A stretch of 64,000 nt of DNA from Phycisphaeraceae bacterium (GTDB lineage: Bacteria > Planctomycetota > Phycisphaerae > Phycisphaerales > UBA1924), in contig JAHBWW010000001.1 in the NCBI GenBank assembly GCA_019636795.1, positions 186,001 through 250,000 of the forward strand. The letters are read 5' to 3'. Shown here one piece after another: positions 1-64,000 of the stretch. Each line of letters begins with the position of its first letter. Position 1 is the stretch's first letter. The notes beneath the pieces are model-generated. The model worked only from the letters and a program-made list of their open reading frames with translations. It was not told where the DNA came from and searched no databases. The position numbers and the translations under genes are program-made.

Positions 1-156
1 GGAGCTATAAGTGCTTGTTTTGCCGGAGCATCTTGCGCCTGAGGAATTTTTGTCCACATTGCGCCACGTTTCACTACTACGACTACGGTCAATTTATCTC
101 TTATAGAAAAGAAGAACACCTCCTTGCACGAGGGGTATGTGCGAACCGACGGAAGA

Positions 157-180
157 CAAAACCGGAAGAAATCCGGTTTG
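157..180 (-). terminator. Probable terminator of the tatC-tadA-mutM operon
   Basis: An 8-bp inverted repeat (AAACCGGA / TCCGGTTT, five-base loop) lies 17 to 40 bases past the mutM stop codon. Read on the minus strand the second arm runs into four T, so it is a weak intrinsic terminator. Apart from this hairpin, I see no gene in bases 1-195. Confidence 0.55.
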
Positions 181-195
181 TGGATAACCCGTCGA

Positions 196-1065
196 TTATT
201 TCTCGCGGTGGAGTTGACAGGACCGACAAAAGACCGTCGCCCGCCCGCTAATGCGCAGGCCCACGAGAAGCTCGTGGCACATGTTGCAAGGCTGTCCTGC
301 TCGGGCATAGACCCGGTGGTGGTTCTGGTACGAGCCCGCGGTGCCCACGAGCATGCGATGATCGCGGATGGTTGAACCGCCAGCATCGATTGCTGCAGCC
401 AGGATTGATTGCAGTTGTAATGCCAGCAGCTCAAGGGTGTCTGGGGCAAGATTGTGTGCGGGTTCGAGGGGATGAACTCGTGCGGCGAAGAGGGCTTCGT
501 CAGCGTAGATGTTGCCGATGCCCGCGATGCGGGACTGATCGAGGAGGAGCGACTTGATCGGGCGGGCAGAGCCGGCGCACGCGGCGGCGAGAAGTTTCGG
601 GGTGATGGCGAGCGCGTCCGGACCCAGACGGGACCAGCGCCTGGCGCGGAGATCATCGAAGGACTCATGTCCTGCAACGAGGCCAAAGCGTCGCGGATCG
701 ATGAAGCGCAGCGTTCGATCGTCGTCGAGGTGCCACGTGACATGAACATGGGTTGCGGGCGCGGCGTCGAGGGAGAATCGCCCGGTCATGCCGAGGTGAA
801 TTGCGACCGCGGCACCGGAGCACCCAATGATGGCAAGCTGCTTGCCGTGGCGCAAGATCGAGGTGACGGTGTCGCCCTTGAGGAGAAGGGCGAGGCGAGC
901 GCGAGCGGGCGGCGCATCAGTACGGGAACGCACGATCCCCGCAAGCGGATCGGCAGGGAAGGCAACAACCGAACGGGTGAGAATGCGCACCGCCTTAATC
1001 CGCCGCGACACAAGCTCGGCTTGAAGTGCGAGGCGGTAGGACTCGACCTCGGGCAGTTCAGGCAT
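196..1065 (-). CDS. mutM: Formamidopyrimidine-DNA glycosylase (Fpg/MutM)
   Basis: A 289-residue base-excision repair enzyme that removes 8-oxoguanine and formamidopyrimidines and nicks the abasic site. The N-terminus is the catalytic MPELPEVE, giving the proline nucleophile (Pro2) and Glu3. The helix-two-turn-helix segment QSRIAGIGNIYADEALF is present, as is the C-terminal zinc finger with two Cys-x2-Cys pairs (CNMC ... CRSC). Length is usual for the family. The ATG overlaps the end of tadA by 8 bases, so translation is probably coupled and this is the last gene of a tatC-tadA-mutM operon. Confidence 0.96.
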   Translation of the reverse strand: MPELPEVESYRLALQAELVSRRIKAVRILTRSVVAFPADPLAGIVRSRTDAPPARARLALLLKGDTVTSILRHGKQLAIIGCSGAAVAIHLGMTGRFSLDAAPATHVHVTWHLDDDRTLRFIDPRRFGLVAGHESFDDLRARRWSRLGPDALAITPKLLAAACAGSARPIKSLLLDQSRIAGIGNIYADEALFAARVHPLEPAHNLAPDTLELLALQLQSILAAAIDAGGSTIRDHRMLVGTAGSYQNHHRVYARAGQPCNMCHELLVGLRISGRATVFCRSCQLHREK

Positions 1066-1537
1066 CGGGTTCCTGGGCGCGCAGTGAGCGAAAGAACGAT
1101 CGCAGGAGAGCCGCGGACTCGTCGGCCCCGAGGCCCTCGATGACCTCGGCCCGGTGGTTCAAGCGCGGATCTTCGAGCAGGTGGTGCAATGAACGAACCG
1201 CGCCGGCTTTCGGGTCGAGCGCGCCGAACACGACTCGTCCGACGCGAGCATTGACAAGCATGCCAGCACACATGGCGCACGGTTCGAGCGTGATGGCGAT
1301 GGAATACTCGTTGAGGCGCCAGTCTCCGATGACGCGGCAAGCCCGCTGAACAGCGAGAAACTCGGCATGGGCGGCCGGATCGCGGTCGCGCTCGCGGCGG
1401 TTGAAGGCGTGTGCGACAGGTGTGCCGGTGGCGGTGTGATACACAACAGCACCAACCGGGACTTCGCCCAAAGAGGCCGCTATGCGCGCGAGGCGGAGCG
1501 CTTCGTGCATCATCGATTTATCGTGATGGCTAGTCAT
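1058..1537 (-). CDS. tadA: tRNA(adenine34) deaminase TadA
   Basis: A 159-residue zinc-dependent deaminase that makes inosine at the wobble position of tRNA-Arg(ACG). The HAE zinc/proton-shuttle motif is at residues 57-59 and the PCAMC zinc ligands at 86-90. The reading frame stays open further upstream, but that part overlaps tatC and resembles no family. The ATG at 1535-1537 gives the normal N-terminus. It overlaps tatC by 8 bases and mutM by 8 bases. Confidence 0.95.
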   Translation of the reverse strand: MTSHHDKSMMHEALRLARIAASLGEVPVGAVVYHTATGTPVAHAFNRRERDRDPAAHAEFLAVQRACRVIGDWRLNEYSIAITLEPCAMCAGMLVNARVGRVVFGALDPKAGAVRSLHHLLEDPRLNHRAEVIEGLGADESAALLRSFFRSLRAQEPDA

Positions 1538-2531
1538 GCGTGGACCCGCGCTGAGCACGGCCTGCGACACGGTCGGCAGGGAGCAGAATGAGCAGCAGCA
1601 TGCCGAGTTCGAACAAGCCATAGAGCGGCAGGGCAAGAAGCACCATTGAGAGCGGGTCGGCGGGGGTAAGGATGGCGCTGATGATGGTGCATCCGGCAAT
1701 GACGTATCGACGATATTTAGCAAGCCACGGGCGATCGACGATGCCCGCCCAGCCGAGCAGAAGCACGACAAGGGGCATCTGAAAGGCAATGCCAAACGCC
1801 AGCGCGAAGTTGAGAAGCATCTTGACGTATTCACTGATGCGGTACTGCTGGAGCACACCAGCAGTTGAAGCCAGTTCCATGCCGATGATCAGGGGAACCG
1901 GTTCGGCATCGATGCATACACGAAGTTGTTTGAGAGAACGGTTGAGCCAGATGTTGCCGACTTCTGGGTTGGGTGGATCGACTTCGAGAATCACGATTGA
2001 TGAGAGTGCTACGCCCTGCGGAAGCGGAGCGACCGCGACCTCGAGTTTGCCGACATTGGTGCCAAAGGTGATGAGAAAGGTGAGAATGACGGGGAGAATG
2101 ACGTAGTAGAGGAACGTAACCCCGATGCATGTGAGCAGAATGCTCATGGGCATGAGCAGGTAGGCGAAGCGTTTTTCGGAGTTGTACAGGCCCGGCGCGA
2201 TGAAGCGCCAGAGTTGGTACACGATCCATGGCCCACCGGCCAGGATGGTCAGGACCAGAACAACGCGAAACCACGTCCCGAATCCTTCGAACGGGGCGGT
2301 TGCGATCAGCGAAGCGGGCTGGTTGGCATTGCGGAGCGAGGCTCGAATCGGGATCATCAGGACTTCGAGAACGGGCTTTCCGAGAGCCATCGCAAGGAAA
2401 AAGATGGGAACGATTCCCAGAAGGGCGTAGATGATGCGCTTGCGCAGTTCGTCGAGGTGATCGCCGAACGACATGAGAGCGTGGTCGGAGGCGGGCCGTT
2501 TGGCGTTGGGATTTGAGTCGGAAGGTGACAT
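1530..2531 (-). CDS. tatC: Sec-independent protein translocase TatC
   Basis: A 333-residue polytopic inner-membrane protein, the signal-peptide receptor of the twin-arginine pathway. The hallmark MSFGDHLDELRKR is at residues 20-32, followed by TAPFEGF and about six membrane segments. The periplasmic loop after the third segment is long (roughly 75 residues including GNIWLNRSLKQLRV), making the protein larger than the common 250-residue form. The chosen ATG leaves a short hydrophilic N-terminal tail; the open frame upstream is not TatC-like. It is the first gene of the tatC-tadA-mutM operon, divergent from the ECF sigma gene across about 40 bases. No tatA or tatB is in the window. Confidence 0.95.
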   Translation of the reverse strand: MSPSDSNPNAKRPASDHALMSFGDHLDELRKRIIYALLGIVPIFFLAMALGKPVLEVLMIPIRASLRNANQPASLIATAPFEGFGTWFRVVLVLTILAGGPWIVYQLWRFIAPGLYNSEKRFAYLLMPMSILLTCIGVTFLYYVILPVILTFLITFGTNVGKLEVAVAPLPQGVALSSIVILEVDPPNPEVGNIWLNRSLKQLRVCIDAEPVPLIIGMELASTAGVLQQYRISEYVKMLLNFALAFGIAFQMPLVVLLLGWAGIVDRPWLAKYRRYVIAGCTIISAILTPADPLSMVLLALPLYGLFELGMLLLILLPADRVAGRAQRGSTHD

Positions 2532-2573
2532 GGTGATGAAGCAGGAGGATATGGGACCAGAAGGCACAGGATT

Positions 2574-3227
2574 GTGACGGAACTCAAGAAGCGCGACATC
2601 CCTATAAGGCAGAGGGGCCGATTGGAAAGGGCCGCGGTGGACAAGTTCAATGGACCGGAGGACGAAGCACTGGTTCGTGCCGCCATGGCGGGCGATCGCG
2701 ATGCGCTGCGCGCGCTGTGGCATCGGAATCGAGGGTGGATTGCGGCGATTCTTCTGGCGCACAAGCCGAGGCAGGCGGACCTGGAAGATCTCCTTCAGAC
2801 AGTGGCCATGACGATTGTTCGAACGGTTCATACGGTGCGGGACGAGCAGGCGTTCAAGCCGTGGCTTCGCACCGTGGCAACCAATGTCGCCCGGGCGGCC
2901 GGGCGCAAGCAGAAGGTGGAATCCCGTGTGAGGCTGACAGGAACCGACCGGCCGGAACCGGCCGAAGTCGGGGATCGTGAGCATGCGCAGCGTGTGCTCG
3001 ATCTGGCCAGGCAGTTGCCCGATGGGTATCGCGAGCCGTTGTTGCTCCGGTGTGTCAAGGGGATGAGTTATCGTGAGATCGCGAGGGTGCTGGAGATTCC
3101 GGAAACAACCATCGAAACGCGCATCGCGCGCGGGAGGCGGATGCTTCGGGAGTTGGCGCGGGACGAGGGAGCCGGGGAGGTGGAACTCGTCGCTCGCAAG
3201 AAAGGGACTGTCGATGTCAGGTCATGA
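2574..3227 (+). CDS. ECF-type RNA polymerase sigma factor
   Basis: A 217-residue sigma-70 family regulator with region 2 (about residues 28-110, including the LEDLLQTVAM segment) and region 4 with a helix-turn-helix (about 150-200, GMSYREIARVLEIPETTIETR). There is no region 1.1 or 3, which is typical of extracytoplasmic-function factors. The start is GTG and no strong ribosome-binding site is visible. A GTG 21 codons further on (VDKF) is possible. It overlaps by 14 bases the next gene, a single-pass membrane protein in the usual anti-sigma position. Its target promoters cannot be told from the sequence. Confidence 0.9.
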   Translation: MTELKKRDIPIRQRGRLERAAVDKFNGPEDEALVRAAMAGDRDALRALWHRNRGWIAAILLAHKPRQADLEDLLQTVAMTIVRTVHTVRDEQAFKPWLRTVATNVARAAGRKQKVESRVRLTGTDRPEPAEVGDREHAQRVLDLARQLPDGYREPLLLRCVKGMSYREIARVLEIPETTIETRIARGRRMLRELARDEGAGEVELVARKKGTVDVRS

Positions 3228-3849
3228 AGTGGATCGGGACGTGCTGCTTGGGCGTGTGATTGAGGGCCGGGCGTCTGCAACGGATTGGCGAACGCTGCGG
3301 GAGATCGCATCGCACGAGCCGCAAGTCTGGGCGGAGATCGAGGAACTCGAATCGATGAACGCAGCGCTTCGGCTCTCGTGCAACGATGCGGCCGCGTGTG
3401 CGAAGTGCGTGGATATCGATGCCGAGTCGGGCGGGCGGATGGTCGGGCATGCGAGTGTGCGCCTCGGTGCGGCGAGGATGTGGGGCGGATGGCTTGCAGC
3501 GGCGGCGGTATTACTGGCGTGGTCGCTGGGCATGCCGCTCTCCGGCGACGGGCATTCGGCGCAAGGCGCATTCGGCGCGAACTTTGTGAAGATTGACACT
3601 CCCGACGATGCGCTGCGAACGTATGTCGATCGCGGCCGCGAAGCGGGAACGGTGATCGGCCTGATTCCTGAAACCCATGTGATTGAAACCCGCACACTGC
3701 CCGACGGGTCTGGGATCGAAGTGATTTTTGTGCGCCAGATCGTTGAGCGGCAGCAGTTGCGCGACATGTTTCGGATGATCGAGGACGAAGCAGGGAATCT
3801 TGTGCCCATTCCGGCGCCGCGTGTCCGCCACGCGGGGATGGCGTACTGA
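3214..3849 (+). CDS. Probable membrane-anchored anti-sigma-like protein
   Basis: A 211-residue protein with a cytoplasmic N-terminal half (about 1-88), one membrane segment (about 89-107, WGGWLAAAAVLLAWSLG) and an exported C-terminal half. Overlap with the ECF sigma gene and this topology suggest it holds the sigma factor at the membrane. It has Cys56, Cys62 and Cys65 in the N-terminal half but not the canonical zinc anti-sigma pattern (Hx3Cx2C), so the role rests on context. The ATG is preceded by AAAGGGA; the frame is open upstream, but that part lies inside the sigma gene. Confidence 0.7.
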   Translation: MSGHEVDRDVLLGRVIEGRASATDWRTLREIASHEPQVWAEIEELESMNAALRLSCNDAAACAKCVDIDAESGGRMVGHASVRLGAARMWGGWLAAAAVLLAWSLGMPLSGDGHSAQGAFGANFVKIDTPDDALRTYVDRGREAGTVIGLIPETHVIETRTLPDGSGIEVIFVRQIVERQQLRDMFRMIEDEAGNLVPIPAPRVRHAGMAY

Positions 3850-3957
3850 GCAGAAATGTTGACGGGCTGGCGCGGCAGGCTCATCTATAGAGAGTGCGGA
3901 CGCGGTGCCCGCGACAATCAGGGTCGCGATAAACAGGGTATTGATGGGAGGTTTGCG

Positions 3958-5148
3958 ATGAACAAGCGACAAATCGTGTGGAGTGGGATTTCGATTGGAG
4001 CACTGGTTGCGGCGGCCGGCGCGGTCGGGCCAGAGCATGCCCAGGTGCGGTCGGAGGCGGCCCTATTCGTGACGAATGCCGCTCCGGATCAGGTGACGCA
4101 AACGAGTATTGAACTCATGGTGCGCGATGGCGAGCCGTTGAAGGTGTTGCTCAATGGCAAAGCGGTGCCAACGGAGCAGATTCAGCGGAACGGCGACACC
4201 GTGACAATTCTTGCCGATGATGGCTCCGTTGCCCATGTGCAGCAGACCGTCAGGCTGGATGGCTCGCACTTTCTTCAGCCAGGCGAGCCGAAGCCATTGC
4301 CGGTGATGGTGGGCATTCGCATGAGCGAGCCGAGCGAGTCGCTTCGATCGCAGCTGAAGCTTGGGGACCGCCGGGTGATTCTGATTGAAGAAGCGATCCC
4401 GGGGCTTCCAGCGGCTGAGGCGGGAATTCGCACACACGACATCATCGTCGCGATTGATGGCAATGATGATGTGACGCCGGAAGTGCTGCAGAAAGCGTTG
4501 ATGAGCAAGAAGCCCGGAGACGTGGTGCAGATGCGGGTGTTGCGCGGTGGCGAACGCGAGACTTTTAGGGTTGTGGTCAAGCAGTTCGACGCATCGCGGA
4601 TGGGGATGGCCGAATCGCCGATTGCGGGATCGGGATTGAGGGCGGCACAAGTGCCACCCGCGCCGTCAGCGGCTACGGGAAAGCAGGAAGTGGAACTCAA
4701 AAATATTCTGGAGCGCGTGCGCTCGCAGGTGAACGACGAAAAACTGCGTGCCGAGCTCGAGCGCGTGTTGGTTGAAGCAATGCGTGCTTCAGAGTCGGCG
4801 CGAGCCGCAGCGGCACAACTTCATGGGCAGTATCTCGAACTGAGGCCTCAGGTTCGGGACAATATGGTGGAAATATCTCCACGGGTCATGACGATTCCCA
4901 ATCCGACCGGGCGGGACGGAACCTTCGTGATTGACGACAAGAATCGGGTGATCGAGATTCCCGAGCGCTTTGCTGGACGTTTTGAGGCAATGATCCCCGA
5001 GCGCGAGACACTCGAGCGCCGGCTTGCGGAACTGGAAAAGCGCATGGAAGGCCTTTCCGAGCAGATGGAAGCGCGGATGAATCGGTTGATCCAGCGGTTC
5101 GAGGTTATGGCCGACCAACTCGAGCGCAAGCTGCGCAGCGAAAACTGA
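3958..5148 (+). CDS. Exported PDZ-domain protein with C-terminal coiled coil
   Basis: A 396-residue protein with an N-terminal signal segment (about 1-28), one PDZ domain (about 115-210, with AAEAGIRTHDIIVAIDG and a GDVVQMRVLRGG strand) and a heptad-rich C-terminus (about 345-396). No protease domain is present, so it is a PDZ scaffold rather than a DegP-type enzyme. The ATG has GGGAGG seven bases upstream. It probably belongs to the envelope-stress group with the sigma/anti-sigma pair about 100 bases upstream. A strong terminator follows. Confidence 0.8.
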   Translation: MNKRQIVWSGISIGALVAAAGAVGPEHAQVRSEAALFVTNAAPDQVTQTSIELMVRDGEPLKVLLNGKAVPTEQIQRNGDTVTILADDGSVAHVQQTVRLDGSHFLQPGEPKPLPVMVGIRMSEPSESLRSQLKLGDRRVILIEEAIPGLPAAEAGIRTHDIIVAIDGNDDVTPEVLQKALMSKKPGDVVQMRVLRGGERETFRVVVKQFDASRMGMAESPIAGSGLRAAQVPPAPSAATGKQEVELKNILERVRSQVNDEKLRAELERVLVEAMRASESARAAAAQLHGQYLELRPQVRDNMVEISPRVMTIPNPTGRDGTFVIDDKNRVIEIPERFAGRFEAMIPERETLERRLAELEKRMEGLSEQMEARMNRLIQRFEVMADQLERKLRSEN

Positions 5149-5215
5149 AAAAACCCCTTCGCGTGACGAGACTGGACGCCGCATCGTGCTGATCGGCGGG
5201 CAGGCTCGAATCGTT

Positions 5216-5261
5216 GCGGCGGCAGTGCGATGCGACCCTGCACTGCCGTCGCTGTTTTTTG
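5216..5261 (+). terminator. Intrinsic terminator after the PDZ gene
   Basis: A 13-bp stem with one G-U pair (core CGGCAGTGC / GCACTGCCG, 11-base loop) is followed by GCTGTTTTTTG. It separates the sigma/anti-sigma/PDZ group from the MoxR gene. Confidence 0.85.
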
Positions 5262-5309
5262 TCCTTTCGGTTCGACTATGATTCTCACAGCCCGGAAAAG
5301 GAGTCCTGG

Positions 5310-6344
5310 ATGCGACCGGAGCAGATTCGTGACGTCTACAGCCGCCTGAGATCTGAGATTCAGAAGGTGATCGTCGGCCAGGACGAAGTGGTTGAGCAGA
5401 TTCTGACGTGCATTTTCTGTCAGGGGCACGCGCTGCTTGTCGGCGTGCCGGGGCTGGCCAAGACGCTTCTGATTTCAACGATCGCGCGAACGTTGAGTTT
5501 GGAGTTCAATCGTATTCAGTTCACGCCCGACCTGATGCCGAGTGACATCACCGGCACCGAAGTGATCGAAGAGGACAAGACCACGGGGCATCGGCAGTTG
5601 CGGTTTGTACGCGGGCCGGTCTTTGCCAATGTGGTTCTGGCCGACGAGATCAACCGCACCCCGCCAAAGACACAGGCGGCGCTTCTGGAGTCGATGCAGG
5701 AACGGCAGGTGACTGTGGGTGGAGTTCGGCACGCTCTGCCTTCGCCTTTCTTTGTGCTCGCAACGCAGAATCCGCTCGAACAGGAAGGCACATACCCGCT
5801 CCCCGAAGCGCAGCTGGACCGCTTCATGTTTCAGGTGATGATCGGGTATCCGACTGCGGAGGAAGAACTTGAAGTCATGCGCCGCACCGCCACGCGCGGC
5901 GACGAGAACGTCGAGCGCGTGATTGATGGCCAGGGCATCTCGGACATTCAACAGAGCGTGCGGCATGTACCAGTGCCGGACCATGTGATGAGATATGCCT
6001 TGCGGCTGGTACGGGCGACGCGCGTCGCGGAATTGGATGAAGGGGTGCAGATTCCCGCGATTGTGCGCGATTATGTTGCATGGGGAGCAGGGCCGCGCGC
6101 AAGCGAAAACATTGTTCTGGCGGCCCGCGCTCGGGCGCTCCTGGGGGGTTCGACGCATGTGACAGCCGACCATGTGCGGGAGGTGGCATTGCCTGTGCTT
6201 CGCCACCGCATCATGACGAATTTCAATGCGGAAGCCGATCAGGTCAAGACAGACCAGATCGTGGATGGACTGTTGCGTTCGGTCACAGTCGAATCGAGCA
6301 GTGCGGCGGAATTGTCGCAAATGGACGAGGTTCTTCGCCCCTGA
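5310..6344 (+). CDS. MoxR-family AAA+ ATPase
   Basis: A 344-residue AAA+ chaperone-like ATPase. Walker A is GVPGLAKT (45-52), Walker B VVLADEIN (108-115) and sensor 1 ATQNP (151-155), with the MoxR hallmark EQEGTYPLPEAQLDRF after it. The ATG at 5310 follows AAAAGGAG and gives the normal start; the frame is open upstream into the terminator region. Genes for the usual partners (DUF58, von Willebrand A proteins) do not follow; the next gene is a regulator. Confidence 0.93.
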   Translation: MRPEQIRDVYSRLRSEIQKVIVGQDEVVEQILTCIFCQGHALLVGVPGLAKTLLISTIARTLSLEFNRIQFTPDLMPSDITGTEVIEEDKTTGHRQLRFVRGPVFANVVLADEINRTPPKTQAALLESMQERQVTVGGVRHALPSPFFVLATQNPLEQEGTYPLPEAQLDRFMFQVMIGYPTAEEELEVMRRTATRGDENVERVIDGQGISDIQQSVRHVPVPDHVMRYALRLVRATRVAELDEGVQIPAIVRDYVAWGAGPRASENIVLAARARALLGGSTHVTADHVREVALPVLRHRIMTNFNAEADQVKTDQIVDGLLRSVTVESSSAAELSQMDEVLRP

Positions 6345-6409
6345 ACGAGGCGGAGGCGGTAGGATCCTTTCACGCGGAATGGATCAACTAGCAGAAACCG
6401 GGGGGTTTT

Positions 6410-6889
6410 ATGCTTTCACAGACGACCGAATACGCGCTTCGCGCCATGGTGTGGCTGGCCTACACCGAAAATGAACTGGTACCGACTTCGACATTGGCCG
6501 AGCGGACACTGGTGCCTTTCAATTACTTGGCCAAAGTCCTGCACTCGCTTGCCCAGGCGAATCTGATCGAGGGTCGGCGCGGGGTTGGAGGTGGATACAA
6601 ACTCTCTCGGTCTGCGGACCAGATCAGCATTCTGGACATCGTCAACGCGATCAGTCCAGTGCATCGGATCGATTCGTGCCCACTGGGAATCGCGGCCCAC
6701 GGGACGCGGTTATGCCCTTTGCACCGCAAGCTCGACGGAGCAATTGCGTCGTTGATCGAGACGTTCAAGGACGTGTCGCTCTTGGAACTGCTGGACGAAA
6801 AAGAGGTCAGCCGTCCCCTGTGCGACCCCGGCATGCTCGAACAGTTCGGGCTGACCATCAGCGGGCGCAAGATCATCCCGCGAAACTAG
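6410..6889 (+). CDS. Rrf2-family transcriptional regulator
   Basis: A 159-residue winged-helix regulator opening with the family signature MLSQTTEYALRAMVWLA and carrying the wing segment GRRGVGGGYKL. Cys90 and Cys102 fall in the region where IscR and NsrR bind an iron-sulfur cluster, and Cys138 could be a third ligand. The spacing is not that of IscR, so cluster binding is uncertain. It stands alone between moxR and lysS; no isc or suf genes are nearby to name its target. Confidence 0.88.
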   Translation: MLSQTTEYALRAMVWLAYTENELVPTSTLAERTLVPFNYLAKVLHSLAQANLIEGRRGVGGGYKLSRSADQISILDIVNAISPVHRIDSCPLGIAAHGTRLCPLHRKLDGAIASLIETFKDVSLLELLDEKEVSRPLCDPGMLEQFGLTISGRKIIPRN

Positions 6890-6931
6890 CGGGGGCCTCG
6901 AAACTAATGACGCCCTGAACCCGAGCGATGC

Positions 6932-8596
6932 GTGACGAACGCGTACGATGCGGGCGTGAACCAGGACACCAATCTTCACGATAACGTACACCCCCTCGAA
7001 GCACAACGGCGAGAGAATCGCGCCGTCGTCGCAGGGCTCGGGGTTGACCCGTACGGCTCACGCACAGACGGCTTGATATCACTGGCCGAGGCCTTCGCCG
7101 CCTACGACGAAGGTACCGACCAGGCCTATCAGGAAGCCCAAGCGGAAAACAAGGCGAGGCTCAAAGACAATCCATCCGGGGTGCCAAGCCCGATCGAAGA
7201 TCGGCGGCCTCGGGTGTGTGTTGCTGGACGGGTGATGTTGCGGCGCGATGGCGGCAAACTCATCTGGATGAATCTGCGCGATGCGTCACGCGACAGCCTT
7301 CAGGTCGCGGTCAGCCAGCGCGAGTGCAGCGAGTGCGGATTTGCGATTGCCAAGGCGACCGATCTTGGCGACGTTCTGGTCGTGCGCGGGCTGCTGATGA
7401 AGACAAAAGCTGGCGAGGTGACGGTGTGGGCTGAGGACATTGAGCCCGCGAGCAAGTGCCTTGTGCCGCCGCCCGAGAAGCACGCGGGCCTGACGGATCA
7501 TGAAACGCGCTATCGGAGGCGGTACATCGACATGTGGGCCAACCCCGAGACAACGCGCGTGTTCGAGTTGCGCAGCCGGGTCGTGGCGGAGATACGACGA
7601 TTTCTGACAGACCGGGGCTATCTCGAAGTCGAGACGCCGATGCTCCAGGTACAGGCGGGCGGCGCGGCGGCCAGGCCGTTTGCGACGCACATGAACGCGC
7701 TCAGACTCGATCTGTACATGCGCATCGCGCCCGAGTTGTATCTCAAGCGGCTGCTCGTCGGAGGGCTGCCACGAGTTTTTGAGATCAATCGCAACTTTCG
7801 CAACGAAGGGCTCGACAAGCAGCACAACCCCGAGTTCACGATGCTCGAGTTGTATCAGGCGTTCGGCGACTACCACTCCGTCATGGCAACAACCGAGGAG
7901 CTGGTGCGACATGTTGCAAGGGCTGCGGCCCAGGTGCGCGAAGGCGAGGCGGGCGTTGACACACGCTCGCCCATATTGCCCTTTGGCGAGCTACGCATCG
8001 ACTATGGCCCGGCGTTCGATCGCGTGACCTATGCCGACCTCTTCGAGCGCGCATTGGGCTTTTCCATGGAGGACACGCCGCGGGTGATGGCCGAGGCTGC
8101 CGCTCGACACATCAAGACGCGCAACGACAAGGGCGAAGTCATCGACCCGATCTTCATCGTTAATGAACTTTTCGAGGATTTTGCCGAAGGCACACTCGAC
8201 CCCGCGCGCCCGACATGGATTATGGATTACCCCGCAGTTCTCAGCCCGCTGACGCGCGCGAGCCGGTCGAACCCGAAAGTAGCCGAGCGCGCCGACCTGT
8301 TCGTCGCGGGCATGGAGATCGGGCCTCACTACACCGAACTCAACGACCCGGATGTACAGGCAGCCCGCTTCCGCGAACAACTCGCGGGCATTGATGACGA
8401 GGAGACGACGTTTCGTACGTTTGATGAAGATTTTGTGACGGCGCTGAAGGTGGGCATGCCCCCTGCGGGGGGCATGGGCCTGGGGATTGATCGCCTCATG
8501 ATGCTCCTGGCCGATCAGCCGACAATTCGCGATGTGATTCTGTTTCCGCTGATGAAGCCGATCGGGCGCGGGGAGGCTCTGGAATCGGAGTCCTGA
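6932..8596 (+). CDS. lysS: Lysyl-tRNA synthetase, class II
   Basis: A 554-residue enzyme that charges tRNA-Lys. It has the N-terminal OB-fold anticodon-binding domain (about 70-200) and the class II catalytic core: motif 1 around YRRRYIDMW, motif 2 [22 protein letters not shown], and motif 3 [13 protein letters not shown] with the closing VILFPLMKP. The GTG at 6932 gives an N-terminal extension of about 30 residues over common LysS; a GTG at 6956 is an alternative. Neither has a clear ribosome-binding site. Confidence 0.96.
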
Positions 8597-8781
8597 TCGC
8601 AACGAGCGATGCATATTCATGTTCCTGTTGGTGCATGCGTGACAGGGCAGTGACCGGAATCGGCCTGCTTTCAGGGTTTGTAGCCGAACGCGCTCCTACG
8701 GTTTTTGGTGCGGGCGTTGTGCCGCGGTGGAGCCGCGGTATGCCAGCACGCGTGAGCCTCGATGGGGCGACCTGGAGCATG

Positions 8782-9771
8782 ATGCCTTCTCAACCCAAGA
8801 CTCTGGAAACAGGAACACCGACTGGTGTTGAACTCGAACTCAAGCCCACAAGCGTCCATACAGACGAACACCACGACGCGGGGCACACGACTCTCAACAA
8901 AATCGTGAATCTCGTGTTTGTGATTGTGCCGTTCATCGGCCTTCTGGCCGCGATTGTTCTGGTGTGGGGGTGGGGGTTCTCGTGGGTTCAACTTGCGGTG
9001 CTTGGTGGGATGTATCTCATCAGCGGGCTCGGCGTGACGATCGGGTTTCACCGCTATTTCGCCCACAAGTCGTTTGATACGGGCCCGGTGGTCAAGACAC
9101 TGCTCGGCGTGTCGGGGTCGATGGCGGCTGAAGGGTCGATTGTGCGGTGGGTGTCATTTCATCGCTGCCACCATCAGCACAGCGATCACGAAGAGGATCC
9201 GCATTCGCCCCACACACATGGCGCGGGCGTGCTCAACACGCTTCGAGGCTTCTGGCGTGCGCATGTGGGCTGGATTTTCGAGAACCAAGGCCCGCGCTCG
9301 TGGCGGTATGCGCCCGATCTGATGCGAGATAAGCTCGTGCGCCGCCTGAGCCTGCTGTTTCCATTGTGGGTAACGGTGGGGCTGTTGATCCCGACGATCA
9401 TTGCAGGTGTGGTGACGCTGTCGTGGTGGGGGGCGCTGCTCGGGTTCATCTGGGGCGGCCTGGTGCGAATCCTGCTGGTGCATCATGTGACCTGGAGCAT
9501 CAATTCGGTGTGCCACCTTTGGGGGACGCGCCCATTCGTCAGCCGCGACGAAAGCCGCAACAATCCGGTTTTCGGCGTGCTTGGGCTGGGCGAGGGGTGG
9601 CACAACAATCATCACGCGTTTCCAACGTCAGCGCGGCACGGACTGCGCTGGTGGGAAATCGATGTGAGTTACCTCACGATTCTGCTTATGTCGAAGGTCG
9701 GACTGGTGCGGAACGTGCGCGTACCGACGCCTGAGCGGATGGAATCGCGTCGTCGCCGCAATCACAATTAG
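8782..9771 (+). CDS. Acyl-CoA/acyl-lipid delta-9-type fatty acid desaturase
   Basis: A 329-residue integral-membrane di-iron enzyme that puts a double bond into fatty acyl chains. All three histidine boxes are present: HRYFAH, HRCHHQH and WHNNHHAFP. Four hydrophobic segments bracket them. The start is the second of two consecutive ATG codons, four bases after GGAG; the first is too close to it. The frame is open to 8635 but that part looks non-coding. It ends tail to tail with the sulfotransferase with a 4-base overlap. Confidence 0.93.
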   Translation: MPSQPKTLETGTPTGVELELKPTSVHTDEHHDAGHTTLNKIVNLVFVIVPFIGLLAAIVLVWGWGFSWVQLAVLGGMYLISGLGVTIGFHRYFAHKSFDTGPVVKTLLGVSGSMAAEGSIVRWVSFHRCHHQHSDHEEDPHSPHTHGAGVLNTLRGFWRAHVGWIFENQGPRSWRYAPDLMRDKLVRRLSLLFPLWVTVGLLIPTIIAGVVTLSWWGALLGFIWGGLVRILLVHHVTWSINSVCHLWGTRPFVSRDESRNNPVFGVLGLGEGWHNNHHAFPTSARHGLRWWEIDVSYLTILLMSKVGLVRNVRVPTPERMESRRRRNHN

Positions 9772-10385
9772 AACTCATACTTGAAGTTTTCGAGGTCCTT
9801 GGCGAAGCAGGCCGCGACGATGTCGCGCGTCGCGTCGTCGTAATACTCGCGGTAGTTGCCGCGCTTGCTGCTCTTGAGGTGCGGCAGCTGGGCCTGTTTC
9901 CCGATCTTCTGGCAGACCTCGGCAAAGTCGGCGTTGAGATTCTCGAACCGGCAGAAGTGGTTGACGACGATCGCGCCGGATTCATCGACGCACCAGTCAG
10001 TCTGTGGCATGAACATCTTGGGCCTGTCGTAATACGCCGGATCGCGGTCTCGGTAAGCCGCTCGCACCCAGTCCTTGAAGTCAAGATCCTTGCTGCCAAG
10101 GCCAGTCTGGTTGGTCTGCACGCGATAGGCGTGGTGGCTGACAACCTTGTCCCAGGGGTTGCGGATCACAGCGAAACTGAAGCGGCGGTCCCAGTTCGCG
10201 CGGCCGAGTTCGTTGATTTTTTCGAGGGCGCTGCGATGTTCGCCGGGCAGATCCAGGGCTTTAACGATGCTGGTGCCTCCGGTCTTGTTGATGTGGATAA
10301 AGATGAACTTGTCGACATAACGGTGGCGCACGATGCGCTTTTGGCGCTTGATGCGGTTGACGACGCGGGTAACGAGCGAAGCCAT
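9768..10385 (-). CDS. Sulfotransferase-family protein (Sulfotransfer_2 type)
   Basis: A 205-residue PAPS-dependent sulfotransferase candidate. The 5'-phosphosulfate loop is INKTGGTSI and the 3'-phosphate-binding segment is FAVIRNPWDKVVSHHAYR, in the expected order. The ATG at 10385 follows AGGGAG. The acceptor cannot be predicted; related bacterial enzymes act on carbohydrates or polysaccharides. There is no clear signal peptide, so it probably acts in the cytoplasm. Confidence 0.85.
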   Translation of the reverse strand: MASLVTRVVNRIKRQKRIVRHRYVDKFIFIHINKTGGTSIVKALDLPGEHRSALEKINELGRANWDRRFSFAVIRNPWDKVVSHHAYRVQTNQTGLGSKDLDFKDWVRAAYRDRDPAYYDRPKMFMPQTDWCVDESGAIVVNHFCRFENLNADFAEVCQKIGKQAQLPHLKSSKRGNYREYYDDATRDIVAACFAKDLENFKYEF

Positions 10386-10440
10386 GGGAACTCCCTGAAG
10401 TTCGACAACAGAAAAGAAGTGCCGGTCGTGGCAACGATAT

Positions 10441-11850
10441 TCACCCGAAGCGACCCGCGGCATATCCGATGGCGTGCCACACGAGCCCGAGCAGCAGCGC
10501 CAGGGCCAGGGTCTTCATGACACCCCAGTGCAGGCGGAACAGCACGAACGCCGCCATCGCCGCGACGACAAGAGCCGCAGGGTCAAGCGTGGAAAGTCGC
10601 GGCAGCGTCAGCCTCAGGCCAAAGTCCGTGACAGTGAACGTCTCGCGAAAGAGCGTGTGGGCAGCGAACCACACCGCGAGGTTGAGCACCACACCAACCA
10701 CCGCAGCCGTGATGCTCGACAGGGCCGCTGCGAGCGCAGGCTTGCCGCGAACCGCCTCGACATACGGCGCGCCTGCAAAAATCCAGAGAAAACACGGGAC
10801 AAACGTCACCCATGTGACAAGCACGGCGGCCAATACAGCTGCGCTCACCGGCGAAAGCGGGCCGGGGTCGTGAAATGCCCCGACCGACCCGACGAACTGG
10901 ACAACCTGAATGAGCGGGCCGGGGGTCGTCTCAGCCATGCCCAGACCCGTGAGCATCTCGCCCGGCGCCAGCCAGCCATACACCTCAACAGCCTGTTGTG
11001 CGATGTACGCCAGCACCGCGTACGCCCCGCCAAAGGTCACCACCGCGGCCTTGCTGAAAAACTCGGCCTGAAGCGTGAAAATGTGCCCCGGCCCGAGCCA
11101 CGCGCGAATCGCAATGACCGGCCCGAGCCAGAGCGTAAGCCACACCATGATCGTGCGCACAGTGCGCCACGCATTGGGGCGGGTGTGCGCGTTGTCGACG
11201 ATATCCGTGGCATACACGATCGCGGCGTGTTCGTCACTGGCGGCTTTCGGCTTGAGCACAGCAAAGAACCCCGGGGCGATGCGGCTGCCGATAAGCCCAA
11301 TGAGTGCCGCCGAGACGATAATGAGCGGGAAGGGCACGCCGAAACCGAAGATGGCAACGAATGCCGCCGCCGCAATCGCGAGCATGACACCATTCTTGAG
11401 CACGCGCTTGCCGATTCGGATGACCGCTTCGACGACGATGGCGAGCGTGGCCGCCTTGAGCCCGAAGAGCAGCGCCTCGACCACCCCTACATCGCGGAGC
11501 AGCGTGTAGGCCAGCGTCAGGGCAAGGATCGAGATGAAGCCGGGGAGCACAAACAACACACCCGCAGCGATTCCGCCCATTGTGCGGTGCATAAGCCATC
11601 CGACATAGGTCACCAACTGCGTCGCCTCGGGCCCCGGCAGCAGCATGCAGTAGTTCAGGGCGTGGAGGAAGCGTTCTTCACTGATCCACCGGCGGTCCTC
11701 GACGAGCACCTTGTGCATGACGGCGATTTGTCCGGCAGGCCCCCCAAAAGAGTGGATCCCGATGTAGGCAAACACGCGCAGGGCTTGGCGAAAGGTCGGC
11801 GGGGCAGTGGGCGGGCTGCCCGGGTCGGTCGCATCAGGAGGGATCGTCAT
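10441..11850 (-). CDS. chrA: Chromate transporter-family protein ChrA (long-chain form)
   Basis: A 469-residue membrane protein made of two homologous CHR halves. The first has IHSFGGPAGQIAVMH and LPGPEATQL; the second repeats it as VTFGGAYAVLAY and GMAETTPGPLIQ. Family members export chromate, although many homologues lie outside any metal-resistance setting. No chrB regulator is present. The ATG at 11850 excludes upstream codons that read through the tRNA-Ala gene. Confidence 0.9.
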   Translation of the reverse strand: MTIPPDATDPGSPPTAPPTFRQALRVFAYIGIHSFGGPAGQIAVMHKVLVEDRRWISEERFLHALNYCMLLPGPEATQLVTYVGWLMHRTMGGIAAGVLFVLPGFISILALTLAYTLLRDVGVVEALLFGLKAATLAIVVEAVIRIGKRVLKNGVMLAIAAAAFVAIFGFGVPFPLIIVSAALIGLIGSRIAPGFFAVLKPKAASDEHAAIVYATDIVDNAHTRPNAWRTVRTIMVWLTLWLGPVIAIRAWLGPGHIFTLQAEFFSKAAVVTFGGAYAVLAYIAQQAVEVYGWLAPGEMLTGLGMAETTPGPLIQVVQFVGSVGAFHDPGPLSPVSAAVLAAVLVTWVTFVPCFLWIFAGAPYVEAVRGKPALAAALSSITAAVVGVVLNLAVWFAAHTLFRETFTVTDFGLRLTLPRLSTLDPAALVVAAMAAFVLFRLHWGVMKTLALALLLGLVWHAIGYAAGRFG

Positions 11851-11885
11851 GCGGACGTATGGTAGCGAGAGCTCGGAGCTACCCA

Positions 11886-11914
11886 AAGAAAAACGCTGCC
11901 CGCGAGAGCAGCGT
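11886..11914 (-). terminator. Terminator of tRNA-Ala
   Basis: On the minus strand, 12 bases past the tRNA 3' end, there is a 7-bp stem (ACGCTGC / GCAGCGT, eight-base loop) followed by TTTTTC. It separates tRNA transcription from chrA downstream. Confidence 0.8.
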
Positions 11915-11925
11915 CTTCGATCAAG

Positions 11926-11998
11926 TGGAGGCGAAGAGACTCGAACTCTCGACCTCTTCCATGCCATGGAAGCGCTCTACCAACTGAGCTACGCCCCC
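11926..11998 (-). tRNA. tRNA-Ala (anticodon GGC)
   Basis: A 73-nt cloverleaf on the minus strand. The 7-bp acceptor stem contains the G3-U70 pair that defines alanine identity. The D arm reads GCTCAGTTGGTAGAGC, the anticodon loop ATGGCAT gives anticodon GGC (reads GCC and GCU), and the T arm contains GTTCGAGTC. The CCA end is not encoded (the sequence continues ACTT). Confidence 0.96.
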
Positions 11999-12155
11999 TT
12001 GATGTTGTCTCCCTGACGGACTTTGACCGCCACGGACCGACCAGCGTTCATCGGCCAGGGTGACCCGGCGTCTGTAACCGGGGATCGTAGAGAGGCGGCC
12101 GAAAGGGTCAAGTGCGGCTGGCGAGGGTGCTTAAACAGGAACTTTTCGTCCCGGA

Positions 12156-13409
12156 TCATTCACCAGCATACCGCGGGGACTGCTCTCCGCCGCGTTCGCG
12201 ATCCAGCTCCTCCACCAGGGCCGACGCGAGCAGTTCGTATTCCTGCCGGGTGTTGTACAACTGCGCGCTGACGCGCATCACGCGGTCGGCTACCGGAGCC
12301 ATGTCCCACACCGGCACCTGAATCTTGTGTCGCTTGAGCAGGGCATCCTGCAATGGGTCGTCATAGTCGCATTCGCGCGTCGGGTCCGGGTTTGGAGGCA
12401 GCGCCACCGACGCCATCGATCCGATCATGCGCTCGGGCGCAAGAGGGCGCACCGGTGTGCGCTCACAGAGCAATGCCCGCGCATCCATCACCTTGTCGTG
12501 GTTGAGCCTCATGACTTCCGGCCAGCCGCCGCGCACCTGCGACGCCAGATGCTCAATCGCGTCAGGGATGACCAGGTTCGCGGAATAGTCGTTTGTGCCG
12601 ACATAGTCGAAGTCGCAGAGGAACGCCGCCCGGTCGTCTCGCTTGAGATGCGTGCGACACGAAAGCGAGAGCGGCCTGACCCGCGACTGCACCTCGCGCG
12701 CCACATACAGGAACCCCGTTCCCTTCGGTGCCCCGAGCCACTTGTGACAGCTCGCCGCATAGAACGTCGGCTGAAGGTCCGCGATGTCGATCGTCACCTG
12801 CCCCGGCGTATGCGCACCATCGAGCAGAATCTCGATTCCGCGCTCGCGGGCAGCATGCGCCAGTCGACGCGCCGGGAAGATGATCCCCGAAGCGCTCGAA
12901 ATGTGACTCACGACAATCAGTTTCGTCCTCGGCGTTACTGCCGCCATGATCGGCTCGAACACCGCGTTTTCGTCCGCGACCGGCACGGGAATCCGCGCCT
13001 TGACAACCCGCGCCCCGGTCCAGGCACAGAGCCGCTCCAACTCATTCATAGTGGCCGAATACTCATGGTCGGTCACAAGCACTTCATCGCCCGGTTCGAG
13101 GGGCACGCTGTGCAGTGCGACCGCGACCGCCACAGTCCCGTTCGGCATGAACGCCAGATCCTGAGGCTGGCAGTTGATGAATTGGGATAGGCTGTCCCGC
13201 GCCCGGTCGCACAAGCCTTCGAGATCGACCTTGAAGAACTGAGTCGGGTCGTGCTCCATGCGGCGACGGAGTTCGTCCTGTCGTTCGAGCACATACGCCG
13301 GGCAACTGCCATACGAGCCGTGATTCAGATAGACCAGCCCCGGCCGGAGAGGCCACACGGCTCGACGACGCAACTCGAGGGATGACGACACAACAGGCGC
13401 AATGCTCAT
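12156..13409 (-). CDS. Class V aminotransferase, isopenicillin-N-epimerase-like
   Basis: A 417-residue fold-type I PLP enzyme. LDGAH at 196-200 provides the Asp for the PLP pyridine nitrogen, and Lys223 in SCHKWLGAPKG is the Schiff-base lysine; both fit the family. The N-terminal YLNHGSYG motif is typical of the isopenicillin N epimerase/cysteine-desulfurase-like group. The substrate is unknown and no beta-lactam genes are nearby. The ATG at 13409 was chosen because upstream codons lose family resemblance. Confidence 0.85.
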   Translation of the reverse strand: MSIAPVVSSSLELRRRAVWPLRPGLVYLNHGSYGSCPAYVLERQDELRRRMEHDPTQFFKVDLEGLCDRARDSLSQFINCQPQDLAFMPNGTVAVAVALHSVPLEPGDEVLVTDHEYSATMNELERLCAWTGARVVKARIPVPVADENAVFEPIMAAVTPRTKLIVVSHISSASGIIFPARRLAHAARERGIEILLDGAHTPGQVTIDIADLQPTFYAASCHKWLGAPKGTGFLYVAREVQSRVRPLSLSCRTHLKRDDRAAFLCDFDYVGTNDYSANLVIPDAIEHLASQVRGGWPEVMRLNHDKVMDARALLCERTPVRPLAPERMIGSMASVALPPNPDPTRECDYDDPLQDALLKRHKIQVPVWDMAPVADRVMRVSAQLYNTRQEYELLASALVEELDRERGGEQSPRYAGE

Positions 13410-13543
13410 GACATACTTTCTCGGCTTGTTCCGACTCTGCACATCAACCGGTAATTCTTCGCGGACCCTGACACGCACGGTTCCACGCGCGAGTGTATCT
13501 CGCGCAGTTCCCGCGCGTCGGCAATTGCCCCGCTGTTGTGCGC

Positions 13544-15067
13544 TCAAAGCCCGTAGATCGGGCGAAGTTTTCCTTCCAGGTGCCGCAGCAGAGGCTCGGC
13601 TTCGAGGGGCTTGCCTGTTACACGCTGGCATAAATCGCCCGCCGAGAACTCGCGACCTGCGCCGTGAATGTTCGTGCGCAGCCACGCCAGCAGCGACCCG
13701 AACTCGCCCTTGCGGAACTCATCCTCAAGCCCCGGGATGTCCTGATGGATCTTCTCCCACATCTGGGCAGCGTACAGATTTCCCAGCGCGTACGTCGGAA
13801 AGTAACCGATCAACCCAAACGACCAGTGAACGTCCTGCAGACATCCCTTCGCGTCGTTGGGAACGTCGATACCCAGGAGATCCTTGAACGCCTTGTTCCA
13901 GGCGGCTGGCAGGTCATCGATCGCCAGGCGGCCGGAAATGAGTTCGCGCTCGATGCCGAACCGCAGCATAATGTGAAGGTTGTACGTGGCTTCGTCCGCT
14001 TCGACACGAATGTAGCTCGGCTTGACGATGTTGACCGCCCGGTAGACCTCGTCGAGCGAGAACGAACTGAAGGGGTCTCCCAGGTGTTGCCGGGCTGCGG
14101 GCAGTGCCCATTCCCAGAACGCCCGGCCCCGCCCGACGAAGTTCTCCCACATCCGGCTCTGGCTTTCGTGAATGCCCAGGCTGATTGCCTCGGCCAGCGG
14201 CTGACCAAAGAGCCCGTCACTCTTGGGCAGCCCCTGCTCATACAACCCGTGCCCACACTCGTGCAACGTGCCATACAGCGCGCCCGCGAAATAGTCCTCG
14301 TCGTACCGCGTCGTCAGGCGCGTATCGCCCGGCGCAAACCCCGAGCAAAATGGGTGGGTCGTCACATCCAGCCGACCGGCTTGCAGGTCGAACCCGAACG
14401 CCTCAATAACTTTCAGTCCGAACCCGTGCTGGCGCTCCTTGGCAACATGGACTCTGAGTGGGGCGTCGGAGGGTGCCTTGCCTTTGGTTGTCAGGTCAGC
14501 GACCAACGCGGCAAGTTTGACTCGCAAAGGGGAAAAGACCTTTTCGATTTCTGCTGCCCGGGCGTTGGGTTCGTACTCGTTGAGCAGCGCGTCATAGATC
14601 TCGCCGCCTGCCGGAATGCCATAGCACTCGGCTTTCTTGCGCGTCAGGGCCATCATCCGCTCAAGCCAGGGCTTGAACATCGCAAAGTCCGACTTCTTGC
14701 GGGCTTCTTTCCAGACATGCTGGCTCTTGCTGCCCACCTCGGCCAGTTCGGCTACCAGAGAACCGGGGAGTTTGGTCGCCAGGTCGTCGTCGCGTTGCAT
14801 CTCCCGGACATTGGCCTTGAGCCGAGGGTCTGCGCTCACTGCCGCGTTTTGTGCGCACGCCGAAAGCAGTTCGCCGACGCGCGGGTTGGTGCTGCGCTCG
14901 TGAATCAGGCGCGCCAGGAGTGAGGCTTGTTCGGCGCGTCCCTCCGCAGCCGCGTTAGGCATGTAGGTTTCCTGATCCCACGACGCTAGCTGTGCGACCG
15001 AGCCGAGCGTGGCTGCCTCGCGCCGCAACGCGCACAACTCGACATATTCTGCCGGCAAACCTCCCAT
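13544..15067 (-). CDS. Carboxypeptidase Taq (M32 family metallocarboxypeptidase)
   Basis: A 507-residue cytosolic zinc carboxypeptidase. The HExxH zinc motif is HECGH at 269-273 and the third ligand region HESQSRMWEN follows at about 300-309, as in M32 enzymes. SWDQETYMP near residue 30 and the C-terminal region are also typical. Full length for the family. GGAGG lies seven bases before the ATG. Confidence 0.94.
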   Translation of the reverse strand: MGGLPAEYVELCALRREAATLGSVAQLASWDQETYMPNAAAEGRAEQASLLARLIHERSTNPRVGELLSACAQNAAVSADPRLKANVREMQRDDDLATKLPGSLVAELAEVGSKSQHVWKEARKKSDFAMFKPWLERMMALTRKKAECYGIPAGGEIYDALLNEYEPNARAAEIEKVFSPLRVKLAALVADLTTKGKAPSDAPLRVHVAKERQHGFGLKVIEAFGFDLQAGRLDVTTHPFCSGFAPGDTRLTTRYDEDYFAGALYGTLHECGHGLYEQGLPKSDGLFGQPLAEAISLGIHESQSRMWENFVGRGRAFWEWALPAARQHLGDPFSSFSLDEVYRAVNIVKPSYIRVEADEATYNLHIMLRFGIERELISGRLAIDDLPAAWNKAFKDLLGIDVPNDAKGCLQDVHWSFGLIGYFPTYALGNLYAAQMWEKIHQDIPGLEDEFRKGEFGSLLAWLRTNIHGAGREFSAGDLCQRVTGKPLEAEPLLRHLEGKLRPIYGL

Positions 15068-15126
15068 GGCATCATCCTCCGTTTGTGGGTGTCAGGTGTT
15101 GAGTGTTAATCCTAGTCCCTGCCCGG

Positions 15127-16317
15127 TCATTGTCCGGCGATCTGAAGCGCGATCAGCGCGTACGCGGTGATCAAGACCGGGTTGTTTTCCATCCACCGGT
15201 CGTCCAGAGTTCTGAACGAACCATCATCCTGCTGGAGCTCGGCCAGCCGCGAAACCAGATCGCGCTTCCAGTGTCGGGTTTCGGCAGAACCCTGAGCGGA
15301 GTGAACCTCAAGCGTGTCGTGTCCGAAGGCTTCGAGGCCGCGCGCGAAGGAGAGGATGTAGTAGTAGACCCCATCGGTCCCGAGACCGGGGTTCTCCTCA
15401 AGGGTGTAGTGTCGCGTGATCCAGCCAAGAGCCGCCCGCACGCGCTCGTCGTCGGGTCCGAGGTCGGCGTAGATGAGGCTCTTGAACCCGAAGTAGGTCA
15501 TGGACCCATACGCCCGAAGACGGCTGACGGTGGTTCCGTCGGAAAGGGATTCTTCGATCATCCCGGCCATGCTCTGCCCGGCGCGGCCTTCGACACTCTG
15601 GGCGTTTGGAACAGTGGCATAGATGAATCCGCCCTGCGACGATCCGTCGGCGTAGTCCATGTCGTTGACGCTATCGAGCATCTGCGTGCGCGCAAGAAAG
15701 GTCAACGCCCGCTGAAACGCGGGGTCGTCGGCACTCACCCCCGTGTCGTGCAGGGCCTGAAGCATGAATCCGAGATTTGAGAGGTCCGGGCGCCCGTGTG
15801 TGCCATAGCCGATTCCGCCGTAATAAGGATGGTCAGGATCAACCGGCTCGTTGTAGGCCTGAGCACCGGGTGGAACAGCGCTTTGCCACTGCATTGCGCG
15901 AAGGGCATTCTGCCCAGCAGCAATGGCTTCTGCTGCATCGCATGTGTGGACGCGAGCCAGGGCGCTGAGGCAGACTGCGGTGTTGTAACTCGGGAGCATG
16001 CCGTCGTGGATTGTGCCGTCAGGCTTGCGGAATGACAGGATGTATTCGATGCCGCGCGCGACCTGGGGGTCGCGCTGGTCGATGCGCGGATCCATGAGCA
16101 TGCCGGTAAGGACAAGGCCAGAGATGGCGGGGAAGTTCGGCCCGCCGTCGCGATTCGACCAGCCACCGGTCGAAGGATCCTGCTGCGAGCGCAGGTAGGA
16201 GATTGCATTGGCCGACATTTCTCTGGCGGCAGAGCGAGTGTGAGCGTCTGAGGCCTGTGTGTTCGTTGCTGTGCCGAGGAGACAAATCGCGACACACCCT
16301 GCGATCAACTGTTTCAT
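15127..16317 (-). CDS. Secreted prenyltransferase/squalene-cyclase-repeat protein
   Basis: A 396-residue protein with a signal peptide (about 1-22) and several alpha/alpha-barrel repeats resembling the prenyltransferase and squalene oxidase repeat: SQQDPSTGGW, LGWITRHYTLEENPG and LAELQQDDGSF. The acidic catalytic motif of real cyclases (DxDD) is not evident, so it is more likely a secreted toroid-fold protein of unknown function. Its ATG shares the sequence ATGA with the rsmE stop, so translation is coupled. GGGAGG precedes the start. Confidence 0.8.
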   Translation of the reverse strand: MKQLIAGCVAICLLGTATNTQASDAHTRSAAREMSANAISYLRSQQDPSTGGWSNRDGGPNFPAISGLVLTGMLMDPRIDQRDPQVARGIEYILSFRKPDGTIHDGMLPSYNTAVCLSALARVHTCDAAEAIAAGQNALRAMQWQSAVPPGAQAYNEPVDPDHPYYGGIGYGTHGRPDLSNLGFMLQALHDTGVSADDPAFQRALTFLARTQMLDSVNDMDYADGSSQGGFIYATVPNAQSVEGRAGQSMAGMIEESLSDGTTVSRLRAYGSMTYFGFKSLIYADLGPDDERVRAALGWITRHYTLEENPGLGTDGVYYYILSFARGLEAFGHDTLEVHSAQGSAETRHWKRDLVSRLAELQQDDGSFRTLDDRWMENNPVLITAYALIALQIAGQ

Positions 16318-17045
16318 AGGAGACCTCCCGACTTTTGTGCCTGATGGAGGATACACGCTGCCCCAACCACGGCTGCGGTTTCGATGCGCAGAACATGAGG
16401 ACCGAAGCGGATCAGAGGTGTGCCGGCATCGGTAAACGCCTGGCGTTCCTCGGGCGACCACCCACCTTCGGGCCCAACGAGGAGTTCGACCGTGTCGGCA
16501 ATGGGAGGTAGTTCGGCCGAGCCGGTCGCATCTGCAACGAGCCGTCCGGGAGCATGGTGTGCGAGCAGTGACACGAGGTCAGAAGGGGGTTCGATCCTCA
16601 TGAGGTGTGCCCGGCCGCATTGTTTGAGTGATTCGACTGCGGCGCGCTCGAGGCGGTCAAGATTGCGGGGTTCGCGCTCGCTACGGGCGGTTCGCAGGTG
16701 GCTCCAGGCATTGGCACCGACCTGGCTGAGCTGGTCGATCATTGTTTCAAGCGCGTCACCCTTAGGGGCTGGGCAGCGGACGATGACTCGGGGCCGCACC
16801 GGATCGAGGTGTTCGACGGATTCGACGCGAAGGCGGAGGGTTGTGCGGTCTTTGGACTTTGGCTCAACGCCGAGCACTTCGGCGAGAGCAACTGTGCCGG
16901 TGCCGGAGAGAAGTTGGACGCGTTCTCCGATTCGTAGTCGTTTGACTCGAACGGCGTGATGGGCTTCGGGGCCTTGGATATCGAAGCAATCTCCCGTGCT
17001 GACAGGGGCGTCGGGCAGGTAGATTCGATGTGTGGGAGAAGGCAT
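16314..17045 (-). CDS. rsmE: 16S rRNA (uracil-1498-N3)-methyltransferase RsmE
   Basis: A 243-residue SPOUT-fold methyltransferase. It has the N-terminal PUA-like part (HHAVRVKRLRIGERVQL) and the C-terminal knot motifs LLVGPEGGWSPEE and LRFGPHVLRIETA, written here as LIRFGPHVLRIETAA, which bind SAM. Full length. The ATG at 17045 was chosen; a GTG 18 bases upstream is possible and neither has a good ribosome-binding site. Its last codon overlaps the start of the following secreted protein gene. Confidence 0.93.
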   Translation of the reverse strand: MPSPTHRIYLPDAPVSTGDCFDIQGPEAHHAVRVKRLRIGERVQLLSGTGTVALAEVLGVEPKSKDRTTLRLRVESVEHLDPVRPRVIVRCPAPKGDALETMIDQLSQVGANAWSHLRTARSEREPRNLDRLERAAVESLKQCGRAHLMRIEPPSDLVSLLAHHAPGRLVADATGSAELPPIADTVELLVGPEGGWSPEERQAFTDAGTPLIRFGPHVLRIETAAVVGAACILHQAQKSGGLL

Positions 17046-17169
17046 GGAGTGGAAGGGTATCACCTTATTTCGGTGGTCATGATAACGCGGTTGTGCGTCC
17101 TGCGGCCGATATTCAGTGTAGTTGAGTGTCTGAAGTTCCGATGGACGCTACGGGGTTTGGAACCGGCCC

Positions 17170-18378
17170 ATGTCTGAGGGAACTGAACAGAAGCAGCCCA
17201 AGGCGGATCTCTCGTCGCGTGTCGAAGAACTTCTCGGCGCGATTGATGCGGCGTGCGCTGATCTCGAATCGCGCATGAAAGAAGAGGACGCGGCAGCGCT
17301 GGAGGAGGTGTCATCGGGGCTTACGGGGCTGGTTTCGAGCGATGATGGTCTGGTAGCGATCGGCGAAGGGGAGGACATCCGGTCTTCGGTGGCGGCGCTC
17401 GAGTCGGAGGTCGAGGATCAGGTGCGGTCGCTGCTGAGTTCGCTGGAGGTTGCGTCGCCTGCGCGTGATCGCGATGTGACTGAGAATGTGCCGGCGCAGG
17501 GCCGAGGGCCGGAGGCGACGCCGCGCGACGAGACTTTGGTTTCGGAGCCTGATGCAGCGGTTGATGAAACGCTCGGGATGGAGCAAGTGGCAGCGATTGA
17601 CGCGCAGGAGTTGGAGTCGGCGCTGGGCGCGATTGCTGCGGATTTTGCTCAAGGGGAAGAGGTGACACCCGGGGCCGCACCGACGAAGGGGCCTGAGGGG
17701 TCGGCTGCCCGTGCGGCGATGGCTGATGATCTCGATGCGCTCGATGCGGAATTGGCGACGCTTGCCGAATCTATGCTGGAGAGTCTTGAGGAAGAAGACG
17801 AGGCTGGAGGAGTTGCGACGGACGAAGAATCTTCGTCATGGGAGAAGGAGTTGGTGGCGACGATCGACGAGGCTGTTGCCGAGGCGGCGGCGGATGAGTT
17901 GAGCGAGCCCGAGCCGGCTTTGCCGGTCGCCGAAGTGAGCGTGTCTGAGGCGCCGACGGTGGAAGGGGAGGGCCCAGCCTCGACAGCACCGAATCCGGTT
18001 GCTGCGCACGCGACGATCGAGCGAGATCAACCGGAAGCGATTTTGTCGCAGGCGAAGAGTGATATGCCCACTCTTGTGCGCGATTCCGAGGCGAAGGCTG
18101 CGAAGTCTCGCGGCCGAGCGGTGGCGGCGATGGGCGGCATGGCGATGAGGGCCGCGGGCCGGGCTGCAGTGCCGTTGATGGCTCAGGCGCTGCTGTTGAG
18201 TGCGAAGCCGGCAGAGAAGTTGCCGGACACGCTGCGACAGACGGCGGGTTGGCTGGCGGTGTACACAGCGTTTCTGGGCGTGTGTGTGTGGGCGTTTGTG
18301 CTGGTGTTTCGTGAGCCGAATATACCGGTGGCGACGGAAGAACCGATCGGGCTGTACAACGAGACGAGCGGGAACTGA
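17170..18378 (+). CDS. Acidic hypothetical protein with C-terminal membrane anchor
   Basis: A 402-residue, strongly acidic, Glu- and Ala-rich protein of low complexity. It has predicted helical stretches (about 15-95 and 180-265) and one membrane segment near the C-terminus (about 350-375, TAFLGVCVWAFVLVF), followed by a short tail. The long N-terminal part is probably cytoplasmic. I recognise no family. The following zinc-ribbon membrane gene begins 30 bases downstream and may be co-transcribed. Confidence 0.75.
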   Translation: MSEGTEQKQPKADLSSRVEELLGAIDAACADLESRMKEEDAAALEEVSSGLTGLVSSDDGLVAIGEGEDIRSSVAALESEVEDQVRSLLSSLEVASPARDRDVTENVPAQGRGPEATPRDETLVSEPDAAVDETLGMEQVAAIDAQELESALGAIAADFAQGEEVTPGAAPTKGPEGSAARAAMADDLDALDAELATLAESMLESLEEEDEAGGVATDEESSSWEKELVATIDEAVAEAAADELSEPEPALPVAEVSVSEAPTVEGEGPASTAPNPVAAHATIERDQPEAILSQAKSDMPTLVRDSEAKAAKSRGRAVAAMGGMAMRAAGRAAVPLMAQALLLSAKPAEKLPDTLRQTAGWLAVYTAFLGVCVWAFVLVFREPNIPVATEEPIGLYNETSGN

Positions 18379-18408
18379 TCGCTCCTCCCCAAGGCAGGTC
18401 GGGTTGGT

Positions 18409-18864
18409 ATGCTGGTGGAGATGAGCGACGAGAGGCTGTTCCTTGAGCACTATCTGTCAGAGCAGGATGTCCCGTGTCCGGGGTGCGGGTACAACCTGCG
18501 CGGGCTGAAGGGGGCGGAGTGTCCGGAGTGCGGGCAGGCGCTGCGGCTGAATGTGGGGTTGGTTGAGCCGAGGCTTGCGAGTTTTATCATGGGCTTGATC
18601 GGGCTTGTGCTGGGGCTTGGGTTTCATTTTATTTTGTTGGGCCTTACAGCTCTTGTAGCTATGAATGGGGGGTTTGGGGGATGGCACGATTTGTGGCCTT
18701 CGCTCGTCGGGGGGCTATTGGCATTGGTGGGCACACCAGCGTGGATCATCCGGCGCAAGGAAATACAGCGCGCGAACCGCGCGACGACGTGGGGGCTTGT
18801 TGCTCTGTGTTGGTTCATCACGTTGGGAAGCGTGGGTTGGCTGGTTGCAATCATTCTGAGCTAA
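18409..18864 (+). CDS. Small membrane protein with N-terminal zinc ribbon
   Basis: A 151-residue protein with a zinc-ribbon near the N-terminus (CPGCGYNLRGL ... CPECG, about 23-42), followed by two or three hydrophobic segments (about 57-83, 95-112 and 127-150). The Cys pairs and the short YNLRGL link are common in planctomycete membrane proteins of unknown role. ATG codons at 18409 and 18421 are both possible starts. It probably forms a unit with the acidic protein upstream. Confidence 0.7.
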   Translation: MLVEMSDERLFLEHYLSEQDVPCPGCGYNLRGLKGAECPECGQALRLNVGLVEPRLASFIMGLIGLVLGLGFHFILLGLTALVAMNGGFGGWHDLWPSLVGGLLALVGTPAWIIRRKEIQRANRATTWGLVALCWFITLGSVGWLVAIILS

Positions 18865-18927
18865 CATGATCTTCTCGGGGCTCGAAGTCGTATAGAGGTC
18901 GGGCTGAAACGCCGATAAGCGGGATAG

Positions 18928-20460
18928 ATGATGTCGACCGGACGCCAGAGTACGGACCTGCCTCCTGAGTTGCTTGCGCACATGCAGGCGATCAAGGCCA
19001 AGGCGCTCGAGTATGGGCTCGATTTTTTCGAGGTCATCTTCGAGGTGCTTGATTTTGACACGATGAACCAGATTGCGGCGTATGGAGGATTCCCGATCCG
19101 ATACCCGCACTGGAAATGGGGGATGGAGTACGAGAAACTCCGCAAGCGCGATGCGTACGGCATGGGTCGCATCTATGAGATGGTCATCAACAACGACCCG
19201 TGCTATGCGTATCTTCAGGAATCGAACAGCGTCACGGACCAGAAACTGGTGATGGCGCATGTGTATGGGCATTCGGATTTTTTCAAGAGCAACTTCTGGT
19301 TCAGCAAGACCAATCGCAAGATGATGAACGAGATCGCCAACCACGCGACGCGCGTGCGGCGACACATCGAGCGTCAGGGGGCGGAGACGGTCGAGCGGTT
19401 TATTGATACGTGTCTTTCGATCGAGCACCTGATCGACCCACACAGCGTGTTTGTGAAGCGCGATGATGCGGGCGCGAGCAATGAGGCGTTCAGCGAGGAT
19501 CGGCTGCCGGCCAAGGATTACATGGATCCGTTTATCAATCCGGCGCACGAGATGGCGCGGCAGCGCGAGGCGTTCTCGCGCAAGCGCGAGGTCGAGAAGG
19601 GCCGCTTTCCGAAGCAGCCGACGCGCGATGTGCTGTTGTTTCTGCTTCGGCACGCGGCGCTCGAGGACTGGCAGTCGGACATTCTGGGCCTGATTCGCGA
19701 TGAGTCGTATTACTTTGCGCCGCAGGGCCAGACGAAGGTGATGAACGAGGGGTGGGCGACGTACTGGCACTCGAAACTGATGACCGAGCACTTTCTTGAA
19801 GCCAGCGAGATTATTGATTACGCGGAGCAGCATTCGGGCGTGGTTCACATGCCGCCGGGGGGGTTCAATCCGTACAAGATCGGGGTGGAGCTGTTCAAGG
19901 ATATCGAAAGGCGCTGGAACCGCGGGCAGCATGGGCCGGCGTGGGATCGGCTGGACAACCTGGGCGCGAAAGAGCGTTACGACGACCAGTCGATGAAGGG
20001 GCGCGAGAAGATATTCGAGGTTCGACGGATCTATAACGATGTGAACTTCATTGATGAGTTTCTCACGCCCGGGTTTGTCGAGAAGCACCAGATGTATCAG
20101 TTTCGGCGTGATCCGAACACGGGCGAGGTGCGGGTGGTTTCGCGCGATTTTGACAGGATCAAACAGACTCTGCTGTATCAACTGACCAACATGGGTCAGC
20201 CCTTTATGTATGTGGTTGATGGCAACTATCTCAATCGTGGCGAGCTGTACCTGGCGCACAAGTTCAGCGGGCTTGAGGTCGAGGCGGGCAAGGCGGTGGA
20301 GGTGCTGCGGAACTTACGGATCGTGTGGGGGAGGCCGGTGCACCTGCAGAGCCGGGTCAATGACGAGATGTGCCTGTTGTCGATGAATGATCCGAACGAT
20401 CAGAAGCCCAGGCAGCAGAAGATTACCGAAGAGATTCCGCCTCCGGCGCATGTGATCTGA
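18928..20460 (+). CDS. spoVR: SpoVR-family protein
   Basis: A 510-residue SpoVR/YcgB homologue of normal length. Family blocks present include IRYPHWKWGMEYEKL, AHVYGHSDFFKSN, MNEGWATYWHSKLM and PYKIGVELFKDIE. The conserved His and Glu residues of these blocks suggest a metal-binding hydrolase-like core, but the biochemical function is unknown. In many bacteria it sits with PrkA kinase and YeaH; here neither is present. Confidence 0.93.
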   Translation: MMSTGRQSTDLPPELLAHMQAIKAKALEYGLDFFEVIFEVLDFDTMNQIAAYGGFPIRYPHWKWGMEYEKLRKRDAYGMGRIYEMVINNDPCYAYLQESNSVTDQKLVMAHVYGHSDFFKSNFWFSKTNRKMMNEIANHATRVRRHIERQGAETVERFIDTCLSIEHLIDPHSVFVKRDDAGASNEAFSEDRLPAKDYMDPFINPAHEMARQREAFSRKREVEKGRFPKQPTRDVLLFLLRHAALEDWQSDILGLIRDESYYFAPQGQTKVMNEGWATYWHSKLMTEHFLEASEIIDYAEQHSGVVHMPPGGFNPYKIGVELFKDIERRWNRGQHGPAWDRLDNLGAKERYDDQSMKGREKIFEVRRIYNDVNFIDEFLTPGFVEKHQMYQFRRDPNTGEVRVVSRDFDRIKQTLLYQLTNMGQPFMYVVDGNYLNRGELYLAHKFSGLEVEAGKAVEVLRNLRIVWGRPVHLQSRVNDEMCLLSMNDPNDQKPRQQKITEEIPPPAHVI

Positions 20461-20504
20461 GGACGATGGTGAAGCGGGCTTGCTGGCGGAAACTTGCGAG
20501 CAGG

Positions 20505-22448
20505 TCAGGGGCGCGATGGAGTATTGCGAAGCAGTTCACTGACTCGGCGGTCGATCTGTCGCTGATCTCGCGGGCTTGTGACACGGGGCCTCATCGAGTT
20601 CAGGAACCCCGCAGCGGCATGGCGGTCGTGCTGGTGCGCGATGACGTCTGCCAGCTCAAGGGCGTCGGCGGCGATCTGTCCGGGGCGCAAGTGCTGGCGG
20701 AGGAGGTCGGTCGTGGCGGGGTCGGTGTAGAGACGCAGGCGGGCAGCGTGCCAGAGGGCGTCGAGGAAGATCTCCTGCTCGCGATCGGCTGGCGCTAGAG
20801 CGCGGAAGAGTGCGACGACATCGTCGGGCCGACCCGCGCGGAACATGGGCATGAGCGCGGCTTTGGCCAAATCGGGCGTGATGGAGTCGGGTTGTTCGCG
20901 GCGGAGAGCCTGGGTGAGGCGCACGGCGTCGGAGTCGCGGCCTAGGAGCGAGAAGAGTTCGATTGCGTCGGTAAAGCGATGTTCGCCGACGGCCTGCGCG
21001 GCACGGTCGCCGAGGTTGGTGGTGGGATCGAGCGCAAGCGCGGATTCGATGCGCGGCAGGGGCGGGCCGAGGGTCAGCAGCGGATCGGCAATGACGGCGA
21101 GTTTCCAGGGTTCGCCGGTGTCGTAGCGCACTGCGGCGGCAAAGGGCAGGCCTGCTGCAAGTCGGGCGGCAACACGTGGTGTGGGGACAAAGGCGGCGAG
21201 TTGTGGCTCGTGGACTGAGCCGAAGTAGGCATACGCGCCGTGCGCGAGCCATCGCCCGCCGACGGTGTCGCGATCGGCGGGGCGAGCGAGGGAAAAAGAA
21301 TGGACGAAGTGAACCGCGATGGGTCTGGTGAGCAATGGCACATCGCCGGGGCTCGCGTCGCCGGGCCTGAGACGGAAGAACTCGGGATTGCCCATGGAGT
21401 TGACGAATACGAGATCGGCGTTGAGCGGGCGGACAGCGGCGGCTCGCCAGACTTCGAGCGATTGGCGCGGTTCGTCGAAGAGGGTGGTGGTCCAGCCGAG
21501 GTTCTTGAGGGTGTTTGCGGCACGAGTGGCGTCGTATTCATCCCAGCCGCGTTCGCTTGAGTAGCCGTCGAAGAGCCATGCCGAGTGAGCGCCGAGAAAC
21601 AGGCTGGACATAGCGAGGTAGGCAGCGCGGGCTTGCGACCCGTGGAGTTGCCCGACGAACGCCCAGCGCGAGCGAGCGGGCGGATCGGAGCGGCTGAGGA
21701 AGTCGGTTGTTGCGAGGAAGTCGGGGGGTTCCTCGCGCGAGCGTACTTTGACCGGAACCTGCAAGGCGAGCGTGATGGCATCGACATCGTCGTTGATGCC
21801 GGCCCATGCCAGATCGAGATTCTGAGCGGCATCACGCAGGAACCGTTCGAGTGTGAAGGCGTCTTCGAGCGAGAGGGCGGTGTTGATGCGGCCGGGGGAG
21901 CGTGTGAAGATGATCGGTTGAGATCGGCCTGCTGCGAGGGCCAAGGCTGCGGGCCAGAGGGTGTCTTCGGGATCGGCGACGACAAGGCCAGGGGTGAGGG
22001 ATCGGGTTTGTTTCGTGGCGGTTGTCCACTCGAGCATGGAGGCGAAGTCGGTGCGGCCGGTGGTTGCTTCGAACAAAGTGTGCTCGATGCGGCGGATGCG
22101 CGAGTCGCGGTCTCGTGTCCAGGCTTGGGCATTTGCGGCGTGATACTCGATTACAGACGAAGGCTCGAAGGCCCGACAGAAACGGGCGATATCTTCGGCG
22201 GCTTCGATTGAGCCGTCGTGTAACAACACAGGAAAGCGAGTGGTGCTGGTCCACTTTGAAATGGCGGAGAGGTATGAAGGCTCGTCGCGAACGATGACGA
22301 GCGTCGGGATGAGGCGGGAGTTCTCGCGGGTGCGGCGGAGATGATCGGCAAGTGCCAGGGCGGGGGGCGAGGTGGCGGGAGCGGCGGCGGCTGGTTGAGC
22401 AGTCAGAAAGGTCGAGGCAAGGGCACACGCGACGAGAAGTGCTGGCAT
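20505..22448 (-). CDS. Secreted 647-aa protein, possibly with a caspase/gingipain-like (C25) fold
   Basis: A 647-residue protein with a signal peptide (about 1-23). The central part contains VHFVHSFSLARP, GAYAYFGSVHEPQLAAF and WKLAVIADPLLTLGPP, which together resemble the end of C25-like and TIGR03790-type domains (a small-residue strand, the conserved HEP, and a final GDP-like turn). I cannot identify a catalytic His-Cys pair: Cys108 is the only clear cysteine after the signal. The last 150 residues look like helical TPR-type repeats. It is divergent from trpE across 50 bases. Function unknown. Confidence 0.65.
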   Translation of the reverse strand: MPALLVACALASTFLTAQPAAAAPATSPPALALADHLRRTRENSRLIPTLVIVRDEPSYLSAISKWTSTTRFPVLLHDGSIEAAEDIARFCRAFEPSSVIEYHAANAQAWTRDRDSRIRRIEHTLFEATTGRTDFASMLEWTTATKQTRSLTPGLVVADPEDTLWPAALALAAGRSQPIIFTRSPGRINTALSLEDAFTLERFLRDAAQNLDLAWAGINDDVDAITLALQVPVKVRSREEPPDFLATTDFLSRSDPPARSRWAFVGQLHGSQARAAYLAMSSLFLGAHSAWLFDGYSSERGWDEYDATRAANTLKNLGWTTTLFDEPRQSLEVWRAAAVRPLNADLVFVNSMGNPEFFRLRPGDASPGDVPLLTRPIAVHFVHSFSLARPADRDTVGGRWLAHGAYAYFGSVHEPQLAAFVPTPRVAARLAAGLPFAAAVRYDTGEPWKLAVIADPLLTLGPPLPRIESALALDPTTNLGDRAAQAVGEHRFTDAIELFSLLGRDSDAVRLTQALRREQPDSITPDLAKAALMPMFRAGRPDDVVALFRALAPADREQEIFLDALWHAARLRLYTDPATTDLLRQHLRPGQIAADALELADVIAHQHDRHAAAGFLNSMRPRVTSPRDQRQIDRRVSELLRNTPSRP

Positions 22449-22498
22449 CGGGGCATCGTAGGATCGGGCGCGAGGCGTGAGGCCTAAAGTCGCTGACC

Positions 22499-24127
22499 AT
22501 GCCGACGATGAATCGCGAGGAGTTTGTCGCGTTTTGTGAGGAGCATCGTGCGTCTGGGCGCGTGCTTGTGGTGCCGCTGGGTGTTAGTTTGTTGTCGGAT
22601 CAGTTGACCCCGGTGCTGGCGTATCGTCGCCTGGTGTCGGCTGATGAGCGGACTGCACCGTCGTTTCTGCTCGAGTCGGTCGAGGGTGGCGAGCGTGTGG
22701 GGCGGCATTCGGTATTGGGTGCGAGGCCGATGCTCGAGGTCATCGCGACGGGCGATGAGGTCACGCTGATCGATCACCGCGACGAGAGCCGATCGCAGCG
22801 GCATGGCGAGGACCCGTTTGAGATTTTGCGATCGATTGCGCACGAGCGCGTGCTGGTGGTGCCGCAGGAGGCTGTTGCGCGGGGGCTGCTGCCTTCGTGC
22901 GTTCTTGGGGGGTGGTTTGGATATGCGGCGTACGACTCGGTGCGTTATGCCGAGCCCGAGAAACTTGGGTTTGCAGACGCGCCGACGGACGATCGGAACC
23001 TTCCGGACCTGCACTTTGGTTTCTATGACGGCGTGGTGGTGTTTGACCACATTGCCAAGCGCCTGCATGTCGTGAAAATGGTTGAGATTGCGGACGGGGT
23101 CGATGCGGGGCGTGCGCATGACGAGGCGATGGCGGCTCTGGAACAACGAGTAGCGGACCTGGGGCGCCACAGCAAACCGCTGCCACTTGGACGCGTAGAT
23201 CGCGATCGTCCTTCAAGTGTGATGGCGTCGAACCTGACGCGCGAGGGGCACGCTGAGATGGTGTCGCGGGCGCTGGAGTACATTCGCGCGGGCGATATTT
23301 TTCAGGTAGTGCTGGGGCAGCGGTTCGAGCGTGTGAGCCAGGCCGATCCGTTTGATGTGTATCGCGCGCTGCGTGCGGTGAATCCGAGTCCGTACATGGT
23401 GTACTTGCAGGCGGCCGGTTGCATTCTTGTGGCGTCGAGTCCGGAGATTTTGTGCCGTGTGCGCAGGTCGGGCGCGGGGTTTGTGGTGACGAATCGCCCT
23501 CTGGCGGGAACCAGGCGGCGCGGAGCCACCGAGGCGGAGGATCGATCGCTTGAGGTCGAACTGCTCGCCGACCCGAAGGAGAGGGCGGAGCATGTGATGC
23601 TGGTTGATCTTGGGCGCAATGATGTGGGCCGTGTGGCCGAACCGGGGAGCATCAGGCTTGAGCGTGTGATGGATGTTGAGCGGTACAGCCATGTGATGCA
23701 CATCAGTTCGACGGTGACGGGGGTGCTGCGCGAGGGTCTTGATGCGTGGGACGCGCTGCGTGCGGCGCTCCCGGTCGGGACGATCAGCGGCGCGCCGAAG
23801 ATTCGGGCGATGCAGATCATTGACGAGCTTGAGCCTGTGCGCCGCGGGCCTTATGGCGGCGGACTTGGGTGGGTCTCGCTCGATGGCGAGATGGACATCG
23901 CTCTGGCGCTGCGCACGATGGTTGTGCCGACGGATATGAGGTGTGCGGACGGAGCCTGGGTGTATCACATTCAGGCGGCGGGGGGTATCGTTGCCGATTC
24001 TCAAGCCGAGCCGGAGTTCATGGAGACGGTGAACAAGGCAGCGGCGATGGGGCGGGCGATCGATCTTGCGGAACACGCGTTTGGCGGCCGCCGTTTGACA
24101 TCCGACGGCGGACCGGCAAGCGCGTAA
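22499..24127 (+). CDS. trpE: Anthranilate synthase component I
   Basis: A 542-residue chorismate-using enzyme, the first step of tryptophan synthesis; it needs a glutamine amidotransferase partner (TrpG) that is not in this window. Chorismate-binding motifs present include PSPYMVYLQ, SPEILCRV, the RPLAGTRRRG loop, GRNDVGRV and PVGTISGAPKIRAMQII. The N-terminal region (PLGVSLLSDQLTPV) carries the place of the tryptophan-feedback site. It is more like TrpE than PabB in overall pattern, but without trpG or trpD nearby the distinction rests on sequence. Confidence 0.92.
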   Translation: MPTMNREEFVAFCEEHRASGRVLVVPLGVSLLSDQLTPVLAYRRLVSADERTAPSFLLESVEGGERVGRHSVLGARPMLEVIATGDEVTLIDHRDESRSQRHGEDPFEILRSIAHERVLVVPQEAVARGLLPSCVLGGWFGYAAYDSVRYAEPEKLGFADAPTDDRNLPDLHFGFYDGVVVFDHIAKRLHVVKMVEIADGVDAGRAHDEAMAALEQRVADLGRHSKPLPLGRVDRDRPSSVMASNLTREGHAEMVSRALEYIRAGDIFQVVLGQRFERVSQADPFDVYRALRAVNPSPYMVYLQAAGCILVASSPEILCRVRRSGAGFVVTNRPLAGTRRRGATEAEDRSLEVELLADPKERAEHVMLVDLGRNDVGRVAEPGSIRLERVMDVERYSHVMHISSTVTGVLREGLDAWDALRAALPVGTISGAPKIRAMQIIDELEPVRRGPYGGGLGWVSLDGEMDIALALRTMVVPTDMRCADGAWVYHIQAAGGIVADSQAEPEFMETVNKAAAMGRAIDLAEHAFGGRRLTSDGGPASA

Positions 24128-24143
24128 GGTCGGCGATTCTGGT

Positions 24144-25040
24144 ATGATGCCCACAATGGATCAGGGCAAAGAACAAGGCTCAATCAATCCTTGCGTGCTC
24201 GCGTGTGTCACAAACTCACCGACGGCCGGGCGAGTGATTCGGGCGGCGGCGCGCTGCTCGCGGGCGTACGGGCTGGACCTGCGATTCCTACATGTCGGCG
24301 CGATGAGCGGCGAGCAGCAGGAAAAACTGCGAGCATCGATTTCTAGCCAGACCGATGTTCCATTTGTGATTGATGCCGAATCACGGCCGACGGCTGTTGA
24401 GGAGGCGATTTGCGCCGCAGCGAGGGAGAAGAACGCGGGGGTGCTGGTCATTGGCGCGCTCGAGCGAGAAAAGCCGCTGAAGGATCTTGTGGGGTCTACG
24501 GCGCGGCGTGTTGCGCAGCGTGCGGGTTGTTCGGTGATGCTGGTTTCGACAGCCGGGCGCGACGCGGCGGTGTGGCGACGGTTTCTGGTCTCGGTTTCGT
24601 TGGCGGACCCATCGCCGGAGGTTGCACAAGCGATCGTCGCGCTCGCTCACACGTCAGAAGGTGCAGCGGTGTGTTTCGCGTCGGAGAGTTCGGGGGCAGC
24701 GTTTTCGAGGCGGTATGAGCCTGCGCGAGAGTTTGAAGTCTCGGGAAGTACGTACGCGGGGTTGCCCACCGAGCAGCACGTGCTTGCTACATTCGTCAAT
24801 GGGTTTGATACGGGAGGGCTGGACGTTACGGCGATTGCGCTGTCGGGCCGCGCGGGGCACGAAGTTGCGCGTTATGCAGATGAGTTTGGTGCCGATGTTC
24901 TGGGGATCGTTGCGCCGAATCGGCCGCTTGGATTTCTTGACCGATTCTTCAGCCAGCCAACGGTTGTGGTGATGGAAAAGTTGCCCTGCTCGGTTTTGAT
25001 TGTGCGCGGCGATGGGCCTTGCGGCATAAGGAGATCATGA
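24144..25040 (+). CDS. Tandem universal stress protein (two UspA domains)
   Basis: A 298-residue protein with two UspA-type halves (about 17-137 and 150-292). The first has the nucleotide-binding pattern of the family in GALEREKPLKDLVGSTARRV. The second ends in the usual CSVLIV strand but lacks a clear GSxxR motif. The start may be 24144 or the ATG at 24156. It ends three bases before the antiporter start, so the two are surely co-translated and the Usp may sense a nucleotide for the transporter. Confidence 0.85.
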   Translation: MMPTMDQGKEQGSINPCVLACVTNSPTAGRVIRAAARCSRAYGLDLRFLHVGAMSGEQQEKLRASISSQTDVPFVIDAESRPTAVEEAICAAAREKNAGVLVIGALEREKPLKDLVGSTARRVAQRAGCSVMLVSTAGRDAAVWRRFLVSVSLADPSPEVAQAIVALAHTSEGAAVCFASESSGAAFSRRYEPAREFEVSGSTYAGLPTEQHVLATFVNGFDTGGLDVTAIALSGRAGHEVARYADEFGADVLGIVAPNRPLGFLDRFFSQPTVVVMEKLPCSVLIVRGDGPCGIRRS

Positions 25041-25043
25041 GTC

Positions 25044-26771
25044 GTGGTTCTCTTGGCGGCACAAGGGTTTTCGCACACAGATGTTGCGGCGCTCTTTCTG
25101 GCGGTCGCGGTGCTGCTCGGGTGCGCGCGCATCGCGGCGGAGATCGCGCAGTTGATGCGTCAGCCTGCGGTGCTGGGGGAGATCCTTGCGGGCATCCTGC
25201 TGGGCCCAACGGTGTTTGGGGCCTTGATGCCCGAGGCGCAGTCGTGGTTGTTCCCGCAGTCGGGCGCGGTCGCCAATGGGCTTGAGGCGTTGAGCATCAT
25301 CGCAATTTCGCTGTTCCTGCTGGTTGCGGGGATGGAGATCGATCTTTCGATGGTCTGGCGTCAGGGGAAAAACGCTCTTGTTGTTGGTTTATTTGGGATT
25401 CTGGTGCCATTTGTGCTTGGTTTTGTGCCGGCGTATTTTGCGCCGGGGCTGATGGGCGCATTGCCAGATTCCAATACGATGGTCTTTGCGTTGTTCGTTG
25501 CGACGGCCATGTCGATCACGGCACTGCCCGTCATTGTCAAAATTCTGCTTGATCTGCGTTTATTCCAGACGGACCTTGGCATCACGATCGTTGCGGCGGC
25601 AGTCCTTAACGATCTCGTTGGCTGGATCATCTTCGCGTTCGTTCTGGCGATGATGGGTGCTGGTGGAGAGGGGCTTACCCCGAGCGTGACAATGTTGCTG
25701 ACGGTCGTGTTTACGGTCGTGATGTTGACCTTCGGACGCTGGGGGGTTAACCGCGTCCTGCCGTGGATTCAGGCCCACACGGAATGGCCCGGGGGGGTGC
25801 TGGGGTTTGCGCTGACGTGCACGATGTTGTGTGCAGCGTTTACCGAGTGGATCGGGGTTCACGCGATCTTCGGCGCGTTCATTTTTGGGGTGGCGCTGGG
25901 AGATTCGGCGCATCTTCGCCGACGGACGCGCGCGACGATTGAGCAGTTTGTTTCATTTGTGTTTGCGCCGCTGTTTTTTGCCAGCATCGGGCTCAAGGCC
26001 GACTTCGTGCAGAACTTCGACCTTGGCCTGGTTGTGCTTGTGTTGGCTATTGCGTGCGTGGGCAAAATCGTGGGGTGCACTTTTGCCGCCCGATGGATGG
26101 GGTTTGGCAAGGGCGAGTCGCGAGCGATCGGGTTTGGCATGAACGCGCGCGGAGCGATGGAGATTATCCTCGGGTTGCTCGCGCTCGAAGCGGGGCTGAT
26201 CGGCGAAAAACTGTTCGTTGCTCTGGTCGTCATGGCCCTGGCAACTTCGATGGGCGCAGGCGTGTTGATCCAGCGCAGTTTTGGCAAGAAGCGTCAGGTT
26301 TCGCTGCTCGACTTTGTTGTTGCAAAATCGTTCGTGGCAGACCTGGAAGGTGCGGATCGAATTGCTGCGGTAGACCGCCTGGCGCGTGTGGCGGCCGAGG
26401 CTGCGAGCGTCGATGCGGATGTTGCCGCAGCGGCGGTGCTGGCGCGCGAGCGAGCCATCAGCGGGGCCATGGGTCATGGGCTTGCCATTCCGCACGCCCG
26501 GCTGGCAGAGCTCGAAGCGCCGATCGTCGCCATTGGTCTGAGCAGAGCGGGCATTGATTTTGATGCCAGTGACGGCGAGGCGGTACACGTGATCGTCCTG
26601 ATTCTTACGCCTGCACGAGACGCCGCTCGTCACCTGGAGATTCTGTCAAGCGTCGCGCGCTCGTTCAAGGACCCCCACACCGCGCAGCGGCTTGCGTCCA
26701 GCGTTACAAACCTGACCGAACTGCGCGCGTTCCTGCGCGTCGAAGCCAATATCGAGAATGCGGAGCACTGA
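25044..26771 (+). CDS. Monovalent cation:proton antiporter (CPA2) fused to a PTS IIA-like domain
   Basis: A 575-residue protein. Residues 10-410 form 12-13 membrane segments of the Kef/NhaS type with the ion-binding Asn189-Asp190 pair and the MEIDL and GMNARGAMEIIL blocks. Residues about 425-570 are a PTS EIIA type 2-like domain with GHGLAIPHAR, where His484 is the phospho-acceptor position. The GTG start follows AAGGAG by nine bases. It directly follows the tandem Usp gene. The fusion suggests control of ion exchange by a phosphorelay or by binding. Confidence 0.9.
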   Translation: MVLLAAQGFSHTDVAALFLAVAVLLGCARIAAEIAQLMRQPAVLGEILAGILLGPTVFGALMPEAQSWLFPQSGAVANGLEALSIIAISLFLLVAGMEIDLSMVWRQGKNALVVGLFGILVPFVLGFVPAYFAPGLMGALPDSNTMVFALFVATAMSITALPVIVKILLDLRLFQTDLGITIVAAAVLNDLVGWIIFAFVLAMMGAGGEGLTPSVTMLLTVVFTVVMLTFGRWGVNRVLPWIQAHTEWPGGVLGFALTCTMLCAAFTEWIGVHAIFGAFIFGVALGDSAHLRRRTRATIEQFVSFVFAPLFFASIGLKADFVQNFDLGLVVLVLAIACVGKIVGCTFAARWMGFGKGESRAIGFGMNARGAMEIILGLLALEAGLIGEKLFVALVVMALATSMGAGVLIQRSFGKKRQVSLLDFVVAKSFVADLEGADRIAAVDRLARVAAEAASVDADVAAAAVLARERAISGAMGHGLAIPHARLAELEAPIVAIGLSRAGIDFDASDGEAVHVIVLILTPARDAARHLEILSSVARSFKDPHTAQRLASSVTNLTELRAFLRVEANIENAEH

Positions 26772-26774
26772 GGC

Positions 26775-28004
26775 TCAAAGTTTCTTGAGAGCGTCGACGA
26801 GGGTTGAGATGTGTTCGTCTGTGTGGGCGGCGGAGAGTTGAATCCGCAGTCTCGCGGTCCCTTCGGGCACGACCGGGTATCCGAAGCCGATGACGAAGAC
26901 GCCGAGCTCAAGGAGTCGTTTGGACATTCGGATCGCCTGCGCGGTCTCGCCGACGATGATTGGGCAGATCGCGGTGGGAGAGCTGATGACTTCGAATCCG
27001 GCGCGTGCGATTTTTTCGCGCGCGGTCTCGACGTTGTTCTTGAGGCGGGTGACGCGCTCGGGTTCGTCCATGACGATTTCAATGGCTTTGGCCGCGCTTG
27101 CGGCGACCGTGACAGGCAAAGCGTTGGAAAAGAGCGTTGGGCGGGCGCGCTGGATCAGCAGGTCGGTCATTTCGCTGGTGCCAGCGACGAAGCCGCCTGC
27201 TGCCCCGCCGAGGGCCTTGCCGAGTGTGCCGGTAAAGACGTCGACGTTGCCGATATCGTTGCGTCCAATGAGGCCGTAGTGTTCGTGCGTGCCGCGACCT
27301 GTGCGGCCCATGACACCGTGGCCGTGCGAATCATCGACAACAAGCAGGGCGCTGAACTCGTCGCACAGATGTCGCATCGCGGGCAGGTTGGCGATGTCGC
27401 CTTCCATGCTGAACACGCCATCGGTCACAACCCAGATCTGTCCGGTGACTTCGGGGTCAGATGCTGCTTCGCGCAGGCGATCGCGCAGGCTTTGCATATC
27501 AGAGTGCTTGTAGACGGTCTTCTTGACGCCCTTCTTGATGATCGGAGTCAGGCGGATCGCGTCGATGATGCATGCGTGGTTGAGTTCGTCGGAGATGATG
27601 ATGTCGCCCGCTTCGCAGAACGTCGGGAACAGGGCTTCGGTCGCGGTCCAGCAACTGACGAAGGAGTAACTCGAACTTGTTCCCATGTACTCGGCGATGG
27701 TTCGTTCGAGGTGTTCGTGTGGTTCGAACGTGCCGCAGATGAACCGAACCGAGGCGGTGCCCGCCCCGTACTTGCGGAGGGCAGCGATACCGGCCTCCAC
27801 GACTCGCGGCTCATTGGCCAGTCCGAGGTAGTTGTTGGAACAGAAGCACAGAACCTGACGGGCCGAGCCGTCGGAGTGGCGAATCCGCACCGTCGCATCC
27901 ATAGGGCTTTCGAGCACCTGCAATGTCTTGTACTGCCCAGTGTCACTGAGCATACGGAGGGTTTCTTCCGTACGAATCTCGAAGGGGTGTGTGTAGCTGC
28001 TCAT
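26775..28004 (-). CDS. kbl: Glycine C-acetyltransferase / 2-amino-3-ketobutyrate CoA ligase
   Basis: A 409-residue alpha-oxoamine synthase of PLP fold type I. It has FCSNNYLGLANEP, the aspartate VVDDSHGHGVMG and the Schiff-base lysine Lys263 in GTLGKALGGAAGG. The blocks match Kbl (glycine plus acetyl-CoA) better than BioF or HemA. Threonine dehydrogenase, its usual partner, is not adjacent. It ends four bases from the stop of the convergent antiporter gene. Confidence 0.9.
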   Translation of the reverse strand: MSSYTHPFEIRTEETLRMLSDTGQYKTLQVLESPMDATVRIRHSDGSARQVLCFCSNNYLGLANEPRVVEAGIAALRKYGAGTASVRFICGTFEPHEHLERTIAEYMGTSSSYSFVSCWTATEALFPTFCEAGDIIISDELNHACIIDAIRLTPIIKKGVKKTVYKHSDMQSLRDRLREAASDPEVTGQIWVVTDGVFSMEGDIANLPAMRHLCDEFSALLVVDDSHGHGVMGRTGRGTHEHYGLIGRNDIGNVDVFTGTLGKALGGAAGGFVAGTSEMTDLLIQRARPTLFSNALPVTVAASAAKAIEIVMDEPERVTRLKNNVETAREKIARAGFEVISSPTAICPIIVGETAQAIRMSKRLLELGVFVIGFGYPVVPEGTARLRIQLSAAHTDEHISTLVDALKKL

Positions 28005-28116
28005 GGACGTTCTCCTGACAACCCGGTGTGCAATGGTGCAGTCTAAGCGTCGAGTTCGTGTTTCGCACAGCGGGCGTAGTTCGGATTGGCGGACACTCGC
28101 AGGCTATGCTCAAAGT

Positions 28117-28341
28117 ATGCTTTGGGACTTGTTTGGGCCTCAACAGCAAGGGCCAGCGGAAAGATATCGGGCGGAGCATTCGGCATGGCTCACGTTGGCG
28201 ATTACAGGAGGGCGCAAGTGCGTGCGGATTCCGACGCGTCCTGTGGCGGAGGGTGGTTTTGCACCGATGATGACTGAGCGGGAAGGCCGCGCATACGCGG
28301 AACAATGGTGGGCCGGGGCTTTTGAAATGACTGAAGAATGA
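28117..28341 (+). CDS. Small hypothetical protein
   Basis: A 74-residue protein beginning MLWDLFGPQQQG, with no signal or membrane segment. It contains AEHSAWLTLAITGG and ends in a Glu- and Trp-rich helix (AEQWWAGAFEMTEE). The start is uncertain: the frame is open to 28003, but the upstream part falls in the kbl promoter region. I recognise no family. Confidence 0.5.
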   Translation: MLWDLFGPQQQGPAERYRAEHSAWLTLAITGGRKCVRIPTRPVAEGGFAPMMTEREGRAYAEQWWAGAFEMTEE

Positions 28342-28387
28342 ACCGAAAGAACACGCTCGAGGGTTAGAACGGATCGCGGAGGATTGG

Positions 28388-29281
28388 ATGACGACGGATC
28401 AAGGTGTGCTGACTTCGACGATTGGGGTGCGATGGCTGCGCAAGATGGGGGTCTTTGCGGTCGTGCTGCTCGGATTCGGTTCGTGGGCTTTGTATGACGC
28501 GGTTTGGAAGTATCCGGATCGTGGGCGTCGGCATGCCGAGTGGGCCGAGTGGCAATATCTCAGCGTGCTGGAAGAAGAGTCTCGTGCGGGTCGCGATCCG
28601 GGAATCCTGACGCGCAACGCGCCAGTGCTGGATCCAGTCGCCGAACTTGAACGACTGAATGCCAATCCGAGCGCCAACACGAGTGGCAGCGCGTTCGCGC
28701 GGCGCGAGTGGCTGACCGCATTGTCTCGCGTCGGCGACCTGACGCCGGACAACACGGGGTTTTCGCAGATGGCGCCACGCCAGCGCAAGGATGCACTGGA
28801 CACTATCTGGCAGACGGCTTCACAACCGAGTCCGCTCAAGGCGTACGACATCCCGTCACAGTGGCTGATGATGGTTATTGGCTATGGGCTCGGCGCATGG
28901 GTTGTGTTTCTCGTGGGCAAGGTCGCGATCACCAAGTACCGGTGGGAGCCGGGCACAAAAACCCTCATCATGCCCAGCGGTGCCCGCATCGCGCCCGCCG
29001 ATCTCAAGGAGGTCGACAAGCGCAAGTGGGACAAGTTTATCGTGTATCTGGTGATCAAGCCCGAGGTTGATCGAGTGGGGGGGCAAAGCCTTCGTTTTGA
29101 TACGTATAGGCACGGGTTGGTCGAGGAGTGGATTCTGGAGATGGAACGCGAAGCCTTCGGTTCGGAAGAAGATGGCGGCGAAGAAGCCAGCAAGACTGAA
29201 GCCTCTGCGAGCGCGTCGAATGAATCGGATGCAAGTGAAACGCCAACTTCTCAAGCAGCCGACACGGACTCGGACAGGTAG
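28388..29281 (+). CDS. Hypothetical membrane protein with two membrane segments
   Basis: A 297-residue protein with membrane segments at about 20-38 and 158-180. The soluble linker between them is probably exported, and the C-terminal part (about 180-260) contains a compact domain (WEPGTKTLIMPSGARIAPADLKEVD) resembling bacterial PH-like or GRAM-like folds only loosely. The last 40 residues are acidic, Ser- and Glu-rich and low complexity. GGAGG stands eight bases before the ATG. It probably shares an operon with the DUF456 gene 12 bases on. Confidence 0.75.
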   Translation: MTTDQGVLTSTIGVRWLRKMGVFAVVLLGFGSWALYDAVWKYPDRGRRHAEWAEWQYLSVLEEESRAGRDPGILTRNAPVLDPVAELERLNANPSANTSGSAFARREWLTALSRVGDLTPDNTGFSQMAPRQRKDALDTIWQTASQPSPLKAYDIPSQWLMMVIGYGLGAWVVFLVGKVAITKYRWEPGTKTLIMPSGARIAPADLKEVDKRKWDKFIVYLVIKPEVDRVGGQSLRFDTYRHGLVEEWILEMEREAFGSEEDGGEEASKTEASASASNESDASETPTSQAADTDSDR

Positions 29282-29293
29282 GACTGCGCGTTG

Positions 29294-29812
29294 ATGACCT
29301 TTGCTGCTTCGGTGGTGGTGGTTCTTGCCCTTTTGGGCATTGCGCTGACTCTGTTGACGCTTCCGGGGATATGGGTCGCCATTGGGGGCACGATTCTGAT
29401 CAAGACGCTGTGGCAGCCGGGGCTGATCGAATGGTGGACAATCGGCGCGGCTGTTGGAATCGGGCTGCTGGCAGAGATTGCCGACTTCGCGGCGTCGGCG
29501 GTCGGGGCGTCCAGGGCTGGGGGAACAAAGCACGGAGCACTCTGGAGCATTGTTGGTGGCCTGGTCGGTGCGATCGCGGGCTCAGTGTTATTGCCCATCC
29601 CTCTGGTCGGCACGATCGTCGGGGCTGTCGTCGGGGCGGGATTGGGGGCGGTGTTCGGAGAGATGAAGTTTGCCAAAAAGCCATGGTGCGACGCTGCGCG
29701 ATGCGGCGGGGGGGCCGCCATCGGGCGCTTCGCCTCGACCATCATTAAAACGGGCTGTGCGTTTGTGGTGGCGGGCCTGCTGATCGCCGGATCGGTGTTC
29801 GCCTGGGCGTAG
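29294..29812 (+). CDS. DUF456 membrane protein
   Basis: A 172-residue hydrophobic protein with four to five membrane segments and Gly-rich helices (VGGLVGAIAGSVLLPIPLVG, VGAVVGAGLGAVFGE), matching DUF456. Its role is unknown in the family. The start may be TTG at 29291 or ATG at 29294; ATG is preferred. It follows the previous gene closely and precedes phoH by 40 bases. Confidence 0.85.
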   Translation: MTFAASVVVVLALLGIALTLLTLPGIWVAIGGTILIKTLWQPGLIEWWTIGAAVGIGLLAEIADFAASAVGASRAGGTKHGALWSIVGGLVGAIAGSVLLPIPLVGTIVGAVVGAGLGAVFGEMKFAKKPWCDAARCGGGAAIGRFASTIIKTGCAFVVAGLLIAGSVFAWA

Positions 29813-29851
29813 AGTCGCTATGCTGCTCATGGCGGAGGAGCACCAGCCAGG

Positions 29852-31312
29852 ATGACGACCACACCCACGACCACATCAACACCAAAGCAGGATGCCGAGA
29901 TCAAGCACTTTGTGCTCGACACCAACGTCCTGCTCCACAACCCCAATGCGCTGTTTGTCTTTCAGGAGAACAACGTCGTCATCCCGTTCCCCGTCATCGA
30001 GGAGCTTGACACGATGAAGCGGCGCGAGGATGACATCGGACGCAACGCCCGCGCATGCATTCGGCATCTCGACCTCCTGCGAAAGGCGGGCAAACTTACC
30101 GAAGGCATCGACTGGGGCCACATCAAACTCCCGTCGGGCGTGGCCAGCGCGCGCGGCCCCAACGGGGCCACCGGCACCATTCGCATCGATGTCACTGAGT
30201 ATGAACGCCCCAATGTCATCGCCAAGACATCGCCCGACAATCAGATCATTGCGGTCGCATGGCATCTGAAGAAAGAGGGCGTCCGCGCTGTGTTTGTCTC
30301 TAAGGATCTCTCGGCCCGGATCAAAAGCGACGCGCTGGGCATCCGGACCGAGGATTTCGAAAACCAGAAGGTCGACGCCGACCGGCTGTACACGGGGTTT
30401 ATCGCAGCCGAGACCCCCGGCGATCTGATCGACGAAATGTATCGCGAGCGCATGCTTTCGCTGGCGTCGCTCGAAGACGTGCTGACCACGACGACCGAAG
30501 CGGGCGAAACCTATGTGCGTGAACTGCTGCCCAACCAGTTCCTGGTCATGAAGGACATGGGCGATGAGGCCCACTCGGGCCTCGGGCGGCGGTTGGCCGA
30601 CACCGAGCACGTTCAGCCCGTCACAGCGCAACGCAAAGCCACGTTTGGCATCATGGCTCGCAACGTGCAGCAGACCATGGCGCTCGATCTGCTGCTCGAT
30701 GACGAGATCCGACTCATCACCCTGCTCGGCTCGGCGGGCACGGGCAAGACGCTGCTCGCGCTGGCGGCGGGCATGCACAAGGTGTTCAACGAACAGCGCT
30801 ACGACAAACTGCTCGTCGCGCGGCCGATCATGCCGATGGGGCGCGATATCGGATACCTTCCGGGCGACAAGGATGAAAAACTCACCGCGTGGATGCAGCC
30901 GATTTTCGACAATCTCGGCTATCTGCTTTCGACGCGCGGCTCGCACATGCAGGCCCCTGAAAGCCTCTCGCCCGAGCAGCGCATCACCAAACTCATGGCC
31001 GACGGGCGACTGGTGCTTGAGCCGCTGACCTACATTCGCGGCCGCTCGATACCGCACCAGTTCATGATCGTCGATGAGGCACAGAACCTGACGCCACACG
31101 AAGTCAAGACGATCATCAGCCGGGTGGGCGAAGGGACCAAGATCGTCCTGACCGGCGATATCGGGCAGATTGACAATCCGTATCTCGATTCGGCATCCAA
31201 CGGCCTGAGTTATGCGGTCGAGAAGATGAAGGGCCTCGGCCTCGTGGGCCACGTCACGCTGGCCCGCAGCGAACGCAGCGAACTGGCTAGTCTGGCGGCG
31301 CAGAGGTTGTAA
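29852..31312 (+). CDS. phoH2: PhoH-family ATPase with N-terminal PIN domain
   Basis: A 486-residue fusion of a PIN ribonuclease domain (about 18-165, FVLDTNVLLHN with Asp23, then EELD and a later conserved Asp) and a PhoH helicase/ATPase domain (about 265-480, Walker A GSAGTGKT at 293-300, Walker B MIVDEAQNL, and the sensor GDIGQIDNP). This is the PhoH2 arrangement, whose members are RNA helicase-nucleases in several bacteria. No antitoxin-like gene lies immediately upstream. Confidence 0.93.
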   Translation: MTTTPTTTSTPKQDAEIKHFVLDTNVLLHNPNALFVFQENNVVIPFPVIEELDTMKRREDDIGRNARACIRHLDLLRKAGKLTEGIDWGHIKLPSGVASARGPNGATGTIRIDVTEYERPNVIAKTSPDNQIIAVAWHLKKEGVRAVFVSKDLSARIKSDALGIRTEDFENQKVDADRLYTGFIAAETPGDLIDEMYRERMLSLASLEDVLTTTTEAGETYVRELLPNQFLVMKDMGDEAHSGLGRRLADTEHVQPVTAQRKATFGIMARNVQQTMALDLLLDDEIRLITLLGSAGTGKTLLALAAGMHKVFNEQRYDKLLVARPIMPMGRDIGYLPGDKDEKLTAWMQPIFDNLGYLLSTRGSHMQAPESLSPEQRITKLMADGRLVLEPLTYIRGRSIPHQFMIVDEAQNLTPHEVKTIISRVGEGTKIVLTGDIGQIDNPYLDSASNGLSYAVEKMKGLGLVGHVTLARSERSELASLAAQRL

Positions 31313-31389
31313 GCACCGGTGGCGGAGGCTACCCCGTTAATACGGCGGCGGTTCTTGGGGGGGCAATTCTGCGGGCGATTGACACAGAG

Positions 31390-31404
31390 GGGGGGGGGGG
31401 GGGG
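31390..31404 (+). repeat. 15-base G homopolymer upstream of a start codon
   Basis: Fifteen consecutive G, ending 12 bases before the ATG at 31417. Such tracts slip during replication and can also form a G-quadruplex. It lies where a ribosome-binding site or promoter spacer would be. The tract is not inside a credible coding region, although a short open frame starting at 31319 runs through it. Confidence 0.9.
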
Positions 31405-31416
31405 TATCCTTCCTCA

Positions 31417-32532
31417 ATGCTTTGGGCAGGTGTTTCATCTCTGGCCTCGTTGTGGTTGGCAGCCACAGCATCCTCGTCGGACCCCGCGGGATCGCTTGCG
31501 TGGTTTTCCGATCTATGGAGTGAATCACAGTCCTACGTCTTTCCTAATCAAATGTATGTGCAGTTTGAGACTGTTCTGTATCCATCGATGACCCAGGCAC
31601 AAGTTGATGCGCTTTCCCGCGAGATCGAGGGACGACCTGATAGCCCAAGGCATCTGGCTGTACACAGAGAGAGGCGGCTGCTCGAACTTGGCATGGATCG
31701 CGTTGACTATCGCGTATGGCACTGGAACATCACGAACTGGAGGATTTCTCAGGACCACCAGTTGGAGTTGACCCCGTACGCGGATTTCGGTCGTCGCGGC
31801 AATCAGGTGTGGTCTCTGACTCCGCCGCAAATGATGTATGGACATGTTGACACGATGCCAGCAGCGCGCGAACCAGACGTAAGTCTATTGCGTCGAAAAG
31901 AAGAGGTGTGCCAAGTTGTTTTTTTTGGCATGGGTGTCGGCATGGCATCCGACTTGCAGCCCGTATCGTCCATGTTTGATGAAAACGGGTGGGTTGGCTA
32001 CGCCGCAAATCCCGACAAAACCAAGATTTTGCGATGGCGTGGCCAGATTTCGAGCGATGGCGAAACGGTATGGATTTCGGAATGGGAGATTGTTCGAAAC
32101 GATCGGTATCCTGCCGGAGTTGGCTTCAAGGCACGATTTGGTGAGCCGGTCGAGCATGATGGCTTTGCGACTCCTGTGCCGGAGCGAGTGCAAGAAATTC
32201 GGCCTGGAGGATATTTGTACCGCGAGATCATTCTGACCGGCACATCAAGGATTTTTCGGGAAGAGTTTGAACAAATTGGCCGGATTCCAGAAGTCGGCAA
32301 GGTCGATACAGTTCGCGGCAGAACAAGCCCGACTTCCATGGTCGACTACAGAAGAGGGCAGGGCGTCTATGTGACAAATCTGGACGCAGAAACCCCGATC
32401 AAAGTTCCGTTGCATGACGCGATAGTGTCATCGAAGAGTAGTGGCATCTTAAGGTGGACAGGCTGGTTGCTGTTGGCCGGGTTGCTGACAACAGGGCTAC
32501 TTATCGCGAGACGACAGTGGCAAACACGCTGA
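31417..32532 (+). CDS. Exported, membrane-anchored hypothetical protein
   Basis: A 371-residue protein with a likely signal peptide (about 1-20) and a C-terminal membrane segment (about 345-367, WTGWLLLAGLLTTGLLIAR) followed by a positive tail. The middle part is exported and rich in Trp, Arg and Tyr. I recognise no family. Base composition is lower in GC than the neighbouring genes. It is the first gene of a four-gene group (31.4-34.1 kb) and its start lies just after a run of 15 G. Confidence 0.75.
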   Translation: MLWAGVSSLASLWLAATASSSDPAGSLAWFSDLWSESQSYVFPNQMYVQFETVLYPSMTQAQVDALSREIEGRPDSPRHLAVHRERRLLELGMDRVDYRVWHWNITNWRISQDHQLELTPYADFGRRGNQVWSLTPPQMMYGHVDTMPAAREPDVSLLRRKEEVCQVVFFGMGVGMASDLQPVSSMFDENGWVGYAANPDKTKILRWRGQISSDGETVWISEWEIVRNDRYPAGVGFKARFGEPVEHDGFATPVPERVQEIRPGGYLYREIILTGTSRIFREEFEQIGRIPEVGKVDTVRGRTSPTSMVDYRRGQGVYVTNLDAETPIKVPLHDAIVSSKSSGILRWTGWLLLAGLLTTGLLIARRQWQTR

Positions 32533-32559
32533 TCACTTTTACTTGAAAGGACTGGAAGA

Positions 32560-32922
32560 ATGTTGAAACTCCCTAATCGATTCGGACTCATTGCCCTTGG
32601 CACGGGGTGTGTTGTCGCCGCAGCATACGCTGTATGTTGGCAACAGTACGACAGCAACAGCTGCGACTGGGTCATTCAGCAAAACCACGATCCCACATGC
32701 GGCAGTGCGAACCCTTTTTGGTTTTCTCCTGTTACTATGGTGAGGGAGGCCGCAAGTGGGTTACAAGTGGCCCAGTCCCACATGGAAAACAATTTCTGTG
32801 CAGTTGAAGTTTCGATTCGCAACGAGTATGGCGGATGCATGGTTGTAACCATCAACACAACGAACACCATCAGCCAGACTGCGCCTGGGGGTATTTGTGC
32901 CCAGCCTTTCCCACCTCAGTAA
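32560..32922 (+). CDS. Exported small cysteine-rich protein
   Basis: A 120-residue protein with a signal or membrane segment (about 8-26, FGLIALGTGCVVAAAYAV) and, after it, cysteines at 26, 35, 47, 80, 93 and 113, so three disulfides are possible. No family recognised. GGAAG stands two bases before the ATG. The gene overlaps by 26 bases a gene for a MauE-like protein, a family tied to disulfide formation in methylamine dehydrogenase, so that protein may help it fold. Confidence 0.7.
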   Translation: MLKLPNRFGLIALGTGCVVAAAYAVCWQQYDSNSCDWVIQQNHDPTCGSANPFWFSPVTMVREAASGLQVAQSHMENNFCAVEVSIRNEYGGCMVVTINTTNTISQTAPGGICAQPFPPQ

Positions 32923-33367
32923 ACGACAACTGGGTATTCGGGTGGCCAAGGCGGCTTCGGTTGTTGTAATTTTTATTCTGATGATTGCTGGTGTGACAAA
33001 GCTGGCGGACTTGCAATCGTTTGCTGTGTCGGTTGGAACATGGACCCTGGTTCCGCCTTTGGCGCACCCCATCATCACCGTATTGGTGCCTGTTTTTGAG
33101 TTGTTGTTGGGGTTGCTTTTGATTGCGAATATTTCTTTTCGTGTTGTCTCATCTATCGCTATCGGTCTCTTGGTTATATACAGCGCCATCTATGTCGCTC
33201 ATGTCGCCTTTGCGGAGCCGCCCGATTGCGCCTGTTTTGGAAAGCTCTATCTGTTTAACAGGATGAATCAAGACGCAGTTAGCGCCTTGTGGCGAAACGC
33301 CGTCTTGGTGTTGTTGCTTGTACCAGGCCTCTTAATTCGCCATGGAATTCAAGGAGACACACCATGA
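32897..33367 (+). CDS. MauE/DoxX-like membrane protein
   Basis: A 156-residue protein with four membrane segments (about 18-36, 55-77, 82-105 and 130-148) and DCACFGKL (Cys111, Cys113), the CxCFG motif of MauE-like proteins. MauE helps maturation of the disulfide-rich small subunit of methylamine dehydrogenase; no mau genes are here. The GTG start overlaps the cysteine-rich gene upstream by 26 bases. Its stop overlaps the next start as ATGA, so the genes are translationally coupled. Confidence 0.8.
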   Translation: MPSLSHLSKRQLGIRVAKAASVVVIFILMIAGVTKLADLQSFAVSVGTWTLVPPLAHPIITVLVPVFELLLGLLLIANISFRVVSSIAIGLLVIYSAIYVAHVAFAEPPDCACFGKLYLFNRMNQDAVSALWRNAVLVLLLVPGLLIRHGIQGDTP

Positions 33368-34092
33368 AGAGTGGGCGGCGGGGGTGGACAATTGTTGAAG
33401 TCGTAATCGTTATTGTCATCGTCGGGTTGTTAGTTTCTCTTTTGGTTCCCGGCTTACACTACGGCCGGAGCCATGCCTTGGCATCAGTAACATTGGCCAA
33501 CCTGCGCAGTCATACACAGGTCTTTTTTGTCTATGCGGGAGACTATCAAGACTCGCTTCCGTTTCTCGCGGTCGCATCTGTTGAGCCCACGCATCACTCC
33601 GCGGGAGGGTATTCCACCGAAATGCTCGTTTTTACGCAATATGCATCATGGCCAATCGCAATGGCGGGCGAATACTACGGTGGAAATGTTCATTCGGCGA
33701 GTTTTCATCCCCCCGGGAGCAACGAAGTCGGACCAATATCGGAATATTGGTATTCACAAAGTTTTGTTGCCGACCCCAAGTTTTGGATGCGCGAGTATCG
33801 AGAATACTCGACAACACAACTTCGTGCTGTCATGATTCATGAGGTTGTGTTTCCCTCAAGCAAGGGCTTGTTTATTGAGCGAGACCCCGCACTGGAATCT
33901 TGGCGCACCCACCACAACGCGCCGGGCAAATTAAATTTTTCGTTGGTCGATGGCGCGGCCAAGTCGTCGCCGGCAAGCGATTTGCAACGAGCATATCCCG
34001 GAGGGTGTTCCGGGTTCTTGTTGGGTCCCATCATCGGCTTGCCGGTCTTGCATACTGTCGATGGAGTACGCGGCAGGGATATTTCACATTGA
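33364..34092 (+). CDS. Type II secretion/type IV pilin-like prepilin
   Basis: A 242-residue prepilin-like protein. The N-terminus MKSGRRGWTIVEVVIVIVIVG has the charged leader, the Gly-Trp cleavage site and the Glu at +5, a variant of the usual GFTLIE, then a hydrophobic stalk. Near the C-terminus is HHNAPGKLNF... VDG, a longer form of the H-X9-DG motif found in planctomycete prepilins. It is coupled to the MauE-like gene by ATGA. Confidence 0.85.
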   Translation: MKSGRRGWTIVEVVIVIVIVGLLVSLLVPGLHYGRSHALASVTLANLRSHTQVFFVYAGDYQDSLPFLAVASVEPTHHSAGGYSTEMLVFTQYASWPIAMAGEYYGGNVHSASFHPPGSNEVGPISEYWYSQSFVADPKFWMREYREYSTTQLRAVMIHEVVFPSSKGLFIERDPALESWRTHHNAPGKLNFSLVDGAAKSSPASDLQRAYPGGCSGFLLGPIIGLPVLHTVDGVRGRDISH

Positions 34093-34131
34093 AAAACGTG
34101 CACGCATCAGCAACGCTTCAAACTTCGCGCT

Positions 34132-35793
34132 TCACCGCCCCCTTGGCTTGACGCGCCCGCGCATCAATCGCGGCGGCAACTTCGTCGGGACCACACCATC
34201 AGGGAACTTGGCTTGCTGATCCTCGCCGTCCTTTGTAGCGGCTGCGGGTGGAAGCGGCGTGGCGTACCGGTTCTTTTCTTCCTTCGGCGGAGCAACCACC
34301 TCGACCACCGGCTGGCCCGAGGGGGCAGTATCGCGCCAGTCGCTCGGCCTCTCGCGCGGCTCGAAGTCGGGGTAATCGAGTTTCGGGATCTCCGCGTTGA
34401 TGAGCAGCTCGATCTGTGTCAGCAGGCCGCCTTGTGCAGGGGTCACGAGGCTCCACGCCACGCCGTCGCGACCGGCGCGGGCTGTGCGTCCAATGCGGTG
34501 CACATAGAGGTCGGGGTCCTCGGGCAGGTCGTAGTTCACGACATGTGTGATACCTTCGACATCGATGCCGCGGCTGGCCAGGTCCGAGGCCACCAGGACC
34601 GCCAGCGATCCGTGACGCAGTTTTTCCATCGTCGCGTTGCGCTTGCCCTGTGGCATATCGCCATGGATCGCGTGCGCTTCGATGCCTTTGTGCGCGAGGT
34701 ACTTGACCACGTCATCGACGGTTCGCTTCATGCGGCAGAACACCAGCGTCAGGTCGGGTGCCTCGTGGGTCAGAAGGTGTGCGAGCAGCCTCTTTTTGTC
34801 CCACGGCGCGACGGTCAGATAGTGTTGCTTGACCAGTTCGACCGTCAGACTGCCCGCCGAGACGACGAGTTTTTCGGGATTGGTCATGTGCCGCCGGGCG
34901 AGGTCTTCGATTTCAGCCGAGAGCGTTGCCGAAACGAACACGGTCTGGCGTTCCTTCGGACACTTGGCCAGAATCGCCCGGATGTCGTCGCGGAAGCCGA
35001 TGTCAAACATTCGGTCCACTTCGTCGAGCACCGCGTGCCGGACGTGGGCAAGCGAGAGGTAGCGGCGGTCGATCATGTCAAGGATGCGCCCCGGCGTGCC
35101 GACGATGATCTCGGGGCCTTTCTTGAGTTTTTCAGCCTGAGCGTTGATGCTCTGCCCGCCATAGATCGCGACGCAGGTCAGGTCGGTGAAGCGGCCCAGT
35201 TCGGCAAAGTCCTGTTGAATCTGAATCGCCAGTTCGCGCGTTGGCGCGAGAATGATGGCCTGGAAAGGCGTGCCCGCTTCGATCTGGTGCAGCAAGGGAA
35301 GGGCAAACGCAGCAGTCTTGCCCGTGCCGGTTTTGGCTTGACCCAGCACGTCGCGGCCCGTCAATGCCACCGGCACAAGCGTGGCCTGAATCTTCGTCGG
35401 GTGCTTGAACCCGGCGGCGGTGCAAGCGCGGACAACCTCTTCGCGAAGCCCGATCGACTCGAAGGTCTGGCCGATGTCGAAGATCGTTGGATCCCAGGCT
35501 CGGTCTGTTTCTCTTTTGCGCTCGCGCAATGATTGTGTCGGATCAGGCTCATTCTCGTGGGGGCGCCCCGAGCGTTTCTTGCGACGCGGGCCTCGGCCTT
35601 CGCGGTCGTGGCGATCTTCACGCGGCGCGCGCTGCGATGCTTCGGGTGCCGGCGATGCATCGGAGCTGGTCCCTGCGGCTGCATTGGCCTCGCCGGGCTT
35701 GCGCGGGCGACGACGACGGCGCTTTTTGCGGGGCTTGTCTTCGCTGCTTCCTTCAGCCTGTCCGGAGGCTTCTGGCTCATTCGGTTCGATCAT
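34132..35793 (-). CDS. DEAD-box RNA helicase (DEVD variant)
   Basis: A 553-residue ATP-dependent RNA helicase. The N-terminal 100 residues are a basic, Arg/Lys-rich, disordered tail; the core has Q-motif GFKHPTKIQ, Walker A AKTGTGKT (153-160), PTREL, TPGR, DEVD (257-260) in place of DEAD, SAT, and the C-terminal HRIGRTARAGR. The C-terminal 80 residues are again basic. The pattern resembles RhlE/CsdA-type helicases used in RNA metabolism. Its end faces the prepilin gene. Confidence 0.93.
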   Translation of the reverse strand: MIEPNEPEASGQAEGSSEDKPRKKRRRRRPRKPGEANAAAGTSSDASPAPEASQRAPREDRHDREGRGPRRKKRSGRPHENEPDPTQSLRERKRETDRAWDPTIFDIGQTFESIGLREEVVRACTAAGFKHPTKIQATLVPVALTGRDVLGQAKTGTGKTAAFALPLLHQIEAGTPFQAIILAPTRELAIQIQQDFAELGRFTDLTCVAIYGGQSINAQAEKLKKGPEIIVGTPGRILDMIDRRYLSLAHVRHAVLDEVDRMFDIGFRDDIRAILAKCPKERQTVFVSATLSAEIEDLARRHMTNPEKLVVSAGSLTVELVKQHYLTVAPWDKKRLLAHLLTHEAPDLTLVFCRMKRTVDDVVKYLAHKGIEAHAIHGDMPQGKRNATMEKLRHGSLAVLVASDLASRGIDVEGITHVVNYDLPEDPDLYVHRIGRTARAGRDGVAWSLVTPAQGGLLTQIELLINAEIPKLDYPDFEPRERPSDWRDTAPSGQPVVEVVAPPKEEKNRYATPLPPAAATKDGEDQQAKFPDGVVPTKLPPRLMRGRVKPRGR

Positions 35794-35812
35794 TCATATC
35801 CTCAGTGCTGGA

Positions 35813-35824
35813 GGCCCGCGGGCC
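35813..35824. repeat. 12-bp perfect palindrome
   Basis: GGCCCGCGGGCC lies 20 bases upstream of the helicase start and 160 bases upstream of the divergent methyltransferase gene. It could be an operator, but a GC-rich palindrome can occur by chance in this genome. Confidence 0.4.
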
Positions 35825-35986
35825 GAAGCCCGGGCCAACCCGTTGTAGATACGAAGGATAGCCACCCGGAGCATGGTGCGGCGGCGCGGACTTCTACATT
35901 TCGTTTGTCGAGCAGTTGGCAGCCGCCTCGCTAGAGTCTCGTTGTTCGGGCAGGGCCGCACGGAGCCGACGCGTGCAGGAGTTGCG

Positions 35987-36760
35987 ATGCGCCAGTACGA
36001 CCGATGTTTTTATGAAGGCCTCGACGAGCGGACGCGGTTTGCAGCCGATCGCGTGATGGATCTTGTTCTCGATGTACTTCCGCCGATCCGTTCGTGCATC
36101 GATATCGGCTGCGGGGTCGGTACCTGGCTGGCGGCCATCAGCGATCGCGGGGTCGAAGACATTGTGGGCGCAGAAGGTGACTGGCTGGACCCTTCAATGC
36201 TTGCGATCGATGCTGAGCGATTCCGCACGATCGACCTGCGCAAGCCGATCGACATCGACCGACGATTTGACCTGGCCATCTCGCTCGAAGTGGCCGAGCA
36301 CATCACCGATGCTCAAGGCGCTGCGCTGGTGCGGGCATTGACGGAGCTTGCCGACTTTGTGCTGTTCTCCGCTGCGGTGCCGTGCCAGGGCGGCAACCAC
36401 CATGTTAATGAACAGTGGCAGTCCTATTGGGGGCGGCAGTTTGCAGACCTGGGCTTTTGCGCCATCGACACCATTCGCCCCGCGATCTGGAGTGACCCGC
36501 GCATCGATGTGTGGTATCGCCAGAATATCGTGCTGTACGTCAAACACGAGCGCGTCAGCGATCTGCGCCGTTGCGTGGCGCCAGTAGACCCCGAGAGTCT
36601 TTCGCGCGTGCATCCCGACCTCTACACGCGTCGGCTGCTCAAAGCTCACGGTTTCAGCGGTGGTCTTAAGTCGATGATGCGCGCTCTGGCAGGAGGCGCC
36701 AAGGCCACCCGCACACTTCGTCGAGCACAACATTCAGGCAGAGCGCCCGCGAGTTCCTGA
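35987..36760 (+). CDS. Class I SAM-dependent methyltransferase
   Basis: A 257-residue methyltransferase with the SAM-binding motif IDIGCGVGTW (38-47), an acidic second strand (GAEGDW) and DLAISLEVAEHI (motif IV region). The C-terminal 100 residues show no second domain. The gene is beside a glycosyltransferase, so a role in surface-glycan modification is plausible but not shown. AGGAG stands before the ATG at 35987. The frame is open to 35873 but the upstream part has no family match. Its end overlaps the convergent glycosyltransferase by 27 bases. Confidence 0.85.
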   Translation: MRQYDRCFYEGLDERTRFAADRVMDLVLDVLPPIRSCIDIGCGVGTWLAAISDRGVEDIVGAEGDWLDPSMLAIDAERFRTIDLRKPIDIDRRFDLAISLEVAEHITDAQGAALVRALTELADFVLFSAAVPCQGGNHHVNEQWQSYWGRQFADLGFCAIDTIRPAIWSDPRIDVWYRQNIVLYVKHERVSDLRRCVAPVDPESLSRVHPDLYTRRLLKAHGFSGGLKSMMRALAGGAKATRTLRRAQHSGRAPASS

Positions 36761-37546
36761 GTCGCTACGCGTCAACTCCACGAGGCAGATGTGCTTTGCG
36801 AGTGTGGCAGAGGCGGTCGAAGCGGCGGCGCACCACCCGGGCCAGCCGTCGCGCCACGCCTGCTTGAGAATCAACTGCTTGGCGAACGCGCCGATGGGGC
36901 TGGTGATGATGCGGCCGGTCGAGCCTCGGACGCCGCGCGCGTGCAGACTGGCGGCCATTGTGCGCGCATAGCCGAGGTCTTTGGCGAGTTGCTCGGCGAA
37001 GGTGACGAACCCATCGTGCCGCAGTGTGCCCGCCACGGCGCCAAGCCGCGCATCGGCTTTGTTGGGCACAAGTTCAGCATGAGGGTCGAGCCCGCCCGAA
37101 TGTGCTCGCGCACGATGAATCAGCCGCAACCGCCGCTCGGGCTGCCACGCGAAGTTCAGTGGTTTTTCGCGATACCAGATCTTGCGGTTGAGTGTCGCTC
37201 CAGCGCACACTTCGGCCTCGGGCGAGGCCAGAAACGCATCGATCGACCGCTTCATCGCATCATCAGGCGATTCGTCAGCATCGAGGCACAGCACCCAGTC
37301 GTAGCGGGCCGCGTCGATCGAGGCCTGCCGCGTGCGCACGAAGCCCTGCCACGTGACACGTTCGACGCGCGCGCCGTGCTGGGCGAGCAGGTCGAGCGTG
37401 CCATCGGTCGAGCCGCTGTCGAGGGCGATTACATCGTCGGCCCAGCCACAGACGGCCTCGAGTGTGCGCGCGACAGTTCGGGCGGCGTCCTTGCAGATCA
37501 AGGCGACGGACAGCGGCGGACGATTGATCGCATCGGCGTCGCGCAT
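36734..37546 (-). CDS. Glycosyltransferase family 2 (WaaE/KdtX-like)
   Basis: A 270-residue GT-A fold transferase with DSGSTDGT (43-50) and LCLDADE (86-92), the nucleotide-sugar and metal-binding motifs of this family. The segment WQPERRLRLIHR with a later HAELVP resembles the lipopolysaccharide-core glucosyltransferase group WaaE/KdtX. The acceptor is unknown. It overlaps the convergent methyltransferase gene by 27 bases. Confidence 0.87.
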   Translation of the reverse strand: MRDADAINRPPLSVALICKDAARTVARTLEAVCGWADDVIALDSGSTDGTLDLLAQHGARVERVTWQGFVRTRQASIDAARYDWVLCLDADESPDDAMKRSIDAFLASPEAEVCAGATLNRKIWYREKPLNFAWQPERRLRLIHRARAHSGGLDPHAELVPNKADARLGAVAGTLRHDGFVTFAEQLAKDLGYARTMAASLHARGVRGSTGRIITSPIGAFAKQLILKQAWRDGWPGWCAAASTASATLAKHICLVELTRSDSGTRGRSA

Positions 37547-37658
37547 TGCGTCAACGCTAGGCGGGTCGGGTGTTTCAATCGTCCGATGAAACCGATTGCA
37601 CCCGCCGCCTCGCCCCGGTCCACGCGATGCTTACCCGGTTGTGGGTGACCAACAACGC

Positions 37659-38711
37659 TTAAAGCCCGGCGGCGAAGTCATTGAGATAATCGGCCAAATC
37701 GAAGAAGTCAACGCTGTAGTCGCCGTTCCAGTCGGCGCGCTCGTTGCTCAGCGACCACCACCCGAGGAAGACCAGCGCGTCGAAGAAGTCAATCGAGCCA
37801 TCGCCATTAACATCGGTCTTCGGGCCGGGCATGATATCGGTGCTGACTTTGAACGGCGGCCACACGGGTTTGAGAGCAAAAGGTGCTGTTGCATTGGACC
37901 CCTGACGAGCCGCGGGCGGGCAGTTGTTCAGGTAATTCCACATCTCGTTGATCTGGGCGTGCGAGAGCCCCATGGTGTCCTCAAAAATGATCCAATCGAC
38001 TTTCGTGGCCTGATCGCCCACAGCGGTCAACGAACCGTGATAGCGAAAAGTCGCGGGGTGAGGAGCGAGTGGCGGCATCGCGGGCAGGAGCGTGCTGAGG
38101 TCGAAGCCCAATTCGTTGAACGGCAACCGGCACGGCATGGGCAGCGCATTGTCGTACAGCTGCCCCATCCCGAAGATTTTGTCAAGTTCCTGGTGGAACA
38201 TTCCGCCCGAAACAGGCTCAATCCATCGACCAACGACGACCAGATTGGTACCTCCTTGTTTCCTGTGGACCAGGTGCATTTCCATCGCGTAGTCATTGCC
38301 GTTCCTCTTGTGCTCGGAACGAACGTGGAAGTGAAACTGAACCAACTCGTAGGTCACGCCCCCGATGATCAGGACTGCGCCGGGGATCACCGGGTCAGGC
38401 ACGTTTGGCACATGCACGAAACCGATTTTGTTGGCCTGCACACCAGTATGTGCACCGCCAGGATCATGCACGAGCAAGTCGGCCATCGGATAGATAAAGG
38501 TCAACGCAGGAAGGCTGCGCGGATAGACAAGCAGGTTGTCCGCGATGTTGATGGGGCTGAACTGATGTCCGCCAGCCCGGGTGTCGACGTCTGGCCAAGT
38601 GCACGGGCACCCGGAGAGATCCGGTTGGGGCTCCAGCTGTTGCCCGAGAGCCCCGGCTGTCCAGACTCCGAGTGCGGCGATAGTCCAGTGAATTCGTGAT
38701 GACCACAGCAT
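37659..38711 (-). CDS. Secreted alpha-carbonic anhydrase with dockerin-like C-terminal tail
   Basis: A 350-residue exported protein: signal (about 1-23), alpha-class carbonic anhydrase domain (about 48-250) and a tail (about 300-345) with two calcium-binding EF-hand-like repeats (DVNGDGSIDFFD and DWNGDYSVDFFD). Zinc ligands His127, His129 and His146 are present, as are Glu133 and the gatekeeper Thr229 (in GSLT), counterparts of His94, His96, His119, Glu106 and Thr199 of human CA II. The normally conserved TPPxxE stretch after GSLT is replaced. It probably hydrates CO2 outside the cytoplasm. AAGGAGG precedes the ATG. Confidence 0.9.
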   Translation of the reverse strand: MLWSSRIHWTIAALGVWTAGALGQQLEPQPDLSGCPCTWPDVDTRAGGHQFSPINIADNLLVYPRSLPALTFIYPMADLLVHDPGGAHTGVQANKIGFVHVPNVPDPVIPGAVLIIGGVTYELVQFHFHVRSEHKRNGNDYAMEMHLVHRKQGGTNLVVVGRWIEPVSGGMFHQELDKIFGMGQLYDNALPMPCRLPFNELGFDLSTLLPAMPPLAPHPATFRYHGSLTAVGDQATKVDWIIFEDTMGLSHAQINEMWNYLNNCPPAARQGSNATAPFALKPVWPPFKVSTDIMPGPKTDVNGDGSIDFFDALVFLGWWSLSNERADWNGDYSVDFFDLADYLNDFAAGL

Positions 38712-38779
38712 CTTGTGCCTCCTTATTCATCATCCCAAGACCCGAATGTCGGCATTCCCGCCGATAATGTTTGGAGGTC

Positions 38780-38808
38780 AATATATCAGGTATTTGCCCG
38801 TTTCACAA
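38780..38808 (-). promoter_or_regulatory. Sigma-70-like promoter of the carbonic anhydrase gene
   Basis: On the minus strand, TTGTGA and TATATT are separated by exactly 17 bases. Transcription would start near 38773, about 60 bases before the ATG, and a strong AAGGAGG ribosome-binding site lies in that leader. This is the clearest promoter in the window. The rest of the stretch 38712-38920 shows no further feature. Confidence 0.65.
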
Positions 38809-38920
38809 GAAAAATTAGTGTCAATTCCGTCGGCGGCAAATCCCCCACAGATCTAATCGATCCCTACCAACTGCTCACCGTGTTCTGTGGTCGGCCTTGC
38901 CGTGTCGCTACCGTGTTCTC

Positions 38921-39739
38921 ATGCCCGATCATCCAACCGGCAATCCGGCAGTCGTGCGATACGCCGCGGGCTGGGGGTATGCCGCCAGCCAGTGGCACGA
39001 CGCGTTGGAGGGGGCTGCGGATGTCGTCTGCCTCAAGAGCCCAGAGCCCGGCGGAGGGGGAGTGTGGCGAGCGACCGTCACTCTTGATGGGCGCGCGCGC
39101 GACATTGTCATCAAGGCTCGGCCGCTTGACAGCTTGTACCGCCTCGTTCAATCACTCGTGGGCCTATCGCAGCATGCGCGTCAGTGGCGTGGGGCTGAGC
39201 GCCTTGTATCGGAAGGGTTTTTGGCCGCAGGGTGCGTCGCAATCCTGCGCGCCTCTGCGGGCCTGGTGCGGCATGAATTGCTCGTCCTTGAGGCGGTGCC
39301 CGGCGCGACAGTTTTCGACCTGCTGGCGTGCGGCGATCTCGATTTTGCGCGCGAGCGCAATCTCGCACTGACGGTCGGTCGCATGTTGCCCGCGATTCAG
39401 GAGTGCGGGCTCATCAACCGAGACTCGAAGCCCTCGAACCTCATGGCCGAGTGGCGAGAAGGGCGCTGGCGCATCACGGTGCTCGATACCGTTGCGATCG
39501 GGCGTGCCGCGGCGAGTGAAGCTGGGCTTGTGCGCATGCTGCGAGACCTGTCGCTTGAACCGATTGCGTTCGGGTGCTTTCCTCGGAGTTCGGTGGCAAT
39601 GCGGGTGATCAAAGCCGCAACTGGTGGGGGCCGGGTTGCACGGGCGCGGCGGCATCGCCTGTGGCGCGCGTGTTGCGCACAAATCCTGGCGAACCCCAGC
39701 TCGCTTGTTCAAGAGGCGCTGAGAGCGCGACGCACATAG
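38921..39739 (+). CDS. Lipopolysaccharide-kinase-like (Kdo/WaaP family) protein
   Basis: A 272-residue small-kinase-fold protein. A strand VIKARP gives the ATP-binding Lys. The catalytic loop is NRDSKPSNLM (the family normally has HRD), and VLDTVAIGR supplies the metal-binding Asp. WaaP-type kinases phosphorylate lipopolysaccharide core sugars; the target here is unknown. The ATG at 38921 was chosen because upstream codons do not align with the fold. Close to a DNA methyltransferase gene (18 bases). Confidence 0.75.
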   Translation: MPDHPTGNPAVVRYAAGWGYAASQWHDALEGAADVVCLKSPEPGGGGVWRATVTLDGRARDIVIKARPLDSLYRLVQSLVGLSQHARQWRGAERLVSEGFLAAGCVAILRASAGLVRHELLVLEAVPGATVFDLLACGDLDFARERNLALTVGRMLPAIQECGLINRDSKPSNLMAEWREGRWRITVLDTVAIGRAAASEAGLVRMLRDLSLEPIAFGCFPRSSVAMRVIKAATGGGRVARARRHRLWRACCAQILANPSSLVQEALRARRT

Positions 39740-39757
39740 GGCCGCTATGCTGCTCGT

Positions 39758-40666
39758 ATGACCTCTGTTGAGAGAGAACCAAAGCCCGTTGCGCGATCTG
39801 GGCGCGCGCCCAGGGCTCGCGTTGTGAAGGATGCCAGGACGGGCGCAACTGGGGAGGTGTATGTCGGCGACTGCCGCGAGATCCTCGCGCGTTTGCCGCA
39901 AGTGCGCGAGAGCCGGATTGATCTGGTCTTCGCCGATCCGCCGTTCAACTGGAACCGGGCTTATGACCAGTGGGACGACGCCATGCCCGCCGAGGAATAT
40001 GCGCAGTTCACGAGAGACTGGCTCGACCTGTGTGTGCAATCACTTGCACCCACCGGGTCGATGTGGGTGAATATTCCTGATGACCACGCAGCCGAGATTG
40101 TTGTTCATCTCAAGGCTCGGGGTCTCACCATGATTAATTGGTGTGTGTGGCACTACAGGTTCGGACAGAACACCAAGGGGCGGTTCATCAACTCCAAGGT
40201 GCACGCGCTGTACTTCGCCCGCGATGCAGCCAGGCGGACCTGGAACCCCGAAGCGGTGTTGGAACTGTCAGACCGACGTGCGATCTACAAGGACGCGCGG
40301 ACCGAGTCGAAGCGCGACGGGCTGCCTGCGGGGCATCGGGTGCCGATGGATGTGTGGTACGGGCCGTTCTGGGGGCGCATTCAGGGCAACAACAAGGAAC
40401 GCCGACACGGGCACGACAACCAGTTGCCCGAGGCCTACCTCGAACGGGTGGTCGCGTGTTCTTCAAATGCCGGCGATCTGGTGCTCGATCCCTTCCTCGG
40501 CTCGGGGACAACGGGGGTGATGGCGCTGGCGATGGGTCGGAACTTCATCGGGACAGAGTTCAGCGATGCCAATGCGAAGCGGGCGACGGAACGAATGAAG
40601 GCCGGGCCTGTGCGACCACTGGGCACCCAATTAGGGGTGAGCACAGCCATTGCACCCAAGCGATGA
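39758..40666 (+). CDS. Orphan DNA methyltransferase (beta-class, N6-adenine or N4-cytosine)
   Basis: A 302-residue SAM-dependent DNA methyltransferase. Motif IV is DPPF (in FADPPFNWNRAYDQW), followed by the target-recognition region and then motif I FLGSGTTGV near the C-terminus, the order of the beta class. Similar enzymes modify adenine or cytosine amino groups. No restriction endonuclease is nearby, so it is an orphan or solitary methylase. The recognition sequence cannot be told. Confidence 0.88.
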   Translation: MTSVEREPKPVARSGRAPRARVVKDARTGATGEVYVGDCREILARLPQVRESRIDLVFADPPFNWNRAYDQWDDAMPAEEYAQFTRDWLDLCVQSLAPTGSMWVNIPDDHAAEIVVHLKARGLTMINWCVWHYRFGQNTKGRFINSKVHALYFARDAARRTWNPEAVLELSDRRAIYKDARTESKRDGLPAGHRVPMDVWYGPFWGRIQGNNKERRHGHDNQLPEAYLERVVACSSNAGDLVLDPFLGSGTTGVMALAMGRNFIGTEFSDANAKRATERMKAGPVRPLGTQLGVSTAIAPKR

Positions 40667-40803
40667 GGATCCCCGGGAGGTCAGGCGGGGGCAAAGAAGT
40701 GAAATTTTCTTGCCCAGTTTTCCACTTCGAAGTTCTTTGAATCAAGACGGTTACATGATTTTTGCTTGCACGCCCGAAAAATCGCTGGCAGGATAGGTGG
40801 ACG

Positions 40804-40957
40804 AAACACCATTCATGTGGTCTATTCCGTATGGGTACGGTAGGACCGCTGGGGGGTGTTAACGCACGCCGGAGCGGTTTGAAGACGGTAGCACAATAGT
40901 CAGTCTCTCTCTCATTCAAAGTCAGGCCCCGATTTTGGTCGGGGCTTGTCTTTTTTT
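40804..40957 (+). ncRNA. Candidate structured RNA ending in a strong terminator
   Basis: No protein gene fits the stretch 40667-41000. A hairpin at 40819-40847 (core CCGTA-TGGG-TACGG, with outer GGTC/GACC pairing) precedes a separate terminator at 40924-40957. A weak -35/-10-like pair (TTGCAC, 18 bases, AGGATA) lies at about 40768-40797. The elements fit a small RNA of about 150 nt, but I recognise no family (not tmRNA, SRP RNA or RNase P). Confidence 0.35.
40924..40957 (+). terminator. Strong intrinsic terminator
   Basis: A perfect 7-bp stem GCCCCGA / TCGGGGC (six-base loop), with two weaker outer pairs, is followed by GTCTTTTTTT. It lies 258 bases beyond the methyltransferase stop and faces away from ppk, so it terminates plus-strand transcription of the methylase or of a separate small RNA. 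Confidence 0.85.
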
Positions 40958-41000
40958 GTTCAGAATGGCTGATCCTGCGACACTTGTTGTGGGGGGCGGC

Positions 41001-43145
41001 TCACTCGAACGCCCGCAGGCGTGCGTCGGCCATCATGGTGGCGAATGAGCCCATGACTTCGGGACTGTTGGGGTCGGCGTCGGGTGGTGGGCGCAGTTCG
41101 CGGTACGAGCCGTCAGGTTCGAGTACCCACGCCTGAGACTGATCGCGCAGAAGCACGTCGAGGATGTGCCAGAGTCGTGCGCGGGTGTCTCTGCCCTGAA
41201 CCGGGCAGGCGGCTTCGACGCGGGCGCTGAGGTTGCGGTACATCCAGTCGGCACTGCTGAACCAGAACGAGCCATCGAGAGGGTCGTCGGCTCCGCTGCC
41301 GAAGTAGAAAATGCGGGAGTGTTCGAGGAAGCGCCCGATGACGGACCGGACGCGGATGTTGTCGGACATGCCGGGGACGCCCGGGCGAAGGCAGCAGAAG
41401 CCGCGCACGATGAGGTCGATCTGGACACCAGCGCGAGAGGCTTCGTAGAGCGCTTCGGTGATGATGTTGTCTTCGAGTGCGTTCATCTTGGCGATGATGC
41501 GGCCGTTGCGTCCTGTGCGGGCCAGTTCGGTTTCCTGAGCGATCATGGCGACGAACGCTTCGCGCATGTGTGTTGGTGCAACGAGCAGTTTGCGATACTG
41601 TGCCGGTCGTGCGCGGCCGGTCATTACGTTGAAGAGGTCGACTACGTCTGCGGTGATCTCGGGGTCATCGGTGAGGAGTCCGATGTCGGTGTAGAGCTGG
41701 GCGGTTTTGGGGTGGTAGTTGCCTGTGCCGAGGTGGGCGTAGCAGTGCAGACCGTCGCGGCCTTCGCTGGTCTCACGTCGAACGACGAGGGAACACTTGC
41801 AGTGAGTCTTGAGGCCCACGACGCCGTAGGCCACGTGGACGCCGGCCTTTTCGAGTTGGCGGGCGAAGCGCACGTTTTTGTCTTCGTCGAATCGGGCGCG
41901 CAGCTCGACGAGGCAGGCAACCTGCTTTCCCCGTTCTGCGGCCTTGACGAGTGATGTTACGAACGGAGAATCGCGACTGGTTCGATAAAGGGTCTGCTTG
42001 ATGGCGATCACATCCGGGTCGCGGGCGGCTTCGGCGATGAAGCGTTCGACGGAGTCGGTGAATGATTCGTAGGGGTGGTGCAGAAGAATGTCTCGCTCGC
42101 GAATGCGCGAGAAAATGTCGCTTCCGCCCTCGCGTGCAAGGTCGGGTACGGGGCATGGGGTCCAGGGGGTGTCCTTGAGTTCGCGCACCGGGAGGTCGGC
42201 GATGGTGAACAGGCCGCCGTAGTCGAGCGGGCCTCCGCGCTGATAGACGTCTTCGGGTCCGAGGCCGAGTTCGTCGGTGATAAACCCGAGGACTTCGTTC
42301 GAGACATGGGTATCGACTTCGACGCGTACCGCGCTGGCGAAGCGGCGCATGCGCAGTTGTGTCTCGACGTGTTCGAGCAGGTCGTCAGCGTCTTCGGAGT
42401 CGAGCCTCGTAACGGCGCTTCGCGTGACACGAAAGGTCATCGACTCGTGTATACGCATGCCGGGAAAGAGGTCGTCGAGGTTGTTGAGCAGGATCTGTTC
42501 GATCGGGACGAATGCGCGGCTGCCCGCATCGACGGGAACGAACCTGCTGAGCATCGTGGGGATCTTGATGCGGGCGAAGAGCCGCTCGTCGGTCCCTTCG
42601 CGCCCGACGATGACGCCGATGTTCTCGGACAGGTTCGAGATGAACGGGAACGGATGACCCGGATCGACGGCCAGGGGCGTCAGAACAGGAAACACGTTGG
42701 CGATGTACCAGGCGTCGATCGAGTCTCGTGACATCCTGTCCAGATCAAGGTAGTTGACGATGTTGATGCCGGACGAGGCGAGCGCGGGGATGATCTCGTT
42801 CTGCCAGCAGTTGGCCTGCACGGCTTCGAGTTCGAGCACGGTCTTGCGCACGCGCGGGAGGATGTTGGCGGCATGTTGGGCGGCTTCGGGATCGGACGCG
42901 GCGGCGAGGATGCGTTGTCGCAGCAGTCCGCCCCGTTTCATGAAGAACTCATCGAGGTTTGATGAGAAGATGGCCAGAAACTTGACCCGTTCGAGCAGCG
43001 GTTCGCGTGGGTCGGTGGCCTGGGCTAGAACGCGGCGGTTGAACTCAAGCCACGAGAGGTCGCGATTGAGGAACAGTTCCTCGCTTGTGTTGAGCGGGCC
43101 GTCCGGATCATCGTCAATGCCCATCCCCGGCGGGAAGTATGTCAT
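41001..43145 (-). CDS. ppk1: Polyphosphate kinase 1
   Basis: A 714-residue membrane-associated enzyme that builds polyphosphate from ATP. It has the N-terminal NRDLSWLEFNRRVL, the phospho-His region KTHCK in GLKTHCKCSLVVRRE, the HLGTGNYHPKTAQLY block with the second His, and the C-terminal phospholipase-D-like domain (SSADWMYRNLSARVE). The ATG at 43145 shares ATGA with the stop of the upstream pterin synthase, so the two are coupled. Full length. Confidence 0.96.
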   Translation of the reverse strand: MTYFPPGMGIDDDPDGPLNTSEELFLNRDLSWLEFNRRVLAQATDPREPLLERVKFLAIFSSNLDEFFMKRGGLLRQRILAAASDPEAAQHAANILPRVRKTVLELEAVQANCWQNEIIPALASSGINIVNYLDLDRMSRDSIDAWYIANVFPVLTPLAVDPGHPFPFISNLSENIGVIVGREGTDERLFARIKIPTMLSRFVPVDAGSRAFVPIEQILLNNLDDLFPGMRIHESMTFRVTRSAVTRLDSEDADDLLEHVETQLRMRRFASAVRVEVDTHVSNEVLGFITDELGLGPEDVYQRGGPLDYGGLFTIADLPVRELKDTPWTPCPVPDLAREGGSDIFSRIRERDILLHHPYESFTDSVERFIAEAARDPDVIAIKQTLYRTSRDSPFVTSLVKAAERGKQVACLVELRARFDEDKNVRFARQLEKAGVHVAYGVVGLKTHCKCSLVVRRETSEGRDGLHCYAHLGTGNYHPKTAQLYTDIGLLTDDPEITADVVDLFNVMTGRARPAQYRKLLVAPTHMREAFVAMIAQETELARTGRNGRIIAKMNALEDNIITEALYEASRAGVQIDLIVRGFCCLRPGVPGMSDNIRVRSVIGRFLEHSRIFYFGSGADDPLDGSFWFSSADWMYRNLSARVEAACPVQGRDTRARLWHILDVLLRDQSQAWVLEPDGSYRELRPPPDADPNSPEVMGSFATMMADARLRAFE

Positions 43146-43528
43146 CGCGCGCTCTCCGCGACGAAGGTGGCGGCGCAACCGGGAGCCTCAGTCACCCGGA
43201 GCGACGCGAGGCGAGCGTCTGGCGGCAGAATCGGATGCAGGAGCACTGCGAGCGACTCGGCCAATACTCGGGCGACCTGTTCGGCGGAGGGGTTCACATC
43301 TGCAAATGGTGGGACATCGTTGAGTGTCCGGTTTTTGAAGGGCAGGCACACTTTGGCCAAGGCCTCTTCGGCTGCGTGAAAGTCGCAGACGAACCCATCG
43401 GCGTCAAGTCGTGGGGCGGTGATTGTCGCGGTGACGCGCCAGTCGTGGCCATGCAGGGGTTCGCTCTGCCCGGCGATGCGGACGCTGTGGGCTGCGGAGA
43501 AAACATGCTCTACTGTGATCTCGTACAC
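43142..43528 (-). CDS. 6-pyruvoyl-tetrahydropterin synthase family, PTPS-III type
   Basis: A 128-residue pterin enzyme with zinc ligands His14, His27 and His29 (SAAH ... LHGH). The catalytic Cys of QueD (CxxxHGH) is replaced: the sequence is SEPLHGH, which fits the ExxHGH motif of PTPS-III. PTPS-III proteins cut the side chain of dihydroneopterin triphosphate to make the folate precursor 6-hydroxymethyl-dihydropterin, bypassing FolB. A folate role is therefore more likely than queuosine. GTG start. It is coupled to ppk1 by ATGA. Confidence 0.85.
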   Translation of the reverse strand: MYEITVEHVFSAAHSVRIAGQSEPLHGHDWRVTATITAPRLDADGFVCDFHAAEEALAKVCLPFKNRTLNDVPPFADVNPSAEQVARVLAESLAVLLHPILPPDARLASLRVTEAPGCAATFVAESAR

Positions 43529-43610
43529 TCGAACAGTATAGATCGGCGTAGGTGCGGTAAATCATGCAGTTTGTGACAAGAACGCAGCCAGTGCGCCTCG
43601 AGGAGATTTC

Positions 43611-45056
43611 ATGTCCGATGCACCATTGATGCTTGGAGTCAGCGGCCTGCGTGGGATTGTGGGCCAGAGTCTGACGCCGGAAGTGGCGTTGCGGTACGCC
43701 TCGGCGTTCGGTTCGTGGCTGCGTGAGCACGCTGGCGGCGAGCCTCTGGTGGTTGTGGGTCGCGACGGTCGCGCGGGCGGGGAGATGATCGAACGTCTGG
43801 CGATTGCGGGGTTGCAGGCGGTGGGTGTTCGGGTATGCTCGCTTGGAGTGGCGACAACGCCGACGGTGGGGGTTGCGACGGATCTGATGGAAGCTGACGG
43901 CGCGATGATCGTGACGGCGAGCCACAATCCGCAGGAGTGGAATGGCCTTAAGGTGCTGGTTCGCAGAGCCAAGGTTGAGGGCGTCGATGCGTGTGCTCCG
44001 TCGGCGCATGATGCGGCTGCCATTGTCGCAGCCTATCAGGCGGGGGGATCTGGCTTCGTGCCCGGCGACCGGATACCCAGCGTCTGGCACGAGCACGAAG
44101 CACCCGGCACTCATGTTGCCCGCGTGCTCAACGCCTGCGAAGACCTGTTTGGCGATGACTTGTGGAGTATGGTGGGCGCGAGCGGGCTTGTGAGGCGCGT
44201 GGTGGTCGATGCGGTCAACGCATCGGCACCCGAAGCTGACAGCATTTTCTTTGCACACGCGCCCACACACTGCGTGATGCTGCATGGCGAAACTTCGGGG
44301 GTGTTTCCGCATGCACCCGAGCCGACGGCTGAGAACCTCAGCCAACCGGGCGGATTGTGCGACGCGGTGCGCGGGCTGGGTGCGAGCGTGGGCTTTGCGC
44401 AGGACCCGGACGCCGATCGACTGGCGATCATCGATGAGCAGGGTTGCTACATTGGCGAAGAATACACGCTCGCGCTCGCGGCCGAGGCGGTGCTTGGCGC
44501 ACTTGGGTCTGCGGCACGCGGGCAGAGCGTGTGCACGAACCTGAGCACGAGCCGCATGATCGACGACGTGGCGGCCCGGCACGGCGCACGCGTCGTGCGC
44601 ACGGCGGTGGGCGAAGCCAACGTCGTGGAGGCCATGAGGGCATCGGGGGCGGTGCTTGGTGGCGAGGGGAATGGCGGCGTCATCTGGCCACAGGTCACGT
44701 TCGTGCGCGATTCGCTCTCGGCCATGGCGCTGGTGATGGGACTTGTTGCACGATCTGGCAAGACGATCAGCCAGCTGGTCGCCGACATGCCGCGGTACGC
44801 GATTGTCAAGCGCAAGGCCGACCTGAAGCAGCGAAGCGATGCAGACCCGGCGCTGGCGGCGATTGCCCGGGCGTACGCGGGGCAGAAGGTTGATCTGCAA
44901 GATGGCGTGCGGGTTGATTTCGCGGACAGCTGGGTGCATGTGCGCGCGAGCAACACCGAGCCGATTCTGCGTCTGATCGCTGAGGCACCGCATGAAAAGG
45001 CCGCGAGCGAGCTGCTTGATGCGGTAGAGAAGATCGTCAAGGAAGCCCGGGCCTGA
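43611..45056 (+). CDS. glmM: Phosphoglucosamine mutase / phosphohexomutase
   Basis: A 481-residue alpha-D-phosphohexomutase. The phosphoserine loop is TASHNP (Ser104), the metal loop DPDADR, the sugar-recognition motif GGEGNGG and the phosphate-binding motif RASNTEP. All four domains are represented. The pattern fits GlmM (glucosamine-6-P to glucosamine-1-P, for UDP-GlcNAc) or a related phosphomannomutase; the substrate cannot be fixed from motifs alone. It is followed by the ChaN lipoprotein after 27 bases. Confidence 0.88.
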   Translation: MSDAPLMLGVSGLRGIVGQSLTPEVALRYASAFGSWLREHAGGEPLVVVGRDGRAGGEMIERLAIAGLQAVGVRVCSLGVATTPTVGVATDLMEADGAMIVTASHNPQEWNGLKVLVRRAKVEGVDACAPSAHDAAAIVAAYQAGGSGFVPGDRIPSVWHEHEAPGTHVARVLNACEDLFGDDLWSMVGASGLVRRVVVDAVNASAPEADSIFFAHAPTHCVMLHGETSGVFPHAPEPTAENLSQPGGLCDAVRGLGASVGFAQDPDADRLAIIDEQGCYIGEEYTLALAAEAVLGALGSAARGQSVCTNLSTSRMIDDVAARHGARVVRTAVGEANVVEAMRASGAVLGGEGNGGVIWPQVTFVRDSLSAMALVMGLVARSGKTISQLVADMPRYAIVKRKADLKQRSDADPALAAIARAYAGQKVDLQDGVRVDFADSWVHVRASNTEPILRLIAEAPHEKAASELLDAVEKIVKEARA

Positions 45057-45083
45057 GTCTGGGAAGCAACCGGAGGTGGAGTT

Positions 45084-46010
45084 GTGCTGGCTAGTAACGT
45101 GAAGGCGATGATGTTGTGTGTGATGCTCGCGGGGCTACTGGGCGGATGTGCTGGCGCGAAGCGGACAGAGGCGGACGTGGTCGTTGCCCCGCTTGTGCCG
45201 CGCGAGTCGGTACGGATTTTCGATCGTGGCGGCGCGCCTGTCGATTGGGACGCGATGATTGCGGGCGTGCGCGACGCTGGCGCGATCATCATCGGCGAGA
45301 CGCACGGCCACGCGATGGGGCTTGCCGCGGCGGCGGATGTGTGGGAAGCGGTTGCCAGTTCGTCTGCGGCTTTGCTCCTCGAGTTCTTCGAGCGCGATCA
45401 GCAGGTGGCTCTGGATGACTATCTCTCGGGCGTGACGGATACCGACGCATTTCTCAAAGCGGCGGGACGCACGAGCAGCAACTACCCGGCCGGGCACTCG
45501 CGTATGGTCGAAACCGCTCGCGCCGTCGGCGCGCCGGTCATCGCGGCCAACGCCCCGCGGAGGTATGTGCGGCGGACAACGGCCGGCGGCTATGAGAACC
45601 TTGTTTCGCTCGGCAGCGAGCAGCAACGCCTCTTCGTTGTGCCCGATGTGCTCGTGACGGGCAAGTACCGCGATGATTTTTTCGGCCTCATGGGCGGTAT
45701 GTCGCACGGTCCAGCTGGCGAGGGCGGCGGCATGCCCGCAGCGATGATCGAAAAGATGTATCGCTCGCAGCAGATGTGGGACGCGACGATGGCCGACTCG
45801 ACCGCCCGCGCGCTCATGGCCGGTGCGCAGCCCGCACTGCTCGTCATCGGGCGCTTTCATTCCGATTTTGACGGCGGCACGGTCGAGTTTCTCCGCCACC
45901 GGGTGCCCGATGCACGGATCGTCACGCTGAGCATGGTGGCGTCGAGCGAGGTGGAGATCGCGGATGACGATCGGGGGCGCGCTGACTTTGTGTTCTACGT
46001 CGGTCAGTGA
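45084..46010 (+). CDS. ChaN-family lipoprotein
   Basis: A 308-residue lipoprotein with a type II signal ending in LLGGC (lipobox Cys22). The ChaN-type domain follows: [22 protein letters not shown] and the late [11 protein letters not shown]. ChaN binds iron or haem in some bacteria; no haem-uptake gene is nearby. The GTG start follows GGAGGTGGAG. Its 3' end overlaps convergent pdxJ by 7 bases. Confidence 0.87.
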
Positions 46011-46792
46011 GGGCTGCCAGCGGGGTTGCTGGCGGCGCGGCCGGTGATCATGGCCGCCTTCATCTGCCTGACGGCCTCGCGCAGGCCGACGAACACCGCC
46101 CGGCTGATGATCGCATGACCGATGTGCAGTTCGCTCACACCCGGCAGGGCGGCGATGTGCCCGACGTTGTGATAGTTGAGCGCGTGGCCTGCGTTGAAGC
46201 GCATGCCCTGTTCGCGGGCCAGTTGTCCGGAGGTTGCGATGCGTTCGATCTCGGTGCGCAGTTCGGCCCGCCGCAGATCGCCCCCCCATTCGGCAAAGAC
46301 GTGGGCGTAGGGCCCGGTGTGAATCTCGCAGACATCAAAGCCGACTTTGGCTGCGGCTTCGATCTGCATGGGTTCAGCATCGACGAACGCGCTGACGATC
46401 AGCCCGGCATCGTGGAGCCGACCGACCACGTCGCGCAGGCGCGCCGCCTCGCGCGCGACATCGAGTCCGCCTTCGGTCGTCACCTCGTTGCGGCCTTCGG
46501 GCACGAGCATGGCGGTGTCGGGGGTCAGGCGGGCAGCGACCGCGACCATCTCGTCAGTCGCGGCCATTTCGAGGTTGAGGCGCACGCGCACGAGCCGCCG
46601 CAGCAGTTCGACATCGCGATCGACAATGTGCCTGCGGTCTTCGCGGAGGTGGATGGTGATGCCGTCGGCACCGCCGAGTTCGGCCTCGTGGGCGGCCCGC
46701 ACCGGGTCGGGCTCGCCGAAGTCCGGTTGCGCTGGGTAGCGGGCGTTGCGCACGGTTGCGACATGGTCGATGTTGACGCCGAGTTCGAGCAT
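46004..46792 (-). CDS. pdxJ: Pyridoxine 5'-phosphate synthase
   Basis: A 262-residue TIM-barrel enzyme that condenses 1-deoxyxylulose-5-phosphate with 3-amino-2-oxopropyl phosphate to give pyridoxine phosphate. It has [13 protein letters not shown] at the N-terminus, [32 protein letters not shown] and the C-terminal [19 protein letters not shown]. Full length. It indicates the DXP-dependent B6 route, matching pdxH later in the window. Confidence 0.96.
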
Positions 46793-46885
46793 GGGTCAAT
46801 GATATGAACGCTGGCGCCGGAACCCGCGACAACCCCTGCTAGAATCGACCGTTCGCAACCCCGCAACCCACCGAAGGACTTTCCT

Positions 46886-47986
46886 ATGCCCAACCTGACG
46901 ATCAACGTCCGTGACGTGCTCGGTGCCGACGGCACCGCCCTGCTCGGCTACGAGAGCAAGACCATCAGCCGTTCGAGCCTGCACCTGCCGGGGCCGGACT
47001 TTGTCGATCGCTGCTTCGCGGCCACGGACCGCAACAACAATGTGCTGCGCAACTTTGCGCTGCTGATGAACTCCGGGCGCCTCGCGGGCACGGGCTATGT
47101 CTCGATTTTGCCCGTCGATCAGGGCGTCGAGCATTCGGGCGGCGCGAGCTTTGCGCCCAACCCCGAGTACTTCGACCCCGCGAAGATCTGCGACCTGGCG
47201 ATCGAGGGCGGGTGCAACGCGGTGGCCAGCACGTTCGGCGTGCTCGGCGCGGTCGCGCGCAGGTACGCCCACAAGATTCCCTTCCTGGTCAAGTTCAACC
47301 ACAACGAGATGCTCTCGTTCCCCAACACCTACGACCAGACGCCCTACGGCACCATCCGCCAGTGCTTCGAGATGGGCGCGGTCGCGGTGGGCGCGACGAT
47401 CTACTTCGGCTCGCCCGAGTCGCGGCGGCAGATTCAGGAAGTGGCCGAGATGTTCGCCGAGGCCCACGACTACGGCATGGTGACGGTGCTCTGGTGCTAC
47501 ACGCGCAGCGACGCGTTCAAGGTCGGCAGCACCGACTACCACGCCTCGGCCGATCTTTCCGGACAGGCCAACCACCTCGGCGCGACGATCCAGGCCGACA
47601 TCATCAAGCAGAAACTCCCGACCAACAACGGCGGGTACAAGGCCCTCAACGCCGGCAACTCGTCGTACGGCAAGTTCCGCACCGAGGTCTACACGAAACT
47701 CTCGGGCTCGGATGAAAGCGGCGGCGGCGGGCACCCGATCGACCTGTGCCGCTATCAGGTCATCAACAACTACATGGGCCGCGTGCCGCTGATCAACTCG
47801 GGCGGCGAGAGCAAGGGGGCCAGCGATCTGGTCGACGCGGTCAAGACCGCGGTCATCAACAAGCGCGCGGGCGGCATGGGCCTGATCTCGGGGCGCAAGG
47901 CGTTCCAGCGCCCGATGAAGGACGGGGCCGCCCTGCTCCACGCGATCCAGGATGTCTACCTCGATGCGGGCGTGACGGTGGCCTGA
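46886..47986 (+). CDS. fbaB: Class I fructose-bisphosphate aldolase (DhnA/FbaB type)
   Basis: A 366-residue Schiff-base aldolase of the archaeal/DhnA type: [38 protein letters not shown] and the C-terminal [11 protein letters not shown] candidate Schiff-base Lys is in the GLISGRKAF segment. It splits fructose-1,6-bisphosphate in glycolysis or makes it in gluconeogenesis. GAAGGA stands before the ATG. Divergent from pdxJ. Confidence 0.93.
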
Positions 47987-48056
47987 GGCCGGGCCCCGCC
48001 CGTTCCCGCGCGCTCGGCGGGGGTGAGTTCGGATCGTGTGGGCAGGTTTGTTCGGG

Positions 48057-48203
48057 CCCGCAGGTCGCTTTTTGGCTCCCGAAGATCGATCTTGTGCCCT
48101 GGAATGTCGCTCTTCGGCTCTGGAAGATCGCTCTTCTACTCTGGAATGTCGCTCTTCTACTTTGGAATGTCGCTCTTGTGCTTTAGAAGATCGCTCTTCT
48201 GCA
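48057..48203 (+). repeat. 21-bp tandem repeat, seven units
   Basis: Seven contiguous 21-bp units (48057, 48078, 48099, 48120, 48141, 48162, 48183), consensus CTGGAAGATCGCTCTTCTACT. The first unit is degenerate, and bases 48204-48224 look like a decayed eighth. Each holds a near-palindrome around GAAGATCG(A/C)TCTT. Because 21 is divisible by 3, every frame on both strands reads a heptad-like peptide, but no frame has a convincing start or family. It lies 70 bases past the aldolase stop. No spacers are present, so it is not CRISPR. Confidence 0.85.
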
Positions 48204-48353
48204 GCCACAAATCGCGCAAGAACAGCCTCAAACCGCCCCGGCGCGCAGATAAACGCCACGGACCCGCGGTCCGTCACGCCATCCAGCGTCCGATGTCCCG
48301 CACGACCCGCAGCGGGCGTGTTCGGGTGTGATAAGAGTGATCGAGAGGGGAGA

Positions 48354-48388
48354 GGCACTGGGCACTAGGCACTAGGCATCTGGCAGTG
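48354..48388 (+). repeat. 7-bp tandem repeat, five units
   Basis: Five 7-bp units based on GGCACTA (48354 to 48388), the last two diverged. It lies in the 646-base gene-free stretch 47987-48632, 150 bases after the 21-bp array (21 is three times 7). No coding function is seen. Confidence 0.75.
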
Positions 48389-48453
48389 AACCAGCGGGGT
48401 CGATGGCTTGGCATCGTCCTCGGTGCCAGAGTCGGGAGCGTCTCGACGCTCGG

Positions 48454-48481
48454 CATCGAAGTCGCAGAGCCGACTTCGATG
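48454..48481. repeat. Inverted repeat, left flank of the nuclease/CFI-box pair
   Basis: A perfect 11-bp stem (CATCGAAGTCG / CGACTTCGATG) with a six-base loop and no T-run. Its core GAAGTCG / CGACTTC is the same as in the hairpin at 51034-51059. The remainder of 48482-48632 contains a direct repeat (CGAAGACGGTG twice) and then the ribosome-binding site of the nuclease gene. Confidence 0.8.
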
Positions 48482-48632
48482 GCACGGGGGAACTGAACTT
48501 TGATGCCACCCTGCCACCGGGCGAAGACGGTGCCCTTTCACGCTCGCTACGAAGACGGTGTAAGCATGCCGCCTGCCGGCGACGCTTCGCCTCACAACGT
48601 ATAGTCTTATCCTCATCTACTGGAGCGACTCA

Positions 48633-49565
48633 ATGAACGATGACAAGGGAACTTCGGGCGGCGATTGGCCACCGAACGACTTTGATCATTCCACGCCGGG
48701 TTCAAGTGCTCCGACCAATCCAATTCAAAACCCGGAGGATCTGCTTGGGGAAGCACTCCGGCTCATGAATGCGCGCCAACAGGAGTCCATTTTCTCCAAG
48801 GCGGCAGACGAAGCGATACGGCTCGGTGTGAAGCAAAGCGAAGGGGCCGTAGATCGAGACATGGTCGCGTCAAAAGTTGAAGCTGTCGCCGATGCGGTGC
48901 ACCGGCTGGGGAGCACCAGTACGGACGTTGAGATCCGAACGGAACATCGGTCACAGCACGGTTCCATCTACGTCACGGTGCGGAACGCTCCACCTCCCTT
49001 AGTTGCTCGTATCTCGCCGCGATTGGCTCCGATCCCTCGATGGGTCGCGAGTGTGGTGATCGCCGTTGCCACTTCGATCGGGCTTATCGGGGTTGGGATT
49101 TGGGCGACGGGCGGACGAAGCAGCGGTAATCCGTCGACTGTGGCACAATCGTCCCCGGCCCTGAATATAAGCAGGATCGCGGCGATCCAAGTCATTGACG
49201 GGGACACGCTCGTGGTGTCAGGTGTGGGCGGCACAGGGCTTGAGGAAAGGATCCGATTGTTGGCGATCGACACTCCCGAACGCGGACAGCGTTGGTATTC
49301 AGAGGCCGGGAACGCTCTCAGGGAACTTGTGGCCAACAGCCCCATCACTCTCGAATATGAGACGCCAGGGAAATTAGAACGCGACAAGTACGGGCGCGTA
49401 CTGGCGTACTTGATCGTGGACGGTCAAAACGTAAACGTCGAAATGGTTCGGCGAGGTTGGACCGCCCATGTGACGAAGTACGGGAGTAATCGTTTTGCCA
49501 ATGACTTTTCGGCGGCCGAGGGCGAAGCCCGCGCCGCTCAACGTGGCATTTGGTCGTCGCCTTGA
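48633..49565 (+). CDS. Membrane-anchored thermonuclease (SNase) with a duplicated N-terminal module
   Basis: A 310-residue protein: N-terminal linker (1-30), a module at 31-117 shared with the convergent gene, one membrane segment (about 137-159) and an exported staphylococcal nuclease-like domain (181-308). Active-site residues are intact: IDGDT (Asp189, Asp191), R208, D213 and E216 in RIRLLAIDTPE, and R255 in RDKYGRVLAY. It should cut DNA or RNA with calcium outside the membrane. GGAG stands before the ATG. GC content is lower than in neighbouring genes. Confidence 0.88.
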   Translation: MNDDKGTSGGDWPPNDFDHSTPGSSAPTNPIQNPEDLLGEALRLMNARQQESIFSKAADEAIRLGVKQSEGAVDRDMVASKVEAVADAVHRLGSTSTDVEIRTEHRSQHGSIYVTVRNAPPPLVARISPRLAPIPRWVASVVIAVATSIGLIGVGIWATGGRSSGNPSTVAQSSPALNISRIAAIQVIDGDTLVVSGVGGTGLEERIRLLAIDTPERGQRWYSEAGNALRELVANSPITLEYETPGKLERDKYGRVLAYLIVDGQNVNVEMVRRGWTAHVTKYGSNRFANDFSAAEGEARAAQRGIWSSP

Positions 49566-50917
49566 ACGTGATGCGTGGTGTCAAGCCAGATCGCTAGTTT
49601 CGCAAACGCGACTAGTGGAGCGAAGAACAGGCGTGTAGCCAGGCGAAGCACGGCTCGGTCCTCGATCATCCTCGCGTACGGCCGGCTATTGCGGTAGTAC
49701 CACGCGACAAAGGCTCGACCCGACGGCCGCACGCGCAAGCAGGTATCTCGGAATTCACGCAGCACCACAACAGTTGGATGGAACTCGTCGCCGTAACAGG
49801 CAGTTGCGACGAAGCACCCTCCGACTTGTTGCGAGAGAGACCTTTTCTTGCTCCTGACCGTAACCTGGACCGAGCCGTGCTCTGATCGGTGCTCTGCCTT
49901 AACCTCAAACTCAGTCCCGGCGTGCCCGAGTCTATTCGCGGCTTCGGCAGCACTGTCTACTTTGCTCGATGCCATCTCATGGTCAATCTTGCCCTCTTGT
50001 TGTTTCACCTGAAGTCGTAGCGCCTCGTCGGTAGCCTTACTGACGATCTCCTCTTGTTTCTGGGGCGACATACGGCGCAGAGCTTCTCCAAGCAAGTCGT
50101 TGGGGTTCTGAATTGGAGCCAAGTCCCGTGTTGGATGGTTGCCCTGCGGACGCGCGAGTTGGCCGGGCTTCTCGCCTTCTGGGGGAACTTGGCCGTTGCT
50201 CATTGCAGATCTCCTTGCAGTCGGGGGGGCGTGCTGGCTGACATGAATATACACGGTCGCCGCGGGCAGACGGACCGTCCGTGTGCCCGAAACCGACTTG
50301 TCCTGGTGCATTTCGGCAATCGAAAGCAACTGCCTCAATTCGGATTCAAGTGTCTGGACTGCAATCTCGCCTTTCCGCTTGTCGATTTGTTCCAGAAGCG
50401 CTTGCGCGGCAACTCCGTCGTCCGCGGCCAGCCATTCAAGCCGGTCCGCGACGGAGGGCGGAATCTCCTGTTCTCCAACTGCGTCAATCGCGGCCATGAC
50501 CGCTTCGATGGCTGCGTCAAGCCCGCCTTCGGGCGAGATTGTGACGTCGAGCGTCGTCTTCGATCGGAACTTGAACCACAGTTTCTCGATCAGTTCGTAT
50601 TTCTGGTCGAAGGTCAGGAAAGCCGGGACGATGCGCACTAACCGATCACTGATTTCGCCGCCCATTTGGACCCTGCCAGACCGCCACTCCTCGAATGTCA
50701 TTTCAGCATACTTGCGCTTACCCGACCCGTACTCTTTCTCGTAGCGGTTGAACACCATTTTGAGCGTGAAGCTATCCATCGCAAAGAACATGCGGCGCAC
50801 GTCGTGATCGATTCCACCGTACAGGCGAGAAACTTGCATACGGTGCGAAGGCGTGAAACCACCCCGCGGCGAGGCACGGTAACGGCGGCGTCGGTATCCC
50901 CGGCGGTAGTACCTCAT
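49538..50917 (-). CDS. CFI-box protein with duplicated module; possibly two translation products
   Basis: A 459-residue frame. Residues 1-238 are an unfamiliar domain starting with an Arg-rich head (RRGYRRRRYR). From residue 239 (MSNGQVPPEG) begins a 221-residue part: linker, the module shared with the nuclease gene, and a C-terminal CFI-box (GGCFVATACYGDEF, LREFRDTCL, YYRNSRPYARMI, then a hydrophobic tail), a C-terminal region known in several bacterial surface proteins. A strong internal start is at 50203. The start at 50917 has no ribosome-binding site. Overlaps the nuclease gene end by 28 bases. Confidence 0.72.
   Translation of the reverse strand: MRYYRRGYRRRRYRASPRGGFTPSHRMQVSRLYGGIDHDVRRMFFAMDSFTLKMVFNRYEKEYGSGKRKYAEMTFEEWRSGRVQMGGEISDRLVRIVPAFLTFDQKYELIEKLWFKFRSKTTLDVTISPEGGLDAAIEAVMAAIDAVGEQEIPPSVADRLEWLAADDGVAAQALLEQIDKRKGEIAVQTLESELRQLLSIAEMHQDKSVSGTRTVRLPAATVYIHVSQHAPPTARRSAMSNGQVPPEGEKPGQLARPQGNHPTRDLAPIQNPNDLLGEALRRMSPQKQEEIVSKATDEALRLQVKQQEGKIDHEMASSKVDSAAEAANRLGHAGTEFEVKAEHRSEHGSVQVTVRSKKRSLSQQVGGCFVATACYGDEFHPTVVVLREFRDTCLRVRPSGRAFVAWYYRNSRPYARMIEDRAVLRLATRLFFAPLVAFAKLAIWLDTTHHVQGDDQMPR
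50201..50217 (-). promoter_or_regulatory. Internal ribosome-binding site and start of the CFI-box half
   Basis: On the minus strand, AAGGAG lies eight bases before an ATG that starts MSNGQVPPEG, in frame within the longer open frame. From this ATG the residue numbering of the shared module is identical to that of the neighbouring nuclease (31-117 in both), which argues that this is a true start. Confidence 0.7.
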
Positions 50918-51033
50918 CGAAAATTACTCAGGCATGCGCAAACCCTTCGCGTGCGATTGTACAGCGCAATTATGTAAATATCCCCTAATTGGCGGGGGTG
51001 GGCAGGGCAGCATCAAAGTCCCTGCATCCGTGC

Positions 51034-51059
51034 CACTGAAGTCGTTTTCGACTTCAGTG
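51034..51059. repeat. Inverted repeat, right flank of the nuclease/CFI-box pair
   Basis: A perfect 11-bp stem (CACTGAAGTCG / CGACTTCAGTG) with a TTTT loop, between the CFI-box gene start and the end of the amidohydrolase gene. Its GAAGTCG / CGACTTC core matches the hairpin at 48454-48481. It lacks a terminal T-run, so it is not a classic terminator. I see no gene in 50918-51170. Confidence 0.8.
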
Positions 51060-51170
51060 TTCTTCGTCCGCTGCTTTGCGGTGGCCCGGACCTTCGGGCT
51101 GCGGAGGCTTGCGCGAGGGGGCAGGAAGGGTGTGAGCCCAACGATCCGGCGTCCTGGGCTTGCGTTGCGT

Positions 51171-54100
51171 TTATTGATCGAGCAGATGAATCAGCCTCGC
51201 TTCGTGATCGATCAGGTCGCAGCCGCACTCGTTGTTGTGCGAGAGGATGCCTCGGCGGGCGCGATCGATCAGGTCGCCCAGGTCGTGGGTGTGCTCGTCG
51301 TGCGCGCACAGTTCGGGTTCACCGGTGGGTTGATCGGAATCTTTGTGCTGTTCGTTGTCCTTCTCTTTGTCCCCCTCGTTGTCCCTCTCTTTGTGGTCGC
51401 TTGCTCTGGGCCTGGGCGCTTCGAGGGCAAGCTGGAGGAGGCGGTGGCGCTCGGCGCGGATGCGCTCGCGGTGCTGGCGATCGCGCTCGAGCGAGTAATA
51501 CTCGCGGCCGTCGATCCAGGTGGCTTCGCAGCGCGAGAGACTTGAGAGCGGGCTCCCGGACCAGATGACAAAGTCCGCGTCCTTGCCGGCTTCGAGCGAC
51601 CCGACGCGGTCGGCGATGCCGAGCTGGATCGCGGGGTTGATGGTGACGAACGCCAGCGCGTCGTGGGGCGCGATGTGTCCGTCGCCATACTTGACAGCCT
51701 TGGCGGCCTCGCCGTTCATCCGGCGTGCGAGTTCGTCGGAGTCGGAGTTGTAACTGGTCAGCACACCGACGCGGGTTTGAAGCGGTCCAGCGTAGGGAAT
51801 CGCATCCTGCACCTCGACCTTGTAGGCCCACCAGTCGCTGAAGAGGCTGGCGCCGATCGCGTGCTGGCGCACGGCCTCGGCCACCTTGTAGACTTCCAGC
51901 CCGTGCTGGAAGGTGCCGACGGTGAATCCGAACTCCTCGGCCACGCGACACAACATCAGAATCTCATCCTGGCGATAACTGTGGCAGTGCACAAGCCGCT
52001 CGCCCGCGAGAATCTCGGCGAGCGTCTCGAGCTCGAGATCCCGGCGCGGACGGGGCAGGGCTGCGATGCGCCGGTCCTGCTCTTCGACCGGGATGCGCAG
52101 CATGCGGATGCGGTCGATCTGCTGCTGATATCGGGCCGGGGCTGCTGCGTACTCCTGAGCGGCGAAGAACCGATCACGAATGATGGTCTCGACGCCCATG
52201 CGCGTCTGCGGGTAGCGTGTGGTGAAGCGGTCTCCCCAGTTGGACTGCTTGACGTTTTCGCCGAGCGCGAACTTGATGCCGGGTTTTGCATCTTCGAAAA
52301 ACATATCCTGCGGGCGCAGCGCGCCCCAGCGCACTTTGACGATCTGGCTCTGCCCGCCGATGGGGTTGGCCGAGCCGTGGAGCAGATTGGCGGTGGTGAC
52401 CCCGCCGGCGAGCTGGCGATACCAGTTGATGTTGCCGGGGTCGAGCGCGTCGCCGATGCGACATTCAGCCGTCACCGCCTGCCCTGCTTCATTGACTCCG
52501 AGTCGGAACAGCCCGGTGTGGCTGTGGGCGTCAATCAGGCCGGGCGTGATGTGTCGTCCGCCCGCGTCGAGCGAAGCGGTGCCTGCGGGAAGACTGATGG
52601 CTTCGAGCCCGCCCGCGCCAACCGCGACGATGCGCCCGTCAGAGACAATCATGTGCCCATTTTCGATGATGCCGTCGGGGCCCTGGGTCCAGATCGTTGC
52701 GTTGTGAAGAACGATGGTTTGTTGGGCAGGCGCTTCGGGCATTGCGTAGGGCCCGAACGGAACGCCGCCTAGGTCGTCCGGCGCGCGATGGATCTCCGGC
52801 TTCTTCGCGGCGCGTGTGCGAGGTGCACCCGACGGCTCGGTTGCTTGCTTGTCGCTCTCGGCCGGTGCCGCCTCGCCCGCCTCGACGGGGGCGGCCTGCT
52901 CGGTGCGCATCGCCGTCCACTGAAAGGTCTGACCAAAAGGAGCGATCCCGGTGCCAGCAAGCCGATCGCCGACAAGCACGCCGGACACAACATAGGTCAC
53001 CTGATCGTCGTCCTCGTCGTCAATGAGGAAGCTGATCGCGGGAAGGTCGATGACGACCTTGCGGGCCTTGTTGCGAGCATCGCCCTCGATCATCTCGATG
53101 GTTGTGCCCTTGACGATCATCTGCATTTCGAACCCATCACCGGTACGAATGTTCCACATGCCATCGAGCACGTCCTGCTTGCGGTCGGCAATGTGGTGGG
53201 AGTGACCTTCAACCCAGACGCTGAGGATTCTGGTTTTCTCATCGAACAGGCGGCCGTCAGTCACCACAAGACTCGCCAGCTTTCCGGCTTCGAGTGTGCC
53301 CAGGCGATCGTCCACGCCGAGAATCGCAGCGGGGATCGTGGTCAGCATCGCCAGCGCCCGGTCTTCGGAGAGCCCGGCTTCGATCGCGCGGCGGACGTTG
53401 TCGCGAAACTTCTGACCCTCGGGCAGTTTGCTGCTGGTCAACGCGACGGTGACCCCCGCGTCGGCCAGACGCCTCGGGTTCGTCGGTGCCTGTTCCCAGT
53501 GCATGAGGTCTGAAAGATCGATGCCCTCGGCCGCCGAGACGCTTGACACATCCGGAGCCGCCGGGAATCGCAGCGGCACGATCATCGTGTGCCCGTCAGC
53601 CGCGATCGCGTCGAGCCGGCGGAATTCAGTCCCGCTTCCGATGATGACAGTCCTGGCAACGTCGAGCCCGAACTCGCGGCTGATGGTCCCGGCGAGCAGG
53701 GCTTCGAGTTCGACGTTCGTGTCAAACCACAGCGGCGTCGCCTCAGGCTTGAGCGAATCGAGAAAACCCGCTGGCGTGCTGGCGGACTGCGCGTGTTGAT
53801 GCTCGGCATCGAGCAACACCTGCCGCACGAGTGCGACAGCACCCATGTGTGACGTGGGGTACGCGCGTTCGCCGCGCGTTGTCTCGAAAGCAACCATCTG
53901 AAACACATTGGCGGCGTAGGTTGTGGGGCGGTCCTTGCTGGTGTCGGCGGGGGCGTCGGCCGTGCTCACGACGGCGCCTCGGCCGCGGAAGATGCCGCCC
54001 CTGGGGCTCAGCGCCGCAGACACGAATCCGTTGTTTCGCAGAGTGCGCCGCGCGGCGGCATCGAGCCCGGGACCATCAATCACGCTGCGCTCGGGTATGA

Positions 54101-54464
54101 CCAGAGTGCTCCAGTGCCGTCCGGCGCGCCCCTCTGCGAGCGTGCCCGCGTCCACTTCGAAGAACGGCTCGATCAGGCCCGGGTAGATATGCAGCCCGGA
54201 CAGATCAACGACCTGCCAGCCACTGGTCGCGAGCGCCGCGGCATCGGGTTCGACACTGATGGTCTTGATGCGGCCTTGCTCGATGAAGAGTGTCGAGCCG
54301 GTGATGACTTCGCCGGGGCGAGCGTGGATCGTGGCGCCGGTCATCGCGAAGCGCATCGGCTCGGCGTGACGAACCCCATTGGCGGGCTCAGCGGTCGGAG
54401 CGTTTGAGGTGGGTTGAAGGCTCGATGCAGCGAGCACGATGGCCAGAGTGATGGTCTCGATCAT
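51171..54464 (-). CDS. Exported double amidohydrolase, N-terminal copy degenerate
   Basis: A 1097-residue protein with a signal peptide (about 1-20) and two amidohydrolase-type halves. The first (about 35-480) has PGLIEPFFEVDAG where metal binding needs PGLIDxHxH, so it lacks the His pair. The second (about 595-1010) has DAHSHTG, VHCHSYR, TFQHGLEVYK and a composite-sandwich ending (GSLEAGKDADFVIW), so it may be active. The C-terminal tail is charged and low in complexity (DHKERDNEGDKEKD), then Cys- and His-rich. Substrate unknown. Confidence 0.82.
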   Translation of the reverse strand: MIETITLAIVLAASSLQPTSNAPTAEPANGVRHAEPMRFAMTGATIHARPGEVITGSTLFIEQGRIKTISVEPDAAALATSGWQVVDLSGLHIYPGLIEPFFEVDAGTLAEGRAGRHWSTLVIPERSVIDGPGLDAAARRTLRNNGFVSAALSPRGGIFRGRGAVVSTADAPADTSKDRPTTYAANVFQMVAFETTRGERAYPTSHMGAVALVRQVLLDAEHQHAQSASTPAGFLDSLKPEATPLWFDTNVELEALLAGTISREFGLDVARTVIIGSGTEFRRLDAIAADGHTMIVPLRFPAAPDVSSVSAAEGIDLSDLMHWEQAPTNPRRLADAGVTVALTSSKLPEGQKFRDNVRRAIEAGLSEDRALAMLTTIPAAILGVDDRLGTLEAGKLASLVVTDGRLFDEKTRILSVWVEGHSHHIADRKQDVLDGMWNIRTGDGFEMQMIVKGTTIEMIEGDARNKARKVVIDLPAISFLIDDEDDDQVTYVVSGVLVGDRLAGTGIAPFGQTFQWTAMRTEQAAPVEAGEAAPAESDKQATEPSGAPRTRAAKKPEIHRAPDDLGGVPFGPYAMPEAPAQQTIVLHNATIWTQGPDGIIENGHMIVSDGRIVAVGAGGLEAISLPAGTASLDAGGRHITPGLIDAHSHTGLFRLGVNEAGQAVTAECRIGDALDPGNINWYRQLAGGVTTANLLHGSANPIGGQSQIVKVRWGALRPQDMFFEDAKPGIKFALGENVKQSNWGDRFTTRYPQTRMGVETIIRDRFFAAQEYAAAPARYQQQIDRIRMLRIPVEEQDRRIAALPRPRRDLELETLAEILAGERLVHCHSYRQDEILMLCRVAEEFGFTVGTFQHGLEVYKVAEAVRQHAIGASLFSDWWAYKVEVQDAIPYAGPLQTRVGVLTSYNSDSDELARRMNGEAAKAVKYGDGHIAPHDALAFVTINPAIQLGIADRVGSLEAGKDADFVIWSGSPLSSLSRCEATWIDGREYYSLERDRQHRERIRAERHRLLQLALEAPRPRASDHKERDNEGDKEKDNEQHKDSDQPTGEPELCAHDEHTHDLGDLIDRARRGILSHNNECGCDLIDHEARLIHLLDQ

Positions 54465-54506
54465 GCCTCCATCGTAGAAACGCCCAGCCTCGCGCGTCCT
54501 GATGCC

Positions 54507-55598
54507 TCAGGATCCCCTTGGCTTCTGGCTTGTCATCCGCAGTTTCAAGAGTTCATCGAACGGGCCCTGGATGACGATCTCGTCTCCGGGCTGGAGTCTG
54601 GTATCGGTTGCGGGAAAGAGCTTTCGCCCGCCGCGCTCAGGCGCGTGTTCAACGACCGCGACCTCGTGCGTGTCGAGCAGCGCGCCGACGCTCAGGCCGG
54701 CAACCGGGCCGCCAGCCGTTACTTTCCACCGCTTCATGACGATCAGGCGGTCATCGACCACCACGCTGTTGATGACATCAGGCTCGATCGCGGCGGTGGC
54801 AAACGCGGGCGCGCTGATGGCTGATTGCGACATGGCGGGGCGAATATCGAATCCCTCTGCCACCTTGTCGGCCATGTTCTGGTCGAACATCCGCATCACG
54901 ACTCGCACAGTGGGCGCGAACTTGCGCGCATCAAGGGCAATCTCCAGATTCGCAAGATCGTTGGTTGTGGCCAGAATGAGGCTTCGGGCCTGTTTGATGT
55001 TTGCTTCTTCGAGGATCGACTCGCGCCGCGCATCACCGATCATCAGGGGCGAGCCGTCGCGACGGACGTCTTCGAGAAACTGGTTCTTTTCATCACGCTC
55101 AATGACCACGACTTGCACCCCGAGCTTGCGCAGCAGCAGAAACGTGCGATAGCCCAGCCGCCCAAGTCCGACGAGCACGACGTGATCTTCCATCGCTTTG
55201 CACATCGCCCGACACCATTCCCTTTCATTCCGGCGCCGATCGCGCAGCATCAGCGCCAGTTCGATCATTCCTTCAAGCACAACCGTCAGCCCCAGCGCGG
55301 GAAACAGGAAGAACAGCACAGCCAGCACCGAACTGCTCGGAAACTCCTGTGGCGGCTCGCCGAAGAGCAGGCTCCACGAGTAATAGGTCGCTTCGAGCGG
55401 CGACAATCCCGCCTCGGGCTGAAGCATGCGGAACAACAACCCGCCGGCCGCCAGCACAAGAACAAGAATCAGAATCCGATACCGAAGCGTGTGAATGACC
55501 GTCCGCACAAAGCACCACTCACGCCACAGGTGCCAGCGCAGCGGCGCGTGGGGCTTGATGCGAGTCTTGAGTCGATCGATGTTGAGTCGAACCTGCAT
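54507..55598 (-). CDS. Two-membrane-segment channel-like protein with TrkA/RCK domains
   Basis: A 363-residue protein: membrane segments at about 40-58 and 90-115, a TrkA_N Rossmann domain (about 138-255, VVLVGLGRLGYRTFLLL and ERDEKNQFLED) and a TrkA_C domain (about 275-355, GPVAGLSVGALL). The layout is that of a potassium channel regulated by nucleotide, but the usual TVGYG selectivity filter is absent; the pore loop reads YYSWSLLFGEPPQEFP. It lies in line with dnaB (87 bases) and the amidohydrolase (42 bases). Confidence 0.85.
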   Translation of the reverse strand: MQVRLNIDRLKTRIKPHAPLRWHLWREWCFVRTVIHTLRYRILILVLVLAAGGLLFRMLQPEAGLSPLEATYYSWSLLFGEPPQEFPSSSVLAVLFFLFPALGLTVVLEGMIELALMLRDRRRNEREWCRAMCKAMEDHVVLVGLGRLGYRTFLLLRKLGVQVVVIERDEKNQFLEDVRRDGSPLMIGDARRESILEEANIKQARSLILATTNDLANLEIALDARKFAPTVRVVMRMFDQNMADKVAEGFDIRPAMSQSAISAPAFATAAIEPDVINSVVVDDRLIVMKRWKVTAGGPVAGLSVGALLDTHEVAVVEHAPERGGRKLFPATDTRLQPGDEIVIQGPFDELLKLRMTSQKPRGS

Positions 55599-55685
55599 GC
55601 AGACTTCCCGAATCGTTCCAGTAGCCTACCACGCAAGCGCTCCAGGCACAAACGCCGGGAGCGACGGGTCGAGGATGGATCCGTA

Positions 55686-57308
55686 TCAGAACGGCGGCTC
55701 ATCATCGAAGTCCGCATCGGGCCCGCCACCGTCGCGATGATCTTCGATCGGCCCGGCCTGGGGCCCCGGCGCGAACGACTGGCGCGGGGGCTTGCTTTCT
55801 GCGGCTTTGCTGGGCGATGAGTAGTCCGTGTACCCACCGCCGTAGCCCCCGGCGTGGCGCCAGTCATAGTTCTTGAAGCGCGTCGTGGTGTCGTCCCATG
55901 TGAGTTTCACGACCCCGGTCGGGCCGTTACGCTGCTTGGCGATGATGACTTCCGACAGGTGCAGGAGTTCTTCGTTGGCCGGGTCGTTGGTCCAGTCCTC
56001 GTCGTCCTTGTGGTAATAGGCCTCGCGGTGCAGAAGCATCACGACGTCCGCGTCCTGTTCAATCGAGCCCGACTCGCGCAGGTCGCTCATGCGCGGTCGG
56101 TTCCGCTCGCGCTGCTCGGCTCCGCGGTTGAGCTGGGCCAGTGTCACCACAGGAATGTGCAGTTCGCGCGCCAGGGCCTTGATCTGCCGGCTGATGGTCG
56201 AGACTTCAACCTGCCGGCTTTCGCGTGCGGCTCCGGGCGCTGTGAGCAACTGAAGGTAGTCGACGAAAATCACGCGCACGCCGTGCTTGGCAACCATCCG
56301 CCGCGCGCGGGCGCGCAGGTTCAGCACGGTCATGCCCGGCGTGTCGTCGATATAGATCGGAACTTCGTACAACTCGCCCGCAGCATCGCTGAGTTTCTGC
56401 CACTCGTCCATCGTCAGCGAGCCGGTCCGCAACTTGTGTGCGTCGATGCCCGATCGCGCGCTGAGCAGACGCTGAGCCAGCGAACCACGAGACATTTCGA
56501 GGCTGAAGATCCCGACCGGAACGTGCTTGGCACCCTTTGATGGGCTCCAGGGCGTGCAGCCGCCGAAGGCGACCTGTTCCGCGAGATTGAGCGCGAGCGC
56601 CGTCTTGCCCATGCTCGGCCGCGCAGCGAGGATGAGCATTTCGCCGGGCTGGAGGCCACTGAGCAACTTGTCGAGATCATCGAATCCGGTTGCCATGCCA
56701 CTGATGCCGCGCCCCTCGGCCTGTTCGATCAGTTCGATCTGCTGCTGGAGCAGATCCTTCAAGCGCTCGGGCTCGCCGACCTGTTCTTCCTGGGCAATGT
56801 CGAAAATCGACATTTCTGCCTGGTCAATCACCTGCTTTGAGCCTTCACTGTCCTGCCCCGCGTGATACGCGTCGTACAGGATCGTGCCCGCAGCGTCGAT
56901 CAGTTTGCGCAATCTCGCGCGGTCCGCGACAATGCGCGCATAGTGAGGGGCGTTGATCGCGGAAGGGACTGCTTCGGCCAGGTCGACCAGATATTCCGCC
57001 CCGCCGATGAGTTCGAGTTGGTCCTTCCCGCGCAGGCACTCGGCAATCTGGACAAGATCGCCCGAGTGGTGCTGGTCGTACACCGAGACGATCGCTTCGA
57101 AAATCGCACCATGCGCTTCTTTGTAGAACTGTTCGCGCTTGCTCACAATCGGCAGCACGTCCGCAATCATCTGCGGATCGAGCAGCATCGATCCCAGGAG
57201 CGACATCTCCGCCTCGATCGAATGAGGCGGGAGCTTGTCAAAAAGCTTTCCCAGCGATTGCTCGGTAATGGATGTGGACCGGTTGTTTCGCTGGTTGGCT
57301 CGCTCCAT
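55686..57308 (-). CDS. dnaB: Replicative DNA helicase DnaB
   Basis: A 540-residue hexameric helicase that unwinds DNA ahead of the replisome. It has the N-terminal DnaB domain (PPHSIEAEMSLLGSMLLDP), the RecA-like core with Walker A ARPSMGKTALALN, Walker B VIFVDYLQLL and the C-terminal IAKQRNGPTG. No intein is present. The tail is Gly- and Pro-rich with an acidic end (DADFDDEPPF). The ATG at 57308 gives the usual start; the frame upstream overlaps pdxH control sequence. Confidence 0.96.
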   Translation of the reverse strand: MERANQRNNRSTSITEQSLGKLFDKLPPHSIEAEMSLLGSMLLDPQMIADVLPIVSKREQFYKEAHGAIFEAIVSVYDQHHSGDLVQIAECLRGKDQLELIGGAEYLVDLAEAVPSAINAPHYARIVADRARLRKLIDAAGTILYDAYHAGQDSEGSKQVIDQAEMSIFDIAQEEQVGEPERLKDLLQQQIELIEQAEGRGISGMATGFDDLDKLLSGLQPGEMLILAARPSMGKTALALNLAEQVAFGGCTPWSPSKGAKHVPVGIFSLEMSRGSLAQRLLSARSGIDAHKLRTGSLTMDEWQKLSDAAGELYEVPIYIDDTPGMTVLNLRARARRMVAKHGVRVIFVDYLQLLTAPGAARESRQVEVSTISRQIKALARELHIPVVTLAQLNRGAEQRERNRPRMSDLRESGSIEQDADVVMLLHREAYYHKDDEDWTNDPANEELLHLSEVIIAKQRNGPTGVVKLTWDDTTTRFKNYDWRHAGGYGGGYTDYSSPSKAAESKPPRQSFAPGPQAGPIEDHRDGGGPDADFDDEPPF

Positions 57309-57385
57309 CGTGTGCGCATTCTCCCGTCCGACCGTAGGCGCTGGCGTTCTGAGACAACATCTCAACGTGCCATCTACCATCCGCC

Positions 57386-58087
57386 ATGAAGCGTTCAATT
57401 GTCGATTTATTCAGTGGCCCGAGCCCGCTCCCCGACCAACTCCCACACGACCCAATGCCAACCGTCGTTGCGTGGCTCAATGAAGCGCACGAGCGCAAGA
57501 CCCAGCCGAATCCGAACGCGATTGCACTGGCGACAGCTGCTGCTTCGGGGTTCCCAAGTGTGCGCATGGTGCTTTGCAAGGAGATCCGCCCCGATCCGGG
57601 GTGGGTGGCTTTCTATACCAATCGTCAAAGTCGCAAAGGGCTTGAGCTCGAAGCCAACCCACGCGCGGCGGCGTGTTTTCATTGGGACGCTCTGGATCGA
57701 CAGATCCGCATCGAAGGCCCGGTGGTGCATGCTCCCGACTCGGAGAGCGATGCCTATTTTCGTTCGAGGCGGTGGGAGAGCCGCATAGGTGCGTGGGCCA
57801 GCGCACAATCAACGCCCATCGCGTCGCGGGTGCAGATGCTTGATCGCGTGATGGAGACGATCGGCCAGCTGGGGCTCTCGCTTCCGGGGTTGGTGCTTCA
57901 GGGGAATGATGCCGAGATCCCGCGTCCGCCGCACTGGGGAGGTTATCGGCTTTGGGCGAGCGCGGTCGAAATCTGGGCCGGCGCGGCGAGCCGGGTACAC
58001 GACCGAGCGTTGTGGGAACGAGATGTCGTAAAGAAGGAAGGGGAGGTTGTTTGCGGACCATGGAGGAGCACCCGCCTTCAACCCTGA
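57386..58087 (+). CDS. pdxH: Pyridoxamine/pyridoxine 5'-phosphate oxidase
   Basis: A 233-residue FMN flavoprotein that makes pyridoxal phosphate from pyridoxine or pyridoxamine phosphate. Family motifs are RMVLCKEIRPDPGWVAFYTN, SRKGLELEANPRAA, FHWDALDRQIRIEG, RVHDRALWER and the closing W-x-x-x-R-L-x-P (here WRSTRLQP). With pdxJ this completes the final steps of the DXP-dependent B6 route. Divergent from dnaB. Confidence 0.94.
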   Translation: MKRSIVDLFSGPSPLPDQLPHDPMPTVVAWLNEAHERKTQPNPNAIALATAAASGFPSVRMVLCKEIRPDPGWVAFYTNRQSRKGLELEANPRAAACFHWDALDRQIRIEGPVVHAPDSESDAYFRSRRWESRIGAWASAQSTPIASRVQMLDRVMETIGQLGLSLPGLVLQGNDAEIPRPPHWGGYRLWASAVEIWAGAASRVHDRALWERDVVKKEGEVVCGPWRSTRLQP

Positions 58088-58229
58088 ACCGGGGGTCTGA
58101 TGAGATCGGCAATTCGGGCTCGAAATTTATTGTGGGGAATTGACCGCTTGTACTTGAGATTCACCTTCTGATTGTCGAAGTGACAGAGGCGATGTGTTGC
58201 TCTGCCAGCGACTAGTGAGAGGTGACTGA

Positions 58230-59453
58230 GTGTCCAAGATCAGAAGGGAATTGGCTGCATCGGAGGTTCCTGGTCTCTACTGCGAGATCGAACGTCGGCT
58301 CGAGCGCATCGGCATCCGAACGCAGCCGGAGGTTGCTGCCAAGATCCTGGAGATCGTTTCAAATGCAGATGCTGGGGCGAGCGATTACGCCCGTATTGTG
58401 TCGTCGGATCCGGCGCTGTCAGGGCGGCTGCTCAAGATGTCCAACTCGGCATTTTTTGCCCAGCGCCAGCCGGTGACGAGCGTTGATCGCGCGTGTGTGC
58501 TGCTGGGGCTCGAAAGGCTCAAGTCGCTGGCACTGGGCTTTTATGTGAGCCGGGCGGCATCTCATGATGCTTCGTCGCAACTGTCGCGCCTGGTTTGGAC
58601 GCAATCGATCTATCGAGCGTGTCTCGCGACGGTTCTGGCTCGCAAGCTTGTGCCTGCTCGCGCAGCTGAAGCGTTCGTGATCGGTCTTCTGCTCGACGCC
58701 GGCACGCCATTGATGCTCGAGCTTGTTGGGAACCACTACCTGCACTACCTTGAGGCCAATCCTCTTCCGCCGAAGCGCTTTACTGAAGAGTTCGAGACGC
58801 TTCCCTTCACGAGCGTTGATGTGATTGCAGCGCTGGGCCGGCACTGGAAACTTCCGGATCTGCTTCTGCGACCCCTGGAGTGGCAGCGGACCAATCCGGG
58901 GAATACAGCGCGCTCTGAGGATATTCATCAGCTGCATCGGATCGCGTTTTACGTCAGTGCGATCAAACTTGATCCTGAGAACAGCACGCCGCAGGGCGCT
59001 GCTCCGCTGCCACTGATCGCCAATCGGCTGTTCGACCTTGATGCGTCAGAGTTGTCGGAGATGATCAAGCGCAGTGTGCGGGAGTACGAAGCGACGTTCG
59101 CTGTGTTCTCGGATCTGGCGACCCAGATGAATGACATCAACTCGCTGCTCGACCAGGTGCAAGGCCAGCTTGTGCTTGCGATCGAGCGCACGATCGGCCA
59201 CACCCTGGAGTCACCGGACGCAAACGTCCCAATCGAGTTCGTCCTCGGAGGGCGTCGCATCGAACTGGTCCCGGAAGAGAACGACGCTTTTGTGGTCTTT
59301 CTGTGCAGCGCATCTGGCGAGAGGCTGACAAGTCAGTTCTTCAACCGATCGCTGATGTCTTCACAATCGGTGCTCGATGCGTTCGCGCTCGAGTCTTCAG
59401 CCGAGGACCAGTCGGCCCAGTTTGAATCATTCCTCTCGGCGTTTGCCGCCTGA
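58230..59453 (+). CDS. HDOD-domain signalling protein
   Basis: A 407-residue protein with an HDOD domain (about 25-230, IVSSDPALSGRLLKMSNSAFF and VDRACVLLGLERLKSLALG), a non-enzymatic relative of HD phosphohydrolases used in regulation. The C-terminal 150 residues are uncharacterised, with a possible coiled-coil part near 290-320. The GTG start follows GAGAGGTGACTGAGT. Its 3' end overlaps the convergent fusion gene by 27 bases. Confidence 0.85.
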   Translation: MSKIRRELAASEVPGLYCEIERRLERIGIRTQPEVAAKILEIVSNADAGASDYARIVSSDPALSGRLLKMSNSAFFAQRQPVTSVDRACVLLGLERLKSLALGFYVSRAASHDASSQLSRLVWTQSIYRACLATVLARKLVPARAAEAFVIGLLLDAGTPLMLELVGNHYLHYLEANPLPPKRFTEEFETLPFTSVDVIAALGRHWKLPDLLLRPLEWQRTNPGNTARSEDIHQLHRIAFYVSAIKLDPENSTPQGAAPLPLIANRLFDLDASELSEMIKRSVREYEATFAVFSDLATQMNDINSLLDQVQGQLVLAIERTIGHTLESPDANVPIEFVLGGRRIELVPEENDAFVVFLCSASGERLTSQFFNRSLMSSQSVLDAFALESSAEDQSAQFESFLSAFAA

Positions 59454-61922
59454 CGGCATAAGAAGCAGTCGCAGAAATTCCCCGAGGGTGAGCGTTCGAT
59501 AGCCGAGCCGATGTCGCTCGGCACCAAGGGCGTAGAGCCTCTGCCAGTGTCCGAGCATGACACGTCGTGCCCAAGCGAACGATCGAGAGGGGTCGTACAT
59601 GTTGGTTGATTCGCTGGTGGTGCCGTTTGCTTCGATGATGGCAAAGCCTTGTCCGGCGTGCAGCAGGTCTTCGCATTCGAAGCGCAGGTCGAATCGGCCG
59701 TAGTCGAATCCGGCGTTGTGGAAGTTGCGGGCGATGTCGTTGATTGCAGCCTCGAGTGCGGGTGACTTGAGATCCTCGCCATCCATGAACATGGTTCCTT
59801 GCGCATGATTTCCGGCGAACGAAAGTGCGAGAGTTTCTGCGGGGGCGAGCACGCGATCGAGCTGGTCGCGGAATCGATCAAGAAACAGTGAGGCCTGGCA
59901 GCAAAATCGCGGATGAGACCAGATGAGTTGTGCGACGGTACTGTGGCCATCACCTTCGAGACGCTGGAAGACTTTGCGCGTGATGGAGTAGATGAAGCCA
60001 TCGCGCTGGTCGATGGGGGTTGGATCCTCGGCGGCGGACCTGCGCATCCAGAAGACGCTGCATTCGTGCGGACCTGGATGGAAGCGCTGGAGCATGATCG
60101 CTCCGGGAATGGAATGAATGGCTGCTTCCAGCTCAATGGGATCGTGCGCAAGCGCAACGCCGATTCCTCTTTGGCCGCTATCCGGTTTGACAACGACGGG
60201 GAAGCCACCGAGTGCCGGAGTGCCTTCGAGTGCAAGCAGGGCGCGCGTGTACCGATCATCGCAGTCGGCAATGCGCACCGCTGGCAGCACGCGCGTCTCC
60301 TGGGGATGGAACTGGGCGATGATCGCTGACTTGGATTCGCCGACGAACCCGCCTCCGTTCTCGATACCCGGGTTTGCAGCGGCAAAAGCCAGCACCGATC
60401 GGGAACGCCAGGCTTCTCGGGCGAGATTCGGAAGAACCGAGGCATAGTACACGCTCGATGGCCACCATTCGTGATGCAACGCTCGTGTCACTGTTGCGGC
60501 GATGCGGCGCCGACCGACCCAGGTCAATCCGAGCCTCAATGATCGCAGCCCGATCACACTCACACAGAAAAGCGGAACAAACGCCCACCCATCCCACGCG
60601 CCGGCGGGGCCATCGATCAGGGCTGCAACGATCGACGCGAGAGACAAGGCGAACGGCACCCACAAGACAGCACTGAGCACGGAACGCGCGGATCGAGTTT
60701 GGCGCGCACCCAGGACACGATCGGTGATCTGTCCGAGGAACAGACCAACGAAGGCGACGCCAAAATCGAGATTCCCTGATGCGACAAAGAACGCAGCGAG
60801 CAGCGTCGCAGTATCAGGCCTGCGCCAGGCAAAAATGGCAAGCAGTGGCGTGAGCACCCACCACGCAGTCCAGCGAACAACAACACCAGCGTGCTCGATC
60901 CATCCGATTGGCCCGGCGATGTCTGCGGTTGGCGCGAGGTCATCGTAGAGCGTCAATGGCGGAACGCCGAGCACATCGTGCCGATTGGCGTGTTCGAGTA
61001 TGAACGCTGCACTTTGTTGAGGCTGGAGCATCGGGAGAAAGTGGCTCGCATCGAGCATGACGAGCCTGCTGGTCGAGATCAGCGAGTGGTGATATTCGGC
61101 TGCCCAGTCGGGGACGAGCGGGTCGTGGCGTCCATGCAGAATCAAGGTCGGCACTTGCAAGCGTCGCATGACGTTTTCGAGGGGTCTTTGGTCCGAGTCA
61201 AGAAAACTGCGGATAAAAGTGTGCCGAAACTCGGTTGTTCCAAGCGAGCCGAAGTGTGGGATCAACTCGGGCAACGCCACGACAACGGGGACGCCGAGCA
61301 GATATTTGCCCTGTTCAAACCAGTAACTGCCGGAGCCTTCCGTTTCCTGGGCGCCGATCGAGGCAAGCAGCGTGAGCGATGCGACGCGATCGCGTGCGAC
61401 ATCGCTGACATGCAGCCCGACTCCGCCGCTGTTCGACCAGCACACGAGATGCACCCGATCAAGGCCGAGCGCATTGAGGAGTTCGATGACGGCAAAGGCC
61501 GAGGCCTCGAATGAGTAGTCGGGCACCCAGCGTTCTGATCGACCAAATCCGGGCAGATCGATGGCGATGACGCGCCGACCGGCCTTGGCGAGATGGTCAA
61601 CGAACGTCTGGCCCGATTCATCCTGAAGCAACATGAAGTCGAGGGCTCGTCCCGGAGAGCCGTGGAGCAGCACGATTGGCGCGTCGTCAGCATGCGCCGG
61701 CAGGCCGACATCGGCGTAGCCGAGCAGAAGGCGCTCGTTCGGGCTTGGCCCCTCGCGCGTGACCATCGGGATTTCGATGCTGCGCTCGATGGGTAGAGGC
61801 TGGTCGTCCCGCGAGCGATTGATGTGTTGAACGATGTGTGAGGCGAGCAGGAGCAGCGCATATGCAGTCAGCACGCCGAGAGCGACCATCGAGCGGGGAT
61901 GTCGGGCTTGCCCGCGTGTCAC
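59427..61922 (-). CDS. Alpha/beta hydrolase - multi-spanning membrane - ATP-grasp fusion protein
   Basis: An 831-residue three-part protein. Residues 12-32 are a membrane segment; 65-310 an alpha/beta hydrolase with oxyanion HGSPG, nucleophile Ser165 (CWSNSGG), Asp267 (GRHDPLVP) and His294 (DASHFLP); 350-470 about five membrane segments; 510-800 an ATP-grasp ligase-like domain with Lys579 (VVVKPDSGQRGIG) and metal-binding end IIEANGTTSES. The GTG start shares GTGA with the stop of the upstream pseudo-decarboxylase. I know no described family with this order. Confidence 0.85.
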   Translation of the reverse strand: MTRGQARHPRSMVALGVLTAYALLLLASHIVQHINRSRDDQPLPIERSIEIPMVTREGPSPNERLLLGYADVGLPAHADDAPIVLLHGSPGRALDFMLLQDESGQTFVDHLAKAGRRVIAIDLPGFGRSERWVPDYSFEASAFAVIELLNALGLDRVHLVCWSNSGGVGLHVSDVARDRVASLTLLASIGAQETEGSGSYWFEQGKYLLGVPVVVALPELIPHFGSLGTTEFRHTFIRSFLDSDQRPLENVMRRLQVPTLILHGRHDPLVPDWAAEYHHSLISTSRLVMLDASHFLPMLQPQQSAAFILEHANRHDVLGVPPLTLYDDLAPTADIAGPIGWIEHAGVVVRWTAWWVLTPLLAIFAWRRPDTATLLAAFFVASGNLDFGVAFVGLFLGQITDRVLGARQTRSARSVLSAVLWVPFALSLASIVAALIDGPAGAWDGWAFVPLFCVSVIGLRSLRLGLTWVGRRRIAATVTRALHHEWWPSSVYYASVLPNLAREAWRSRSVLAFAAANPGIENGGGFVGESKSAIIAQFHPQETRVLPAVRIADCDDRYTRALLALEGTPALGGFPVVVKPDSGQRGIGVALAHDPIELEAAIHSIPGAIMLQRFHPGPHECSVFWMRRSAAEDPTPIDQRDGFIYSITRKVFQRLEGDGHSTVAQLIWSHPRFCCQASLFLDRFRDQLDRVLAPAETLALSFAGNHAQGTMFMDGEDLKSPALEAAINDIARNFHNAGFDYGRFDLRFECEDLLHAGQGFAIIEANGTTSESTNMYDPSRSFAWARRVMLGHWQRLYALGAERHRLGYRTLTLGEFLRLLLMPSGGKRREE

Positions 61923-63184
61923 AGTATGACCTCCTGCGATTCGAGTTCGGGCACGAGCGCATCGGAGACTCCTCTTCTTGGGAGGATGATGCGGGACTTT
62001 CCGGCGCTGAGGAGAATTTCGCAGGCTGAGTGTCCGCTGTGCCGGGCGCGGTAGCCACCGGCGGGCCAGGCGATGAGGTCGCCGGGATTCGCTCGCACAC
62101 TGTGCTCCAGCGCACCGTCGATCTGGCCAGCGTCTCGTGGTGTCGCGTCTGGGTCAGAAGGTGCGACGATTGGTCGAACTGCGCTGGACCGTGCGATCGC
62201 GACGCAGGGAACGCCATCACACACGACTCGGCGCGCTGCAACGCCCTGGCGAACCCCGAGCACGCGCGAGATGGCTGCGCAGGAACCAGCGCAGAGCGAC
62301 CAACCGGGCTCGATGACAACTTTTGCACCCGCTTCGACCAGCGGCAGAAGCAGCGCAGCGACCGCGCCGGCATACTCAGCCGGGGTTGGCGCGTCCTGGT
62401 CCACTTCGTTGCTTGCGAACCCACCCCCAAGATTGAGCAGCGTGATCGGGTGGTTGCGCTTCATGAGCTGATCAGCCAGGCGCACGAAGCGCTCGACGCA
62501 TGCGACGAAACTGTCGACAGTTCTGGCTTGCTCGCCAGCGTGCATGTGCAATCCTCGCAGGCGAAGGCGCGACTCATTGCCGAACTCATCGAAGAGCTCG
62601 AGCGCGTGCTCGGCAGAAATGCCCCACGATCCATGGCCGGTCCCGCCGACGTCAACGGCGCAGATTGCGTTGCATGCGATGCGTACTCCGTTGGCAATGC
62701 GAGAAATCTGCCGAAGTTCTGTGCCTGTTTCGACGCTGAACCACCCGATTGGTCCGCGGTAATATGGCGGGCGACCTTCGACCAGCCGGCCGGACTGAAA
62801 CATCGGGCTGTAGAGCCCGTCGAGGGCAGCACGAACATCATCGTCGCTTCGCCCAAGACCGGCATAGACAACCCGCGTCATGGGCACGCCACTCAGCCAC
62901 GCGCGCTCCAGATCGGTGCCAGATCGAATGCTCAGCCCCGCGCCACGCTTGGCCAGGTGATGAAGGACATGTGTGTTTGGAATGGCATCGACATCAAAAC
63001 TCACCATCGCCCGAAGTTCGGAAAACGCTTCGGCAAACGCATAGAAGCGCTCGACCATGGTGTCCACGTCGTAGATCACGATCGGCGACCCGACACGGGC
63101 GACCAGGGTTTCGGCCCGTAGTGTGCCGATGTTCAGGCCGCCTCGATCAACATGGATGTTCAAGTCCAGATCTCCGGCGTTCAT
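61919..63184 (-). CDS. Type III PLP-decarboxylase fold protein lacking the PLP lysine
   Basis: A 421-residue alanine-racemase-fold protein of the diaminopimelate/ornithine decarboxylase family. The barrel motifs LNLGGGFAS and VVIEPGWSLCAGS are present, as is a C-terminal block PAGGYRARHSGHSACEILL. The Schiff-base motif YAVKAN is FDVDAI here, so the PLP lysine is Asp66; normal decarboxylation should be impossible. The ATG at 63184 overlaps rlmN by 38 bases; a TTG at 63163 with GGAG upstream is an alternative. It is coupled to the ATP-grasp fusion gene by GTGA. Confidence 0.85.
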   Translation of the reverse strand: MNAGDLDLNIHVDRGGLNIGTLRAETLVARVGSPIVIYDVDTMVERFYAFAEAFSELRAMVSFDVDAIPNTHVLHHLAKRGAGLSIRSGTDLERAWLSGVPMTRVVYAGLGRSDDDVRAALDGLYSPMFQSGRLVEGRPPYYRGPIGWFSVETGTELRQISRIANGVRIACNAICAVDVGGTGHGSWGISAEHALELFDEFGNESRLRLRGLHMHAGEQARTVDSFVACVERFVRLADQLMKRNHPITLLNLGGGFASNEVDQDAPTPAEYAGAVAALLLPLVEAGAKVVIEPGWSLCAGSCAAISRVLGVRQGVAARRVVCDGVPCVAIARSSAVRPIVAPSDPDATPRDAGQIDGALEHSVRANPGDLIAWPAGGYRARHSGHSACEILLSAGKSRIILPRRGVSDALVPELESQEVIL

Positions 63185-64000
63185 GCAACATTGGTTCGGC
63201 CGATGACACTCGTGTTGAACCCGAGTCATCAATGGTCAGATTGACAAGGCGTCGGCGCCTGATCTCGGCCGAGCCGAGTTGTCCGCATGCGCCCATCATG
63301 TCGCGCCCTTTCGTGCGGCGACGCTTGACGTACACACCATAGCGCACGAGAGCGCCCATGAAGCGCTCGACGTCCGATTCCTCCGGCGCAGGCCACGGCG
63401 AGTTGCGGCGGGGGTTGTATGGAATCAGGTTCACAAGCCCGATCGGGACGCTTCGGCCCGGAGCCTTGCCGAAGGGTGCGAGATAGTCTGCGAGTTGAGC
63501 AGCGTGCTCGTCGGCATCATTGACGCCGGGGATGAGTACGTACTCGAAGCAGATCTTGCCGCTGGCGCGCATAGGAAAACGAAGGAGTGCATCGCGCAGA
63601 TCACTCATCGGCATCGCCCGGTTGATGGGCATGAGTTGCGATCGTATCTCGTCGTTGGGGGCGTTGATGCTCACCGCAAGCCCGAGCCGGCGGTAACCCT
63701 CCTCGCGCGTCAGGCCAGCGAGTTGGGCGAGTCCATCGATGCGTCCGACGGTCGAGACCGTGATATTGCTTGCGCCCAGTGCCGGGCCGTTGTGATCGCA
63801 CAGCACCCGAATCGCCTGCGCTACCGCGTCGAAGTTGTCGAGCGGTTCGCCCATACCCATGAACACGAGGTTATTGATTCGGCCCCCTTCGAGGTGCCCG
63901 ATCAGGTGCGTTGCGGTGAACCACTGTGCCACGATTTCTGAGGCCGAGAGACTGCGTACACGCCCCATCTGGGCTGTCTCGCAGAAAGTACATCCCATCG
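63147..64000 (-). CDS. rlmN: 23S rRNA/tRNA adenosine C2-methyltransferase RlmN (5' end outside the window)
   Basis: A partial frame of 283 residues running off the right edge. It begins inside the radical-SAM cluster motif (GCTFCETAQMG keeps the last two Cys) and includes GMGEPLDNF, STVGRIDGL, LAVSINAPNDEIR, NLIPYNP and the C-terminal catalytic Cys in GACGQLG. It methylates A2503 of 23S rRNA and A37 of tRNAs. It is the first visible gene of a minus-strand run with the pseudo-decarboxylase and the ATP-grasp fusion. Confidence 0.93.
   Translation of the reverse strand, partial: MGCTFCETAQMGRVRSLSASEIVAQWFTATHLIGHLEGGRINNLVFMGMGEPLDNFDAVAQAIRVLCDHNGPALGASNITVSTVGRIDGLAQLAGLTREEGYRRLGLAVSINAPNDEIRSQLMPINRAMPMSDLRDALLRFPMRASGKICFEYVLIPGVNDADEHAAQLADYLAPFGKAPGRSVPIGLVNLIPYNPRRNSPWPAPEESDVERFMGALVRYGVYVKRRRTKGRDMMGACGQLGSAEIRRRRLVNLTIDDSGSTRVSSAEPMLHERRRSGLEHPC

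Follow-up and report, generated by a model that had tools for sequence, protein, structure and literature searches.

Two convergent genes of a Phycisphaeraceae bacterium share a protein module that is joined in each case to a different C-terminal part. The two genes, here called A and B, reside in a window of 64,000 nucleotides (assembly GCA_019636795.1, contig JAHBWW010000001.1, positions 186,001 to 250,000), to which all coordinates refer unless another locus is named. Our preferred reading, to which we assign a probability of roughly 0.45, is that A and B are members of a two-part membrane system, so far undescribed and moving horizontally, in which the module serves as an assembly part that docks the nuclease of A on B. 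The features of the two genes are as follows.

48633..49565, plus strand: gene A, an open frame of 310 aa (module, transmembrane helix, SNase)
48723..48983, plus strand: module in A, residues 31-117, aligned with B without gaps at 52/87 identity
49044..49100, plus strand: transmembrane helix of A, residues 138-156, hydropathy 2.35
49176..49559, plus strand: SNase domain of A, from a PF00565 match and residues D191, R208, D213, T214, E216 and R255
49538..49565, no strand: 28-bp overlap of the 3' ends of the convergent genes A and B
49538..50917, minus strand: gene B, an open frame of 459 aa (N-domain, module, CFI-box) with a full-length orthologue in genome G102
50228..50857, minus strand: N-domain of B, about residues 21-230, an undescribed family with homologues in two plasmids and in genomes G485, G434 and G435
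49853..50113, minus strand: module in B, residues 269-355, from the alignment with A
49610..49816, minus strand: CFI-box-CTERM domain of B, residues 368-436, from NF041770

A first-pass annotation of this DNA had reported an ungapped module spanning residues 31-117 both of A and of a 222-codon frame that begins at 50203 on the minus strand. This alignment was reproduced, with 52 of the 87 residues identical and background identity on either side. The likeness is not due to chance, since a tblastn-type search of the genome with A gave convincing matches to itself and to B alone (E 2e-30). The same annotation had called the duplication recent, a view that the nucleotide comparison overturns. The module DNA of A and B is identical at 160 of 261 positions and at just 32 of 87 third codon positions, from which we conclude that the copies are old, and the module of B is nearer to that of G102 (70% identical) than to that of A (59%). 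A tree of the modules groups A, B and G102 without fixing the order among them. The motifs EHRSxHGSxxxTVR and IQNPxDLLGEAL are intact in the module of A long after the third positions diverged.

Gene B proved to be larger than the single module and CFI-box half first described, because the open frame reaches 50917 and an orthologue aligns with it over the full length. This orthologue, which is 57% identical and has the same order of N-domain, module and CFI-box, is found in G102 (Phycisphaerales MAG OFTM74, JAJDDG010000009.1), a member of another genus. Position 50203 is thus not the start of the gene, and it retains meaning as a probable internal start. At the C-terminus, an NCBIfam search matched NF041770 at 73.7 bits against a cut-off of 40, and by this profile the C-terminal part of B is a bona fide CFI-box. 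The term ‘CFI-box’ was not mentioned in the literature searched, and nothing in B was matched in a Pfam scan.

The N-domain family has 18 invariant columns across 7 sequences. When modelled alone, the N-domain of B is predicted to be helical with a terminal beta-hairpin (pLDDT 78.5), and a Foldseek comparison of this model with PDB and viral models gave no match below E 0.8. An AlphaFold model of the whole of B was too poor (pLDDT 54.8), and a Foldseek search with it returned nothing significant. Homology between the C-terminal part of the N-domain and the module was tested for and not found (E 0.46). The VIA list for the N-domain model is headed by five Hsp70/Hsp110 nucleotide-binding-domain chains (Z 5.4-5.9, with the next row at Z 4.0), whose residues of about 230-304 fit residues 111-213 of the model (window 50228-50527) at an rmsd of 3.0-3.5 with 66-68 residues aligned. 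This resemblance, below Z 8, may reflect just a common arrangement of helices and a hairpin, and is kept as a lead.

In gene A, a Pfam scan identified SNase (PF00565) at E 7e-19 and 68.7 bits against a gathering cut-off of 21, and it is through this part alone that A matches PADLOC-DB 2.0. The motifs DGDT, RLLAIDTPE and DKYGR are all intact and contain D191, R208, D213-T214, E216 and R255, which we take to be active-site positions by comparison with the textbook motifs of micrococcal nuclease. Judged from these motifs the active site is intact, and nuclease activity is predicted. A single hydrophobic segment (residues 138-156) adjoins the SNase domain, so that A is predicted to be a membrane-anchored nuclease. 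There are three K/R in the 15 residues before this helix and one in the 15 after it, and the K/R rule predicts that the module side is cytoplasmic and the SNase side is outside. Gene A is the sole instance found of a module fused to SNase, and also the sole fusion of the module to any catalytic domain. It begins 30 residues ahead of its module, as does the short form of B, and is best read as a paralogue of a free module protein that carries a transmembrane helix and SNase in place of the CFI-box.

The suggestion that the module is not an already described domain was borne out, given that neither it nor the N-domain has a family in Pfam, NCBIfam, PHROG or PADLOC; in PADLOC-DB 2.0, likewise, neither B nor the G485 module nor the G434 N-domain matched a profile. 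Weak sub-threshold family matches to the module, such as AdoMet synthetase (E 0.14), were dismissed. Across about 860 genome searches, the module of A, and then a profile of A, B and G102, failed to bring up a convincing relative elsewhere. Similarly, no relative was found with a peptide pattern of the module in genome or viral contigs, with three alignments of the N-domain and module in viral contigs, or with the V. harveyi and G434 N-domains in phages. Weak first-round matches (L006-L009) were out of frame or unrelated (homoserine dehydrogenase-like) and were dropped, as were those at L036-L038.

Distant relatives were reached by way of the N-domain. When plasmids were searched with B by tblastn, its N-domain found matches on a conjugative plasmid of V. 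harveyi (E 2e-15) and on a plasmid of Thioalkalivibrio (E 4e-6). Two genes upstream of the N-domain gene on the V. harveyi plasmid (NZ_CP117056) lies the gene for a 140-aa module-like protein with a C-terminal hydrophobic tail, whose pairwise likeness to the module (E 0.003) is weak alone. A profile that includes this V. harveyi module (alignment A5) recovered G485 (E 1.5e-7), G435 (E 2.7e-6) and G434 (E 7.8e-4), each of which has an N-domain homologue beside the module or within the same gene. The strongest evidence that this distant module homology is real is that the N-domain accompanies all three matches, though the module search used no N-domain. In addition, alignment A2 matches G435 at E 5e-5 with the hairpin motif aligned, and the G485 module matches that of V. 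harveyi at E 3e-9. The link from A and B to the stand-alone modules is weak (E 0.003) if G435 is left out as a bridge.

The pair of N-domain and module is rare and scattered, which points to horizontal transfer. It is present in 2 of the 163 genomes in the family to which the window belongs, in one genome each from the orders of G485, G435 and G434, and on two conjugative plasmids (V. harveyi and Thioalkalivibrio). The homology of the parts, their architecture, their fusions and splits and their sporadic distribution are all documented by these comparisons of sequence. GC content in the window is 0.56-0.60 over about 48.3-51.2 kb, which covers A and B, versus about 0.65 in the flanks; the low GC across 48300-51200 is as would be seen for an acquired islet.

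Known defence genes lie near some of the loci and not near others. A PD-T4-5 homologue (E 6.5e-68) resides about 2 kb upstream of the V. harveyi pair, and the G434 pair has an RmrA homologue about 2.1 kb downstream (E 6.8e-60) and a HEPN-type protein upstream. The window and G102 loci instead lie among housekeeping genes. The neighbours in the window are a DeoC/LacD-family aldolase and an amidohydrolase, whereas those of the G102 orthologue were read as genes for ribosomal proteins and for arginine biosynthesis, and an SNase partner gene was not seen among them. Directly upstream of the G434 pair (L040:3107-6422) there are a HEPN_Swt1-like gene, a DUF6338 membrane protein and a small proline-rich gene, which might form part of a larger island.

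The two parts are encoded in either split or fused form. In G485 and G434, which are distant Planctomycetota, a gene for the module and a tail is followed by a gene for the N-domain and a tail. The V. harveyi plasmid has the same split form with a small 86-aa gene between the two. This small gene (L023:4826-5086) overlaps its neighbours on both sides, and no homologue was found on other plasmids at E < 0.1. In the fused form, the order is N-domain, module and anchor, with a transmembrane tail in G435 and a CFI-box in G102 and B. The recurrence of the pair in split and fused forms suggests a physical or functional link between module and N-domain. The Thioalkalivibrio plasmid encodes an N-domain followed by a weak CFI-box (39.3 bits, just below the cut-off of 40). 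In this protein (L024:5875-6804) the CFI-box is diverged and lacks the CFI-motif cysteine, and no module lies between the two domains.

At least three kinds of C-terminal part follow the module: a transmembrane tail (V. harveyi, G485, G434 and G435), a CFI-box (B and G102), and a transmembrane helix with SNase (A). Module and N-domain proteins that stand alone carry a strongly hydrophobic stretch 0 to 26 residues from the C-terminal end. The 15 residues that precede this stretch contain two or three K/R and the residues that follow contain none or one, a pattern which suggests that these are tail-anchored proteins whose domains are cytoplasmic. The last helix of the CFI-box has a hydropathy of 1.3-1.6. 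Because the CFI-box sits where homologues have a transmembrane tail, this position suggests that the CFI-box of B is a membrane-associating part as well. Its earlier description as an ‘effector’ is not supported, for the same reason. The C-terminal parts are indeed swapped, as the first-pass annotation had proposed, and the modular idea is right in outline, but these parts are mostly anchors, the duplication is old, and the single fusion to SNase limits the case for effector swapping.

Fused genes might still yield a free module protein. Two features of B at the border between N-domain and module bear on this possibility.

50201..50203, minus strand: probable internal start codon of B (codon 239), which would yield a 221-residue module-CFI product; same arrangement in G102 and G435
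50210..50216, minus strand: Shine-Dalgarno-like AAGGAGA upstream of the internal ATG

All three fused genes have at this border an ATG that is in frame and follows a Shine-Dalgarno sequence (B, GCAAGGAGATCTGCA-ATG; G102, ACAACAGGAGGCAAC-ATG; G435, ATGGAGAGCTATT-ATG), with predicted pairing energies of -8.0, -10.3 and -6.4, respectively. Among the 457 internal ATGs of the window and the G102 contig that served as the comparison set, 4.2% of in-frame ATGs are as strong as that of B or stronger, and 2.0% as that of G102; the G435 value is near the tenth percentile of this set. The internal ATG of B could conceivably have arisen by chance, with the 459-aa fusion as the sole product and the second product an illusion created by the linker. 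By chance alone, about 4% of internal ATGs have an SD-like string upstream, and a second such string precedes an ATG inside the module in both B (M283) and G102. We nevertheless regard this explanation as unlikely. The start is placed alike in the three fused genes, at the border and in an unconserved linker, and the residues downstream of it resemble the starts of stand-alone modules (G102 MSSDESESSRDLARRD, MSSD..RDLARRD, versus G434 MSQQDENNRDLAKREQ, MSQQ..RDLAKRE; G435 MTDNN versus G485 MTDND). Thus, the internal Shine-Dalgarno sequence and ATG probably still make a free module-anchor protein from the fused gene. A comparable layout is known for Cas11, a small subunit produced from internal starts in cas8 and cas10 genes (PMC11899642). 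B resembles these genes in that a small subunit would be encoded in-frame within the gene for a large subunit, in addition to the full-length product. The likeness is confined to gene layout and does not extend to sequence, and the start inside B is a prediction.

The preferred two-part membrane system would most likely operate as follows. One part would be the N-domain, which is helical and ends in a beta-hairpin, and the other would be the module, with helices followed by a beta-hairpin. Each would be held at the inner membrane by its C-terminus, through either a transmembrane tail or a CFI-box. The module would bind both itself and the N-domain; A would thereby dock on B at the membrane, with its nuclease held on the outer face. 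There the nuclease would cut DNA arriving by phage injection, conjugation or uptake, and the N-domain would act as a scaffold or sensor. The topology, the internal start and the physical assembly of this system are what we infer from the features above, and its trigger and role in defence are speculative. A more general form of this idea, which we consider quite doubtful, would make the pair a new family of membrane-anchored, two-part systems directed against DNA. N-domain and module subunits would form a complex on the inner membrane, with the module translated from a gene of its own or from a nested start, and open to extension through the membrane to a periplasmic nuclease that destroys DNA before or during its crossing of the inner membrane.

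Gene A could also be an ordinary secreted or membrane nuclease for nutrient or DNA turnover. A copy of the module would then have been captured as an extension of the anchor on the cytoplasmic side, with no working link to B and with adjacency explained by a duplicate that landed beside its parent. SNases are common and often extracytoplasmic, the fusion was found once, and the neighbouring genes are housekeeping genes. In G485, a separate SNase lipoprotein-like gene (L039:188-595) precedes the split pair by about 6 kb; it fits this explanation and may be a coincidence. However, the 87-residue module of A has kept 60% identity and both motifs after third positions diverged, which argues that it is under constraint, and a mere anchor would not need that. 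We therefore judge an ordinary nuclease to be somewhat unlikely. A different possibility is that the two-part system has a non-defence role in mobile elements or envelope stress (e.g. entry exclusion, membrane remodelling or plasmid maintenance) and that the nuclease of A is a side branch. This would suit the conjugative nature of both plasmids, the lack of a recognisable enzyme in either part and the location of the G102 and window copies outside defence islands. The PD-T4-5-like and RmrA-like genes beside two split loci and the nuclease effector in A speak against it, and we hold such a role to be rather improbable.

The preferred docking of A on B at the membrane has a functional precedent in SNIPE (Nature 2026, PMC13190303). 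This membrane-bound nuclease cleaves phage DNA while it is being injected, and is built from an N-terminal transmembrane segment, DUF4041 and a GIY-YIG nuclease that faces the cytoplasm. Like SNIPE, A would be a single-pass membrane protein that combines a DNA nuclease with a separate docking domain and places the nuclease at the inner membrane. Unlike SNIPE, it has another docking module, a central transmembrane helix, an SNase domain predicted to be outside and a partner gene, and the two are not homologous. A Pfam scan found none of the domains of SNIPE in A or B, the sole match being SNase in A. A defence role is thus a plausible suggestion, drawn by analogy, that A and B work like SNIPE, and does not imply membership.

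Each gene also resembles more familiar families in one of its parts. The catalytic domain of A, with its intact motifs, is that of the staphylococcal nuclease family (PF00565), which includes the PADLOC candidate C3a212 ‘SNc+LTD’, whereas none of the SNase architectures in the libraries includes the module, and no family scored above its cut-off on residues 31-117 of A. B shares a C-terminal CFI-box with the CFI-box-CTERM proteins (NF041770), but the N-terminal parts of the other examples examined (from Acinetobacter, Paracoccus and Comamonadaceae plasmids and from genome G067) are unrelated to that of B. The module and N-domain families have no entry in the four libraries searched, yet both recur, split or fused and with three types of C-terminal part, in scattered genomes as well as on conjugative plasmids. 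Should the module indeed dock a nuclease on a membrane complex, the result would be a nuclease sited at the membrane that differs from SNIPE in fold, in partner and in its predicted side of the membrane. The replacement of the CFI-box by a tail in homologues also provides a natural setting for asking whether this common, unexplained domain is a membrane anchor.

One further feature lies in the intergenic region between the aldolase gene and A, where a 21-bp unit is repeated in tandem about 6.7 times (window 48062-48202).

Follow-up and report, generated by a model that had tools for sequence, protein, structure and literature searches.

In butirosin biosynthesis, BtrJ and BtrK bring together a soluble ATP-grasp ligase, an active type III PLP decarboxylase and a carrier protein. 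An ATP-grasp domain is also found in the cyanophycin synthetase CphA1, which makes an Asp-Arg polymer, carries a second ligase domain and lacks any hydrolase or VTT part. Homologues of type III decarboxylases can also lose their activity and act by binding other proteins, as does antizyme inhibitor, a eukaryotic protein that derives from ornithine decarboxylase and binds antizyme (PMC3084279). Among membrane proteins, a survey of DedA subfamilies lists fusions to rhodanese, PAP2 and disulfide-reductase domains, and a hydrolase fusion gave no match there (PMC10127716). A literature search found no paper on a DedA-ATP-grasp or hydrolase-ATP-grasp fusion, though papers containing both DedA and ATP-grasp exist. 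Here we describe a locus in which a homologue of diaminopimelate decarboxylase (LysA) that appears to have lost its active site, and which we call pseudo-LysA, is encoded next to such a fusion. Like antizyme inhibitor, pseudo-LysA is a type III decarboxylase homologue without the activity; unlike antizyme inhibitor, it is bacterial and sits beside a membrane ligase.

The window, by which we mean the whole stretch of 64,000 nucleotides that was analysed, comes from the genome of a Phycisphaeraceae bacterium (G000). The initial annotation had described two co-translated genes in it, joined by a GTGA overlap. The locus is laid out as follows:

63147..63998, minus strand: rlmN, directly upstream of pseudo-LysA, with its 5' part beyond the window edge
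61919..63184, minus strand: pseudo-LysA gene (gene 1), 421 aa, putatively derived from diaminopimelate decarboxylase, start codon uncertain
61930..61935, minus strand: Shine-Dalgarno sequence AGGAGG of the fusion gene, within the conserved ELES(Q/H)EV codons at the 3' end of pseudo-LysA
61919..61922, minus strand: four-base GTGA stop/start overlap of pseudo-LysA and the fusion gene
59427..61922, minus strand: fusion gene (gene 2), 831 aa, with predicted alpha/beta hydrolase, eroded DedA/VTT membrane domain and ATP-grasp ligase

Seven bases separate AGGAGG from the GTG of the fusion gene. The overlap and the upstream Shine-Dalgarno sequence (in ESHEV or ESQEV codons) are kept in 5/5 genomes of the window's clade; because they recur among pseudo-decarboxylases that are only 43-86% identical, the coupling is not due to chance, and the proposal of co-translation stands. 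The rlmN stop (63147) lies within the annotated pseudo-LysA gene, 38 bases from its start, and therefore the operon probably begins with rlmN and runs rlmN, pseudo-LysA, fusion; rlmN adjoining the fusion gene is common in the family. At its other end the fusion gene overlaps tail-to-tail, by 27 bases (59427-59453), with an HDOD gene on the plus strand (58230-59453). Elsewhere in the window, positions 51171-54464 encode a 1097-aa protein that apparently holds two amidohydrolase-type halves in one chain.

Gene 1 had been assigned a type III PLP-decarboxylase fold with a dead active site, and both parts of this assignment were confirmed. The protein matches Pfam Orn_Arg_deC_N (E 1.8e-25), and scans of Pfam and NCBIfam returned no family beyond decarboxylase and racemase types. 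In a sequence search of the PDB, diaminopimelate decarboxylases match at E 1e-23 and BtrK at E 5e-5 to 1e-4; likewise, the predicted model (pLDDT 78) finds a LysA structure by Foldseek at E 1.6e-27, with BtrK well behind. Judged by these matches, pseudo-LysA is a descendant of diaminopimelate decarboxylase and not of BtrK. LysA (TIGR01048; PDB 2p3e, 3vab) is its closest sequence relative and shares its fold over most of its length, including the PLP-cradle histidine and the GGG loop. It differs from LysA in lacking the Schiff-base lysine and the Cys-Glu and Arg substrate residues, in having a novel inserted motif, and in reaching 122.3 bits against TIGR01048 (E 9e-37), below the cut-off of 297.9. 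Two features of the gene mark the change:

62987..62989, minus strand: codon of Asp66, which replaces the PLP Schiff-base lysine (Lys in 42/42 true LysA)
62741..62821, minus strand: lineage-specific conserved stretch DGLYSPMFQSGRLVEGRPPYYRGPIGW, residues 122-148 of pseudo-LysA, with the core PPYYRGP

For the comparison of active sites, we aligned the protein to 42 true LysA from its order and checked ten positions, all of which are present in 42/42 of the true enzymes. In the window's protein, EPGR has become EPGW, removing the substrate arginine, and GPxCE is lost. Among the eight pseudo-LysA that we identified, the PLP-cradle histidine and GGG loop are retained in every one, EPGR is altered in every one, and none keeps the Cys-Glu pair of GPxCE. 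The position of the Schiff-base lysine is occupied by D in G000, G033 and G079, E in G078, A in G024, Q in G174 and G175, and K in G021. The catalytic lysine is thus lost in 7/8, and the exception, G021, keeps it without the Arg and the Cys-Glu.

The eight genomes, which belong to five genera, came out on top in both of our surveys: one scanned 163 genomes from the family with a profile, the other screened 400 genomes from the order by motif. In a tree of LysA sequences, their pseudo-LysA form a single clade with support 100/99 (midpoint root, long branches). G175 additionally carries, on a separate contig, a LysA with intact catalytic motifs, and the dead lineage is therefore a paralogue in that genome. 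By the Nei-Gojobori method, dN/dS in the closest pair, the distant pairs being saturated, is 0.14 for pseudo-LysA, 0.175 for the fusion gene and 0.12 for rlmN, which indicates that pseudo-LysA is under purifying selection. Because of this value, and with the reading frames intact, a decaying pseudogene is disfavoured.

A protein under selection could also have gained a different catalytic activity, using the same barrel and a new site around DGLYSP-PPYYRGP, with the fusion protein acting in the same new pathway. The DGLYSP-PPYYRGP stretch is the most conserved part of the dead sequences, and its PPYYRGP core is found in 8/8 of them and 0/42 true LysA; the purifying selection also fits with such a gain. 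However, the region of the fold from which the substrate residues would normally come is lost, the C-terminal domain is poorly conserved apart from its terminal ELES(Q/H)EV, and we recognised no cofactor or metal motif in a protein that matches only decarboxylase and racemase families. We consider a new catalytic activity unlikely.

Gene 2 was described as a hydrolase-membrane-ATP-grasp fusion, and the catalytic triad, the membrane helices and the ATP-grasp residues could all be identified:

61830..61889, minus strand: N-terminal transmembrane helix, about residues 12-31, with a basic N-terminal flank
60987..61745, minus strand: alpha/beta hydrolase domain, about residues 60-312, triad Ser163, Asp267, His294
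60477..60929, minus strand: membrane region homologous to VTT/DedA, residues 332-482, second re-entrant half (RxxPGxR..AAG) deleted
59478..60464, minus strand: ATP-grasp domain, about residues 487-815, cyanophycin-synthetase/RimK/LysX-like, with Lys579, Glu620, Asp745, Glu764 and Asn766

The hydrolase domain is recognised at E 7e-22 with a complete triad. Across 57 full-length fusions, each triad residue is at least 95% conserved and the five ATP-grasp residues are 100% conserved. L082, which had been clustered with the fusion in error, was disregarded. The ligase domain matches the cyanophycin synthetase profile best (E 2.3e-8). The predicted model of the membrane and ligase parts is confident (pLDDT 92). 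In structural comparison the CphA1 ATP-grasp domain (PDB 7wae, 7txv) leads, with Z 17.1 and an rmsd of 4.2 over 267 residues, followed by LysX/ArgX (Z 14.9) and then glutathione synthetase and D-Ala-D-Ala ligases. The fusion protein itself is not a member of the cyanophycin synthetase family TIGR02068 (9.6 bits against a cut-off of 850). Unlike in CphA1, its ATP-grasp domain is fused to a membrane part, in the order hydrolase, VTT, ATP-grasp. In full-length fusions, both the N-terminus and the segment preceding the ATP-grasp domain are basic, which suggests a topology with the hydrolase outside and the ligase inside, although the VTT topology leaves this sidedness uncertain. These charges come from the full-length fusions; the positive flank seen in a mixed set was misleading.

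Relatives of the fusion exceed the Pfam cut-off for VTT/DedA (PF09335), and the membrane region of the window's clade aligns to the relatives' VTT profile with an hhalign probability of 97.5% (E 8e-12). By homology, then, the membrane part is a degenerate DedA/VTT lipid-transporter domain of the kind that is intact in relatives. Those relatives keep the SED and RxxPGxR motifs, as in DedA/VTT transporters (PF09335; UptA), whereas alignment shows the window's clade to be without the SED acid and without the whole second re-entrant half that holds RxxPGxR, a motif present in 36 of the 72 fusion loci tabulated. E. coli YqjA has essential residues (PMC7818093), and the positions lost in the window's clade seem to correspond to them. 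Erosion of the domain tracks gene context: it is mostly eroded downstream of rlmN and mostly intact downstream of NRDE, DinB or GH3 genes. At locus L166, an eroded VTT domain lies alongside an intact neighbouring LysA, and therefore, in at least one line, erosion set in before LysA died.

The initial annotation had asked whether the two genes co-occur and stay adjacent across genomes. In one direction they do, as pseudo-LysA lies directly upstream of the fusion gene in 8/8 genomes. In the other they do not: of 61 genomes searched, the fusion finds a match in 49 (in a few of them to the hydrolase part only), and only four have the pseudo-LysA lineage. As the fusion mostly exists without pseudo-LysA, pseudo-LysA cannot be needed for the core reaction; it is a lineage-specific add-on. 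The idea that the fusion partners decarboxylases in general is rejected, since most fusions have no decarboxylase neighbour. In the tree of fusion proteins, the carriers of pseudo-LysA fall into two separate groups, with weak deep support. A search of the neighbourhoods for peptide or cell-wall genes, which the initial annotation had suggested, linked no such gene set to the locus, and we recognised no conserved neighbour that would make it a cell-wall or peptide operon; at other loci, the partners that recur are VTT, TANGO2/NRDE and DinB-like genes.

The proteins may also be neighbours by coincidence, the ancestral adjacency of lysA and the fusion being merely retained while the two work apart. 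An intact lysA stands directly beside the fusion gene at L166 and within about 9 kb of it in G004, G029 and G030, so the adjacency could have been inherited from an ancestral lysA position and owe nothing to interaction. Against this, all eight pseudo-LysA genes are adjacent to the fusion, whereas the family includes several intact lysA that are on a different contig from the fusion, and the GTGA coupling is preserved throughout the window's clade. Coincidence therefore seems to us an improbable account.

The setting in which LysA died can be read from the rest of its pathway. We scored presence of the pathway by searches for the LysA, dapA, dapB and dapF families, for which controls worked. 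No match to dapA, dapB or dapF was found in G000, G033, G079 or G021; G024 gave a single dapA match of 21.8 bits and none to dapB or dapF. A large part of the family has no LysA above cut-off, G000, G033, G024 and G021 among them, and all lysine-pathway genes searched are present in G029 and G030. With dap genes and LysA missing, the dead LysA sits in genomes that have apparently lost DAP/lysine synthesis. Loss of peptidoglycan was rejected as the cause, as murE scores above cut-off in 14/14 genomes tested. That murE is kept in G000, G033, G079, G024 and G021 despite the dap losses bears on the third residue of their peptidoglycan stem, or on their source of DAP. A separate case is G017, where an intact LysA is kept and dapA, dapB and dapF have no match; this LysA might act on scavenged DAP.

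With the dap genes gone, pseudo-LysA might be a relic of lysine synthesis, kept solely because its 3' end supplies the ribosome-binding site and the translational coupling of the fusion gene. Its final codons do contain the Shine-Dalgarno sequence, and they encode a conserved C-terminal ELES(Q/H)EV. Yet a relic of this kind predicts only a short conserved 3' segment, whereas about 420 codons remain in an unbroken frame, the low dN/dS applies to the whole gene, and between genera a central stretch of 79 aa shows 71-77% identity. We regard the relic account as very unlikely. Weakest of all is a membrane form of a BtrJ/BtrK-like natural-product pathway, which the initial annotation had raised and in which the ligase would load an amino acid and the decarboxylase homologue act on it: the same two fold classes, ATP-grasp and type III decarboxylase, are indeed adjacent here, but LysA is far nearer than BtrK, the catalytic lysine is absent, the ligase is nearest to cyanophycin synthetase and LysX/ArgX, and the conserved neighbourhoods that were read (genes of at least 90 aa called) showed no recognisable gene for a carrier protein or any other biosynthetic function, so that we give it almost no credence.

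Collectively, the comparisons show a lysA paralogue, with rlmN on one side and a membrane ligase gene on the other, that became catalytically dead as far as its residues tell, yet is selected and translationally coupled to the ligase. They also show a predicted ligase protein whose hydrolase and ATP-grasp domains appear intact and are linked by a degenerate DedA/VTT domain. The reading that we prefer, with a probability of roughly 45%, sees pseudo-LysA as a subunit without catalytic function in a membrane amino-acid ligase/hydrolase. In this model, the ATP-grasp domain would join an amino acid or other amine to a carboxylate at the cytoplasmic face of the membrane, the carboxylate probably being carried on a lipid or lipid-linked molecule, and the hydrolase, likely outside, would cut such a ligation product. 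Pseudo-LysA would hold or sense an amino-acid-like or PLP-like ligand and set the activity of the ligase, its choice of substrate or its assembly at the membrane, much as antizyme inhibitor works by binding a protein and not by catalysis. The dead enzyme would thereby replace or regulate a function, either by binding a ligand or by holding the complex together. Our best guess for pseudo-LysA itself is a non-catalytic ligand-sensing or scaffolding subunit, and the earlier suggestion of an amino-acid-like ligand bound by a protein that would feed or regulate ligation is plausible. A literature search found no described function for pseudo-LysA or for the fusion protein.

Relatives of the parts of the fusion recur outside the Planctomycetota. 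The ligase domain has relatives on plasmids of Pseudomonadota. In Salinivibrio, the gene order is VTT, ATP-grasp, DinB-like, NRDE/TANGO2, and its DinB-like (E 3e-20) and NRDE (E 1e-25) proteins have relatives next to the planctomycete fusions. Paracoccus has ATP-grasp and hydrolase genes, plus VTT on the opposite strand; VTT and ATP-grasp are fused in Azospirillum; and in Gemmata sp. IIL30 (L194:6678-9014) NRDE/TANGO2, VTT and ATP-grasp form a single protein. In Paracoccus denitrificans PD1222, the genes are PDEN_RS24485 (ATP-grasp), PDEN_RS25810 (hydrolase) and PDEN_RS24475 (VTT). Komagataeibacter homologues are without these module neighbours. By homology and gene order, these records show VTT, ATP-grasp, hydrolase, TANGO2/NRDE and DinB-like proteins as a recurring putative module, separate or fused, in at least two phyla (Planctomycetota and Pseudomonadota). 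This envelope module is apparently undescribed so far; a link to graspetides was looked for in the literature, in a search of narrow scope, and not found. In L216, L222 and other Pseudomonadota records, the module ligases are annotated as D-alanine--D-alanine ligase, and neither their neighbours nor the ligase domain gave any sign of that role. Human TANGO2 is reported to bind acyl-CoA (PMC11867700). Two records with Phycisphaerales-type genes carry labels that look wrong, L131 (RHKP01000018.1, "Cyanobacteria bacterium CYA N2_1") and L143 (QWIH01000009.1, "Leptolyngbya sp. PLA1").

A wider proposal, which we hold tentatively and think possible at best, is of a new membrane system in which the hydrolase-DedA-ATP-grasp protein would make and cut an amino-acid-bearing lipid or lipid-linked molecule. 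The dead LysA, sensing lysine, DAP or PLP after loss of the pathway, would regulate it in one lineage, and the system, together with its TANGO2/NRDE and DinB-like partners, would make up an envelope module common to Planctomycetota and Pseudomonadota. Of pseudo-LysA itself we can speak more firmly: on the evidence of conserved sequence, it is a real, selected pseudoenzyme of narrow distribution in an uncharacterised membrane system. It is a case of a metabolic enzyme that outlives its own pathway and becomes a pseudoenzyme tied to one partner, with G021, where the lysine is kept, as an intermediate and G175 still holding both LysA copies. As the module is present in accessible organisms such as Paracoccus denitrificans, its function is testable, and once tested, the bacterial set of partners could also be informative about the TANGO2 family.
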